Shown one piece after another: positions 1 to 46,843 of a stretch of DNA of 46,843 bases. The notes under the pieces are model-generated. The model searched no databases and was not told the DNA's origin. It saw only the letters and a program-made list of their open reading frames with translations. The stretch is from positions 1 to 46,843 of the forward strand of contig VGPF01000016.1 of the NCBI GenBank assembly GCA_016875535.1, in the 5' to 3' direction. Position 1 is the stretch's first letter; every line of letters begins with the position of its first letter. Position numbers and translations under genes: made by a program. This stretch comes from Chloroflexota bacterium (lineage in GTDB: Bacteria > Chloroflexota > Dehalococcoidia > SHYB01).

Positions 1-197
1 GGGTGCGAACCTTTGAGACCGTGGAGGAGCTGCGCCTCGCGCTCCTTGCCTTCAAGGAGCGGTACAACCGGGAGTGGCTCATCGAGCGCCATCGCTACGC
101 GACGCCAGAGCAAGCACGCCGTCAGTTGCTCGCTTGCCCTGTGGTTGCCGCATGAATACAATCACATCACTGTCCAAGAAATCAGGGGCGGTTCACA
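1..197 (+). mobile_element. Right end of an IS3-type insertion sequence
   Basis: The window opens inside a transposase reading frame that runs from base 3 to the TGA at 153-155. Its last residues include FKERYNREWLIERH and TPEQARRQL, the typical C-terminus of the DDE integrase-core transposase of IS3/IS481-type elements. After the stop, bases 170-197 end in ATCAGGGGCGGTTCACA. The complement starts TGTGAACCGCCCCTGAT, which has the look of an IS3-family terminal inverted repeat with TG...CA ends, so I place the element's right end at about base 197. The rest of the element lies to the left of the window. Family assignment is from memory of the motif, not a search. Confidence 0.75.
3..155 (+). 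CDS. IS3-type transposase, C-terminal fragment (5' partial)
   Basis: Fifty residues of the C-terminal tail of a DDE transposase (orfB-type integrase core). The frame is open to the window edge, so the gene continues leftward and nothing can be said about its catalytic triad. The tail motif with Glu-Arg-Tyr-Asn-Arg-Glu-Trp-Leu is characteristic. It is in the same frame as the recombinase at 201, separated by the stop at 153-155 and the IS terminal repeat. Confidence 0.75.
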   Translation: MRTFETVEELRLALLAFKERYNREWLIERHRYATPEQARRQLLACPVVAA

Positions 198-200
198 GAC

Positions 201-872
201 ATGGTTCAGTCACCCTCGCCAGGCCAATACACTGTCCAGTGCCCCAGTGATGACGACGTCCTTAAAGTCCTCAAGGCCGCCGCTTTGACACCATTTGGCC
301 CTATGGTTCGGTTTATCACAATGACGGGCCTACGTCGCGGTGAGGCGATTGCTCTTCGGTGGGAAAATGTTGACCTCGACCGTGGCGTTTTAGCAGTTAC
401 GGGCACAGCCCAGCGTTTTCGCGGCCAAGGCATTGTCGTCGAGTCGCCCAAATCCCAAGCCGGACGTCGCGCTGTCGCCATCGACCCCGATACCGTCCAA
501 ATGCTGCGCGACCACCGAGGTCGTCAGCTATTGCGAGCGGTCGAGTTAGATGGAGCCTTCGAGGACAACGGCCTGGTCTTTCCAGGCCCGCGAGGACGAC
601 TGATGGACCCACCGTATCTCACAAGGGCCTTCAAGAAAATGGCCGCCGTCGCCGGCGTTCCCCATATGAGGCTTCACGATCTGCGGCACGGCCATGCCGC
701 CGGTCTCATCCGCTCAGGCGCGCATATGAAGGTAATCCAGTCGCGCCTTGGTCACGCGTCGGCGGCTTTTACGATGCAGGTCTACGGACACATCGAAGCG
801 GACATGCAAGAGGACGCGGCAAACGCCTATGCAAACCGCCTGAGCGAACGCGCCAGAATAGCAAAAGAATAG
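201..872 (+). pseudogene. Tyrosine recombinase/phage integrase, catalytic domain only
   Basis: The 223 residues carry the full catalytic part of a tyrosine recombinase: the first arginine in TGLRRGEAIALRW, the HxxR box in LHDLRHGHA, and LGHAS followed by the region of the nucleophile tyrosine in MQVYGHIE. Family members are usually 350-400 residues with an N-terminal SAM-like core-binding domain, and that part is missing here. The reading frame begins only 4 bases after the inferred end of the insertion sequence, so I read it as an integrase cut by IS insertion. The ATG at 201 has no convincing ribosome binding site. It points at the 3' end of the tRNA-Lys gene 67 bp downstream, the usual layout for an island integrase. 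It might still be made as a short protein from an IS-borne promoter. Confidence 0.8.
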
Positions 873-890
873 CAAGCCGCCAAAACAACA

Positions 891-921
891 GGCCCTCTCG
901 TTTGTTAAGAAGGGCCCTTTT
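891..921 (+). terminator. Rho-independent terminator after the recombinase
   Basis: GGCCCT at 891-896 pairs with AGGGCC at 911-916, followed by a short T run at 918-921. It lies between the recombinase stop and the 3' end of the tRNA gene. The 6-bp stem and 14-base loop make it moderate in strength. Confidence 0.55.
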
Positions 922-938
922 ATACTGTTGAGAGGGAG

Positions 939-1010
939 TGAGCCCGGGGGGAGTCGAACCCCCGACACCTTGATTAAAAGTCAAGTGCTCTGCCGCTGAG
1001 CTACGGGCCC
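939..1010 (-). tRNA. tRNA-Lys (anticodon UUU)
   Basis: On the minus strand the sequence folds as a standard cloverleaf. The acceptor strand GGGCCCG pairs with CGGGCTC, with one G-U pair. The D-arm carries GCTCAGCGG. The anticodon arm is CTTGA / CTTTTAA / TCAAG with anticodon TTT, and the T-arm has GGTTCGACTCC. The discriminator base is A and CCA is not encoded. The 3' half faces the truncated recombinase, which makes this gene the likely attachment site of the element to its left. A second copy of the tRNA 3' end, expected at the far side of the element, is not in the window. Confidence 0.95.
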
Positions 1011-1162
1011 ATGGAGCTACCAGTAGTCTAAAGCCTTTCCAGTCACTCCGCTACTCGATTCGCTGTTTCATGCCTCTTTCACGCCTAGGTCGCCTCACTT
1101 CATATCGGTTTGATAGATGCTTCCTATCCTCAAGCCTGAACGTTTTGACGAGGAGGGATGGG

Positions 1163-1312
1163 ATGAATTGGCCGACGGCAACCTTTCTGATGGTGGCGGC
1201 GCTTTCGATCGCCTTGGTTATCGTATCGCTCATCTGGGCGCCCATCGCAAAGCGCGGTATAGAAAAGTGGGATGGCAAAGCATCGGCGCCCGATAAGAAA
1301 GAGGGGAGCTAG
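1163..1312 (+). CDS. Small single-pass membrane protein
   Basis: A 49-residue reading frame preceded by a strong AGGAGGGA at 1151-1158. An ATG two codons earlier (1158) stops at once, so 1163 is the start. The predicted protein begins MNWPTATF, has one transmembrane segment (about residues 7-27, LMVAALSIALVIVSLIWAP) and a charged C-terminal tail rich in Lys and Asp. It resembles the many short single-span proteins of unknown role found in bacterial membranes. Its stop codon overlaps the end of lepB on the other strand by 4 bases. I do not recognise the family. Confidence 0.6.
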   Translation: MNWPTATFLMVAALSIALVIVSLIWAPIAKRGIEKWDGKASAPDKKEGS

Positions 1313-2043
1313 TTATCCAAAGACTCGGCGCGATACTGCTTGACGCGCCCGAACTGATCGGAGGGCCAGTAGGAGAACCAGGCCTTGCCGATGATGTGCT
1401 TCCGCGGAAGCGTTCCCCAATCGCGCGAATCGAAGCTGCGGGAGCGCTCATCACCCATCACGAAGAATTCGTTCTCCGGCACCACCGTGAGCGGCATGGA
1501 GCGTTCACCCACCAGGCCCGGGTCTAAGTAGTCCTCGTTCAGGCGCTCGCCGTTGCGGTAGACGATGCCCCGTCGGATCTCGATGGTGTCTCCCGGCAGG
1601 CCGATCACCCGCTTGATCAGGTTGCGCTGGGTCTGGGATGGCAGGTGAAAGACCACCACGTCGCCGCGCTTAGGCTCGCCGAAGGGCTCAAAATAGCCAT
1701 CGCCGTTGCGGTCTAGGAAGGGGATATTGGAGACCCATCCCGGCAGATGCACAGCGCGATAAGCAGCCTTATTCACGATAATCATGTCGCCGTTGTGGAT
1801 GTTCGGCGTCATGCTTGTCCCCTCCACCTCGAAGTTCTGAAAGGAGGTGCTGACAAGAAGAAATACCAGCGCGGCCAGCGCGAGCGTTTGCAGGTAGCCG
1901 AAGGCGGATCTCCAGGCATCCGGCGCCACCACCATCTCGGGCGGGGGCGCGGCCTGCGCTGGAGGCGGCTCTTGGACTGCCGGAGCGCCGCTCATGGGCG
2001 AAGGCTCAGGCGCGGCGCCAGGCTGTTGGGGAGATTCGTTCAT
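1309..2043 (-). CDS. lepB: Signal peptidase I
   Basis: Membrane-bound serine protease (S26) that removes signal peptides from exported proteins. The 244 residues start with a Pro/Ala-rich cytoplasmic stretch of about 45 residues, then one transmembrane segment (SAFGYLQTLALAALVFLL). Next come the catalytic serine box EGTSMTPNIHNGD, the catalytic lysine box LIKRVIGLPGD and the final MGDERSRSFDSRDWG box. All expected motifs are present and the length is normal for a single-span type. The -10 box TATAAT (2054-2059 on the complement) ends 10 bases before the ATG and there is no Shine-Dalgarno, so the mRNA is probably leaderless or nearly so. It is divergent from the ECF sigma gene. Confidence 0.95.
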   Translation of the reverse strand: MNESPQQPGAAPEPSPMSGAPAVQEPPPAQAAPPPEMVVAPDAWRSAFGYLQTLALAALVFLLVSTSFQNFEVEGTSMTPNIHNGDMIIVNKAAYRAVHLPGWVSNIPFLDRNGDGYFEPFGEPKRGDVVVFHLPSQTQRNLIKRVIGLPGDTIEIRRGIVYRNGERLNEDYLDPGLVGERSMPLTVVPENEFFVMGDERSRSFDSRDWGTLPRKHIIGKAWFSYWPSDQFGRVKQYRAESLDN

Positions 2044-2053
2044 GAATGCTTCA

Positions 2054-2059
2054 ATTATA
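2054..2059 (-). promoter_or_regulatory. -10 box of lepB, near-leaderless
   Basis: The complement reads TATAAT ten bases upstream of the lepB ATG at 2043. The predicted transcription start falls within about 4 bases of the start codon. No -35 of good quality was seen. Confidence 0.5.
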
Positions 2060-2131
2060 GGTGAGGGGGCGGACGTATTGCCAAGAGAAGACGCCGGACT
2101 GGGATTTTCCTCCAGATCTTCCGGAGGCCCA

Positions 2132-2140
2132 TGCTAGAAT
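2132..2140 (+). promoter_or_regulatory. Extended -10 promoter of the ECF sigma operon
   Basis: TGCTAGAAT has the extended -10 form (TGnTANAAT). The expected transcription start is near 2147, 25 bases before the sigma factor ATG. It stands back to back with the lepB promoter. Confidence 0.45.
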
Positions 2141-2171
2141 GTGGCCCTGATCATTCCCCCTTTGCCTACTT

Positions 2172-2756
2172 ATGGATGAACAGCAGCTCATCGAGCGCAG
2201 CCGAGGCGGCGATCTGGACGCCTTCAACCGCATCGTGGAGCTCTACCAGACCCAGGTCTATAACCTCGCCTACCGGATGCTCGGCTCCCAAGCCGCCGCG
2301 GAGGATGCCTCCCAGGAGGCCTTCATCTCCGCCTATAAGCACATACGCTCATATCGCGGGGGAAGCTTCAAAGGCTGGCTCTTCCGCATCGTTACCAACG
2401 CCTGCTACGACCAGCTCCGCTCCAAGAAGCGCGCCGCCGAGACCTCCCTCCAAGAGCGCTTGGACGACGACCCCTCCTGGCAACCGGCCTCTCCAGGGGA
2501 GTCTCCTGAAGAGGCGGCGTTGACTAGTGAGCTATCCAGGGAAATCTCCAAAGCCGTCTCTTCCCTGCCTGAAGACCAGCGCCTAGTCCTTGTCATGGCC
2601 AATATCCAGGGCTTCTCCTATGAGGAGGTAGCGGAGGCCACCTCTTCCTCCCTAGGCACCGTCAAATCGAGGCTGAGCCGCGCCCGTGCCAAGGTTCGCG
2701 ACTACTTTTCCAGCCGACCGGAACTTTTGCCAGCCAAGTTCCGTCTTGAAGTGTAG
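2172..2756 (+). CDS. ECF-family RNA polymerase sigma factor
   Basis: Directs RNA polymerase to a stress-type regulon. The 194 residues show region 2 (about residues 10-80, with FNRIVELYQTQVYNLAYRML and EDASQEAFISAYKHI) and a helix-turn-helix region 4 (about 125-180, LPEDQRLVLVMANIQGFSYE and LGTVKSRLSRARAKV). Sigma region 3 is absent, as in all group 4 (ECF) factors. The next gene, 9 bp downstream, encodes a membrane protein that looks like the cognate anti-sigma factor. An extended -10 lies 32 bp upstream, but I see no good ribosome binding site. The exact ECF group cannot be named without a profile search. Confidence 0.92.
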   Translation: MDEQQLIERSRGGDLDAFNRIVELYQTQVYNLAYRMLGSQAAAEDASQEAFISAYKHIRSYRGGSFKGWLFRIVTNACYDQLRSKKRAAETSLQERLDDDPSWQPASPGESPEEAALTSELSREISKAVSSLPEDQRLVLVMANIQGFSYEEVAEATSSSLGTVKSRLSRARAKVRDYFSSRPELLPAKFRLEV

Positions 2757-2765
2757 AAGGATGCA

Positions 2766-3587
2766 ATGATGCCCCTGTTCCGCAAACGTGCAGATGAGCG
2801 ACGCCAAGAGCTGCTTTCGGCCTATCTGGACGGCAGAGTGAGCGAGAGCGAGCGAGCGGAGGTCGAGCGTCTCCTAGAGAAATCGCCGGAGGCTCGCAAA
2901 GAGCTGCAGACTTTGCGCGCCACCACCGCGATGCTCAAAGAGACGCCGGTGCTGAAGCCGCGGCGCTCCTTCGCCATCCAGCCCTCCATGGTCCAAGAGC
3001 GGCCCAAGACTCCCTCCACGATGGGCAGGCTCCAGTGGGCGGTGCCCGTGGCGGCGGGAGCGGCCGTCCTCTTCCTCACCTTCTCCCTCGTCGGCGGCTC
3101 CATCGGCCTCTTCGAAGGCGGCGGCACGCCCACCTCGGAGGACGGCCAGCAGTTCGCGGCTGGGGCGCCGCAAACATCGGAATCGGCGAGCCCTCCGGCG
3201 GCGACGGCACCCCCCAGGATCGCCTTTGCCCCCACGGCAAGCGCGCCTCCGCCGGCGGGGAGCTTCGCCCCAGCGCCCACACCTGCGCCGTTTGGCACGC
3301 CCGCTCCAACGCGGACGGCAATTGCACCTGCAGGCGCCGCAGGGCCCGCAGGCCCAGCCGGTATCGCATCACTGGACGCCCCAGCGCCCACAGCCACGCC
3401 GGCGCCTACGGCAACGAGCGCGGCAGCGCTGAAGGGAACGCAAGAGGATGCGCAGGCTATCGCCAGGGACGCCTATAAGAGTGACGGGGACGACTTCCCG
3501 TGGCTCGCCATTCAGCTTGCCGCAGGTGCCCTCACCATCGTCGCGGTAGCGACCTTCGTCATCGCGCGGCGGAAGAAGGCCCTTTAA
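2766..3587 (+). CDS. Membrane anti-sigma factor, probable
   Basis: The cytoplasmic N-terminus (residues 1-75) has the anti-sigma look: RRQELLSAYLDGRVSE, then a helical stretch ending in LRATTAMLKETP, without the HxxxCxxC zinc site. A first transmembrane segment lies near residues 88-112. It is followed by about 130 residues of Pro/Ala/Thr-rich linker and a second transmembrane segment near the C-terminus (LAIQLAAGALTIVAVATFVI) ending in RRKKAL. Classic anti-sigma factors have one span, so the second span would put both ends in the cytoplasm with the linker looped outside. GAAGG before the ATG can serve as ribosome binding site. Its position directly behind the ECF sigma gene supports the role. 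Confidence 0.75.
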   Translation: MMPLFRKRADERRQELLSAYLDGRVSESERAEVERLLEKSPEARKELQTLRATTAMLKETPVLKPRRSFAIQPSMVQERPKTPSTMGRLQWAVPVAAGAAVLFLTFSLVGGSIGLFEGGGTPTSEDGQQFAAGAPQTSESASPPAATAPPRIAFAPTASAPPPAGSFAPAPTPAPFGTPAPTRTAIAPAGAAGPAGPAGIASLDAPAPTATPAPTATSAAALKGTQEDAQAIARDAYKSDGDDFPWLAIQLAAGALTIVAVATFVIARRKKAL

Positions 3588-3650
3588 GGACAGCGCGCAT
3601 CACCAGCATCCTTGAATAGACCAAAACGGAATCATCTTTAGGAGGAAATC

Positions 3651-4493
3651 ATGTACGAACAGACAGTCAAACGATGGATGCCCTTGGCAGCAGTGGCGAT
3701 AGTCACCGCCCTGGTCATCACCGCCTGCTCGGATGGCGGCTCGGACAAATCGCCTACGGGCAACGGCGGCAACAGCGTCACGGATCTGGCTAAGACCGGC
3801 TCCATCAACATCCAGTCCCAACAGCAGACGGGCATCTGGGTGGACGGCTCCGGCTCTGTGCGGGTGACGCCTGATATCGCCACACTCAACCTGGGCGTGG
3901 AGGCGCGCGCCGTGGCCGTGGCCGATGCCCGCGAACAGGCGGCAAAGGCCATGGACGGCGTCATGAAGTCCCTCAAGGACAACGGCGTGGCCGATAAGGA
4001 CATCCAGACGCGCGGCTTCAACATCCAGCCCATCATCGTCTACGTGGAAGTAACGCCGTTCCCCGGCGATCGCAACCGGCCCACGGAGCCTCGTATCACC
4101 GGCTACATCGTCAGCAACTCCATCACCGCCAAGCTGCGCAAGCTCGATACCGTCGGCAAGGCGATTGACGATGCGGTGAAGGCCGGCGGCAACAACATCC
4201 GCTTCAACGGCATCGGCTTCTCCCTGGAGGACCCCAAGCCTCAGGAGACCGCGGCCCGCGACCTTGCCTTCAAGGACGCCAAGGCCAAGGCCCAGCAGGC
4301 CGCGCAAGCCCTAGGCGTGAAGGTCGGCGACCCCACCTACGTCACAATCTCAGGCGGCTCGCCTGTGATCCAGGAGAAGTTCATCGCGGCGGCGCCCAGA
4401 GCCGCGGGGGCGGACATCTCAACGCCTACCTCCATCAGCCCGGGTGAGCTGGACATCACGGTGCGCGTCCAGGTCGTCTTCGATATCGCCTAA
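3651..4493 (+). CDS. SIMPL-domain (DUF541/YggE-like) lipoprotein
   Basis: Starts with a basic n-region and hydrophobic stretch ending in the lipobox VITAC, so it is probably lipid-anchored outside the membrane. From about residue 60 (IWVDGSGSVRVTPDIATLNLGV) to the end it has the SIMPL (DUF541) fold signature, with the typical AREQAAKAMDGVMKSLKDNG helix and the closing ITVRVQVVFDI strand. YggE-type proteins are linked to envelope or oxidative stress, but the biochemical role is unknown. AGGAGGAA sits 8 bases before the ATG. It follows the sigma/anti-sigma pair by 63 bp and may belong to the same regulon. A two-way terminator follows. Confidence 0.85.
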   Translation: MYEQTVKRWMPLAAVAIVTALVITACSDGGSDKSPTGNGGNSVTDLAKTGSINIQSQQQTGIWVDGSGSVRVTPDIATLNLGVEARAVAVADAREQAAKAMDGVMKSLKDNGVADKDIQTRGFNIQPIIVYVEVTPFPGDRNRPTEPRITGYIVSNSITAKLRKLDTVGKAIDDAVKAGGNNIRFNGIGFSLEDPKPQETAARDLAFKDAKAKAQQAAQALGVKVGDPTYVTISGGSPVIQEKFIAAAPRAAGADISTPTSISPGELDITVRVQVVFDIA

Positions 4494-4514
4494 CGGCGAC
4501 CCTGTCCGGTAACG

Positions 4515-4547
4515 AAAAGGGCCTCCCCGGTTCGGGGAGGCCCTTTT
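4515..4547. terminator. Bidirectional terminator between the SIMPL gene and ychF
   Basis: A 14-bp perfect stem: AAAAGGGCCTCCCC at 4515-4528 pairs with GGGGAGGCCCTTTT at 4534-4547 around a 5-base loop. T runs flank it on both strands, so it serves the two convergent genes. Confidence 0.9.
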
Positions 4548-4570
4548 GTTTCCTGTATCGCCTAGCGCCG

Positions 4571-5668
4571 CTACACGCTGAAGAGATAGTTCGTGATATC
4601 GCCGTCCTTCACCTCATACGTCTTCCCCTCAAGGCGAAAGACGCCTCGCTTCTTTGCTTCGGCCATGCTCCCGGCCTTAATGAAATCGTCGTAGGAGACC
4701 ACCTCGGCGCGGATGAAGCCCCGCTCGATGTCCGAATGAATCTTCCCGGCCCCCTTTTGGGCGTTCGCCCCGCGCTGGACCGTCCAGGCGCGGCATTCGT
4801 CCTCACCCACGGTGAAGAAGGAGATGAGGCCCAAGACCTCATAGGAGAGGCGGATCATACGCACTAGGCCCGACTCCCCTGCGCCCAGCGATTCGCGGAA
4901 GCTCTTCTCCTCCTCCGGCGTCATCTGTCCAAGCTCCGCCTCCAGCTTGCCGCAGATCACCACGCCCTTCGTCTTCGGCGTCGTCACCTTAGCGGCAAGC
5001 TCCTGCTCCAGTTTCGCCGAATCGGCCAGCTGTCCTTCCGCGATGTTCAGCGCGATGAGCAGCGGCTTAGCGGTCAGGAACTGGTAGTTCTCCATCACCC
5101 GCGCCTCGTCCGCCGTGAGGGTCTGCGCCCGCACCAGCACGCCCTTTTCCAGCTCCGCCTTCACCCGCTCAATGACCACCTTCTCCTTCGCCGCCGCCTC
5201 GCGCTCCTGGGGCTTGTTGCTCTTCGCCTGCTCCTGAAGGCGCTTCATGCGCTTTTCAAGGATCGCCAGGTCGGAGAAGGAGAGCTCCATGTCCAGCGTG
5301 GCGATATCGCGATAGGGGTCAACGCTGCCCTGGACGTGCGGCACCGCTGGGTCTTCAAAGGCGCGCAGCACGTGCAGCAGGGCGTCCACGCGCTGGAGGC
5401 GGTTCAGGAACTCGCCGCCGATGCCCGACTCCTTGCCCAGGCCCTCGGGTGCGCCAGGGATGTCCACATAGGTCACTTCGGCGGGGACCTTCTTCTTGGG
5501 CTTGTATATCTCCGTCAGGCGGTCCAGGCGCGCATCCGGCACCTTTGCCACGCCGATGTTCGCCTTGGTGCCTTGCGCCGCCGCCGAGACCTGGGCGCTG
5601 CCGCGAGTGAGGGCATTGAAGACGGTGGTCTTACCGCTCTTCGCCAGCCCGATGATGCCGATTTCCAT
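4571..5668 (-). CDS. ychF: YchF/Obg-like GTPase-family ATPase
   Basis: Ribosome-associated P-loop NTPase of the Obg family that prefers ATP. The 365 residues begin with MEIGIIGLAKSGKTTVFNAL (Walker A), followed by switch II VDIPGAPEG, a coiled-coil insert around residues 130-180, and NIAEG in place of the NKxD guanine-specificity motif, as expected for YchF. The last 85 residues (LISFFTVGEDECRAWTVQRG to the end) form the TGS domain. Full length. A -10-like TGCTATCCT on the complement (5710-5718) lies upstream; the Shine-Dalgarno is weak (AAAGG). Confidence 0.95.
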   Translation of the reverse strand: MEIGIIGLAKSGKTTVFNALTRGSAQVSAAAQGTKANIGVAKVPDARLDRLTEIYKPKKKVPAEVTYVDIPGAPEGLGKESGIGGEFLNRLQRVDALLHVLRAFEDPAVPHVQGSVDPYRDIATLDMELSFSDLAILEKRMKRLQEQAKSNKPQEREAAAKEKVVIERVKAELEKGVLVRAQTLTADEARVMENYQFLTAKPLLIALNIAEGQLADSAKLEQELAAKVTTPKTKGVVICGKLEAELGQMTPEEEKSFRESLGAGESGLVRMIRLSYEVLGLISFFTVGEDECRAWTVQRGANAQKGAGKIHSDIERGFIRAEVVSYDDFIKAGSMAEAKKRGVFRLEGKTYEVKDGDITNYLFSV

Positions 5669-5729
5669 GGGAAGACGACCTTTGGTGAGGGGATGAAAAC
5701 AACCCTACCAGGATAGCAGGAACCGGCTG

Positions 5730-5855
5730 CTAGCTGCGTACTGTGTGCACTCGCTCCCGCTCGAACTGCACCAACGCCTTCGCAAGCAGGGGCCCGCGCT
5801 CCCGCAGCTCGTACTCCACGGAGACGATGGGCTTGTTGCACCGGACAAGCCGCAT
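5730..5855 (-). pseudogene. 41-codon remnant, possibly the end of a winged-helix regulator
   Basis: A minus-strand frame starts ATG at 5855 and ends TAG at 5730. It reads MRLVRCNKPIVSVEYEL and then an amphipathic helix with RERGPLLAKALVQF. The 'VEYELRERGPLL' pattern resembles the last strand and helix of HxlR/MarR-type regulators. The start lies directly on the T run of the peroxiredoxin terminator and has no ribosome binding site, so I read it as a decayed gene end rather than a working gene. It could be chance. Confidence 0.25.
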
Positions 5856-5862
5856 CAAACAA

Positions 5863-5892
5863 AAAGGCCCTCCGATTCCTCGGGGGGCCTTT
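5863..5892 (-). terminator. Terminator of the peroxiredoxin gene
   Basis: Arms at 5863-5875 and 5880-5892 pair over 13 positions with one G-U. Read on the minus strand the hairpin is followed by TTTTTGTTT. It lies 26 bp past the peroxiredoxin stop. Confidence 0.85.
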
Positions 5893-5917
5893 CATGGAGG
5901 CTTCGCAGGCGAGACGA

Positions 5918-6568
5918 CTAGATCTGCTTCTTGGAGAGATACCAGTCAATGACTTCCAGGCTCTTGTCCTTCACGCGCTCATCGGCCAGCTGGTCCGTGG
6001 CAGGCGCCGGGATGATGACCTTTTCGCCGGGCTTCCAGTTGGCGGGAGTGGCGATGCTGTGCTTATCGGCCGTCTGCAGGGCGTCCACCACGCGGAGGAT
6101 CTCCTGCATGTTGCGGCCAAGGCTCAGCGGGTAGTAGATGAGGGCGCGGATCGTCATCTTGGGGTCAACGACGAAGACAGCGCGGACGGTTACCGTGGAG
6201 CTCGCGGTCTGGTGCACCATGCCGTACTTTGAGGCGACGTCCTTGTTCAAGTCGGCGATCACCGGGAAGGGAACTTTCTTGCCCTGCTTTTCGGCGATGT
6301 TGCGCGTCCAGGCGATGTGGGACTGGATGCCGTCCACGCTCAGGCCGATGAGCTTCACGCCGCGCTTCTGGAACTCGGGCCAGAGATCGCTGAAGGACAT
6401 GAACTCAGTGGTGCAGACGGGGGTGAAGTCGGCGGGGTGGGAGAAGAAGACCACCCAGCTGTCCTTGGCCCATTCGCTGAACCTGATGGGGCCATGCGTG
6501 GTGGCGGCCTCAAAATCAGGGGCCTTATCCATGATGCGGGGAAGGCTTGGCGTTGGGGACATGACCAT
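5918..6568 (-). CDS. 1-Cys peroxiredoxin (Prx6 type)
   Basis: Thiol peroxidase that reduces hydrogen peroxide and organic peroxides. The peroxidatic cysteine is in HPADFTPVCTTE, and it is the only cysteine in the 216-residue protein, which makes it the 1-Cys class. The length and the C-terminal extension (residues 160-216, with WKPGEKVIIPAPATDQLA) fit the Prx6/AhpC-TSA long form. I set the start at 6568 (MVMSPTP) because GGAGGT lies 7 bases before it; an in-frame ATG five codons upstream has no such site. A separate promoter with a candidate operator lies upstream, so it is probably its own transcription unit. Confidence 0.93.
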   Translation of the reverse strand: MVMSPTPSLPRIMDKAPDFEAATTHGPIRFSEWAKDSWVVFFSHPADFTPVCTTEFMSFSDLWPEFQKRGVKLIGLSVDGIQSHIAWTRNIAEKQGKKVPFPVIADLNKDVASKYGMVHQTASSTVTVRAVFVVDPKMTIRALIYYPLSLGRNMQEILRVVDALQTADKHSIATPANWKPGEKVIIPAPATDQLADERVKDKSLEVIDWYLSKKQI

Positions 6569-6676
6569 AGACGATACCTCCAATGTATTCTAGTTCGGAT
6601 GCATCCTTCGCCTTGCAGAGCGAAGGCTCTCACCGGTGCTTCAGTGGACGCCCGCTGCCACAAGGGACACCCACGG

Positions 6677-6711
6677 GGTAACACCTTACCGTGTGATTTA
6701 TACCCTGTCAA
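6677..6711 (-). promoter_or_regulatory. Promoter and candidate operator of the peroxiredoxin gene
   Basis: On the minus strand TTGACA (6706-6711) is followed after 17 bases by TAAGGT (6683-6688). The inverted repeat GGTAA-CACC-TTACC (6677-6690) sits exactly over the -10, as a repressor site would. The -35 overlaps the end of the neighbouring amidohydrolase gene. A 7-bp stem-loop (6605-6626) follows in the leader. The regulator is unknown. Confidence 0.45.
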
Positions 6712-7868
6712 TTCCGGATGTTGTATATGTCAAGCGCGTTCCTTCCGAGGAGCCGCCTTTGGGTATCACGGGGCATGCCCTTGATGTGTTCCCGCACGTC
6801 GGCCACCACGGAGGGCGCAGTGACGTCAGTGTGGGGGTAGTCGGACGCCCAGATCAGCTTTTTATCGCCAAGGACTTTGATCACGGCAGGGACACTCTTC
6901 TCGTCCGGGTCAACGGAGATATAGACTTGCCGCTTGAAGATCTTACTCGGATCTGCTGAGAGCCTATCCCGGTCCTGCGGGTTCACTTCGCAGAGCCAGT
7001 GATCCATCTGGTCCAGCCAGTGCAGCACCCAGCCGCCGCCGGACTCCAGCACGATCACCTTGAGCTTGGGGAAGCGATCCAGCACACCCGTGTTCACCAG
7101 CGAGGTCAGGGCGAAGTAGTTATCAAAGAGGAAAGAGAAGACCTTGTACCCGGGCACGCGCCCCCAATCGGTGCGGTAGAAGGTCATGGCGCCCATGCCG
7201 ACTCCTCCAGCCGATGGATGGATGCCGAGCGGCGTGTTCATATCCTGCAGCTCCGCCCACACCACATCAAAGACGGGGTTGTGCAGCCAGTTCCCCTTAT
7301 ACGGGTTGGGCCGCACAAAGCCGCCGCGCATGCCTAGCTTCTCCACACAGCGCCGCGCCTCCTTGGCCGCCGCCTTCGGGTCCTGCATCGGCAGGGCCGC
7401 GATGCCGACGAAGCGCTTGGGCTGTTTGGCGCACCAATCGGCCAGCCAATCGTTATAGATGCGGCAGCACTCCACCGCCAGCTCCGCATTCTCAATGGAT
7501 CCCAGGAAGAGCCCCAGCGTGGGGTACATGACGGCGATGTCTATCCCCTCGCGGTCGTTCTCCCTGGCGCGAGCATCTGGGTCGAAGCCTGCGGCGGGGC
7601 CCTCATCGTACCGTGAGCCCACGCCCATGAGCCGCCGTCTATTCGGCGACCAGCGCGCGCAGCCCACATCGCCCGCTCGCGGCGCCGGGATGATGACGCC
7701 GCCATCCGCGATGTAGCCTTCGCCCTTCTTCCCCTCATCCCAATAGACGCGCGGGGCGATCTCCTTGAACTTCCGGGAGACGTTCTCCGTCCACAGGTTC
7801 TTCGGCTCAAGCAGATGCCCGTCTCCATCAACAACGATGGGCTTGCGTGCGGCAGCGGCTGGCGACAT
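6708..7868 (-). CDS. Amidohydrolase 2 family enzyme (paralogue 1)
   Basis: TIM-barrel metal-dependent hydrolase or decarboxylase of the Amidohydro_2 (ACMSD/gamma-resorcylate decarboxylase) type. It shows the N-terminal metal site VDGDGHLLEP (a D-x-H form instead of H-x-H), the barrel histidine in PLGIHPSAGG, and the final aspartate in WASDYPHTD. 386 residues. AAGGAG is 6 bases before the chosen ATG at 7868; an open frame continues upstream to 8015 but is low-quality sequence. A TATAAT box on the complement (7912-7917) fits a start near 7905. The substrate cannot be told. It is one of four such genes in the window. Confidence 0.85.
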   Translation of the reverse strand: MSPAAAARKPIVVDGDGHLLEPKNLWTENVSRKFKEIAPRVYWDEGKKGEGYIADGGVIIPAPRAGDVGCARWSPNRRRLMGVGSRYDEGPAAGFDPDARARENDREGIDIAVMYPTLGLFLGSIENAELAVECCRIYNDWLADWCAKQPKRFVGIAALPMQDPKAAAKEARRCVEKLGMRGGFVRPNPYKGNWLHNPVFDVVWAELQDMNTPLGIHPSAGGVGMGAMTFYRTDWGRVPGYKVFSFLFDNYFALTSLVNTGVLDRFPKLKVIVLESGGGWVLHWLDQMDHWLCEVNPQDRDRLSADPSKIFKRQVYISVDPDEKSVPAVIKVLGDKKLIWASDYPHTDVTAPSVVADVREHIKGMPRDTQRRLLGRNALDIYNIRN

Positions 7869-8159
7869 GGAAGACTCCTTATCTCTAGTGCGGCTCGGGG
7901 GAAGAGGCACCATTATAGCGAAGCGCTGATGCCGTAGAGTCCCAGTGGATTCTCCCCAAGCAGCCTCCTGCGCGATGGCGGCGGGCCTGAGGCGCGGCGC
8001 GCCAGGCTTTCTCATGGCAGGGTGCGAAAAGCGGCCGCATTATACCAAGCCTACCACCCGGGGGCATGGCAGAGCAGAAGAAGGCCGGGATGCCGCCTTG
8101 ACGCGCGCAGGCGCGGCCCCAATACTCAGCGCCAGCCCAACGGGAGGGAACGCTAAGCT

Positions 8160-8906
8160 ATGCGCTTGCGAGAGAAGGTGGCCATCATCACGGGCGGAGG
8201 GGCGGGCGTGGGCCGGGCAACGGCGCTCCGCTTCGCGAAGGAGGGGGCAAAGGTTGTCATCGCCGATATCATCGGCGCCGCGGCCGATGAGACCGCGGCC
8301 CTGATCCAGCGCGAAGGCGGACAGGCGCTGGCGGTGGCGGCCGATGTGGGCAGGGTCGAAACGTGCCGGGTGGTGGTGGAAGCGACGGTCAAGCGGTTCG
8401 GCAGGCTCGATATCCTCGTCAACAACGCAGGCCTGCCCTCTTCCTATAGCGAAGGCACCGTCCACCACCAATGGGACCTTGGGATAGACCAGACGCTCTC
8501 CTCGGCCTTCCGCATGAGCCAGGCGGCCATGAAGCGCCTGCTCGCCAACAAGAACGGCGCCATCGTGAACATCTGCTCCATCGCCGGGACCAAGATGGGC
8601 ACGAACCCGGCCTGGTACGCCGCGGCAAAGGCGGGACTCACGGGGCTCACGCGCTCGCAGGCTTACGTCTATGGCAAACAGGGCCTGCGCTCCAACGCCC
8701 TCTGCCTGGGCGTCACCGCCACCCAGCGCACCAAGCGCTACCAGGAGGATCCGGCGATGCGCGCTGGCGTGGAGGCGCGATTGCCTGTTGGGCGCTTGGG
8801 CAGGCCGGAGGAGATCGCCAGCGCGGCGCTCTTTCTGGCATCGGATGAGGCCTCGTTCATCACGGGCCAGGTCATCATCGCCGATGGCGGCCACACAATC
8901 GCGTAG
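8160..8906 (+). CDS. SDR-family NAD(P)-dependent oxidoreductase
   Basis: Classical short-chain dehydrogenase of 248 residues: cofactor motif TGGGAGVGRA (residues 11-20), NNAG (about 89-92), catalytic serine in NICSIAG, and YAAAK as the YxxxK pair. The C-terminus SFITGQVIIADGGHTIA is standard for the family. A GGGAGG lies upstream at a slightly long spacing. It is divergent from the amidohydrolase at 6708-7868 and convergent with the cysteine synthase gene. The substrate is unknown. Confidence 0.9.
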   Translation: MRLREKVAIITGGGAGVGRATALRFAKEGAKVVIADIIGAAADETAALIQREGGQALAVAADVGRVETCRVVVEATVKRFGRLDILVNNAGLPSSYSEGTVHHQWDLGIDQTLSSAFRMSQAAMKRLLANKNGAIVNICSIAGTKMGTNPAWYAAAKAGLTGLTRSQAYVYGKQGLRSNALCLGVTATQRTKRYQEDPAMRAGVEARLPVGRLGRPEEIASAALFLASDEASFITGQVIIADGGHTIA

Positions 8907-8918
8907 CCCGCGCGCCGC

Positions 8919-9848
8919 CTACCACCAGTGGACTTCGTCCAGCTCCTCGTCCCGTCGCTCGGAGGCGTCCCACGGCCTTGAGGGCAGGTACTTCCAACCG
9001 CCATCGGCAAACATCACCACGATGTTGCCTTTCTCTATCCGCTCAGCCACCGTAAAGGCCACGTGCAGCGTCGCCCCTGCCGAGGCGCCCGCCAGGATGC
9101 CTTCCGCCCGCGCCACGCGGCGGGCGCATTCGAAGGCGGAGGCGCTATCCACGATGAAGCGCCCGTCCAGCGCCTTCAGGTCCAGTAGCGGCGGGAGAAA
9201 GCCCTCCTCCAAGCTCCGCAGTCCCTGGAGCCGCTCTCCCAGCTTCGGCTCGATGCCGATGATGCGGACGTTCGGCCTTGTCTCCCGCAGGCGCTTGCCC
9301 ACGCCCATGATGGTGCCGCTGGTGCCGATGCCCGCGATGAAGACATCCACCTCCGGCAGCTCCTTCACGATCTCCGGCCCTGTGGTGGAGTAGTGCACAT
9401 CCACATTCGCCTGCTCCGTGAACTGCCCCAGCAGCTTGAAGCCCCGCGAGGAGGCAAGCTCCTGCGCCGTATCTATCGCGCGTTTCATCCCGCCGTCCGC
9501 TTCGCACCACGTCATCTCCACGTCATACATCCGCAGGATGTCATAGATGCTGGGCGCGACGCCCCTGGGCAGCACGATGTGCGCCTTATACCCCCGCTGC
9601 TTGGCCACAAAGGCCAGCGCGACCCCCGTGTTGCCGCTGCTCGCTTCCACGATGGTGTCGCCGGGCTTCAGGTCGCCTCGGCGCTCCGCCGCCTCCACCA
9701 GCGCCAGGGCCACGCGGTCCTTGATGCTGCCTGTGGGGTTCTGCCCCTCCAGCTTCGCAAAGATGCGGACGCCGCGCTTGGGCGCAAGGGCAGCCAGTTC
9801 CACGAGGGGAGTATTGCCGACGAGTTTCAGCATGCCAGAGCGGTTCAT
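8919..9848 (-). CDS. cysM: Cysteine synthase (CysK/CysM family)
   Basis: PLP enzyme that makes cysteine from O-acetylserine or O-phosphoserine and a sulfur donor. The PLP lysine is in NPTGSIKDR, with substrate loop EASSGNTG, phosphate loop GIGTSGTIMG and C-terminal serine region LAGASAGATLH. 309 residues. I start at ATG 9848 (MNRSGMLKLVGNTP) because the 49 residues open upstream are composition-driven. A TACAAT box on the complement (9855-9860) ends only 6 bases before this ATG, so the mRNA should be leaderless, which explains the missing Shine-Dalgarno. The choice of CysM over CysK is tentative. Confidence 0.9.
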   Translation of the reverse strand: MNRSGMLKLVGNTPLVELAALAPKRGVRIFAKLEGQNPTGSIKDRVALALVEAAERRGDLKPGDTIVEASSGNTGVALAFVAKQRGYKAHIVLPRGVAPSIYDILRMYDVEMTWCEADGGMKRAIDTAQELASSRGFKLLGQFTEQANVDVHYSTTGPEIVKELPEVDVFIAGIGTSGTIMGVGKRLRETRPNVRIIGIEPKLGERLQGLRSLEEGFLPPLLDLKALDGRFIVDSASAFECARRVARAEGILAGASAGATLHVAFTVAERIEKGNIVVMFADGGWKYLPSRPWDASERRDEELDEVHWW

Positions 9849-9854
9849 AGGCTT

Positions 9855-9860
9855 ATTGTA
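9855..9860 (-). promoter_or_regulatory. -10 box of the cysteine synthase gene, leaderless type
   Basis: TACAAT on the complement, 6 bases before the start codon at 9848, predicts transcription starting at or next to the ATG. Confidence 0.5.
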
Positions 9861-9873
9861 CCGATTCGAGTCG

Positions 9874-10644
9874 TCACGCTCTGCCCCGGCGCAGCTTCGT
9901 GACCTCTTCCCGCAGGCTCTTGATCTCGGCCAGGAGCGTCGCCGCGTCCGGCTGGGCCGCCTCTTTCTCATCCTCCTTGTAGCTGTGCCGCACAAAGAAG
10001 GAGGCGATGTTCGCCGTGAGGCCGCCGAAGAGGGCGATGCCGCCGATCATCAGGAATGAGCCCATGGCGCGGCCGGCGCCCGTCACCGGGAAGCGGTCGC
10101 CGTAGCCCACCGTCGTCACCGTCGTGATCGCCCACCAGAGCGCATCATCGAAGTCCTTGATATTGGAACCGGGGTAGTCTACTTCAACCGTCGTCACCAC
10201 CATGGCCGCCGTCACGATGATGATGACGGCGTAAAGGAGGAGAAAATCCACGTTCGCCAAGCGCCGATAGCCGGTGACGGCGCGGGAGCTGAAGACGAGA
10301 AGGCGCAGGAGACGCAATGGCCGGAAGAAGGGCACCGCGACGATAACAACATCTATCCAATGCGTGCGGAAGAACCGCTTCCTGTCCGGAGCTATCGCCG
10401 CTTTGACCACCAGGTCTACGGCAAAGACAGCCCAGATAAAGTAGTCCATCGCAAGAAAGACCGCTTCTTCTTGCCTGGTCAGATCCCACAAGAACGGCCC
10501 CATGAGCAATGGGACCATCACGATCGAGAGGACCATCAGCGGGAACTCCGTCAGCCCCTCCACACGCTTCAACAGCCGCTCGCGCTCGCCCACCGACATG
10601 CCGCCCACCGTGACCTGTGTTCTGGGCTCTTGTTTCTCTGCCAT
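9874..10644 (-). CDS. Voltage-gated-type potassium channel
   Basis: Six-span cation channel subunit of 256 residues. An S4-like arginine segment (RPLRLLRLLVFSSRAVTGYRR) precedes the pore. The pore helix and filter read ALWWAITTVTTVGYGD, the K+ selectivity signature, followed by S6 (MGSFLMIGGIALFGGL). A short coiled coil closes the protein (LLAEIKSLREEVTKLRR), a likely tetramerisation aid. GGAGG sits 7 bases before the ATG at 10644. The longer open frame to 10929 is not supported. The gene reads toward the cysteine synthase gene with only 25 bp between. Confidence 0.92.
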   Translation of the reverse strand: MAEKQEPRTQVTVGGMSVGERERLLKRVEGLTEFPLMVLSIVMVPLLMGPFLWDLTRQEEAVFLAMDYFIWAVFAVDLVVKAAIAPDRKRFFRTHWIDVVIVAVPFFRPLRLLRLLVFSSRAVTGYRRLANVDFLLLYAVIIIVTAAMVVTTVEVDYPGSNIKDFDDALWWAITTVTTVGYGDRFPVTGAGRAMGSFLMIGGIALFGGLTANIASFFVRHSYKEDEKEAAQPDAATLLAEIKSLREEVTKLRRGRA

Positions 10645-10880
10645 GCGTCTCCCTCCGTCAGATGCCTCGTATGTCGCATCCAGTCTGAGGACGCGCCGGT
10701 TGGCAGTCAAGAAGAATCGCGTCGAATAGAGCCGAGCAACGTGCCTATGCACCGCTGCGAATTCCGTCAGGGCGCATTGCGAAAAATTTCCCAAAACAAA
10801 ATGATGCAGAAATACTATTGACCAGGGACAACCCCAGTGATTTGATAGGGGCAAGCTTAGAGGAAGGAGGGCTAACGGCG

Positions 10881-10925
10881 ATGAGCGTGAAGTTAGCAAC
10901 TCTATGTTTCTGGCACTTCCCTTAA
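10881..10925 (+). CDS. Possible 14-residue peptide or gene remnant
   Basis: ATG at 10881 is preceded by AGGAAGGAGGG (10861-10871), one of the strongest Shine-Dalgarno sequences in the window, and reads MSVKLATLCFWHFP before TAA. It may be a leader peptide, a microprotein or the beginning of a lost gene. No gene follows on this strand until 11288, and a terminator-like hairpin lies between. Confidence 0.25.
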   Translation: MSVKLATLCFWHFP

Positions 10926-11083
10926 GCACGCCGCCAGCCCCGAGCGAGAATGACTAAGCGATCTGGGACTGGCGGGAGCGGAAGCCGAGTCGCGGCTCTT
11001 GCACACGAGGGGACAATTCCCACTCCGGCCGTATGTCCGGGATAAACAAGGCCCGATCGGCGATAAATCGAATAGCTTTGCGC

Positions 11084-11120
11084 GACGCCCTGGGGCCTGC
11101 TCCCTGGGGCGTCCCTTTTC
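11084..11120 (+). terminator. Terminator-like hairpin
   Basis: GACGCCC (11084-11090) pairs with GGGCGTC (11107-11113), followed by CCCTTTT. It follows the 14-codon frame and precedes the 11288 gene. Confidence 0.4.
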
Positions 11121-11287
11121 CCCTCACCTTCTACCCATGTCCCGTCTGCAGCTCCGGACAACTGACCATCTCCATCCAAATCTGTGCTCATCCGTGAAGT
11201 TCTGTGGATGAATCATCTCCCTCTTTGCCTTGACACCTCTCCAGGCCGGACAGCATCATGGAGTGACCCCTCACAAAGGAAGTCTCC

Positions 11288-12061
11288 ATGGGCAAACTCC
11301 TGGACAAGCTCAGCCGCATCGGCAAGGCCTCGGCCCCCCGCATGGGCTTCGCCCCTGCCGCCACCCAAAAGCAACCCTCCCTCGCCCTCATCGTGGCCCT
11401 GGATAGGGCCGATAAGGAGACGGCCAAAGCCGCCCTCCAGGCCGGCGCCGATGCCATCGTCGTGATGAAGCAGGCGGCCGCCAAGAGCAAGACGCCGCTG
11501 GCGCAATCCCTCGGCGCGGGCGAAGGCATCCCTTGCGGTGGCGATATCAGCGAAGGCCAAGCCTCCGACGCCTCTTCCTGGGACTTCGCCCTCCTTGGCA
11601 AAGGCACGACTATCGAGGATGCCAACCTCGGCGACCAGGTAGACAAGGTCCTCTGGCTCCCTCAGCCACCCAACCTTGATCTCCTTCAGGCCCTGGATGG
11701 CATCCCCGTGGATGCCATCGCCATGGACGCCCGCAACCAGCTCAAGCCCCTCACCCTAGAAGGCCTCTCCGCCTTCCACCGCGTCGCCTCCGCCACGCGC
11801 AAACCCCTCCTCGCCTCCGTGACCCTCGCCCTCCCGGCGGCCACTCTCGCGGCCCTTCGCGATGCCGGCATCAGCGGCCTCATCGCCGAGTTCGCCTCCC
11901 CCATGGACGCCAAGAAGCTGGAGACCCTGCGCCAGGCCGTGATTGACCTGCCGCCGAAAAAGCAGAAGAAGTCGGACGCGCGCGCCGCGCTCCCGCTGGG
12001 CCTCATGGCCCAGGCTACCCAGGCTCCCGCAGCCCCCGACCGCGACGGCGACGACGACTAA
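11288..12061 (+). CDS. Conserved-looking protein of unknown function
   Basis: 257 residues with good codon use and AAGGAAG before the ATG. The body alternates predicted strands and helices: ALIVALDRADKETAKAALQAGADAIVVM, then FALLGKGTTIEDANLG, then IPVDAIAMD. That resembles one side of a (beta/alpha)8 barrel such as phosphate-binding synthases, but I see no catalytic motif. The C-terminus (KKQKKSDARAA to DRDGDDD) is charged and probably disordered. The next gene starts 3 bp downstream, so the two are probably co-transcribed. No family recognised. Confidence 0.6.
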   Translation: MGKLLDKLSRIGKASAPRMGFAPAATQKQPSLALIVALDRADKETAKAALQAGADAIVVMKQAAAKSKTPLAQSLGAGEGIPCGGDISEGQASDASSWDFALLGKGTTIEDANLGDQVDKVLWLPQPPNLDLLQALDGIPVDAIAMDARNQLKPLTLEGLSAFHRVASATRKPLLASVTLALPAATLAALRDAGISGLIAEFASPMDAKKLETLRQAVIDLPPKKQKKSDARAALPLGLMAQATQAPAAPDRDGDDD

Positions 12062-12064
12062 ACC

Positions 12065-12430
12065 TTGGTGCGCCCCGTCAAACTCGCCGGATACCTCGCT
12101 GCACTCTGGGCGGTCCTCGCCCCCCTCTTCCTCTTCCTGCCTATCTACGAAGGCGCAGGCGCGAGGGAGAGCACGAACGCGATGGATGCAGGGAAGTTCG
12201 GCGAGGCCATCGCCGTCCTGGGCGCAACCTGCGCCCTCGGCCTCATCGGCCTGGCGGGCCTCCTCCTGATCGCACGCGGCAATCAGGCCGGAAAGTGGGC
12301 GACGGGCGTGGTAGCCTTTCTCCTGCTGATGCTGAGCGCCTTCACCGCCAAGACCACCGGCTGGTTCCTCTTCCCGCCCGGCCTGCTCTTCATCGTCCCC
12401 ACACTCTGGTTGACTGGGGAGAGGCGCTAG
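12065..12430 (+). CDS. Small multi-span membrane protein
   Basis: About 120 residues with three or four hydrophobic segments (AALWAVLAPLFLFLPIY, FGEAIAVLGATCALGLIGLA, ATGVVAFLLLMLSAFTA, WFLFPPGLLFIVPTLWL). The start is TTG at 12065 or GTG at 12068; neither has a clear Shine-Dalgarno, and coupling to the gene 3 bp upstream is likely. Its stop overlaps the end of ribH on the other strand by 4 bases. Function unknown. Confidence 0.6.
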   Translation: MVRPVKLAGYLAALWAVLAPLFLFLPIYEGAGARESTNAMDAGKFGEAIAVLGATCALGLIGLAGLLLIARGNQAGKWATGVVAFLLLMLSAFTAKTTGWFLFPPGLLFIVPTLWLTGERR

Positions 12431-12957
12431 TCCTCGCCTGCCTCGTCGAACTGCTCGGCCAGGCTCACCATCTCCAGCACCGTCATCGCCGCCTCATAGC
12501 CCTTGTTCTCTTTCCCTTGGCCTGACCGCGCCAGCGCCTGGTCCAGGTTCTCCGTCGTCAGGATCCCCATCCCGATGGGAATGTCGTCGTCCACGGAGAC
12601 GCTCCCTACCCCGCGGATGGCGCCATCGGAGACGTAGTGGTGGTGGTCCGTCTCGCCTTTGATGACCGCGCCTAGGCAGATAAGGCCGTCGTACTTGTCC
12701 GTATCGGCCATGCGCATGGCGGCGTAGGGAATCTCGAAGGCCCCCGGCACCCAGGCGATGTCTATATGGTCGGCGGCCACGCCGTGGTCAAGGAGCCCTT
12801 GTTTGGCCCCGGCCAGCAGGCGCGAGGTGACGTTTTCGTTGAAGCGCGAGACGATGATGCCGATGCGGCGGCCCTTGCCGCTCCGCGACCCGGTGAACTC
12901 GCGGCCCGGGCCCTTCCCGGCGGCGCGCTCCCCTTGCGGGCGTCCCTCGCGGCTCAT
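12427..12957 (-). CDS. ribH: 6,7-dimethyl-8-ribityllumazine synthase
   Basis: Condenses the ribBA product 3,4-dihydroxy-2-butanone 4-phosphate with the pyrimidine intermediate, the step before riboflavin. Signature residues: GIIVSRFNENVTSRLL, WVPGAFEIPYAA, and CLGAVIKGETDHHHYV with the catalytic histidine. The 176 residues include a Gly/Arg-rich N-terminal extension of about 28 residues beyond the usual start. I place the start at 12957 because its ATG overlaps the ribBA stop as ATGA, giving translational coupling. Confidence 0.95.
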   Translation of the reverse strand: MSREGRPQGERAAGKGPGREFTGSRSGKGRRIGIIVSRFNENVTSRLLAGAKQGLLDHGVAADHIDIAWVPGAFEIPYAAMRMADTDKYDGLICLGAVIKGETDHHHYVSDGAIRGVGSVSVDDDIPIGMGILTTENLDQALARSGQGKENKGYEAAMTVLEMVSLAEQFDEAGED

Positions 12958-14195
12958 TCCTTCTCGACGTTCCATTCAGCCAGCGGCGAGACGCCCGGCA
13001 TGATGTGGCCCAGCTTATCGCGCTTCGCCTCAAGGTAGCGGATGTTCTCCGGCGTCGGCGGTGCCACGATGGGCATGCGATCCACCACGCGCAGGCCGTA
13101 GCCCTCAAGGCCCACGATCTTGCGCGGGTTGTTCGTCATCAGCTTCATATCCTTCACGCCCAGGTCCACCAGGATCTGCGCGCCGATGCCGTAATCCCGC
13201 AGGTCGGCGGGAAAGCCCAGCGCCAGGTTCGCGTCCACGGTGTCCAGTCCGCCGTCCTGCAGGGCGTAGGCCTTCAGCTTATTGTGCAGGCCGATGCCCC
13301 TGCCCTCTTGCTTGATATAGATCAGGATGCCCTTGCCCTCTTGCTGGATGGCCCGCAGGGCCATCTGCAGCTGATCGCCGCAATCGCAGCGCATGCTGCC
13401 GAAGACGTCTCCTGTGAGGCATTCGCTGTGGACGCGCACAAGGATGGGCGAGCCGTCCGCCACATCGCCCAGCGCCAGGGCCACATGCTGGCCGCCGTCC
13501 ACCACACTCCGGTAGGCGTAGGCCTTGAACTTCCCGTACTTGGAGGGCAGGTTCGTCTCCGCCACCCGCTCGATCAGCTTCTCGTGCTTGCGCCGGTACT
13601 CGATGATCTGCGCGATGCTCACGACCTTGATGCCGTGTTCCCTGGAGAACTTCTCCAGCTCCGGCATCCGGTGCATGCGCCCGTCGTCGCCCATGATTTC
13701 GCAGATGACGCCCGCGGGCATGAGCCCGGCGAGCTTGCAGAGGTCAACGATGCCTTCCGTCTGCCCGGCGCGGACAAGGACGCCGCCGTCCCGGGCGCGC
13801 AGGGGGAACATATGGCCCGGACGCGAGATGTCATGGGGCTTGGTGCCCGGGTCAACGAGCGTCTTGATGGTGGCGCAGCGGTCGTAGGCGGAGATGCCGG
13901 TGGTCACCCCCCGGCGCGCCTCCACGGAGACGGTGAAGGCCGTGCCGAACTGGGACGAGTTGTCCTGGTCGTGCACCATCATGGGGATCTGCAGATCATC
14001 CAGGCGCTGGCGCGTCATGGGGATGCAGATCAGGCCCCGGGCGTGCTTGGCCATGAAGGCGATGGCCTCCGGTGTCACCATCTCGGCCGCGATAGCCAGG
14101 TCGCCCTCGTTCTCCCGGTCTTCGTCGTCCACCAGGATAAGGAACTTGCCTGCGCGGAGGTCCCGAACCGCCTCTTCGATTGTGGCAAGGGGCAT
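12954..14195 (-). CDS. ribBA: Bifunctional DHBP synthase / GTP cyclohydrolase II
   Basis: Makes both early riboflavin precursors. Residues 1-200 are the RibB domain ([36 protein letters not shown], and [19 protein letters not shown]). Residues 205-400 are the RibA domain with zinc cysteines in [18 protein letters not shown] and the GTP site [19 protein letters not shown]. Length 413 is normal for the fusion. AGGAGAGG precedes the ATG by 8 bases and TATAAT on the complement (14231-14236) gives a start near 14224. I see no FMN riboswitch in the 140-bp leader. Other rib genes are not in the window. Confidence 0.96.
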
Positions 14196-14230
14196 AAGGT
14201 GCGCCTCTCCTGTTCCGAATCAGGAAATCC

Positions 14231-14236
14231 ATTATA
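14231..14236 (-). promoter_or_regulatory. -10 box of ribBA-ribH
   Basis: TATAAT on the complement in the context GCTATAAT, 35 bases before the ribBA ATG. The leader is about 29 nt, too short for an FMN riboswitch. Confidence 0.5.
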
Positions 14237-14336
14237 GCGCACGCATCACACCCCCGCCCCAGGCGTCCCCCGACGTATTATGTCGCGACCTCGCGACCCC
14301 TTCACCCTCCGTTCTTTCTTCCCGCTTCCTGGTTCT

Positions 14337-15647
14337 TTATCTTGAGAGCGCAGGCGTCGCCAGCACATAGCCCCCGCGACTCTTCTTCGCCTCTTCCCCG
14401 GCCTTCGCCCGCCCAGCGCGGTGGCTTACAGAGAAGGGCCCCGGCGCCAGCGCATAGTCGCCCTTCTCTTCCTTGTACAGGGCCTTCAGCTCCCGCGCCA
14501 GCCCCGTCTCGATGACAGTGAAGCCGTGCTTGTCCCGCACCGCGTCCAGCGCCTTCGCCAGCCGCTCGTTGCGCGGCATCGCCTCTTCAAAGAGCGGCAT
14601 CTGCGCCGTCGCCTCCTGCAATTCGCTCACGCCGATACCGATGAGCCGCACCGGCCCGCCGCGCTCCTGCAGCGCCTTCTTGAGCAGCGCCTCCCCTGCG
14701 GCGAAGATCTCGGCGTCCGCGTTGGTCCAGCTCCGCAGCGTCCTGTGCCGCACGATGGTATCGAAGTTGGCGTAGCGAAGCTTGAGGACCACGCGCCTGC
14801 CGCGCTGGCCCTCGCTCCGCATGGTGGCCCCCACGCGCTCGCCCAGGTAGCGCATCGTCGCCCGCAGCAGCTGCACGTCCTCGATGTCCTTCGCGAACGT
14901 CGTCTCCCGGCTATGCGATTTCTGTCGCTCCCGCTGGCTCACCGGGCTATCGTCTATCCCATTTGCCCACAGGTGCAGCAGGTCGCCCCACGCGCCGAAG
15001 CGCCTATGGATCACGGCCGGCGATGCCTCCGCCAGCTGGCCGATGGTGCGGATGTTCAGCTCGCCCTCCAGCGCCGCGCTGACCTTTTCGCCCACGCCCC
15101 ACAGCTTGCGCACAGGCAGCGGCGCCAGGAACTTCCGCTCATCCCCCGGCGCGATCTCCAGCAGGCCGTCCGGCTTGCAGTGATCTGAGGCGACCTTGGA
15201 GACGACCTTGTTGCTGGAGATGCCCACCGATGCCGTGATGCCGATCTCCTCCCGCACCCGGCGCCGTATCAGCTCTGCGACGACGAACGGCTCGCCGTTC
15301 AGCAGCTCCGTCCCCGTCATATCGGCGTAGGCCTCATCCAGCCCGCCCGATTCCATGTGCGGCGCGTATTCGCCCAGGATGCGCATGAAATGGGCCGAAG
15401 CCCGCTCGTAGTGCTCGAAGCGCCCCGAGATAAAGATGGCCTGCGGGCAGAGGCGCTTCGCCTCGCCTAGCGGCATTCCGGCGTGGAGGCCGTAGGGCCG
15501 CGCCTCATATGAGGCGCAGGAGACGACCCCCCGGCCCCGCGGGTCCCCGCCCACGACTACCGGCTTCCCTTTCAACGATGGGTCCAGCACCCGCTCCACG
15601 CTGACAAAAAAGGCATCCAGGTCAATGTGAAAGATGACTCGTCCCAT
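14337..15647 (-). CDS. dinB: DNA polymerase IV (Y-family)
   Basis: Translesion polymerase. The palm and finger motifs are clear: [12 protein letters not shown] (first metal aspartate and steric-gate Phe), [19 protein letters not shown], and the second acidic pair in [11 protein letters not shown]. In most DinB proteins that last motif is SxDEAYLD; here the serine is Gly. The helix-hairpin-helix region ([13 protein letters not shown]) and little-finger domain follow. A clamp-binding motif AQMPLFEE appears at about residue 347, with roughly 85 residues beyond it, a longer tail than usual. 436 residues. A -10-like box (15667-15672 on the complement) lies 20 bp upstream of the ATG. Confidence 0.93.
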
Positions 15648-15749
15648 TGGCGCTCCACCTCGCCAAAGAATAGCACGGATGTTCTCACAGCATCCCTAGG
15701 GATGTCAAGGGGGCGTGGGAAACCGCCGCGGAAGGCCTGGGGGTGAAGC

Positions 15750-17570
15750 CTACGCTTCGTAGAGCCGCACTTCGTCCTTGGCGATGACAAGCACCAGCCG
15801 CCTCCCCGCGTAGAGCCTAAGAACGTCCGGCAGGGCGCTCAGGGCCGTCAGCGGCAGTCGCCCCAGCTCTCTCCCGGTGGCCGTTCGCTCCGCCACCCGC
15901 GCCCCATCGCCAAGGCTGGCTTGCACCATCGCCGCAGTCTCCTCCGGCACACCCAGCGCCGTCAGCCGCACCTGCGCTGGCCCGGCGATGGCCTCCTTCG
16001 CCTCCGGCGCCGCCTTCACGGCCAGCCCCGGCTCCTTGGTCACGCGCCAGTGGTAGAGCGCGCCCGCCCCGGCGATGATCAGCACGCCAAGGCTCCACCG
16101 AGCCTCCCGGAGCCAGCTTCCGCGGAAGGTATCGTCCGTGGCATCCCGCAACAGGTTATAGAGCGCGTGCGCCCCGGAGCCGATAACCGCCAGCATGGAA
16201 ATGCCGATGACGATGTAGAGATAGCCCCGCAGAAAATCCCGATTGAGGCGTTCGCCCAGGCCCCGCCACTTCGTCCAGGCCCCGGTCCACAAAGGCGCGC
16301 CCAGTACCGCCGTCGAAATGCCGATGGCGATGCTCCTCCGCCACCAGTCGTCGTTCACAATCAGCCCGCGCGCCGGCTGCGAAAGCCCTCCGCAGATCGC
16401 CCCAACAAAGAAGACCACAGCCGTGGCCAGCGCCCCCAGTCCCATGATGCTCACCACGGCCAGCATCAGGTTGCGCGCATCCGCCGCCCGGTTCCCGATC
16501 TTCCCAGGGCCGCCATAGAAGTCCAGATGGAAGTAGCCTGCCACCAGGCCCGCTGGGATCCCGGCGGCAAGCACCATCGAAAGGAAGCGATAGTGCGAAC
16601 CGGCGATCAACTCCCCCGGCGGCGCAAGGAACCACCAGGCAAAGCCGAAGAGGAGAATCCCCGCCGCGACCACGAGCGTGATGCTGGAACCGATGCCCGC
16701 GATGATGCTCGCCGCCGCTCGGCCCGTCGTCGCCCGCTCTTCCTTGGCGCGGACCAGCCAGTGGTAGCCCCACACCGCCGCCCCCGCGCTCAACAGCCCG
16801 ATGCTTGATTGGACCGACTCGCTATCGAACCGCGAGTTCACGATAACCGATGAGGACGAGAGCAGTGATTCGCGAGCCTCATGGAAGACCTCCGCCAGGA
16901 TGCCGGAGAGTCCGGCCACGCCTACGCCAAGGGCATAGAGCGCCGTCACATACGTCCCCAGCTGCCATAGGCCATCCTGCGGCGCGCCCTTCGCCATCTC
17001 CCTATCGGCGAGCCGTTGATGCGCGCCCCAGACGATGCCCCACACCAGCGTCGCGGCGAAGGGATAGCCGCTGAACTCGTCTGCCGTCGCGGCCCAGCGC
17101 AGGAGCCGGACCAGGGCGATAAACAGCACCACCGTGGCAACGAAGGCAGTGAGACGCAGATAGATGCGCCGCTCCGGCGATGCGCGCTCCGCCTCGCCCT
17201 GCGTCGCCAGAGCGCGTTGGATGAAGCCCCAATGGACCGCCCAGACAAGCCCGCCAATCGCCAGCATCGCCAGCCCAACAGCCACCCGCGTCTCAGATGT
17301 CTTGGCCAGGATAGTGTCGGAAGGCGCGATCGCCTCAAAGAATCGCTGGAGGAGAAAGACAAGCCCCGTCGCCCCAGCCATCAACCCCCCGAACGAAATC
17401 ACATAGGCATAGAGCCGGAACGGCGTGAAGCCGCGTAGGCCGCGCCCATCGCCCTCGCCACGGGACCGCCGCGCCGCTCGGACGATAAGCGCGATCCCGA
17501 GGATGATCAGCCCCGAGACGACGGCAAGAAAGGCGACGACTGAGAGGATGATCCAGGCCCATTCAGGCAT
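15750..17570 (-). CDS. Large polytopic membrane protein with repeated W..HW modules
   Basis: 606 residues with about 14 predicted spans. A span ending in VWAVHW, VWGAHQ, VWGYHW, LWTGAW or ALYHW recurs five times, each followed by a short charged stretch. This points to tandem duplication of a two-to-four-span unit, as in DUF5671-like proteins of Chloroflexota (family name from memory). The last 115 residues are soluble and end in RLVLVIAKDEVRLYEA. No catalytic motif was seen, and the role is unknown. Confidence 0.7.
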   Translation of the reverse strand: MPEWAWIILSVVAFLAVVSGLIILGIALIVRAARRSRGEGDGRGLRGFTPFRLYAYVISFGGLMAGATGLVFLLQRFFEAIAPSDTILAKTSETRVAVGLAMLAIGGLVWAVHWGFIQRALATQGEAERASPERRIYLRLTAFVATVVLFIALVRLLRWAATADEFSGYPFAATLVWGIVWGAHQRLADREMAKGAPQDGLWQLGTYVTALYALGVGVAGLSGILAEVFHEARESLLSSSSVIVNSRFDSESVQSSIGLLSAGAAVWGYHWLVRAKEERATTGRAAASIIAGIGSSITLVVAAGILLFGFAWWFLAPPGELIAGSHYRFLSMVLAAGIPAGLVAGYFHLDFYGGPGKIGNRAADARNLMLAVVSIMGLGALATAVVFFVGAICGGLSQPARGLIVNDDWWRRSIAIGISTAVLGAPLWTGAWTKWRGLGERLNRDFLRGYLYIVIGISMLAVIGSGAHALYNLLRDATDDTFRGSWLREARWSLGVLIIAGAGALYHWRVTKEPGLAVKAAPEAKEAIAGPAQVRLTALGVPEETAAMVQASLGDGARVAERTATGRELGRLPLTALSALPDVLRLYAGRRLVLVIAKDEVRLYEA

Positions 17571-17609
17571 AGGTCCCCCGCGAAGGCCGAATATCGAACA
17601 ACGCTGCGC

Positions 17610-18095
17610 TCATGGCGATGGAAGGCGCGGCGGTGTTTCGGGGCAGAGGAAGAACGGCCACGGCAGCGTATTCGGCGATGAGCCGCCAAGGATCCAGCGC
17701 CCATCACGCCGGGTGAGGCGAAAGTCCGTCCTGTAGCTATAGCCCGAATCAAAGACACCGTCGTTATCGCGCTTCATCTCAACGGTGACCAGAGCCGTCT
17801 CCCCGGAGATCGTCGCCTTCCGAAGGGTCACGGTGGACTCCTCCAACTCCTCCACCTGATAGCGGTTCCAGACATCCCCTGCTCTACACCGCTCCAGCGC
17901 CGCAGGGTCAACATACTGCTTCGCTCGCTCAAACTCCTCATCCCGCAGGGCGCGCAGGTAGCCCTGTACCGCCCCCTCCGGCGAAGCCGGGTCGTAGCTC
18001 GCCTCCTTCGGGTCCATCGCCAGCCCCACGATGACCGCCGCCGCAATGAGCGCGACGAAGATTCCGCCGCCTAACAGGAACCAACGTCTATGCAC
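17610..18095 (-). CDS. Membrane-anchored protein with NTF2-like (DUF4878-type) domain
   Basis: 161 residues: an N-terminal anchor (RRWFLLGGGIFVALIAAAVIVG), then a compact domain with SPEGAVQGYLRALRDEEFERAKQYVDP, typical of lumazine-binding or DUF4878 NTF2-like proteins, and closing strands ALVTVEMKRDNDG and DFRLTRRDGRWIL. Probably extracytoplasmic. It lies 39 bp upstream of the W..HW membrane protein gene in the same direction, so the two may form an operon. A TATAGT box on the complement near 18114-18119 could be its promoter. Confidence 0.65.
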   Translation of the reverse strand: MHRRWFLLGGGIFVALIAAAVIVGLAMDPKEASYDPASPEGAVQGYLRALRDEEFERAKQYVDPAALERCRAGDVWNRYQVEELEESTVTLRKATISGETALVTVEMKRDNDGVFDSGYSYRTDFRLTRRDGRWILGGSSPNTLPWPFFLCPETPPRLPSP

Positions 18096-18207
18096 GGCAT
18101 ATCCTTTCGCCTACCACTATAGCCTGTTCCCGCGCATTCCAGTGCCCCTCCCCCTTCGCCGAATGCGCTGCGCTATACTGAGCGCACTTCCCCCTGGAGG
18201 ACTCGTC

Positions 18208-19101
18208 ATGCTCGCACTCGGCTTCATCGGCCTAGGGAAGATGGGCCGCCCCATGTCCCACAATCTCCTCAAAGCGGGCTTCCCCCTCACCGTCCACAAT
18301 CGCAGCCGTGCTGCCGTCGCCGAGCTCGAGAGGTCCGGCGCCAAGGCCGCTCACTCTCCGCAAGAGGTTTCGGCTCGATCCGAGGTCGTCATGACCTGCC
18401 TCCCAAACGTGGCCTCTGTGGAAGAGGTCTATTTCGGCAAGGACGGCCTTATCGAAGCGGCGCGCCCAGGCCGGCTTCTTATAGACCACAGCACCGTCGG
18501 CCCAAAGACCAGCCTCGCTATCCACGCCGCCGCCAAAAAGAAGGGCGTCGCCTTTCTGGATGCCCCCGTCAGCGGCGGGCCTCTGGGCGCAACCAACGCT
18601 GCCCTCACCATCATGGTCGGCGGCGAGAAGGCCGATTTCGATCGCGCCATGCCCGTATTCCAGGCCATGGGCAAGGCCATTCGGCTCTGCGGTCCGCCCT
18701 CCAGCGGCGCGATCATCAAGCTGGCCAACCAGCTCCTCGTCGCCATCCACACCGCCGCCGCCGCTGAGGCCCTCGCCTTCGTCACCAAGGCCGGCGGCGA
18801 TCCGAAGATCGCCCTAGAGGTCCTGGGCACCGCCTTCGCCGCCAGCGCCATGCTCAATCGCAACGGCCCGCTGACCCTGGAGCGCAAGTTCGAGCCCGGC
18901 ACCCCGGTTGACCTCATCCTCAAGGACCTGCGCCTCATCGCCGAGGTGGCCGATGAATCCGGCACCCGCATCCTCATGGGCGGCCAGGCGCGGCAGGCCT
19001 TCACGGAGGCTTCGCTTCAAGGCTTGGGGCTAAAGGACATGGCCGCCCTGGTCCAACCCCTGGAGCGCCTCGCAGGCATAGAGGTCAGGGCTAAGGCCTA
19101 G
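18208..19101 (+). CDS. Beta-hydroxyacid dehydrogenase (HIBADH family)
   Basis: NAD(P)-dependent dehydrogenase of the 3-hydroxyisobutyrate/tartronate-semialdehyde reductase type. Cofactor motif GFIGLGKMGRPM at the N-terminus, substrate loop DAPVSGGPLGA, and the catalytic lysine in IIKLANQLL. 297 residues, normal length. The start at 18208 is fixed by GGAGGA 6 bases upstream and TATACT at 18173-18178; 59 extra codons open upstream are not used. An MFS transporter gene follows after 21 bp, so dehydrogenase and transporter probably act on one substrate path. Confidence 0.93.
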   Translation: MLALGFIGLGKMGRPMSHNLLKAGFPLTVHNRSRAAVAELERSGAKAAHSPQEVSARSEVVMTCLPNVASVEEVYFGKDGLIEAARPGRLLIDHSTVGPKTSLAIHAAAKKKGVAFLDAPVSGGPLGATNAALTIMVGGEKADFDRAMPVFQAMGKAIRLCGPPSSGAIIKLANQLLVAIHTAAAAEALAFVTKAGGDPKIALEVLGTAFAASAMLNRNGPLTLERKFEPGTPVDLILKDLRLIAEVADESGTRILMGGQARQAFTEASLQGLGLKDMAALVQPLERLAGIEVRAKA

Positions 19102-19122
19102 CTCCCGCTGCGCTGAACCACC

Positions 19123-20406
19123 TTGCTGAACCGCTCCACATCGCAGGTCCGCTTCTGGCAAAGGCCCTTCTACGGCTGGTACATCGTCGGCATCACATCC
19201 TTCCTGACCATGTACCTCTCCACAGCCGTCATCTACGGCTATTCCTTTTCGTTCGTCGGTATGCGCAACACCTTCGGCTGGTCCGCCACCGCCACATCGG
19301 CCGCCTTCGCCTTCCAGCGCATCCAGGGCGCCTTCATCTCGCCCATCACCGGGATGCTGGTAGACCGCCTCGGTCCCCGGAAGATGATTACCTCCGGCAT
19401 CACCGTCACATCCGCAGGCCTCATCCTCATGAGCCGCATTCAGAACCTCTGGCAGTTCTATCTCACAGCCCTCGTAGTCGCCCTCGGCATGTCCCTCGCC
19501 TTCAACGTCCCCATGTCCACCCTCGTCGTTCGCTGGTTCAAGCGCAACCGCAGCAGGGCTCTTGGCCTGCTGATGATCGGCCCGCCCATCGGTGGCCTCT
19601 TTGTCCCCATCGTCGGCGCCGTCTACTCCGCCTGGGGCTGGCGCGATGCCATCCTCGCCTTCGGCATCTCTACCGGCGCCATCGGCATCCCCCTCAGCCT
19701 CCTCCTCTACAACACGCCCCAGCAAAAGGGCCTGCTCCCGGATGGTGACGTCCCTGGTTCGGACGAGGAGGGGAGTGCAGGGGCCGCGGCCGTCGGCATG
19801 ACCGTTCGGGAGGCCCTTCGCAGCCGCGCCTTTTGGATCCTCTCCATTGCCCTCTCCATAGAAGGCATGGCCCTCAACGGCGCGATCGTCCACCAGGTCC
19901 AGCATCTGCGGAACGAAGGCTTGAGCGAAGGCGGAGCGGCCACTGTCGTCTCCGTCCTCGCCACCTCATATCTCGTCGGGCGCATCCCCTTCACTCTCTT
20001 CGGCGATAGGCTGCCCGGGCAGCTCCTCGCCGTCGCAGCCGTCGTCTCCGCAGGGCTCGGCTTCCTCCTCTTCGGCTTCCCGAGCCATCTCTGGGCCGTC
20101 GCCCTGGCCATCCTCTTCTTGGGCATCGGCCACGGCGTCATCACGCCCCTGCGCAGCATCATCGGCGCCGACTATTTCGGCACAAAGGCCTTCGCCAGCA
20201 TCATGGGCATCTTCGAAGTCCCCTTCATCATCGGCGCCATCTTCGGCCCCCTCATCCTCGGGGCCGTCTTTGACTGGCGGGGCGATTACACCTTCGCCAT
20301 GGTCGCCATCGGGCTGCTCATCATCGCCTCGGCACCCTTCCTGCTCCTCCTCGGCAAGCCGAAATACGCTGTGCCAAGCAAACGCCTGGCCAAAAAGCGG
20401 TCCTAA
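19123..20406 (+). CDS. MFS transporter (OFA-like)
   Basis: 427 residues with 12 predicted spans in two halves and a charged central loop around residue 205-225. It opens with FYGWYIVGITSFLTMYLSTA and carries the MFS loop 2-3 motif in GMLVDRLGPRKMI, close to the oxalate/formate antiporter (OFA) and monocarboxylate transporter groups. The start is TTG at 19123 (no ATG before the first span) without a clear Shine-Dalgarno, so it probably relies on coupling to the dehydrogenase gene 21 bp upstream. A carboxylate substrate is an inference. Confidence 0.85.
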   Translation: MLNRSTSQVRFWQRPFYGWYIVGITSFLTMYLSTAVIYGYSFSFVGMRNTFGWSATATSAAFAFQRIQGAFISPITGMLVDRLGPRKMITSGITVTSAGLILMSRIQNLWQFYLTALVVALGMSLAFNVPMSTLVVRWFKRNRSRALGLLMIGPPIGGLFVPIVGAVYSAWGWRDAILAFGISTGAIGIPLSLLLYNTPQQKGLLPDGDVPGSDEEGSAGAAAVGMTVREALRSRAFWILSIALSIEGMALNGAIVHQVQHLRNEGLSEGGAATVVSVLATSYLVGRIPFTLFGDRLPGQLLAVAAVVSAGLGFLLFGFPSHLWAVALAILFLGIGHGVITPLRSIIGADYFGTKAFASIMGIFEVPFIIGAIFGPLILGAVFDWRGDYTFAMVAIGLLIIASAPFLLLLGKPKYAVPSKRLAKKRS

Positions 20407-20408
20407 AG

Positions 20409-20954
20409 CTACCGGAAGGGCGCCGTGAGCCACTTCCACACGTTGCGAGCCGCGTCGAATGCCGTCACTTCGTCCAGCCACTTACCCCAGTGGAGCGCGT
20501 ACTCCTGAAACTCCTTCAGCGCGACCAGCGGCGCAAGGGCAAGCGCAACATTGCGGGCCGTGAATCGGAAGGATGGCTTCCGCGTTAGGATGATTGCCGC
20601 AAAGAGGAACCAGAACTCAAAGACGTTCGGGAAAAAGAGAAGGATCGCCCGCTCGCCCGTCGCTTCATAGGCGATGAACCCCACCATCCGGATCGCCAGC
20701 AATCCAACGGCGACCCGCTTCGGCGTGGAAGGCCACCTCATGGCCATGATGAAGAACGTCCCCAAGTACGCCAGGTCGGCGTACTTATCCAGGGCCTGGT
20801 AGTCCGGCACGCCCCCAAGATCGAGCGCCTGGCGAAGGTACAGGTCGCCGAGGTCAACAACGATGGCGATGATCGCCCCGGCAACAGGCCACCGCAGCAC
20901 CGGTAGCGCCCCGGCAACGCGCACCAGCAGGATGATGAAGACTTCAAGCGTCAT
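20409..20954 (-). CDS. Multi-span membrane protein of unknown function
   Basis: 181 residues with five or six hydrophobic segments, including VFIILLVRVAGALPVL, GAIIAIVVDLGDLYL and LLFFPNVFEFWFLFAAIIL. The acidic residues in VVDLGD inside a span may be functional. It lies 38 bp downstream of an amidohydrolase gene, as the last gene of the minus-strand catabolic unit, and ends 2 bp from the MFS gene on the other strand. No family recognised. Confidence 0.65.
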   Translation of the reverse strand: MTLEVFIILLVRVAGALPVLRWPVAGAIIAIVVDLGDLYLRQALDLGGVPDYQALDKYADLAYLGTFFIMAMRWPSTPKRVAVGLLAIRMVGFIAYEATGERAILLFFPNVFEFWFLFAAIILTRKPSFRFTARNVALALAPLVALKEFQEYALHWGKWLDEVTAFDAARNVWKWLTAPFR

Positions 20955-20992
20955 GCGGAGATGACCCTGTCCTCTCCGCGCATGGCTTTACG

Positions 20993-22189
20993 CTACTTCT
21001 TCGCCTTCGCCCGCTTCGCTCCAGGGGCAGGCGCATGCACCGGCAGGCCGTAGAGCTTGCAGCAGTTGTCCCACAAAATCTTGCGCTTGGACTTTTCGGG
21101 AAACGGCAGGCCCAGGAAGCTCTCCACCGCCTTCGGGTACTTGGAATCGCCATGCGGGTAGTCCGTGGAAAAGACGAGATTATCGTCGCCGAACTGCTGG
21201 ATGTAATACTTCGCCGGGGCCTCGTCCGCCTCCACGGAGATGTAGCAGTTCCGCAGGAAATATTCGGAGGGCTTCATCTTCAGCTCAGGCGCTTCATGGG
21301 CGCCCGTCCACTCATAGTGCTCGTCCAGGCGGTAGAGCAGCCATGTCGCCCAGGAGCAGTTGCCCTCAAGCAACCCCACGCGCAGCTTCGGAAAGCGTTC
21401 CAGCACGCCCCCGCCGCACAGGCTCACCGCCACCGTCATGATGCCCAGCGGCTGGGAAAAGGTGTGCCACAGCATCAGCTTATCGAAGATGCCCAGGGAG
21501 AAATCCGGCGTCAGGTACGTCTGCCCGCCGCCGTGGAAACTGATGGGCACATTGAGCCGTTGGATCTCCTCCCACAGCGGGTCGTAGCCAGGGTGGTGCC
21601 ACGGCCGCCGGTTCACCGTCCCCGGCGCAAGGAAGAGCGATTTGAACCCCAGCTCCTTCACGCACCGCCGCGCCTCCTTCACGGAGGCCTCCACATTGTG
21701 CGGCGCAAGAAGCCCCGCGCCGATGAAGCGTTCCGGGTACTCCTGCACAAAGTCCCTCATCCAGTCGTTGTACGCCCTCGCGATCGCCGCCGCAAAGTCC
21801 GGCTCGATGCCGTCTATCCCCTCGTGCTCCGGCGTATCCACGCCAAGCACAAAGAGCCCCCTCGTCGGGAAGAGGATCGCCAGGTCCAGGCCCTCCTTGT
21901 CCATCGCCTCTTTCTGTGATGTGGGGTCCCAGTGCCTCGCCTCTGATGAGGCATATGCCTCATCCTGGTGCTTCCGCCACCCGTAGCGCCGCTCCGGCTT
22001 CGGCTGCGGGCGCACCCGCCCCGATCGCAGCATCACCCGTGATTTCACCCGCACACGCATATCTCGCCTGAACTCGGCCAGTCCCACCGGCGCGGCATGC
22101 TTGAACTCCGGCGCGATGTACCTCTGCCACAGGTCGGCCGGCTCAAAGATATGCATATCGCTATCTATGATTTTGAACCCGCTCTTCAT
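20993..22189 (-). CDS. Amidohydrolase 2 family enzyme (paralogue 2)
   Basis: TIM-barrel hydrolase or decarboxylase, 398 residues. Metal residues: IIDSDMHIFEP (D-x-H), histidine in VPISFHGGGQ, and aspartate in VFSTDYPHGDS. The C-terminus is Lys/Ala-rich. GGGAGGAG precedes the ATG. It follows the CMD-family gene by 36 bp in the same direction; together with CaiB and HIBADH genes this suggests breakdown of a ring or branched carboxylic compound through CoA esters. Substrate unknown. Confidence 0.87.
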   Translation of the reverse strand: MKSGFKIIDSDMHIFEPADLWQRYIAPEFKHAAPVGLAEFRRDMRVRVKSRVMLRSGRVRPQPKPERRYGWRKHQDEAYASSEARHWDPTSQKEAMDKEGLDLAILFPTRGLFVLGVDTPEHEGIDGIEPDFAAAIARAYNDWMRDFVQEYPERFIGAGLLAPHNVEASVKEARRCVKELGFKSLFLAPGTVNRRPWHHPGYDPLWEEIQRLNVPISFHGGGQTYLTPDFSLGIFDKLMLWHTFSQPLGIMTVAVSLCGGGVLERFPKLRVGLLEGNCSWATWLLYRLDEHYEWTGAHEAPELKMKPSEYFLRNCYISVEADEAPAKYYIQQFGDDNLVFSTDYPHGDSKYPKAVESFLGLPFPEKSKRKILWDNCCKLYGLPVHAPAPGAKRAKAKK

Positions 22190-22225
22190 GGCGCTCCTCC
22201 CAGCCGTCGGCTCCCGGTGGCCCGG

Positions 22226-22615
22226 CTACTTCACGTCGTTAAAGACTTCCTTCGCCACGCGGAAGGCCGTCACCGTCCTCGGCGCGCCCGTGTAGGCCAG
22301 CGTGTGGATCAACAGCTCCACGATCTCTTCCTTCGTAATGCCGATATTCAGCGCGCCGCGGATGTGCCCCTTCAGCTCCTCCGGGTTCCCCAGCGTCGTC
22401 AGGATGGCGATGGTCAGCAGGCTCTTCGTCTTCAGCGGCAACCCCGGCCGCGACCACGAATCGGAGAAGCAATGCTCTGTCACCAGGCGCGTCAGGTCAT
22501 GGGCATTCGCCGGGTCGCCGGGAGATGCCTGCATCCCCTTGCTCCCCTTCCACAGCGTCTGCACAACGCCGATGCCCTTTTGATACCGCTCTTCCATCAT
22601 CATCTCTTGAGACAT
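22226..22615 (-). CDS. Carboxymuconolactone decarboxylase (CMD) family protein
   Basis: 129 residues matching the PcaC/CMD helical fold: YQKGIGVVQTLWKGSKG, then PGLPLKTKSLLTIAILTTLG, then GHIRGALNIGITKEEIVELL, and a closing HTLAYTGAPRTVTAFRVA. It lacks the CxxC pair of AhpD peroxidases, so it is closer to true gamma-carboxymuconolactone decarboxylases, which act in protocatechuate degradation. AGGAGG lies before the ATG. It sits between a HIBADH gene and an amidohydrolase gene with short gaps. A literal PcaC reaction is not proven; many CMD proteins do other chemistry. Confidence 0.88.
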   Translation of the reverse strand: MSQEMMMEERYQKGIGVVQTLWKGSKGMQASPGDPANAHDLTRLVTEHCFSDSWSRPGLPLKTKSLLTIAILTTLGNPEELKGHIRGALNIGITKEEIVELLIHTLAYTGAPRTVTAFRVAKEVFNDVK

Positions 22616-22636
22616 CCTTCGCCTCCTGTATCGTGA

Positions 22637-23527
22637 TTACTTCGCCGTTTCGTTGCGCCCCGGCAGGTTGAAATGCGCCCAGTCCTCCAGCGTGTTCACA
22701 AAGCTGAACACATCCGCATCGGCCCCCTGGTCGTGCTTCACCGCGCGAAAGATCTGCTGGCCCGTCGAAGAAAGGAGCGCCGTCACCCCCAGGTCGTTCG
22801 CCAGGCTCATCGCCACATCGTAGTCCTTGCTCGCCAGGCCGATGCCGAAGCCGATGGCCTTCCGACCCTGCGGGTTCATGATGTAGCTGTTGAAGACGCC
22901 GCTCGCGCCCACCACCTGGCCCACCAGCTTCGGGTCCAGCCCGAACTTCGCGCCGATGAGCAGCACCTCAGCCGTTACCGTGTTCACCACCTGGTTCCGC
23001 AGGTTCAGGAGCGTCTTCATCGCGTGGCCCGCGCCCACAGCGCCGCAGTGGTGGATCTCGCTCCCCAAGAGCTTGATCGTGGCCATATGCTCTTCGATGG
23101 CCGCGCTCTCGCCCCCCAGCATGATGCGCAGCGTCCCGGCGTTCGCCCCTTGGGGGCCGCCGCTCACGCCGCAGTCAATCATTCGCAGACCCTTCTCCCG
23201 CAGCCGCTCGGCGATGCTCCTTGTCACCAGCGGATGGCCGCTTGTCGTGTCTATCACCGTCGTTCCCGCCTTCGCCCCCTCCACGACGCCGTCCCTCCCG
23301 AACATCGCCCGCTCCACATCGTGGGAGGTAGGCAGCGAGGTTACGATGACGTTCGCCTTGGAGGCCAGCTCCTTCGCGCTCTTCGCCACCGGCGCGCCCA
23401 GGGCCGCCAGCGGCTTCGTCGCCTCCTCCCTCACGTCGTAGACGATGGCCGTTTGCCCCTTGCCTTTGAAGTTGCGCCACATGCCGCCGCCCATCTGCCC
23501 GCAACCGATTATGCCGACCATTGTCAT
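22637..23527 (-). CDS. NAD(P)-dependent dehydrogenase (HIBADH family), second copy
   Basis: 296 residues with GIIGCGQMGGGM (cofactor), CGVSGGPQGANAG (substrate loop) and catalytic lysine in GAGHAMKTLLN. It is diverged from the copy at 18208, so the two probably use different substrates. GAGGTGAAGG precedes the ATG. It follows the CaiB gene by 14 bp, fully within the minus-strand operon. Confidence 0.92.
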   Translation of the reverse strand: MTMVGIIGCGQMGGGMWRNFKGKGQTAIVYDVREEATKPLAALGAPVAKSAKELASKANVIVTSLPTSHDVERAMFGRDGVVEGAKAGTTVIDTTSGHPLVTRSIAERLREKGLRMIDCGVSGGPQGANAGTLRIMLGGESAAIEEHMATIKLLGSEIHHCGAVGAGHAMKTLLNLRNQVVNTVTAEVLLIGAKFGLDPKLVGQVVGASGVFNSYIMNPQGRKAIGFGIGLASKDYDVAMSLANDLGVTALLSSTGQQIFRAVKHDQGADADVFSFVNTLEDWAHFNLPGRNETAK

Positions 23528-23541
23528 GCCTTCACCTCGCC

Positions 23542-24750
23542 CTAGGCCACGATGCCTTCGAACTTCAGCTTCCGTATCGTCTCCCCGTCATAGCCAAGCC
23601 CGCCAAGGATAGCCTCGGTATGCTCCCCCAGCAACGGCGCGCCCCTGCGAAAGGTCACCTTGCCATCGTTGAACTGCACGGGGGTGGAGGCCAGCTTCAC
23701 CTTCGCCTGGGTGGGATGCTCCACCATGTAGCTGTTCTTGATTACCTGCACATCGCGGGAGGCCTCCAGCGGCGTCTGCACCGGGCCCCAAACACAGCCG
23801 CTAGCTCGTAGGCGCTCCGACCACTCGGCCAGCGTCGCCTTCTTGAACTCCGCCTTGATGATCTCCCACAGCTCCAGGCAGTGCCGACCGCGCGCCTGGG
23901 CCGTGGCGTACTGCCGATCCTGCGCAAGCTCCTCCCGCCGCATCGCCTTACAGAAGCTCGGCCAGTAGCGGTCGGACTCCATCATGTTCAGGTAGATATA
24001 CCGCCCGTCCTTCGTCATATAGTGGCCAATGAGCGCATTCCCTCGGGGCTCATCGCCGTGCTTCGGCATATCCTGCCCCGCCAGCGCCGCAGGCACGATG
24101 TCCACCCCCGACGACCAAATGGCCGCCCCAAGGAGCGACATATCCACAAGCCCTCCCCTCCCCGTTACGCTTCGGCGGAAGAGCGCCGCGGCGATCCCTC
24201 CCGCCAGAAACATGCCCCCGGGCAGATCGCCGGAGCCACCCCACGGCTTGATGAAGCGCCCATCCTTCGTGGAAACCAGGTGGCCTATGCCCCCTCGCGA
24301 CCAGTAGGAGACCACGTCAAAGCCTGGCTGGTCGGCATCCGGCCCGCGCTGGCCTTGGCCGTGGCCTCTGGCATAGATAAGCCGTGGGTTCACCTTCGCC
24401 ACATCGTCGTAGGTGCCCCCTAGCCGCTCGCGAGCCGGTTCAAGAAAGCTCGTGACCAGAACGTCCGACTTCTTGAGCAGGTCGAAAAAGACCTCGCGCC
24501 CGCTCGGCCTGCTTACGTCAAGACCGATGCTGCGTTTCCCCCGGTTCAACTGCTCGAACATGTAGTTGAAGCCATCAAGTTCAGGCAGGCCGACCCCCAA
24601 ACTGCCGATCTTCCGCATCGGGTCGCCCGTGCGCGGGTGCTCGATCTTGATGACGTCCGCGCCCCAATCGGCCAGGATGGCCGCGCACGAAGGCACAAAG
24701 CCCCACTGCGCAAGCTCTACGACCCTTATGCCTTCGAGCATCGGCTCCAC
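23542..24750 (-). CDS. CaiB/BaiF family CoA-transferase
   Basis: Class III CoA-transferase that moves CoA between carboxylic acids. 402 residues starting with RVVELAQWGFVPSCAAILADWGADVIKIEHP, the family's hallmark N-terminus. The catalytic aspartate is in PGFDVVSYW (about residue 148), and the C-terminal part holds GVWGP-like CVWGPVQTPLEA. The start is GTG at 24750 or ATG three codons later. TATAAT on the complement (24786-24791) gives a leader of about 28 nt. First gene of the five-gene unit 24750-20409; it would activate the substrate that the later enzymes process. Confidence 0.92.
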   Translation of the reverse strand: MEPMLEGIRVVELAQWGFVPSCAAILADWGADVIKIEHPRTGDPMRKIGSLGVGLPELDGFNYMFEQLNRGKRSIGLDVSRPSGREVFFDLLKKSDVLVTSFLEPARERLGGTYDDVAKVNPRLIYARGHGQGQRGPDADQPGFDVVSYWSRGGIGHLVSTKDGRFIKPWGGSGDLPGGMFLAGGIAAALFRRSVTGRGGLVDMSLLGAAIWSSGVDIVPAALAGQDMPKHGDEPRGNALIGHYMTKDGRYIYLNMMESDRYWPSFCKAMRREELAQDRQYATAQARGRHCLELWEIIKAEFKKATLAEWSERLRASGCVWGPVQTPLEASRDVQVIKNSYMVEHPTQAKVKLASTPVQFNDGKVTFRRGAPLLGEHTEAILGGLGYDGETIRKLKFEGIVA

Positions 24751-24785
24751 GAAATACCCCTTGGCTGGAAGGTGACGGCGCGCGC

Positions 24786-24791
24786 ATTATA
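24786..24791 (-). promoter_or_regulatory. -10 box of the CaiB-led catabolic operon
   Basis: TATAAT on the complement in the context GCTATAATGCG, 36 bases before the GTG start of the CaiB gene. It lies back to back with the truD promoter 50 bp away. Confidence 0.5.
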
Positions 24792-24840
24792 GCCATGCAT
24801 CGCCATTCCCTGCGCTCCATCACGGCGCACATGCCTCGGC

Positions 24841-24846
24841 TACAAT
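24841..24846 (+). promoter_or_regulatory. -10 box of truD, leaderless type
   Basis: TACAAT ends 8 bases before the truD ATG at 24855, so transcription should start at or next to the A of the ATG. Confidence 0.5.
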
Positions 24847-24854
24847 TCCTAACC

Positions 24855-26015
24855 ATGCGCTACACCGTCAAGGCAACGCCTAAAGACTTCATCGTGGAAG
24901 AGCTCCTGGCAAGTCCGCTCGAAGAAACAGGCGCATACGCCGTCTATCGCGTCACCAAGCGACTCCTCACCACCTTAGAGGTGCAGGAGCGCATCGCCCA
25001 ACAGCTCAACGTCTCCCCTCGGGATGTCGTCTTCCCGACGCTCAAGGACAAGGGGGCCCTTGCCACCCAGTTCTGCACCGTGCGCGGCTCCGGGCCGCAG
25101 CGCCTCTCCGGCGCGGGCTATGAGGCTCACGCTGCAGGGCGTATGTCCCGGCACCTCAACCCCCGCGATATCTCCGGCAATCGCTTCACCCTCACCATCG
25201 GCGTGCCCTCGGCGGGCGATGCCGAACGCCTAGCGGCTCGCCTGCGCGAAATAGCGGAGCACGGCCTGCCCAACTACTTCGATGAGCAGCGCTTCGGCTC
25301 CTACTCCCCCGGCGGGCTCTTCATCGGCAAGGCCATCCTCCAGCGCGATGCCGAAGCCGCCCTTCGCGCCTACTTCACCCAGCCTGCCCCCGGCGATCCT
25401 CCCGATCTCCGCGCCTTCAAGCGCATCGCCAAGGATCGCTGGCCTGATTGGAAGTACCTGTTCGAGCAGGCCCCTCGCTCCAACCATCGCAGCATCCTCT
25501 CCTTCTTCAAAGACCACCCCTCCGATTTCCGCAAAGCCGTGAACCTCATCACGCCGCGTCTCCTGCCTCTCCTCTTGAGCGCCTACCAGAGCTTCCTCTG
25601 GAACCGCATCGCCTCCCGCTACCTGCAGAGCATAGCGGGCCTCGTGCCTCCAGAAGGCGCAAAACTCGAGATCGCAGGCGAGCCTTTGGCGCTGTATCGC
25701 ACCCTCCCCAAAGAGCCCCTCGATTCACTGCGACGCCTCTTGGCCCCCCTGCCTAACCACCAGGCCCGTCTCCGCGATCCCACCCTCGCGCGCATCGTCC
25801 AAGAGACCCTTGCCCAAGAAGGTTTTTGCCTCGGCGATATGAAGGCCCGCATCCTCCAGAACGCCTACCTCGCGAAAGGCGAACGCCCTCTGCTCCTCTT
25901 CCCCAGGGAAATGTCCGCTCAGGCCCTTTCAGATACCTCGATCCAGGCCAAATTCGTCCTCCCCCCGGGTGCCTACGCAACCCTGGTCGTGAAGGTCGCG
26001 GCATCCGCTGCCTGA
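24855..26015 (+). CDS. truD: tRNA pseudouridine(13) synthase TruD
   Basis: Isomerises uridine 13 in tRNA. The catalytic aspartate is in FPTLKDKGALATQFC, which matches the TruD K-D-x-x-A-x-T box (GxKDRxAxT in E. coli). The second signature LPNYFDEQRFGS is also present. 386 residues with the TruD insertion domain in the middle (about 150-290). I chose ATG 24855 over an in-frame ATG 20 codons earlier because the N-terminus MRYTVKATPKDFIVEE matches the family and the -10 box lies between the two. No Shine-Dalgarno; leaderless translation is likely. Confidence 0.93.
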   Translation: MRYTVKATPKDFIVEELLASPLEETGAYAVYRVTKRLLTTLEVQERIAQQLNVSPRDVVFPTLKDKGALATQFCTVRGSGPQRLSGAGYEAHAAGRMSRHLNPRDISGNRFTLTIGVPSAGDAERLAARLREIAEHGLPNYFDEQRFGSYSPGGLFIGKAILQRDAEAALRAYFTQPAPGDPPDLRAFKRIAKDRWPDWKYLFEQAPRSNHRSILSFFKDHPSDFRKAVNLITPRLLPLLLSAYQSFLWNRIASRYLQSIAGLVPPEGAKLEIAGEPLALYRTLPKEPLDSLRRLLAPLPNHQARLRDPTLARIVQETLAQEGFCLGDMKARILQNAYLAKGERPLLLFPREMSAQALSDTSIQAKFVLPPGAYATLVVKVAASAA

Positions 26016-26052
26016 CCCCTGAGCGCCAGGAGAAAGTCCGCCTCCAGTCCGT

Positions 26053-26100
26053 GTAACACGCCTGTAACATTTCGTACACATCCGCGTAACACGCCGAAAC
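26053..26100 (+). promoter_or_regulatory. 11-bp-phased direct-repeat operator upstream of amtB
   Basis: GTAAC at 26053-26057, GTAAC at 26064-26068, TACAC at 26075-26079 and GTAAC at 26086-26090 are spaced exactly 11 bp apart, followed by GAAAC at 26096-26100. Spacing of one helical turn is the mark of OmpR/PhoB-family regulators, and the half-sites look like the GTnAC-n6-GAAAC boxes of actinobacterial GlnR, which controls amtB. It lies 38-85 bp before the amtB ATG. The regulator gene is not in the window. Confidence 0.6.
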
Positions 26101-26137
26101 TAGCCTCGTCTGCAGAATCTTTTTACAGGAGGAGTGC

Positions 26138-27370
26138 ATGCCAGAAATCAACACTGGCGATACTGCCTGGCTGCTGGCCTCATCGGCCCTGGTGCTGCTG
26201 ATGACCCCCGGCCTTGCCTTTTTCTATGGCGGTCTGGTTCGAAAGAAAAACGTCCTCAGCACCGTGATGCATAGCTTCATCGCGATGGGCGTCGTCGGCG
26301 TCGTCTGGGTCCTCTGGGGCTACAGCCTCGCCTTCAGCGATGGCGGCAACAACTTCATCGGCGATCTCCGCTACATCGGCCTCCAGGACGTCTCCGCCGT
26401 CGCGCCCGGCAACGCCGATGCCGGCTACTTCCCGCAGAACATGCCGCACATGACCTACATGATCTTCCAGGCCATGTTCGCCATCATCACCCCCGCCATC
26501 ATCACCGGCGCCATCGCTGAGCGCTTCAAGTGGAGCACCTACATCGTCTTCCTGGTGCTCTGGCTCACCATCGTCTATACGCCCATGGCTCACTGGGTCT
26601 GGGGCGGCGGCTGGATGTTTGATAAGGGCGTCAAGGACTACGCGGGCGGATCCGTCGTCCACATGAACTCAGGCCTGGCGGCTCTCGCGGCGGCCCTCTT
26701 CGTCGGTCGGCGCCTGCGCCACAAGGCTGACCCCATGGAGCCTCACAACATCCCCTTCGTCGTTCTCGGCGCCGGTCTCCTCTGGTTCGGCTGGTTCGGC
26801 TTCAACTCCGGCAGCGCCCTCGCGGCTGGCGGCGGCGCCACACTCGCCTTCGTCACCACCAACACTGCGGCCGCCATGGCCACTGTCACTTGGGTCGCCC
26901 TCTCCATGTGGTTCACCAAAAAGGCCAGCGCCGTCGGCGCGGCCTCCGGCGCCGTTGCCGGCCTCGTCGCCATCACCCCTGCCGCCGGCTTCGTCGGCGT
27001 CATGCCGGCCATTCTCATCGGCATGGGCGCGGGTGCCTTCTGCTACTTCGCCGTCCAGTTCCGCTCTAAGACCAACGTGGATGACGCCCTGGACGTCTTC
27101 TCCGTCCACGCCATCGGCGGCACCTGGGGCGCTCTCGCCACGGGCCTCTTTGCCGGCATCGGCACCGCGGGCGCCTTCACCCTCACCATGGATCGGGGAA
27201 CCCAGATCGGCTGGCAGCTCGTCGGCATCATCGTCACCTGGGCCTGGAGCTTCGGCGTCACGACTGCTATCCTCTTCGTGCTTGACAAGACCATGGGCCT
27301 GCGTGTCAAGGAAGACGAAGAGGAAAAGGGTCTGGACATCGCTCTGCACGGTGAGGAAGCGTACCGCTAA
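26138..27370 (+). CDS. amtB: Ammonium transporter
   Basis: Amt/Rh-family ammonium channel of 410 residues with 11 predicted spans. It starts NTGDTAWLLASSALVLLMTPGLAFFYGGLVR. Conserved family pieces follow: PMAHWVWGGGWM, DYAGGSVVHMNSGLAAL (first pore histidine) and FSVHAIGGTWGALATGLFA (second). There is no long signal peptide. AGGAGGAG precedes the ATG. It is followed 37 bp later by a PII gene, the usual amtB-glnK pair, with the phased operator upstream, so it is probably induced under nitrogen limitation. Confidence 0.96.
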   Translation: MPEINTGDTAWLLASSALVLLMTPGLAFFYGGLVRKKNVLSTVMHSFIAMGVVGVVWVLWGYSLAFSDGGNNFIGDLRYIGLQDVSAVAPGNADAGYFPQNMPHMTYMIFQAMFAIITPAIITGAIAERFKWSTYIVFLVLWLTIVYTPMAHWVWGGGWMFDKGVKDYAGGSVVHMNSGLAALAAALFVGRRLRHKADPMEPHNIPFVVLGAGLLWFGWFGFNSGSALAAGGGATLAFVTTNTAAAMATVTWVALSMWFTKKASAVGAASGAVAGLVAITPAAGFVGVMPAILIGMGAGAFCYFAVQFRSKTNVDDALDVFSVHAIGGTWGALATGLFAGIGTAGAFTLTMDRGTQIGWQLVGIIVTWAWSFGVTTAILFVLDKTMGLRVKEDEEEKGLDIALHGEEAYR

Positions 27371-27407
27371 CCATGCCGCCTAGCCTCGAACATCTTGGAG
27401 GAATGTA

Positions 27408-27749
27408 ATGAGAAGAATTGAAGCGATCATCCGTCCGGAGCGCGTGGCTATCGTCTCTGAGGCCCTCGCCCAGGCCGGTTTCCCTGGACTGAACGTCACG
27501 AACGTCACCGGGCGCGGGATGCAGAAGGGCATCGTGCACCAGGGACGCGGCGGCGTCAGCGTCACTGTGGACATGATTCCTAAAGTGAAGCTCAGCGTCG
27601 TTTGCAAGGATGCCGATGTCGAGAAGATCATTGACATCGTCCTGGAGAACGCCCGCACCGGCTCCGTCGGCGATGGCAAGATCTTCGTCAGCTCCATAGA
27701 TCAGGTCGTCCGCGTCCGCACCGGCGAGCGCGGCGAAAAGGCCATCTAG
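27408..27749 (+). CDS. glnK: PII signal-transduction protein (GlnK type)
   Basis: Trimeric nitrogen sensor that blocks AmtB. 113 residues with the PII body (MRRIEAIIRPERVAIVSEAL), the B-loop NARTGSVGDGKIFV that binds ATP/ADP, and the C-loop RVRTGERGEKAI. The T-loop reads MQKGIVHQGRGGVSVTVDM: Arg47 and Gly48 are kept, but Tyr46 and Tyr51 are not (Gly and Ser), so uridylylation or adenylylation on Tyr51 is impossible. GGAGGA lies before the ATG. Directly downstream of amtB, closed by a strong terminator. Confidence 0.95.
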   Translation: MRRIEAIIRPERVAIVSEALAQAGFPGLNVTNVTGRGMQKGIVHQGRGGVSVTVDMIPKVKLSVVCKDADVEKIIDIVLENARTGSVGDGKIFVSSIDQVVRVRTGERGEKAI

Positions 27750-27767
27750 TCCCAATCAGATAGCGCC

Positions 27768-27806
27768 AAAATGGCCTCCCGGACATGTCCGGGAGGCCAT
27801 TTTTTG
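27768..27806 (+). terminator. Strong terminator of amtB-glnK
   Basis: A perfect 18-bp palindromic stem: 27768-27785 pairs with 27786-27803, core TGGCCTCCCGGACA, with a T run at 27800-27805. It lies 19 bp past the glnK stop. Confidence 0.92.
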
Positions 27807-27871
27807 TTTTCCCCTCTTGGCCGATGGTATCCTTGAACCCAGTACTCTGTTTCATCCATTGAGGTGCAGGT

Positions 27872-28411
27872 ATGTCACCGAAACGCCAGGATGGGGCCTC
27901 AGATGCTCCACCACTCAAGAAAGAGGCCGTCACCCTCCGCGTCCCTTGGGGCGTCCAGTTCTTCACCTTCACCCTGCGCCTCGCCATGGGTTGGGTCTTC
28001 CTCTACGCCGGCTACCACAAGCTCCGCTACGGCTTCACTGCGGAGGGCTTCCTCATCAACGCCACCAGCGGACCTTGGAAGAGCTGGTTCGTCAGCCTCG
28101 GCCAGTCCCGGGCGGCGCTGGACGTCATAGACCCCCTTGTCATGTACGGCCAGGTCCTCATCGGCGGCGCCCTCCTCCTCGGCCTCTTTACCCACTTCGC
28201 CCTCCTCATGGGCGCGGCCATGATGTTCCTCTTCTACATCGCCCAGTTCCCCCCTGAATACGACCTCTTCCTCGATTATTACATCGTCTATATCCTCGTC
28301 TTCCTCATGCTCGGCGTCCTCGCCGCTGGCCGCGTCTGGGGCCTTGATGGCTACCTGGGAAAGAACGCCAAATCCTTTCAGGCCAAGTGGCTCAAGCTCT
28401 TCATGGGCTAA
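27872..28411 (+). CDS. DoxX-family membrane protein
   Basis: 179 residues with four predicted spans: WGVQFFTFTLRLAMGWVFLYAGYHKL (the DoxX opening pattern R-x-x-x-G-x-x-F-x-x-x-G-x-x-K), then LVMYGQVLIGGALLLGLFTHFA, and two more. Relatives include thiosulfate:quinone oxidoreductase DoxD and DoxX oxidoreductases; the reaction here is unknown. GAGGTGCAGGT precedes the ATG, and a TATCCT -10-like box lies at 27828-27833. Confidence 0.82.
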   Translation: MSPKRQDGASDAPPLKKEAVTLRVPWGVQFFTFTLRLAMGWVFLYAGYHKLRYGFTAEGFLINATSGPWKSWFVSLGQSRAALDVIDPLVMYGQVLIGGALLLGLFTHFALLMGAAMMFLFYIAQFPPEYDLFLDYYIVYILVFLMLGVLAAGRVWGLDGYLGKNAKSFQAKWLKLFMG

Positions 28412-28443
28412 AAGAAAAGGCGTCCGCGATCGCTCGGGACGCC
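28411..28443 (-). terminator. Terminator of the DUF2269-like gene
   Basis: GGCGTCC (28419-28425) pairs with GGACGCC (28437-28443). On the minus strand the stem is followed by TTTTCTTTT. The loop contains the palindrome GCGATCGC. It lies 29 bp past the stop of the minus-strand gene. Confidence 0.75.
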
Positions 28444-28471
28444 CTGATCAGGCACGTGCTCTTGCTTCTGG

Positions 28472-28948
28472 CTAATCGTACGGCTGGAACACCATGAGCA
28501 CGATGATGTAGGCCACCAGCAGGTGCAGCAGCGGCCCCACGATCTTCGGCAGCGGCGCGTTCAGCTCCTTCTCAAGCCCTTCGGACTTCTTGCCCGCCTG
28601 CGCGTCTCTCGCCGCCAGCTTCGCGGCCTTCGCCCCATGTCGTGTCAACACCGCTAGGCCCAGGATGAACCCCAAGATGCTGGCCACATAGGCCGCGTTC
28701 AGCCATCCGGTGCCCGTCAGGTCGAGATTCTGCTCTGACGCCGTCAGCACACCGAATATGCCCACCAGGATGAACGAAGGGATCGTCACGAACTTCGCCG
28801 CTCGTGCCGCGATCCCGGTGAGGATCGCCACCGATTCGATGCTCTTCGCCTTTGCCGCCGCTATCCCCGTCATCATGCTCACGATAGTCCCGGAAAAGAA
28901 CGTCAGCACAAAGACGATATGGAAAAACTTCAAGTATTCCCAAGCCAT
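28472..28948 (-). CDS. DUF2269-like integral membrane protein
   Basis: 158 residues, four predicted spans: WEYLKFFHIVFVLTFFSGTIV, FVTIPSFILVGIFGVLTA, LNAAYVASILGFILGLAVL and IVGPLLHLLVAYIIVLMVF. Between spans three and four is a charged helix (KAAKLAARDAQAGKKSEGLE). The H-x-x-F pattern near the N-terminus fits the DUF2269 group. Function unknown. AAGGGGAG lies upstream at a long spacing. Confidence 0.65.
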   Translation of the reverse strand: MAWEYLKFFHIVFVLTFFSGTIVSMMTGIAAAKAKSIESVAILTGIAARAAKFVTIPSFILVGIFGVLTASEQNLDLTGTGWLNAAYVASILGFILGLAVLTRHGAKAAKLAARDAQAGKKSEGLEKELNAPLPKIVGPLLHLLVAYIIVLMVFQPYD

Positions 28949-29007
28949 AGGCAGTCAAACTCCCCTTCTGTATGTGATTCGCGGTATTTCTCGTCACCGC
29001 GATCCGA

Positions 29008-30111
29008 CTAGCTTAGCCGATAAATCTCCGCGGCGTTCCCTGCCACCATCCGGTAGCGCTCGTCCGCCGGGATCGCCCCAAAGTGGTCCTGGATGGACTT
29101 CTTGGAGTTCGGCCAGCTCGTATCCGCATGCGGGTAGTCGGACGACCACAAGATGTTCTTGACCCCGATGTGGTGGCGCAGCGCCGCCACGGCCGTGTCC
29201 CGCACGAACGTCATGAAGATATGCTCCTTAAAGAACGCGCTCGGCAGCTTGCCCGATTTGATGCCCACCCCCGCCCAGAAGCGGTGGCGGTTGTAGACGT
29301 GGTCCATCCGCTCCATCAGGTTCGGTGCCCACGTCACGTCGTTCTCAACGGAGACCAGCCGCAGGTTGGGGTGCCGCTCAAAGACGCCCGAGAAGATCAT
29401 CTGCGCGATCGAGGTCTGGATCTGCACCGTGCAGATGCTATAGCTCACCATCCAGTTGTTCACATCCACCGAGTTCACCGGCGCCGCGAAGGTGTGCATG
29501 CTCAGCGGCAGGTCCGTCTCCTCCACCGCCTTCCAGAACGGCTCATAGACCGGGTTCCCAAAGCCGTCCTTGATCAGCGATGCCGCGGGCACCATGATCC
29601 CCCGCAGGCCCAGCCTCTTACAGCGGTAGACCTCCTCCACCGCCGCCTGCACGTTCCCCAGGTCCGTCACACCGACGCCGATCAGCTTCTCCGGCGCGAT
29701 CTTCATGAAATCGGCCATCCACGAGTTGTACGCCCGCAGGCAGGCCATCATGTAGTCCTGGTCCTTCGCCCGGAAAGCCGTCATGCAGATCGTAGGGTAG
29801 AGGATCTCGGCGTCCACCCCGTCCATCGCCATATCCTTCACCCGCTCCGCCGGGTTGAAAGCCCCTTGCCGCGCCGTGGCGTAGCTCCCCTCCAGCCTCA
29901 CATCCTCCGCCTTCTTCCCCGCCGAGGCCGCCATCCCCGGCGACCCGGCGAATCCCTCGCCCACGATGCGCTCCGTCCCATCAGGCGATTTCACCAGCTT
30001 CGGCGCCCGGTGCTTGAACGCCGGCTCGATGTACTTCTCCCACAGATCCGGCGTCTCATAGATATGGGAGTCTGCGGATATAACGTTGTACTTCACCTTC
30101 GTCATCGTCAT
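29008..30111 (-). CDS. Amidohydrolase 2 family enzyme (paralogue 3)
   Basis: 367 residues of the Amidohydro_2 TIM barrel: VISADSHIYETPD (D-x-H), histidine in LPLSMHTFAAP, aspartate in LWSSDYPHADTSWPNSKKS. Residues 40-80 hold an insertion rich in Gly/Ala/Lys. Start at ATG 30111 with GAGGTG upstream and TACAAT on the complement (30159-30164) giving a leader of about 40 nt. Longer upstream frame rejected. Closest in layout to the paralogue at 38401. Confidence 0.87.
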   Translation of the reverse strand: MTMTKVKYNVISADSHIYETPDLWEKYIEPAFKHRAPKLVKSPDGTERIVGEGFAGSPGMAASAGKKAEDVRLEGSYATARQGAFNPAERVKDMAMDGVDAEILYPTICMTAFRAKDQDYMMACLRAYNSWMADFMKIAPEKLIGVGVTDLGNVQAAVEEVYRCKRLGLRGIMVPAASLIKDGFGNPVYEPFWKAVEETDLPLSMHTFAAPVNSVDVNNWMVSYSICTVQIQTSIAQMIFSGVFERHPNLRLVSVENDVTWAPNLMERMDHVYNRHRFWAGVGIKSGKLPSAFFKEHIFMTFVRDTAVAALRHHIGVKNILWSSDYPHADTSWPNSKKSIQDHFGAIPADERYRMVAGNAAEIYRLS

Positions 30112-30206
30112 AGCGCACCTCGCTTGTGATTCGCCCCTGCAGGCGGCGCTTGGGGCGCATTGTAGCACTGCGCGCAAAAGGGAAGGGCCGCAGGCCCGTA
30201 GCCGCT

Positions 30207-30473
30207 CTACCCGCGCCTCTTCAGCTCGCGCAGCAGGCTCACCAACTTCTCCGGCTCCATGTAGATGTACGGCCTCCCGTCAATATCCACGTTCGGGCCG
30301 TCGGCGCAGCGCGTCGTGCACTGCGTCGTCTCCACCCTGGCCCACCCGTCCGGCGGCGGGATGCCCGGCGTCAGCCCTAGCTTCTTCTCGAGTGCCTTCA
30401 GCAGGTCGGGAGCGCCGTTATACGTGCAGTTCAGCCCCGTACAGACCACGATTTGCGCGCCTTTCTTCTCCAC
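30207..30473 (-). CDS. Thioredoxin-like [2Fe-2S] ferredoxin
   Basis: 88 residues with four cysteines in the pattern C-x4-C (VVCTGLNCTYNGA, residues 11 and 16) and C-x3-C (TTQCTTRCADGPNV, residues 52 and 56). This is the cluster site of NuoE-like and Clostridium-type thioredoxin-fold 2Fe-2S ferredoxins. Such proteins shuttle electrons; the partner here is not evident. The start codon lies 3 bp past the stop of the APC permease gene, so it is co-transcribed with it. Confidence 0.88.
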   Translation of the reverse strand: MEKKGAQIVVCTGLNCTYNGAPDLLKALEKKLGLTPGIPPPDGWARVETTQCTTRCADGPNVDIDGRPYIYMEPEKLVSLLRELKRRG

Positions 30474-30476
30474 AGC

Positions 30477-31781
30477 CTACCGCGCCCCTTGCCCTCTCCG
30501 ACGCGCAAGATAGAGCGCGCCGCCGCAGGCGATGACGATGACACTGTATAGTGCCGCCGACCCCGAGACGTTCGCCATCAGAAAGATACAGCCGCCGACC
30601 CCCAGGACCGCCGAGACCGGCGCCCCCGCCACCGCGAACGGGATGCGGAAGGGCCGCTCGGCCGCCTTTTGCTTCCGTCTCAGCATGATGAGGCTTAGGT
30701 TCACCGCGATAAACACCAGCAGGATCGTGAAATTCGCCATCTCCGCCACCACACCGATGTCCCCCGCTAGGGCCACCAGCATCGCCACCGCCGCTACCGC
30801 CGCCGTCGCCGCCCACGGCGTGCGCCGCTTCGTCCCAACCGCCGCCAGCGCCTTCGGCAGCGCCCCGCTGGACGCCATCCCGTAGATCGCCCGTGTCACC
30901 GTCGCCAGCGCGATCAGCACCGTGCTGGACGTCGCCACCAGCGCGATGACCACCAGCATATCGGACGCCCACCCCCCTGCCGCCCGCTCCGCCACCTCCG
31001 CCAGCGGCCCCTTGCTCGCGCTCAGGGCCTCCCAGCCCAGCACGCTCACTGAGGCGATCGCCGCCAGCACATAGAGCCCGGCCGCGATGCCGCCGGACAG
31101 CAGGATCGCCCTCGGCACGTTCCTCCCTGGGTTCTTAATCTCCTGCGCGAAGTTTGCGATCTGCTCAAAGCCTAGGAAAGCGAAGAACATCAGCGAAGCG
31201 CCCGTGAACAGCCCCGATGTCCCTTCGGAAAGCTGCATCAGGTTCTCATCGCCGAGATACTTTAGCCCCGCGATGATGACGATGGCGAGCCCCACGATTT
31301 CCACGAGCGATAGGAGACTGCCTAGCACTGTGGACTCTCGAACGCCCCGATACGAGATCAGCACCGATCCGCCGATGACCAGCAACGCCCCGCCGACTAT
31401 GGAGAAGCCGAACTCATCGTCCATATAAGAGCCGAAGCCCAGGGCTACCGCCGAGACGGAAACGATCTGCGAGAAGACGGCCAGCGTCCCAATGAGATAG
31501 GCCGGCCCACCGCCGAAGGCATCCCGTACGTAGAGGAAGCTCGCCGCCGCGCGTGGGTGCATGGAAGAAAGCTCGGCGTAGGAAAGGCCGGTGAAGAGCG
31601 CCACCGCCCCGGCCAGAAGCACCGAGGCCCACACCGCATTCCCCGCGACGCCCGCCACCTCGCCGATGAGCACATAGACGCCCGCGCCGACGATCAGCCC
31701 CGTCCCGGAGCCAACCGCCGCCAACAGCCCAACGGTGCGCTTCAGTTCGAGTTCAGTCGTGGAGGATGGTGACGCGTCCAT
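30477..31781 (-). CDS. APC-family amino acid permease
   Basis: 434 residues, 12 predicted spans. The first span carries the APC signature GSGTGLIVGAGVYVLIGEVAG, and FFAFLGFEQIANFAQEIKNPGRNVPRAI is the conserved span-6/loop segment of the YjeH/cationic amino acid transporter types. Start at ATG 31781 (MDASPSST). The complement has TGCTATCCT, an extended -10 (TATCCT at 31790-31795), 8 bases before this ATG and no Shine-Dalgarno, so it is probably leaderless. Substrate not predictable. Confidence 0.9.
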   Translation of the reverse strand: MDASPSSTTELELKRTVGLLAAVGSGTGLIVGAGVYVLIGEVAGVAGNAVWASVLLAGAVALFTGLSYAELSSMHPRAAASFLYVRDAFGGGPAYLIGTLAVFSQIVSVSAVALGFGSYMDDEFGFSIVGGALLVIGGSVLISYRGVRESTVLGSLLSLVEIVGLAIVIIAGLKYLGDENLMQLSEGTSGLFTGASLMFFAFLGFEQIANFAQEIKNPGRNVPRAILLSGGIAAGLYVLAAIASVSVLGWEALSASKGPLAEVAERAAGGWASDMLVVIALVATSSTVLIALATVTRAIYGMASSGALPKALAAVGTKRRTPWAATAAVAAVAMLVALAGDIGVVAEMANFTILLVFIAVNLSLIMLRRKQKAAERPFRIPFAVAGAPVSAVLGVGGCIFLMANVSGSAALYSVIVIACGGALYLARRRGQGAR

Positions 31782-31789
31782 CGCCGTCC

Positions 31790-31797
31790 AGGATAGC
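31790..31797 (-). promoter_or_regulatory. Extended -10 of the APC permease gene, leaderless type
   Basis: TGCTATCCT on the complement, with TATCCT ending 8 bases before the ATG at 31781. Transcription should begin at or beside the start codon. Confidence 0.4.
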
Positions 31798-31832
31798 ACG
31801 TGGCGGACGGCGACTCTGGAAAATTCGGAAGC

Positions 31833-32453
31833 TTACGCCCGTGCCGTCTTCGCCTTCACCGCCGTCGCCGCTACGTTCACCCGCCGCGACGCCTTCGCGG
31901 GCCGGAGTGCCGGCACCGGCGAAGGGTCATTGAACCAATCGCTCTTCTTCCGCCTGCGCCAGGCCGGGGTCTTCCTATCGAACGTCGCCACTTCCAGCGG
32001 GATCCAGTTGGGGTCGTACACATAGATGGACTTCACGAACGGCGAACCCTTCAGATCCTGGACCTCAGAAACGAGGATTCCCTTGCTCCGCAGCCGCTTC
32101 TGGACAGCCTTCAACTGCCGCAGCCCCTCCACGTTCAGCGCGATATGCTCCATCTTCTGCAGCCGCGTGATCGCCCGCCCCTCACCCGGCCACGCCCCAA
32201 AGAAGTACGACTTCTCCGCCGTTGTGTCCTTCCCCGGAAACTCTGCGAAGGCCAGCGTATCGCCGTTACCTACGTCAAAGAAATAGAGCCGGTTCCACTC
32301 GTCTCCCGATCGCGTCAGCGTCCCAGGCGGGCGCGTCGCACGGGTCACCGTCGCCGCCACCCTCAGCCCAAGGGCGTCCCGGTAGAAGCGCACCGTCTTG
32401 TCCATATCGTTCGTCACCAGCACAACGTGATTGAACCCGGTGATAAGTCCCAT
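31833..32453 (-). CDS. VOC-family protein (glyoxalase/extradiol dioxygenase fold)
   Basis: 206 residues with two beta-alpha-beta3 modules. Candidate metal ligands: His in TGFNHVVLVT, Glu in LAFAEFPGKD, His in KMEHIALNV, Glu in IPLEVATFDR, the usual H/E-H/E set. The C-terminal 45 residues (RRRKKSDW onward, then Ala/Lys/Arg-rich) are an unusual basic tail, probably disordered. AAGGAGAG sits before the ATG. The gene lies 93 bp downstream of the selenoprotein gene in the same direction. Reaction unknown. Confidence 0.87.
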   Translation of the reverse strand: MGLITGFNHVVLVTNDMDKTVRFYRDALGLRVAATVTRATRPPGTLTRSGDEWNRLYFFDVGNGDTLAFAEFPGKDTTAEKSYFFGAWPGEGRAITRLQKMEHIALNVEGLRQLKAVQKRLRSKGILVSEVQDLKGSPFVKSIYVYDPNWIPLEVATFDRKTPAWRRRKKSDWFNDPSPVPALRPAKASRRVNVAATAVKAKTARA

Positions 32454-32546
32454 GGAAGCTCTCCTTTGCCGTCAGGCGAGTGGCGGTCAGCCGACCCTGG
32501 CTCGCGGTTGCCGCCCATAACTCGAGATGGCAGCGATGATGGCCTG

Positions 32547-33080
32547 TCAGCGCCCCTGCGTCAAGAGCCGCACCACCTGTGGCAGCGCCTCTTCCGCCCG
32601 CTGCCGCAGCTCCCCCGGCGTCAGACTGCCGATGGGGTGCTTGATCACCGCGAACGGGTAGTCCGCCTTCCCCTGCAGCCGCGCCATCATCTTCGCCGTC
32701 GGCACGAACGGCTCCGTGCACACCACAGCCGTCGGTATCCCTCGCCGCTCCATCGCTATCCCGTCGTGCAAACTGCCCGACGAACACGACCCTCAGTCGC
32801 CCACGGCGGCGATCACCAGGTCACACCGCCTCGCCAGATCGTCCAACAGCGGCGGCGGCGCAGGCGTCGAGCCGTCGCTCTTCTGCGCCCGCACAACCTC
32901 CGTGACCTCGTACCGCTCCGCCATCAGCCTGGCGATCTCCTCCAACAGCGCCCCAGCGTTCAGCTTATGGTTATCCAGTAGGCCGATGCGCTTCCCGTCC
33001 AGTGCCAGCGGTCGCTTCGCCAGCGCCGCAGGCGGGGCGGACGGTTCAGCCCTCGGGTCAACCAAGATGAGTCTCGTCAT
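32547..33080 (-). CDS. UGSC-family selenoprotein (in-frame TGA = Sec96)
   Basis: ATG at 33080 opens a frame that meets TGA at 32793-32795 and, in the same frame, continues to a real stop at 32547. Read through, it gives 177 residues with VIAAVGD-U-GSCSSGSLHDG at the TGA: Sec96, Gly97, Ser98, Cys99, the motif that names the UGSC (seleno)protein family. Both halves look like one protein: LDGKRIGLLDNHKLNAGALL before the codon, and IPTAVVCTEPF and IKHPIGSLTPGEL after it. A hairpin beginning 10 nt after the UGA has the shape of a bacterial SECIS. The Sec/Cys pair suggests a redox selenenylsulfide, but the substrate is unknown. Its ATG overlaps the previous stop as ATGA. A Cys-to-stop mutation is possible but less likely. 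Confidence 0.88.
32762..32795 (-). promoter_or_regulatory. Bacterial SECIS-like hairpin with its UGA
   Basis: In the mRNA the UGA (32795-32793) is followed by 10 nt and then a stem: CGUCG (32782-32778) pairs with CGACG (32766-32762). A G/A mismatch follows, then GCA (32776-32774) pairs with UGC (32770-32768), closed by a GUU loop (32773-32771). E. coli fdhF has 11 nt between UGA and the stem and needs G and U in the loop, so spacing and loop both fit SelB recognition. Confidence 0.7.
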
Positions 33081-33514
33081 GCCGCCTTCACTCCTTCGAT
33101 CGCCCTGTTGATCCGCTTCGCCCACTCCACATTATCCGGGTGCGTCAACACGATCCTCCGGTACCGGTGCTCCGTCAGCTCGACCACCAAAAACCGTTCC
33201 CGGTTCCCCCGCGTCGCATACCAGAACTCCCGGTATCGCCCATTCTTCAACCCCGCCCTTGTAAACGACCACTTCCTCTCCTGCCACAAGTGATACGTCC
33301 CCGCCTTGATCACGCCCGGCATGAACGACCCCGGCGCCCGTATCTCCGGCCATATCGTCTCCGGCCTCTCCGTATGCGCCCGCTCCATCTTCGCCACCGG
33401 CACCTGCAGGTCCCGGTGGACCGCCCACACCTTCTCCCACCTAGAAAGGCGGATGTGCAGAACATTATCGCTAGTAGAAAGTTCCACGCTTCCAAACCTC
33501 CACATCCCGCTCAT
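33077..33514 (-). CDS. Protein of unknown function coupled to the UGSC gene
   Basis: 145 residues or 142 if it starts at the ATG at 33505 (MWRFGSVELS). Strand-rich: VLHIRLSRWEKVWAVH, FMPGVIKAGTYHL, RFLVVELTEHRYRRIVL, and a C-terminal helix WAKRINRAIEG. This pattern is like a PH-type barrel (seven strands and a closing helix), which is a guess from layout. The stop TGA overlaps the selenoprotein start as ATGA, so the two are translated together. The 5' end abuts the dispersed repeat region and has no good Shine-Dalgarno. Confidence 0.65.
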   Translation of the reverse strand: MSGMWRFGSVELSTSDNVLHIRLSRWEKVWAVHRDLQVPVAKMERAHTERPETIWPEIRAPGSFMPGVIKAGTYHLWQERKWSFTRAGLKNGRYREFWYATRGNRERFLVVELTEHRYRRIVLTHPDNVEWAKRINRAIEGVKAA

Positions 33515-33900
33515 CTACGCCTATCAGAAAATCTGCGGACTATTCTCCCCCTTCTACCTCTTCGATCTCTGTGCCCCCGGTGGATGCCCTCTCCCCGATT
33601 CCTCTCCCCCATCTGCGCTCTCTGCAGTATCTGTCATTCCGATGACTCTCGTTTCTATGAGTCCGAGCCTCTCGGACCGCGTGTGTCCTCACCCTCATTC
33701 CTATGAGTCCGGACCGCTCGGGCCGTATGTTGCATCGGGGCCGCACCGGAGCAGACAAATCTCCCTCCCCAAAAACCCTGCTCCCTGCACCTCTTCCACC
33801 ATCCGTGCTCTCTGTGCCCCCAGTGGATCAACTCTCTTCTCTGTCCCTCTCCCAAATCTTCTTAATCTGTGTAATCTGTGTAATCTGTGGATCAAATCCT
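33515..33900 (+). repeat. Dispersed repeat block A (GTGGAT units and hairpins)
   Basis: No gene. It contains units ending in GTGGAT or GCGGAC: 33531-33540, 33564-33585 (CTCTGTGCCCCCGGTGGAT), 33611-33640, 33801-33833 (CTCTGTGCCCCCAGTGGAT) and 33851-33893, where TAATCTGTG is repeated with a 9-bp period and ends in GTGGAT. Two direct copies of a CTATGAGTCC unit (33651 and 33698) each carry a small hairpin; the first is GTCCGAG-CCT-CTCGGAC. The plus strand is strongly pyrimidine-rich. Confidence 0.8.
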
Positions 33901-33915
33901 CCCCCTCTCCTCCCC

Positions 33916-34950
33916 CTACCCCTTCACCGCCTTCGTCTGCGCCGCGCTCATTGCGCCGCGCCCCCACGTCGGTATCACCGCGCTGAACCCGCCCGCCATC
34001 CCTCCCCCGACCACCACCATCGCCGCCCCCGGCGAAGTCAGCACATGCGTCAGCTTCGCCTCATCCTCCGGCGCCACCGTTCCCGGCGTCTTGCCGGTGC
34101 GCTTATAAAAAGCCACCGGCCTCTGCGCCTGGTCGTACAGGAACTGCTTCACCTGCTGCTTGCTCCATCCAGCCTTCGCGATATATCCCGCGTGCTCCGG
34201 GCACAGCACCACCACAAACGTCCCATACCCGCGATTGCACACCGCCATCGCCTCAGCCACCGAGCCGAGGATGCCCTCGGGCCTGTTGTTGCTGTGATCA
34301 TAAACCTGGTGCGGCCCTTCGGCGGCGACGACCGTTACCGCGCTCTCCTCCCTGGTCAAACCTCGCTCCACGTGCAGCGGCGCCCACGGCGAAACATCCT
34401 CCGCCTCCGCGATGCAGTAGCTGTACTTCCCGGGGTGGCCCATCGTGCTCTTATCCAGAACGCCTGGAATAGACCCGACGACGTTCATCACGACCAGCCG
34501 CACCGCCCGGCCGATGGTCGCATTCGCCCGCGCGCCGGGGCCGAAGAGGTTGACCCCCGAATTGATGCCCAGCCTTCCAGCGATGGGCCCGTTCACGATA
34601 ACCAGCTGCGCCGATCCGCCCGTGCTCGCGGACGAGCCGTGCAGGTTAAACTTCGGCTCGCAGATCGCCTCCACGATGGCGAGGACGACCGGCATATACT
34701 CGGGCCTGCACCCCGCCATCACCGCATTCGCCGCAACCTTCTCGGCCGTCAGGACGATGGATCGCTCAGGGATGCGCCCAACGATCTGGTCAGGCGGTAG
34801 GTGGACTGCCTCCAAGAAACGCGCGACCAAAGCCTCTGTCGGCGGCACGATGGGCAGCCCATCCGTCAGCCCTTCGTCAAAGAACCGCTCGATGGCCTCC
34901 CACGCGTCGCCCGCCTCGATCCGCTTCCCCGCCTGGCGCGATTGGCTCAT
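33916..34950 (-). CDS. Large conserved protein, UGSC-neighbour type
   Basis: 344 residues starting MSQSRQAG, with GGAGG ten bases before the ATG at 34950. Well-conserved-looking segments: DGLPIVPPTEALV, then AEKVAANAVMAGCRPEYMPVV, then LGINSGVNLFGPGARANATIG, then SPWAPLHVERGLTREESAVTV. From memory, proteins with this set of motifs are often found beside, or fused to, UGSC (seleno)proteins; I cannot verify it here. Cys in AVMAGCRPEYM may be functional. The two genes are separated by repeat block A and the 33077 gene. TATAAT on the complement (34997-35002) is the likely promoter. Function unknown. Confidence 0.75.
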   Translation of the reverse strand: MSQSRQAGKRIEAGDAWEAIERFFDEGLTDGLPIVPPTEALVARFLEAVHLPPDQIVGRIPERSIVLTAEKVAANAVMAGCRPEYMPVVLAIVEAICEPKFNLHGSSASTGGSAQLVIVNGPIAGRLGINSGVNLFGPGARANATIGRAVRLVVMNVVGSIPGVLDKSTMGHPGKYSYCIAEAEDVSPWAPLHVERGLTREESAVTVVAAEGPHQVYDHSNNRPEGILGSVAEAMAVCNRGYGTFVVVLCPEHAGYIAKAGWSKQQVKQFLYDQAQRPVAFYKRTGKTPGTVAPEDEAKLTHVLTSPGAAMVVVGGGMAGGFSAVIPTWGRGAMSAAQTKAVKG

Positions 34951-35066
34951 CCCAAAAGTTCCTCCAGGCCCCAACATGTGAGAAAAGAGATGGCCAATTA
35001 TACATAGGGAGCCGCAGCAGAGGGAGCGATTAGCGGCCCGAGCTGCCTAGCCTCTCGTGGCCGGCA

Positions 35067-36524
35067 TCACCGCTCGAACGTCGCCGCGTTGGCCATCGTC
35101 CACGGGCCGCTGCCGCATGCGCCGCCGGGGCCTGCCGAGATCGCCAGCCTCTGCCCATTATTCGTCAACTGCGCCAGGATCGTGATGCCCGAAGCGGGGG
35201 TTCTATTCGCGAGGGCATCGCCCGCATAATCGTAAAAGCGCTCATAGCAATAGACTTGGCCGTCGGTGATCGTATCGAACCGCCGGTTGACCAGGCCGGA
35301 GGCCTGTGGAATGAAGAGGTACTGACGCGCCCGCACGTTCGTCACTGACGTTCCCATGGAGAAGGCATACACGGAGCCGCTCAACGCGCTCGGCCCGATA
35401 TACAGGTGGGGCGCTTCGCTGAACTGCTCGGCGTTGGCCGCTGAATACCAGCGACCCTGGGCCGTCCCAGCGCGGTCCGTGTAGAAATCGCCGCAGCGCG
35501 GCTGGTCGGTCCGGACCATCGAGCGCGAAAAATCCGTGAACAGCCCCAAGTACCGATCCCGTTCGACTGCGGAGACGTAATCGAACAGACAGACCGTGTA
35601 ACAATGTTCAAAGATACCCGGCGGGCCCGTGCCCTTGCACCAGCGTTCGGCGTTCGCGAACGCCGAACGCCCCGTCGCCAGCCGGTAGTCTCGCATGCCC
35701 ATATCCAACCCGCTCACTCCCGCCGCGCGATCTCCCGTTGTCGCCATCTGCACCCCCGCGGCGATGGGTACCCGAACAGGGAAACTACAGAACTTCTCGT
35801 TGCCTGGACCCATGGGCGTACAGCCTTGCGCCCGGAGCGCCTGTGTCAGGTCCGGGTGCGTCAGGCTCCGCACGTGGTGGAAATAGCCCTCCAGGCCGTC
35901 GCACACCCCGAACGACAGCGTGTAATCCGTATAGTTCGTCTTGTCGTTGAGCACCCCATAGTTTCTAAGGGCAATGGAGGTGACGACGATATTACCGGGT
36001 GCATAGACCGGCGCTTCGATGTCGTTCGGCGTGGCGTCGTTCTTTGTGTAGAAATACATGTGCGGCGCCGGGAAGACATGGTCCGGCGGCGTAAGATCGG
36101 CGATCGGACTCATAGAGGCGATGTGCTCCAGCCGCACCGGCGCGTTCGTGAGCGGAGTCGCCGAGCACGGATTGGCCGTAGGCGTTGGCGGCCCTTGGAA
36201 GCGCGTCGGCGTTGGTAAGGGCGTCGCCGTTGGCCTCAGTGTCGCTGTAGGCGTTGCGGGTATCGGCGTTGGCGCTGGCGTAGCCGAGGGTTGCGGGCTC
36301 GGCGTTGGTGGAACAGTAGGGGGGACTGTCGCCATTGGAGGGACTGTTGTTGGAGATGGTGCCGCGAGCGTTGCGTCTGGCAGAGGCGCGGCGGCCGTGG
36401 GCGGCTCCGGTGACCGCTCTCCAGCCGCGGGTTGCGACCCTTCGGTGGCGCACGCTGAAAAGACCAGGACGGCAACAGCCGCCCAGGACAGCATTTGGAT
36501 GTGCTTCACCGTCCCATTGTGCAC
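35067..36524 (-). CDS. Secreted lipoprotein with Pro/Thr linker
   Basis: 485 residues. The N-terminus (MLSWAAVAVLVFSAC) is a lipoprotein signal peptide with lipobox VFSAC. Residues 30-115 are a Pro/Ala/Thr-rich stalk, and the rest is a folded extracellular domain with about 12 cysteines, probably disulfide-bonded. The segment DIEAPVYAPGNIVVTSI and later GYFHHVRSL resemble a degenerate M23 peptidase-like fold, but the metal ligands are not complete, so I do not call it a peptidase. The start is GTG at 36524 or the GTG five codons on. Alone on this strand, downstream of a strong terminator. Confidence 0.7.
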   Translation of the reverse strand: MHNGTVKHIQMLSWAAVAVLVFSACATEGSQPAAGERSPEPPTAAAPLPDATLAAPSPTTVPPMATVPPTVPPTPSPQPSATPAPTPIPATPTATLRPTATPLPTPTRFQGPPTPTANPCSATPLTNAPVRLEHIASMSPIADLTPPDHVFPAPHMYFYTKNDATPNDIEAPVYAPGNIVVTSIALRNYGVLNDKTNYTDYTLSFGVCDGLEGYFHHVRSLTHPDLTQALRAQGCTPMGPGNEKFCSFPVRVPIAAGVQMATTGDRAAGVSGLDMGMRDYRLATGRSAFANAERWCKGTGPPGIFEHCYTVCLFDYVSAVERDRYLGLFTDFSRSMVRTDQPRCGDFYTDRAGTAQGRWYSAANAEQFSEAPHLYIGPSALSGSVYAFSMGTSVTNVRARQYLFIPQASGLVNRRFDTITDGQVYCYERFYDYAGDALANRTPASGITILAQLTNNGQRLAISAGPGGACGSGPWTMANAATFER

Positions 36525-36570
36525 GACGCCAGTAGGTTATGACAAGGGTATAGCTCGTCACCTTCCGCAC

Positions 36571-36608
36571 AAAAAGCGAGGCCTCCCGGCGCGCCGGGAG
36601 GCCTCGCT
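36571..36608 (-). terminator. Terminator of the solute-binding pseudogene
   Basis: A perfect 17-bp palindromic stem (36575-36591 with 36592-36608, core GCGAGGCCTCCCGGCG). On the minus strand it is followed by TTTTTG. Confidence 0.9.
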
Positions 36609-36630
36609 AAGTCAACCATCTGCCGTAAGC

Positions 36631-37264
36631 TTACTTTGTATCCAGCCACACCCGCTCGTAGCGGAAGATGTTTCGCGCATCCGTCGCCATCGTCGCAGGC
36701 TCGCCGGGGTAGCCCTTCACCTCAGGGCGGAAGCCGCCGAAGAAGAGCTCCGTGTAGATCGGGAAGACCCAGGCCAGGTCGTTCACCACCAGCCGGTTGA
36801 TCGCCTGCACCGTCTGCAATCGGGCGGCGATGTCCGCCGTCCCCAACTGCCTCTGGTAGAGGTCCTCTACCCGTTGATCGAACCAGCCCATCACGTTGCA
36901 CGTTCCGCCCTTCACGTAGTACAGCAGCGAGTACTCAGGATCGCCCGAGCCGGACGCCGTCGAGCAGAAGTACCGGGGCAGGAGCTGGAAGAGTCCCTTC
37001 GCCTCGTTCTGCAGGTACGTCGGGTAGTCTGGCGTTTGGATCGTGCCGCTGATGCCGATCTTCTTCAGCTGCTCCAGGATCACCGTCGTCTCGCGCTCGT
37101 ACGTCGCCGCCGCGCTGGCGCCCACGCTCGTGTTAAACGTGAAATTCAGCCCGTTCGGGAACCCGGCGTCCGACAGCAGCTTCCTCGCCGCCGCATGCCG
37201 TAACCACCAGCATCGCGGAAACAATGAGACCCACTAAGGCGAAGAGATGCAACGAAAGCTTCAT
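36631..37264 (-). pseudogene. ABC transporter solute-binding lipoprotein (family 5), internally deleted
   Basis: The minus strand starts with AGGAGGAGG and ATG at 37264, encoding a lipoprotein signal peptide MKLSLHLFALVGLIVSAM with lipobox VVTAC. Right after the lipobox the frame runs out (stop 16 codons later), while another frame continues as the C-terminal 190 residues of an SBP_bac_5 peptide/nickel-binding protein (RHAAARKLLSDAGFPNG, then VMGWFDQRVEDLYQ, then FPIYTELFFGG). A full family member has about 550 residues, so roughly 1 kb is missing with a frame change. The junction lies in a GCGGCGGCG run, which suggests deletion between short repeats. An assembly error is possible. Confidence 0.82.
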
Positions 37265-37318
37265 CGAATCCTCCTCCTATACAATTGCAAAACAAACCCT
37301 GAAACCCATAGGTGTGCG

Positions 37319-37334
37319 TGGGAGAGTACTCCCA
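37319..37334. promoter_or_regulatory. Inverted repeat, possible operator
   Basis: TGGGAG-AGTA-CTCCCA has 6-bp perfect arms. It lies 55 bp upstream of the solute-binding pseudogene's ATG in an otherwise gene-free 230-bp stretch shared with the divergent SDR gene. Function unknown; chance is possible. Confidence 0.3.
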
Positions 37335-37498
37335 GGAATAGGTATTATCAAGTCTCAAACAAACACGAAGGAAAACGCCCTGAAGCAGAGAGTTAAGGCC
37401 GGAAAATCGCGTCGCCCACAGATTCCCTGCACAACCCCCTCTTTACACCATGTAGCGGTAGGCCTATGGTAGCGCCATTCTACTCCAGGAGGCTCCTC

Positions 37499-38404
37499 AT
37501 GGGCGCTCTCGATGGCAAAGTCGTCGCCATAACCGGCGGCGCCGGCAAGCTCGGCAGGGCCTCCGCCCTCGGCCTCGCCCAAGAAGGCGCCAAGCTCCTC
37601 ATCAACGATGTGGATAAGCCTTCCCTGGATCGCCTCCTCGCCGAGCTCCGCGCCGCTGGCGGCCACGCCGTCGCCAACACCGACGATGTCTTCTCTTGGC
37701 AAGGCGCAGGCCGAGCCATAGACGCCTGCGTCGCCGCCTATGGCCGCATAGACGGCCTCCTCAACTGCGCCCACCGCTACAAGCATGGCGCCCTCTGGGA
37801 GATGGACCAAGACGCTATAGACGTCACCTCTCAGGCCCACGTCAACGGCCACTTCGCCACAGCCCATCACGCCGCCCGGCACATGATCAAGCAGCGAAGC
37901 GGCAGCATCCTCACCGTCACGTCCGTAGCCCTCCACGGCATTCCGGGGCGCTCCACCTACGCCGCGGTGAAGGGGGCCGTCGTCTCGGCCACCTGCTCCT
38001 GGGCCTTGGAGCTGGCCGAGTTCGGCGTGCGAGTGAACGCTGTCAGCCCAGTCTTCCAGCTCCGCCCGTCACACAACAAGCCCACCATGCACGTCAGGTG
38101 GCGCTACACTTTCGATGCCAAGGACACGTCACCCCCGGTCTTCGACATGCCGACTGCCGAATCGAATGTGCCCATCGTCACCTATCTCCTGAGTGACGAG
38201 AGCAGATGGGTGACAGGACAGGTCATCTTCCTCGCGGGGGACACCCTTGCCCTCATGCAGCAGCCCCAGTACCGCTTCGCCTTCCAGCCCCAGGGCTGGT
38301 CCTTCAACGACCTCAAGCTCCACTTCCGCGAAACCATCGGCGCGGATCTCGCCCAGCCCGGCCTCGGGCACCCCGTCTATCGCTGGTACAACGGCGTAGG
38401 CTAG
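37499..38404 (+). CDS. SDR-family oxidoreductase, C-terminally extended
   Basis: 301 residues; AGGAGG precedes the ATG at 37499. Cofactor motif TGGAGKLGRA, N-C-A-H in place of NNAG, catalytic serine in TVTSVALHG and YAAVK as YxxxK. Standard SDRs end near residue 250; here about 50 further residues (MQQPQYRFAFQPQGWSFNDL to the end) are added, as in large multifunctional-enzyme-type SDR relatives. The loop AVSPVFQLRPSHNKP replaces the usual PG motif. Its end overlaps the convergent amidohydrolase stop by 4 bases. Confidence 0.88.
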   Translation: MGALDGKVVAITGGAGKLGRASALGLAQEGAKLLINDVDKPSLDRLLAELRAAGGHAVANTDDVFSWQGAGRAIDACVAAYGRIDGLLNCAHRYKHGALWEMDQDAIDVTSQAHVNGHFATAHHAARHMIKQRSGSILTVTSVALHGIPGRSTYAAVKGAVVSATCSWALELAEFGVRVNAVSPVFQLRPSHNKPTMHVRWRYTFDAKDTSPPVFDMPTAESNVPIVTYLLSDESRWVTGQVIFLAGDTLALMQQPQYRFAFQPQGWSFNDLKLHFRETIGADLAQPGLGHPVYRWYNGVG

Positions 38405-39546
38405 CCCTTCGGCGCAGCGATGTCGTACACTTTCGACACATTCTCCCACGTCATCTTCCGCAGCGCCGCCTTCGGCACATCCTTGAACTGACTCCGTACC
38501 GACTTCACCGAATTCGGCCACGTCGTGTCCCCGTGCGGGTAATCGCACGCCCACATCAGGTTATCCACGCCTACATACTCGGGATGGCGCACCGCAAGCT
38601 CTATCCCGATCTTGTCCTCTTCGAACGTCGCAAAGACCTGCCGCCGCCAGTATGCGCTCGGCTTCATCGGCAGCTGCAGCTTCGCCCAGTGTCGTTGCCG
38701 CTCCCACACCCCGTCCCACCGCTCCAGGTAGTACGGGATCCAGCCGATCCCGCCCTCCACGGCCACCCACTTCAGCTTCGGGTAGCGCTCCATCACCCCG
38801 GAGAAGATCAGCCCCGCGAACGCGTCTTGGCATCCCTGCGCGATCAGCGCATAACCCCGCAGGACGATCTGCAGGTTCGGATTCATCAGCTTCGCGCTGT
38901 CCTGGGGTGAAAAGTTCGGCGTCACCCCTTGCAGCTTCAGGTGCACATGCAGCAAAATGCCCATCTCCTGCGCCTCGGCCCAGAACCGTTCATCCTCCTT
39001 CGTCGGCCACGTGCCGCTACTCGGCAGCGATTGCAGCACCGCACCCCGCATCCCTAGCTTCCCGATGCGCCTCAGCTCCGCCAGCGCCTTCTCCACCCCG
39101 CCTCGCGGCATCACCCCAAGGCCGATCAGCCGGGAGGGATTCTTTTTGCAGAAGTCCGAGCAGAAATCGTTATAGGCGCGGACGCACGCCTCATGCAGCT
39201 CCTGGTCCTGGATAAGCGGGAGGGAAAGCCCCGTATTCGGGTACAACACCGTCGCCCAGGTGCTGTCCTTGTCCATATCCTTCAGTCGCTCGCCCGGGTC
39301 CCACGTCCCCTTGCGGATGTCCTCAAATGTCGCGCCGCTCAGCCGGTAGTCCTTGAACTCCCGGCCCGCCTGCACGCCCAGGCCCAGGCTCGTCCACGGC
39401 CTGCCCTCCCACACCCAGCCGTCCCCCTCCTTCGTGCGCACCACCCTCGGCCCCCGCTCCTTCAGCTTCGCCGGCAGGCGGCTCTGCCATGCGTCGGGCG
39501 GCTCCGTCAGGTGATCGTCTGAAGAAATAAGCTGGTACGTCGTCAT
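38401..39546 (-). CDS. Amidohydrolase 2 family enzyme (paralogue 4)
   Basis: 381 residues with the same barrel hallmarks: ISSDDHLTEPPD (D-x-H), histidine in ILLHVHLKLQ, aspartate in WACDYPHGDTTWPNSVKS. The sequence after the last aspartate closely follows the paralogue at 29008 (TSWPNSKKS versus TTWPNSVKS), so these two are the closest pair in the window. AGAGGGG precedes the ATG. Substrate unknown. It lies downstream of repeat block B. Confidence 0.87.
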   Translation of the reverse strand: MTTYQLISSDDHLTEPPDAWQSRLPAKLKERGPRVVRTKEGDGWVWEGRPWTSLGLGVQAGREFKDYRLSGATFEDIRKGTWDPGERLKDMDKDSTWATVLYPNTGLSLPLIQDQELHEACVRAYNDFCSDFCKKNPSRLIGLGVMPRGGVEKALAELRRIGKLGMRGAVLQSLPSSGTWPTKEDERFWAEAQEMGILLHVHLKLQGVTPNFSPQDSAKLMNPNLQIVLRGYALIAQGCQDAFAGLIFSGVMERYPKLKWVAVEGGIGWIPYYLERWDGVWERQRHWAKLQLPMKPSAYWRRQVFATFEEDKIGIELAVRHPEYVGVDNLMWACDYPHGDTTWPNSVKSVRSQFKDVPKAALRKMTWENVSKVYDIAAPKG

Positions 39547-39973
39547 ATACCCCTCTTTAGTGCCTGGGTTTGCTGCGGTGAACCTAGCATCGCGACGCCA
39601 TCAAGTCAACGCGCTATGTCCGTCTGCCTCTCCCCTTAACTCTCACACTAACGTTCGATTGAGCCTTGCTGGCCCTTCCCTTGGATAAATGCTCTTCCTG
39701 CCCACTTCACACCCTCTGCCATCCCAACACCTCTCGTTCATGCGGGTCTTAATCCCTCAGATCGTATGTTGCGCCAGAGCGCCCTTTATGGGTACTCCCC
39801 TTTCCTCAGTTCCTGCAATCCTTCTCCTCATGTCCGTGCCCTCTCCATCCTCAGGAGATATTCCCCACTGCTCTCCTCTTCACATCTGCGTTCTCTGCGA
39901 TATCTGCGGACCATCCTCCCCTCCCACCTCTATGCCCTTTGTGTCATCTGTGGATCAACTTTCTTCTTCTCCT
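39547..39973 (+). repeat. Dispersed repeat block B
   Basis: A 427-bp gap with no gene, pyrimidine-rich on the plus strand. Units: 39737-39783 (tail GTATGTTGC followed by a GCGC-CAGA-GCGC hairpin), 39881-39911 (ATCTGCG...ATCTGCGGAC) and 39928-39957 (TTTGTGTCATCTGTGGATC). They match units in block A in order and orientation, though the flanking genes here are both on the minus strand. Confidence 0.75.
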
Positions 39974-41725
39974 CTAATCCTCTTCCAGCGTGCTCGTATC
40001 CCCCTCAGGCAGGCCCAGCTCCCGCGCCTTCAGCAGCCGCCGCATGATCTTCCCGCTCCGTGTCTTTGGCAGACCCGGCACGAACTCGATCTCCCGGGGC
40101 GCCACCCCCGCCGAAAGCTTCTGCCGGGCGAAGTTCATAATCTCATTCCGCAGCTTGTCCGATGGCTGATATCCCTCTCGTAGCGCCACGAACGCCTTCA
40201 CCACCTCCATCGCGATCGGGTCCGGCTTCCCGATCACCCCAGCCTCCGCCACCGCCGGATGCTCTACCAGCGCGCTCTCCACCTCGAACGGCCCCACCAG
40301 GTGGCCCGCCGTGTTGATTACATCGTCCGCCCGCCCAACGAACCAGTAATACCCGTCGGCGTCCATGCTAGCCCGGTCGCCCGTGATATACCAGCCGTCC
40401 TTGAACTTAGACTTGTACATCGCCTCGTTCTTCCAATACGTCTGAAACATAGAAGGCCATCCCGGCTTCACTGCCAGGTTGCCGATCCTCCCGGCGGGAA
40501 CCCTGTTACCCGCATCGTCAATGATCGCAAGCTCCACCCCGGGGATCGGTCGGCCCATGGAGCCTGGCTTGATGGGATACTTCGCGTAGTTCGCGCACAT
40601 GATGGCTCCCGTCTCCGTCTGCCACCAGTTATCGTGGAACGGCAGGTCGAACGCCTTCTGCCCCCAGAAGATGCACTCCGGGTTCAGCGGCTCCCCCACG
40701 CTGGAGATGAACCGCAGGCTGGAAAGGTCCCGCCTCTTCGCCGCCTCCTCGCCGATCTTCATCATCATTCGGATGGCCGTAGGCGCGCTGTACCACACCG
40801 TCACCTTGTGCTTTTCGATGAGGTCGTACCAGGCCGTCGCCTTGAACCCCCCCTCGTAGATCAGCTGCGTCACCCCGTTGCTCCACGGCGCGATGACGCC
40901 GTACGAGGTCCCCGTCACCCAGCCCGGATCGGCCGTGCACCAGTACAGATCATTCTCATGGAAGTCCAGGCACCATTTGCCGGTGGCGTATTGCTGGATG
41001 ACGGAATTATGCCGGTGCGCCGCCCCTTTCGGCTTCCCAGTCGTTCCCGAGGTGTAATGCATGATCGAATAGTCGTCCCGCGTCGTATGCGCGATCTCGA
41101 ACTTCGAAGCCGCCTTCGCCGCCAGCGCCTCGTACGAATGTTCGCCCGGCTTCAGCGGCTCCTTGCTGCGCCCCAGCTTGTTCACGATCACGATGTGCTT
41201 CAGCGCTGTGCACTCAGGCAGGATCTTCGCGATCCGGTTCCGCAGCTCCGGCGAAGTCACCAAAATCGTCGCTTCGCTGTCCTGCAGCCTGTCCCGAACC
41301 GGGTCGGGGCCGAATGCGGAGAATAGCGGCCCCACGATCCCTCCGGCCTTCAGGACACCCAACAGCACAAAGTACGTCTCCGGTAGCCGGTCCAGAAAGA
41401 CAAAGACCCGGTCGCCCTTCTTCAAGCCTAGGCTGATCAACACGTTCGCCGCCCTGTTCGAATGGTCGCGCATCTGCGCGAACGTATACCGCTCCTCCTC
41501 CCCGTTCTTCCCCACCCAGATCATCGCCGTCTTGTCCTTCTTCGCTGTCCGGCAGTGGCGGTCAATGCACTCGTGCGCCACGTTCAATCCGCCTCCGGGC
41601 AGCCAGTCCAGCTCCTTCTCGATCTGCTCCCAGGAGAACGATTTCCTCAGCGTGTCGTAATCCGCGATGTTCGGCGTTGCCCGCAAGTCACGCGGTCCCT
41701 TAGCGATGATGGGGTGCTGTTCCAC
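39974..41725 (-). CDS. acsA: Acetyl-CoA synthetase-type acyl-CoA ligase (AMP-forming)
   Basis: Adenylate-forming enzyme joining a short acid to CoA, 583 residues. Core motifs: YTSGTTGKPKGAAH (ATP loop), NWWQTETGA (adenine/substrate region), DGWYITGDRA and KTRSGKIMRRLL (C-terminal lysine of the second half-reaction). The N-terminus FSWEQIEKELDWLPGGGLN fits the AcsA group of acetate-CoA ligases. GTG start at 41725 with GAGGTGA 6 bases before it. Substrate acetate or propionate is an inference from the family. Confidence 0.92.
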   Translation of the reverse strand: MEQHPIIAKGPRDLRATPNIADYDTLRKSFSWEQIEKELDWLPGGGLNVAHECIDRHCRTAKKDKTAMIWVGKNGEEERYTFAQMRDHSNRAANVLISLGLKKGDRVFVFLDRLPETYFVLLGVLKAGGIVGPLFSAFGPDPVRDRLQDSEATILVTSPELRNRIAKILPECTALKHIVIVNKLGRSKEPLKPGEHSYEALAAKAASKFEIAHTTRDDYSIMHYTSGTTGKPKGAAHRHNSVIQQYATGKWCLDFHENDLYWCTADPGWVTGTSYGVIAPWSNGVTQLIYEGGFKATAWYDLIEKHKVTVWYSAPTAIRMMMKIGEEAAKRRDLSSLRFISSVGEPLNPECIFWGQKAFDLPFHDNWWQTETGAIMCANYAKYPIKPGSMGRPIPGVELAIIDDAGNRVPAGRIGNLAVKPGWPSMFQTYWKNEAMYKSKFKDGWYITGDRASMDADGYYWFVGRADDVINTAGHLVGPFEVESALVEHPAVAEAGVIGKPDPIAMEVVKAFVALREGYQPSDKLRNEIMNFARQKLSAGVAPREIEFVPGLPKTRSGKIMRRLLKARELGLPEGDTSTLEED

Positions 41726-41903
41726 GGCTCACCTCATTCTGGTGCGGTCGGCGAAAGCGTCCCCAAGCGTATCGCGCGCGTCGTCTCCAGGCAAGTCGAC
41801 GCCTATCGCACCCCTCACTCACTGCTACTTCTCAAACACCCTCCCTCGACATGCGATGGTGAGGCTGCTCCCTAGGGGGCTATGCCACTCAACGGAGGTC
41901 CCG

Positions 41904-42278
41904 ATGCCTTTCCGCTCCGCCGCTCACAGGGCCGCCCTCACCCTCTCCGCTGCGGCCCTCATCGCCTCTCCCATGCTCCTCGCGGGCCGCGCCGCCGCCC
42001 AAACCGCTCCGCCCACCGCCACTCCCCAGCAGGGCGCTCGTCCACTCGCCCCCGGCCGGCAGCCTGGCGGCGGTGCTGCCAACACCCCAGTCCAACAGCC
42101 CGATGGCGGCAACGCCAATGCTCCCGGCCAAGCCTTCCGGGCCACCGTGGAAGCCCGTCGCTCCCAGACCGAAAAAGAGATCGAAGAGGCCAGCCCTCCC
42201 CAACGGGCGCACCCTGCGCTCTTACCCTCTCCCATCTCCCCACCGCAGCTCGGGAAGCGTCCGGGAGAGCCATTCTGA
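41904..42278 (+). CDS. Small secreted Pro/Gly-rich protein running into a repeat
   Basis: 124 residues. ACGGAGGT precedes the ATG. A Sec signal peptide (FRSAAHRAALTLSAAALIAS) with likely cleavage after GRAAA is followed by a Pro/Gln/Gly-rich segment and then a charged stretch (RRSQTEKEIEEA). From about residue 100 the coding sequence enters repeat block C, and the stop TGA is part of a CATTCTGAT repeat motif, so the last 25 residues may be recent and the original end lost. Function unknown. Confidence 0.6.
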   Translation: MPFRSAAHRAALTLSAAALIASPMLLAGRAAAQTAPPTATPQQGARPLAPGRQPGGGAANTPVQQPDGGNANAPGQAFRATVEARRSQTEKEIEEASPPQRAHPALLPSPISPPQLGKRPGEPF

Positions 42279-42420
42279 TAGCTTGTGCTCGTCTGCGAGC
42301 TACGAGAGAGCCAGGGAGAGGTCTCCGAATTCCCTGTCTTCCCTGTCTTCCCTTCTTCGTTGCCATTCCGATGGCTCGTCCCCATGCCTATGATTTGTGC
42401 TCTTCCTGGCGCAACCAGAC
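42262..42420 (+). repeat. Dispersed repeat block C
   Basis: Contains CCATTCTGATAGCTTGTGCTC with a GCTCG-TCTG-CGAGC hairpin (42287-42300), a triplicated CCCTGTCTT/CCCTTCTT stretch, and CCATTCCGATGGCTCGT (42363 onward) that matches CATTCCGATGACTCTCGT in block A (33637). Its left part overlaps the end of the small secreted protein gene. Confidence 0.65.
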
Positions 42421-42445
42421 GGCGTGGTGCGACCTCCTCATCCGA

Positions 42446-42451
42446 TACAAT
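42446..42451 (+). promoter_or_regulatory. -10 box of tatD, leaderless type
   Basis: TACAAT ends 7 bases before the tatD ATG at 42459, the same arrangement as at truD. It sets the gene start at 42459. Confidence 0.5.
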
Positions 42452-42458
42452 GATTCCC

Positions 42459-43226
42459 ATGCTCTCAGACTCCCATACCCACCTCGATCACTATACCGGT
42501 AATGAAATTGCCGGTATGGTCCAGCGCGCCCGGGATGCAGGCGTCGGTATTATCATCAACGTCGGCACCACCATCCAGACCTCCCGCAAGGCCATCGCCC
42601 TCGCCGCCGCCAACGATATCGTCTATGCAGGCGTCGGCATCCACCCATCGGACATCACATCCCCCTTCACAGACACCGACTACGCGACCCTCCGCGACCT
42701 CGCCCTCTCACATCCCAAAGTCGTCTGCATCGGCGAAACCGGCCTCGATTTCATGCCCGGCTCTCCAGACCGCTCCTGGCAGACCCGGTCTTTCCGAGAG
42801 CACATCCGCCTCGCCAAGGAGCTTCGAAAGCCCGTAGACTTCCACGCTCGCGGCGCCGAACACGATATCCTCCCCGTCCTTCGCCAGGAGCACGCCGGCG
42901 ATGTCGGCGCCATCTGGCACTACTTCCTCTACGATGCGAACAAGGCAGAAGAGGCCATCGCCCTTGGCTTCTACATCTCCCTCGCCAAGCCCCTTCTTCG
43001 CGAGCCCGGGCTCCAAGAAGCCGTCAAAGCCATCCCCATCGAGCGCATCGTCCTCGAGACCGACTCCTACCCCCAACCCTTCAAGAAAAATCCCGCTCGG
43101 CGCACCGAGCCCGCCCACGTCCAACTCGTCGCCCAAAAGCTCGCCGAACTCAAATCCCTTTCTGTAGCAGACGTCTCCTCCATCACCACCGCCAACCTCC
43201 GCCGCGCCCTTCGCCTCTCTCCTTAA
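42459..43226 (+). CDS. TatD-family metal-dependent DNase
   Basis: 255-residue TIM-barrel hydrolase: SDSHTHLDH (H-x-H metal pair), IGETGLDF (bridging glutamate), histidines in FHARGAEHD and IWHYF, and final aspartate in LETDSYPQ. In the family the role is 3'-5' exonuclease or deoxyribonuclease activity in DNA repair. The start at ATG 42459 is chosen by the family N-terminus and the -10 box; a longer open frame upstream lies in repeat block C. Followed by repeat block D, then secA. Confidence 0.92.
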   Translation: MLSDSHTHLDHYTGNEIAGMVQRARDAGVGIIINVGTTIQTSRKAIALAAANDIVYAGVGIHPSDITSPFTDTDYATLRDLALSHPKVVCIGETGLDFMPGSPDRSWQTRSFREHIRLAKELRKPVDFHARGAEHDILPVLRQEHAGDVGAIWHYFLYDANKAEEAIALGFYISLAKPLLREPGLQEAVKAIPIERIVLETDSYPQPFKKNPARRTEPAHVQLVAQKLAELKSLSVADVSSITTANLRRALRLSP

Positions 43227-43229
43227 CCC

Positions 43230-43400
43230 TCGCTCTCTCTTACCTCTGTGCTCTTTGTTCCCTCCGTGGACTATCTCTCCTCTCTTCCTCCCCCAAATCT
43301 TTTTGATCTGTGTAATCTGTGGATAGATCTTCTTTCTCTCTCTGTTCAATGTGTTCAGTGTTCTCAGTGGATTGTTTTCCCCTCCAGAACACTTGCTCCT
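43230..43400 (+). repeat. Dispersed repeat block D
   Basis: Between tatD and secA. Three units, all plus-strand: 43243-43271 (CTCTGTGCTCTTTGTTCC...CCGTGGAC), 43292-43324 (CCCAAATCTTTTTGATCTGT and on to GTGGAT, the same text as 33851-33893 in block A with one period fewer) and 43341-43373 (TTCAATGTGTTCAGTGTTCT...CAGTGGAT). No gene. Confidence 0.8.
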
Positions 43401-43436
43401 CCTCTCCCCTCATCCGTAATCCCGCCCCCTCCGTTA

Positions 43437-43442
43437 TATAAT
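43437..43442 (+). promoter_or_regulatory. -10 box of secA
   Basis: Perfect TATAAT, 49 bases before the GTG start of secA; expected transcription start near 43449. No good -35 seen. Confidence 0.45.
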
Positions 43443-43491
43443 GGTGGATGGTCGCCTCATCCCAAACTCTCCCTTTAGCTAGGACCCACCA

Positions 43492-46137
43492 GTGCTCAAA
43501 ATCTTCGGCGACGCGAATGCCCGCGAAGTAAAAAAACTCCAACCCCTGGTTGATGAGACCAACGAGGCCGAGAAGGATTACAAGGACCTTACCGACGACC
43601 AGCTCAAGGCCAAAACCGCCGAGTTCAAGGAACTCCTGAAGGAAGGCGATAGCCTTGACGATATCCTGATCGACGCCTTCGCCGCCGTTCGCGAAGCCGC
43701 CAAGCGCACCCTGGGCCAGCGCCACTACGATGTCCAGCTCATCGGCGGCATCGTCCTCCACGATGGCAAGATTGCCGAGATGCGCACCGGCGAAGGTAAA
43801 ACTCTCGTCGCCACCCTGCCCGCCTACCTCAACGCCCTGGAGGGCAAGGGCGTCCACGTAGTCACGGTGAACGATTACCTGGCCAGGCGCGATTGCCAGT
43901 GGATGGGCCCCGTTTACCACGCCCTGGGTCTTACCGTCGCCTGCCTCCAGCACGATACCGCCTTCGTCTACGATCCCGCCATCCCCTCAGACGATGAGCC
44001 CATGAAGCATCTCCGCCCCGTCCCGCGCAAAGAGGCCTACGCCGCCGATATCACCTACGGTACCAACAGCGAGTTCGGCTTCGACTATCTACGCGATAAC
44101 ATGGTGCTGGAGCTGACTCAAGCCGTCCAACGTCCCCTGAACTACGCCATCGTGGACGAGGTGGACAACATCCTCATAGACGAGGCGCGCACGCCCCTCA
44201 TCATCAGCGGGCAGTCCTCAGAGTCGGCGCAGTATTATGTCCAGTTCGCCAACATCGTGCCGACGCTCAAAGTCGAAGAGGACTACACCGTAGACATCAA
44301 AGAGCGGAACGTCACCCTCACCCAATCGGGCATCAGCAAGATCGAAAAGCGCCTCGGCATCCAGAACCTTTACGACCCGGCCAACTACAACCTCACGCAC
44401 TACATAGACAACGCCCTCAAGGCCCACGTCCTCTATGAGCGCGACCGTGAGTACGTGGTGAAGGACGGCGAAGTCATCATCGTGGACGAGTTCACCGGGC
44501 GCATGATGCCCGGCCGCCGCTGGTCGGATGGCCTCCACCAGGCCGTGGAGGCCAAGGAGCGGGTGAAGGTGAATCCTGAGACCATGACCATGGCCACCAT
44601 CACCATCCAGAACTACTTCCGCCTCTATAAAAAGCTCGCCGGCATGACGGGCACCGCCGCCACGGAAGCGGAAGAGTTCTTCAAGATCTACAAGCTGGAA
44701 GTGACGACGATCCCCACCCACAAGCCCATGATTCGCGCCGACGAGAACGACCTGGTTTATAAGAACGAAAACGGCAAGTTCGAAGCAGTCGCGAAGCAGA
44801 TCGAGGAATACCACAAGGCGCGTAGGCCTGTTCTCATCGGCACCGTCTCCATCGAAAAATCGGAGCGGCTGAGCGCCCTCCTCAATAAGAAGAACATCCC
44901 TCACCAGGTGCTCAACGCCAAGCAGCATGAGCGCGAAGCCGGCATCGTCGCCGAGGCGGGCCGCCAGGGAGCCGTCACCGTCGCTACCAACATGGCAGGC
45001 CGCGGCACAGACATAGTCCTCGGCGGCTCCAAGGAAGGGCGCGACCCCCAGGAATGGAAGAACGAGCACGATAAGGTCATCGCCCTCGGCGGCCTTGCCA
45101 TCATCGGCACTGAGCGCCACGAAGCCCGCCGCATAGACAACCAGCTTCGCGGCCGCGCGGGACGCCAAGGCGACCCCGGCTCCTCCATCTTCTACGTCTC
45201 TTTGGAAGACGATCTGATGCGCCGCTTCGGCGGGGATGCCGCCAAGCGCATCATGGAGTGGGCCAAGGTCCCGGAGGACATGCCCATCCAGATGGGCATT
45301 ATCAGCAAAGCCATCCAGAACTCCCAGACCAAGGTGGAAGGCCACAACTTCGATATCCGCAAACACCTCATTGACTATGACGACGTGGTGAACAAGCATC
45401 GCGAGGTGATCTACAGCGAGCGTCGCAAGATCCTGGAGGGCGCGGACCTCAAGGCTAACATCCAAGACCTCTTGGATAAGGAGATTGATTGGTTGGCCAA
45501 GGAGAACCTGCTCAAGGAAGATGTGGAGTCTTGGAACCTCGATCAGCTCTTAGCCACCCTCAAGATGATGTTCCCGCTCCCGGACAGCCTAAACAAGGAG
45601 ACCCTCCGCACTCTCAGCCGTGAAGAGGCCCAGGATGCCCTGGAAGACTACGTGGACAAGCTGTACGCCCAGCGTGAAGCCGAGCTCGGCCCTGAGACCA
45701 TGCGCGTCGTTGAACGGCTGGTTATGCTCCGCGTCATAGACCAGCACTGGATTGAACACCTCACGGTGATGGAAAACACCCGCCAGTCCATCGGCCTTGA
45801 AGGCATCGGCCAGCGCGACCCCCTGGTGGTCTACAAGCGTAAGGGTCATGAAATGTTCGATGAGCTGAGCCAGCGCATCCAGCACGATATCGCCCGCACC
45901 ATCTTCAACGTCAACGTCCAGCGCCAGCCCGAACCGTCACAGGGCACCGGCACCACCGGTGGCGCCTCGGCTCCAGTGCGCCAAACGCGCATCCTTCAGC
46001 CCAGCAAAGAACAGAAGGCCATGGCCCAAGCCGTCGGGAACCGTGAGAAGCTGGGCGCAGCGCCCAGCAAGCTCGGCCGGAACGACCCGTGCTATTGCGG
46101 CAGCGGCAAGAAGTTCAAGAAGTGCCACGGGGCCTAG
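43492..46137 (+). CDS. secA: Preprotein translocase ATPase SecA
   Basis: Motor of the Sec export pathway. 881 residues, GTG start. Walker A GEGKTLVATLPA (about residue 101), Walker B VDEVDNILIDEARTPLIISG (Asn where most have Ser), AGMTGTAATEAEEF, NMAGRGTDIVLGG and LRGRAGRQGDPGSS of the second ATPase domain, helical wing domain, and the C-terminal zinc and SecB-binding tip DPCYCGSGKKFKKCHG. Length is normal. Signal peptidase I elsewhere in the window acts after it on the same substrates. Confidence 0.98.
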   Translation: MLKIFGDANAREVKKLQPLVDETNEAEKDYKDLTDDQLKAKTAEFKELLKEGDSLDDILIDAFAAVREAAKRTLGQRHYDVQLIGGIVLHDGKIAEMRTGEGKTLVATLPAYLNALEGKGVHVVTVNDYLARRDCQWMGPVYHALGLTVACLQHDTAFVYDPAIPSDDEPMKHLRPVPRKEAYAADITYGTNSEFGFDYLRDNMVLELTQAVQRPLNYAIVDEVDNILIDEARTPLIISGQSSESAQYYVQFANIVPTLKVEEDYTVDIKERNVTLTQSGISKIEKRLGIQNLYDPANYNLTHYIDNALKAHVLYERDREYVVKDGEVIIVDEFTGRMMPGRRWSDGLHQAVEAKERVKVNPETMTMATITIQNYFRLYKKLAGMTGTAATEAEEFFKIYKLEVTTIPTHKPMIRADENDLVYKNENGKFEAVAKQIEEYHKARRPVLIGTVSIEKSERLSALLNKKNIPHQVLNAKQHEREAGIVAEAGRQGAVTVATNMAGRGTDIVLGGSKEGRDPQEWKNEHDKVIALGGLAIIGTERHEARRIDNQLRGRAGRQGDPGSSIFYVSLEDDLMRRFGGDAAKRIMEWAKVPEDMPIQMGIISKAIQNSQTKVEGHNFDIRKHLIDYDDVVNKHREVIYSERRKILEGADLKANIQDLLDKEIDWLAKENLLKEDVESWNLDQLLATLKMMFPLPDSLNKETLRTLSREEAQDALEDYVDKLYAQREAELGPETMRVVERLVMLRVIDQHWIEHLTVMENTRQSIGLEGIGQRDPLVVYKRKGHEMFDELSQRIQHDIARTIFNVNVQRQPEPSQGTGTTGGASAPVRQTRILQPSKEQKAMAQAVGNREKLGAAPSKLGRNDPCYCGSGKKFKKCHGA

Positions 46138-46141
46138 CGCA

Positions 46142-46789
46142 ATGCAGCCCTCCCCCCTTAAGCTCGACCTTATTACCACCCAGTGCTCCAGCCTGGAGCT
46201 GCAGTTCTTCGTCGAGCTGAACGATAAGGTGCGCCGCGAGCTCTCCGCCATCGGCTCCCGCGAAGGTGAGGAAGACGACCGCGTCATCTTCCATGAGGAC
46301 TACACCCAGAACAACCAGAAGCTCCACAGCTGGGCGGAAGTCCGTCTCTCACGGGAAGAATCGGAGGAGAGCGAAGTCATCGTCGAATACCTGACCGAAG
46401 GTGAGCTGGAAGACCAGGTGGAGATTTACAAGACGGACTTCACTCCCGCCCATCTTTTCGCCACCCTCCAATCCCTTAAGAAGCCCGTCCAGGCCTCCTT
46501 CGCCCTCCGCTTCGATCTCGGCCCCACGGCCCAGAGCCGCTTCCTACGGCTCATGCCCTACAACGCCGGCATCAACGGCGGCCTTGCGGTGGAATACCGC
46601 GGCGCCCACGTACAGATCCGCACTCCGGAAGGGGACGCATTCGACCTCTGGTATGACGTCCTGCCCGATGACACCATGGAAGCCACTGTCCGCTTCACCA
46701 TGACGGAGCCTCCCACCGCCGATCTCCCCCGCCGAGGCCTCGAGTTCGGCGCGCGCGCCCTCGCCCGCGTGGTCGGCGGCGCCCACTAA
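46142..46789 (+). CDS. Protein of unknown function downstream of secA
   Basis: 215 residues, start ATG 46142, 4 bp past the secA stop, so co-transcribed. Strand-rich: SSLELQFFVELNDKVRRELS, then FALRFDLGPTAQSRFLRLMPY, then VQIRTPEGDAFDLWYDV, and DTMEATVRFTMTEPP. The middle is acidic (EESEESEVIVEYL). No membrane segment or signal peptide. I do not recognise the family; whether it helps SecA is open. Confidence 0.7.
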   Translation: MQPSPLKLDLITTQCSSLELQFFVELNDKVRRELSAIGSREGEEDDRVIFHEDYTQNNQKLHSWAEVRLSREESEESEVIVEYLTEGELEDQVEIYKTDFTPAHLFATLQSLKKPVQASFALRFDLGPTAQSRFLRLMPYNAGINGGLAVEYRGAHVQIRTPEGDAFDLWYDVLPDDTMEATVRFTMTEPPTADLPRRGLEFGARALARVVGGAH

Positions 46790-46828
46790 GCCAAACAAAT
46801 CAGAAAAAGCCGGAGGCCTTGAGCCGTC

Positions 46829-46843
46829 ATGGCGATCGTGGAT
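46829..46843 (+). CDS. Start of a further gene (3' partial)
   Basis: ATG at 46829 reads MAIVD to the window end, with CGGAGG 12-18 bases before it. It would be the third gene of the secA unit. Too short to identify. Confidence 0.35.

Follow-up and report, generated by a model that had tools for sequence, protein, structure and literature searches.

A UGSC-family selenoprotein gene in a Chloroflexota genome and its near-obligate partner: a likely two-subunit reductase remotely related to glycine and D-proline reductases

We analysed a 46,843-nucleotide contig (VGPF01000016.1, assembly GCA_016875535.1; hereafter the window) from a Chloroflexota bacterium of the class Dehalococcoidia, focusing on a putative selenoprotein gene and its surroundings. 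The locus contains the following features:

31833–32453, minus strand: downstream neighbour, a VOC/glyoxalase-superfamily protein, without conservation beside UGSC genes elsewhere
32547–33080, minus strand: UGSC-family selenoprotein gene, 177 aa, start ATG at 33080, stop TGA at 32549–32547 (PF24696, NF041046)
32764–32780, minus strand: bacterial SECIS upper stem-loop, positions 16–32 counted from the UGA, with apical loop G23 U24 U25 at 32773–32771
32793–32795, minus strand: in-frame UGA read as selenocysteine (Sec), residue 96 and first residue of the U-G-S-C motif
33077–33514, minus strand: intervening open reading frame (ORF), 145 aa, no assigned function
33091–33096, minus strand: Shine-Dalgarno-like AAGGAG, 10 nt 5′ of the UGSC start codon, found by sequence inspection
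33916–34977, minus strand: gene for a candidate partner subunit of 353 aa, with homology to the domain that long UGSC paralogs carry at the C-terminus

The selenoprotein gene appears as two minus-strand frames (33080–32796 and 32792–32547) that share the same phase and are separated by a single TGA (32795–32793). Reading this codon as Sec gives a 177-aa product (MTRLILVDP...CDLVIAAVGD-U96-GSC-SSGSLHDGIAMERRGIPTAVVCTEPF...) with Sec-Gly-Ser-Cys at residues 96–99, in the context ...IAAVGD-U96-GSC99-SSGSLHDG..., just as the initial annotation had described. However, stop-joined open frames with long flanks are common in this 63% GC window (75 instances, with TGA at the joint in 31), and so the arrangement proves nothing by itself; the selenoprotein case is therefore carried by homology and RNA covariation. 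The read-through product matches the Pfam model for UGSC proteins (PF24696; 4.7e-60 over 170 residues, 203 bits versus a cut-off of 25) and the NCBIfam model 'UGSC family (seleno)protein' (NF041046; 155.5 bits versus a cut-off of 125), and it displays the U/C-G-S-C motif of the family, in which the Sec/Cys column is invariant across 51 aligned homologues. Identity to the two nearest compared relatives is 51–58%, upstream and downstream of the TGA alike. With full-length homology, the Sec-Gly-Ser-Cys motif and alternation between Sec and Cys, the gene shows no departure from the known family and, judged by its sequence, is a new member of it. The UGSC family was described in metagenome work as a major aquatic selenoprotein (PLoS Genet 2008, PMC2398784), and a 2026 review lists it among families that, nearly without exception, are still largely uncharacterised (PMC13188914). 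We found no paper assigning a function to UGSC proteins.

A hairpin with a GUU apical loop, also noticed in the initial annotation, was recovered by RNAfold starting about 9 nt past the UGA (−17.4 kcal/mol, z −1.7). Folding energy is weak evidence by itself (mean z −1.1 versus synonymous shuffles), and the argument for a SECIS element thus relies on covariation and codon usage in the loop rather than on stability. Numbering the U of the UGA as 1, the family stem pairs positions 16–22 with 26–32 around a G23-U24-N25 loop. Across 40 main-type copies, 89.7% of cells pair in this register, whereas none of eight slid registers exceeds 58.6%, and 35 cells are altered on both sides in a compensatory manner. 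Pair 21–27 falls on a third codon position on either side, and the valine codon there follows its partner base: GTG in 12/12 copies opposite C21 and GTC in 2/2 opposite G21. The serine codon in the loop is AGT in 30/30 copies, against a background of 3.7% of serine codons in the window's genes. In other phyla, Sec copies have G23-U24 in 69/71 cases and AGT in 64/71, while Cys copies are without the loop GU. All of these SECIS counts include related sequences, and the events are not independent.

The window hairpin resembles that of E. coli fdhF, where G23 and U24 lie in the loop of an upper hairpin spanning positions 15–31 (PMC8659212): the distance from UGA to stem-loop is the same and the apical G23-U24 is shared. 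The initial annotation judged the hairpin to fit SelB recognition. In contrast to fdhF, which has a bulged U at position 17, the window copy has a paired C there, as well as one G-A mismatch (19–29). Variation was seen among paralogs fused to a second domain: in six (L056, L063, L064, L087, L088 and L096) the UGA is kept and UC or UU replaces GU at positions 23–24. A separate fused subgroup of seven loci (L042, L043, L045, L046, L048, L049 and L050) carries H-U-S-T-C-A-P-A-V as its motif, and past the UGA another hairpin, CGGC-GGUC-GCCG, may form.

The window itself contains none of selA, selB, selC or selD, as previously noted. The 2.5 Mb genome, which is 98% complete, has all four outside the window, in support of the earlier inference that the organism uses selenium. 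We identified SelA (436 bits), SelB (334 bits, cut-off 242), SelD (371 bits) and a tRNA-Sec with anticodon UCA (66 bits; ARAGORN agrees). The selD gene also has an in-frame TGA, making SelD a selenoprotein too (...KCGG-U-AAKYGPG...; G000:C4:99428-100354, L009). Among 301 genomes of the phylum, we found 75 UGSC matches in 32 genomes, with exactly one in-frame TGA in 71 of the 75 and TAA or TAG in none; the four stop-free matches include one N-terminal fragment. In the window's own family, each of the four species has 6–8 UGSC copies, with TGA in nearly all, and the window's genome has seven, comprising six with TGA and one with Cys (G000:C10). Cys-type paralogs in the window's genus (G000:C10:38304-38807, L055/L091; G302:C152:522-1028, L080) show the motif GACWGTSPW, without the resolving Cys at +3, and have lost the SECIS-like loop GU. 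The Sec form is also the rule in 80 loci from named genomes, which were found by alignment of the partner protein and hence without reference to a Sec codon; Cys forms occur in two Actinobacteria and the haloarchaeon Natrialba. Nakamurella is among the natural carriers of a Cys form. SelB exceeds the cut-off in 38 of the 41 genomes with named loci, including both Actinobacteria with Cys-form UGSC. The exceptions are Natrialba (Cys form), L133 (Sec form, with SelB fragments) and L157 (Sec form; a 1.8 Mb assembly with no SelB above the cut-off).

These comparisons strongly support a genuine selenoprotein gene and leave little room for two other readings of the TGA. If the codon were a true stop, the locus would be a decaying pseudogene or would contain a sequencing error, a reading that has the split frame and the abundance of stop-joined frames in the window on its side. 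This is refuted by the near-universal single TGA in homologues and the complete lack of TAA and TAG, by Sec/Cys alternation in place of the frame decay expected of a pseudogene, by identity that continues past the TGA and by a covarying SECIS alongside complete Sec machinery, and we set it aside with near certainty. Reassignment of TGA to another amino acid such as Trp would equally well open the frame, since genetic code 4 reads through the same codon. It is inconsistent with the UGSC gene's own TGA terminator, with Cys rather than Trp at the site in homologues and with the presence of tRNA-Sec (UCA), and its probability is negligible.

Two UGSC paralogs in the window's genome are fusions of about 580 aa in which the last 385 or so residues form a C-terminal domain; fused paralogs measure 576–590 aa. 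The 353-aa protein encoded two genes upstream of the window's UGSC gene, which the initial annotation had missed, is homologous to this domain (38% identity to the best fused copy, E = 2e-66), although it matches no Pfam or NCBIfam model and is annotated in public records as a 'hypothetical protein'. A profile of this partner found it fused to UGSC in 15 proteins and adjacent to UGSC at nearly all of the remaining fetched loci. Conversely, UGSC lies on the same contig in 75 of the 80 top partner loci from named genomes, and the two genes almost always share a strand, with a median gap of 103 bp and a gap within 300 bp in 67 of the 75 same-strand pairs. Among the five partner loci without UGSC, four have the partner beside a contig end and one (L184) is an apparent real exception. 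At the genome level, UGSC and the partner each occur in 32/301 genomes, with 31 in common, and the association spans many phyla. Distances for the two proteins are correlated (mirror-tree r = 0.89 with fusions left out, versus 0.12 for the best of 1,000 permutations), which partly reflects shared species history. Judged from fusion, adjacency, co-occurrence and co-evolution, the two proteins are a pair. Fusion of UGSC to a domain called 'Unknown_1' was reported in 2008 (PMC2398784) and, likened by description rather than alignment, this is probably the partner domain; the comparison presented here adds that the fused domain generally appears as a separate adjacent gene.

Unlike in most relatives, the pair in the window is split by 836 bp, consisting of an extra ORF and non-coding DNA, which counts somewhat against a joint function here. 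The stop of the 145-aa ORF overlaps the UGSC start (ATGA), and translation of the two may therefore be coupled. We rejected this ORF as a third subunit, having found a homologue in none of the other fetched UGSC loci; the VOC protein and an amino-acid permease, two more neighbours in the window, are likewise absent from those loci. The DNA between the ORF and the partner gene (33515–33915, about 400 bp) appears to be non-coding and contains short repeats (ACACAGATTACACAGATTA). Further upstream, two long ORFs on opposite strands partly overlap (35067–36524, minus; 36058–37203, plus) and have no Pfam match, and the first has no homologue among the fetched loci.

Gene neighbourhoods elsewhere offer a hint about the electron donor. 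The gene order is trxB-trxA-partner-UGSC in Arthrobacter and partner-UGSC-trxB in Roseovarius, a TrxB homologue directly follows UGSC in a Chloroflexota genome (L024) and a Dehalococcoidia genome (L157), and another lies about 1.3 kb downstream of UGSC in Sheuella (L167). The CxxC motif is present in these TrxB homologues. Carriers of the pair include Arthrobacter sp. ERGS1:01, Roseovarius sp. THAF8 and Sheuella amnicola (L167), the last a cultivable species with the Sec form. Linkage to trxB makes regeneration of UGSC by a dithiol system plausible, but its rarity (only about 5 of >100 UGSC loci) counts against this reading. Other neighbours are catabolic and include amidohydrolases, SDR proteins, CoA-transferases, TctC/TRAP binding proteins and members of the PEP-mutase family. 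Phosphosulfolactate synthase-like genes lie near the pair in Arthrobacter (L203, 3686-4474) and Natrinema (L204, 2868-3335); a sulfonate substrate, as these and PEP-mutase genes might hint, was discarded as a general explanation because each occurs at one to a few loci.

In a scan of 51 UGSC proteins with the 18,950 models of NCBIfam, the families that recurred in second place were GrdB (19 proteins, best E = 7e-5) and GrdF (16), followed by selenoprotein B general (9), PrdB (8) and GrdH (6). Their homology to UGSC is remote and concentrated around UxxC. Profile alignment with hhalign to the PrdB-like proteins of the phylum gave P = 5e-6, with Sec over Sec and Cys over Cys; homology is thus apparent at the superfamily level, with the UxxC Sec and Cys in register with GrdB/PrdB. 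In contrast, UGSC proteins are only about 170 aa long and score far below the family cut-offs (11 bits versus 300 for PrdB; 22 bits for the best member versus 602 for GrdB). From these alignments, UGSC appears to be distantly related to the Sec-bearing subunit of the reductases that act on glycine, sarcosine, betaine and D-proline. The likeness does not extend to the second subunit: none of 48 partner sequences matched any model for GrdE/PrdA-type pyruvoyl subunits, and the partner has no close solved fold. PrdB-like selenoproteins with an in-frame TGA are themselves found in 41/201 genomes of the phylum, with up to ten copies (G169), and the UGSC partner profile gave no match in the fetched PrdB loci (L099-L122).

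Structure prediction yielded a confident UGSC model (pLDDT 95) of five alternating beta-alpha units, with Sec96 placed just before a helix at residues 97–112, and its best-ranked structural matches are to Rossmann, flavodoxin and receiver-like folds. The partner, in which D39, N84, G89, N152, R157 and E191 are invariant or nearly so, was also modelled well (pLDDT 92), and its matches to class I fumarate hydratase, cyclic amide hydrolases and chorismate mutase were rejected as weak (Foldseek E ≥1e-3, Z <6). Sequence searches found no solved relatives for UGSC or the partner, and likewise for PrdB.

The predicted fold bears on the possibility that UGSC is a general thiol oxidoreductase with a thioredoxin-like fold, which would reduce disulfides or peroxides with the partner as a dedicated client or scaffold. 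Such a role would suit the UxxC motif and the trxA/trxB neighbours, and a thioredoxin-like fold was deemed likely in 2008 (PMC2398784). The order of beta-alpha units and the ranked matches lean away from that fold, although a missing match is not proof; the recurring remote homologues are GrdB/PrdB rather than thioredoxins, and the pairing of each paralog with a partner of its own points to a specific enzyme. We regard this alternative as unlikely. The Sec residue might instead bind or transfer metals or metalloids such as Hg, As or Se species, with the partner as carrier; metal binding has been proposed for other function-orphan bacterial selenoproteins (PMC13188914). However, metal-resistance and metal-regulator genes do not recur near UGSC, where neighbours are catabolic, and this role seems distinctly improbable.

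Overall, we favour the reading that the locus encodes a genuine UGSC selenoprotein, which probably serves as the catalytic subunit of a two-subunit, thiol-dependent reductase together with the 353-aa partner. This fits the earlier suggestion of a redox or C-X transfer enzyme, for which the remote GrdB/PrdB homology argues while falling short of proof. In glycine and D-proline reductases, the Sec selenolate forms a selenoether and then a selenenyl-sulfide, which is reduced by a dithiol (PMC10298544). By analogy, and starting from a Sec residue that the comparative evidence suggests SelB would insert at position 96 after binding the hairpin just past the UGA, the selenolate, placed at a helix N-terminus in the Rossmann-like domain, would act on a small substrate by attacking one of its carbon-heteroatom bonds. 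The partner, which would form a physical complex with UGSC, may hold this substrate in the manner of GrdE/PrdA, although it matches those subunits neither in sequence nor closely in fold. Resolution of the product as a selenenyl-sulfide would fall to Cys99, and a dithiol system such as thioredoxin/thioredoxin reductase could reduce it. The several paralogous pairs found per genome suggest different substrates.

On a broader proposal we are evenly divided: UGSC and its partner may constitute a class of selenoenzyme not described so far, built of two subunits and standing as a sister to glycine and D-proline reductases, minus GrdE/PrdA. Such a class would occur across many bacterial phyla and, with Cys in place of Sec, in haloarchaea, and the 6–8 UGSC paralogs per genome in the window's family would perform different reductive cleavages of carbon-heteroatom bonds. 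What appears to be new here is the link between UGSC and GrdB/PrdB and the near-obligate second subunit. UGSC proteins are among the commonest selenoproteins of aquatic metagenomes (PMC2398784), and the two components of this widespread system have until now gone unrecognised as a pair. Together with the hint of an electron donor, the second subunit and the link to glycine and proline reductases would turn an orphan selenoprotein into a testable enzyme.
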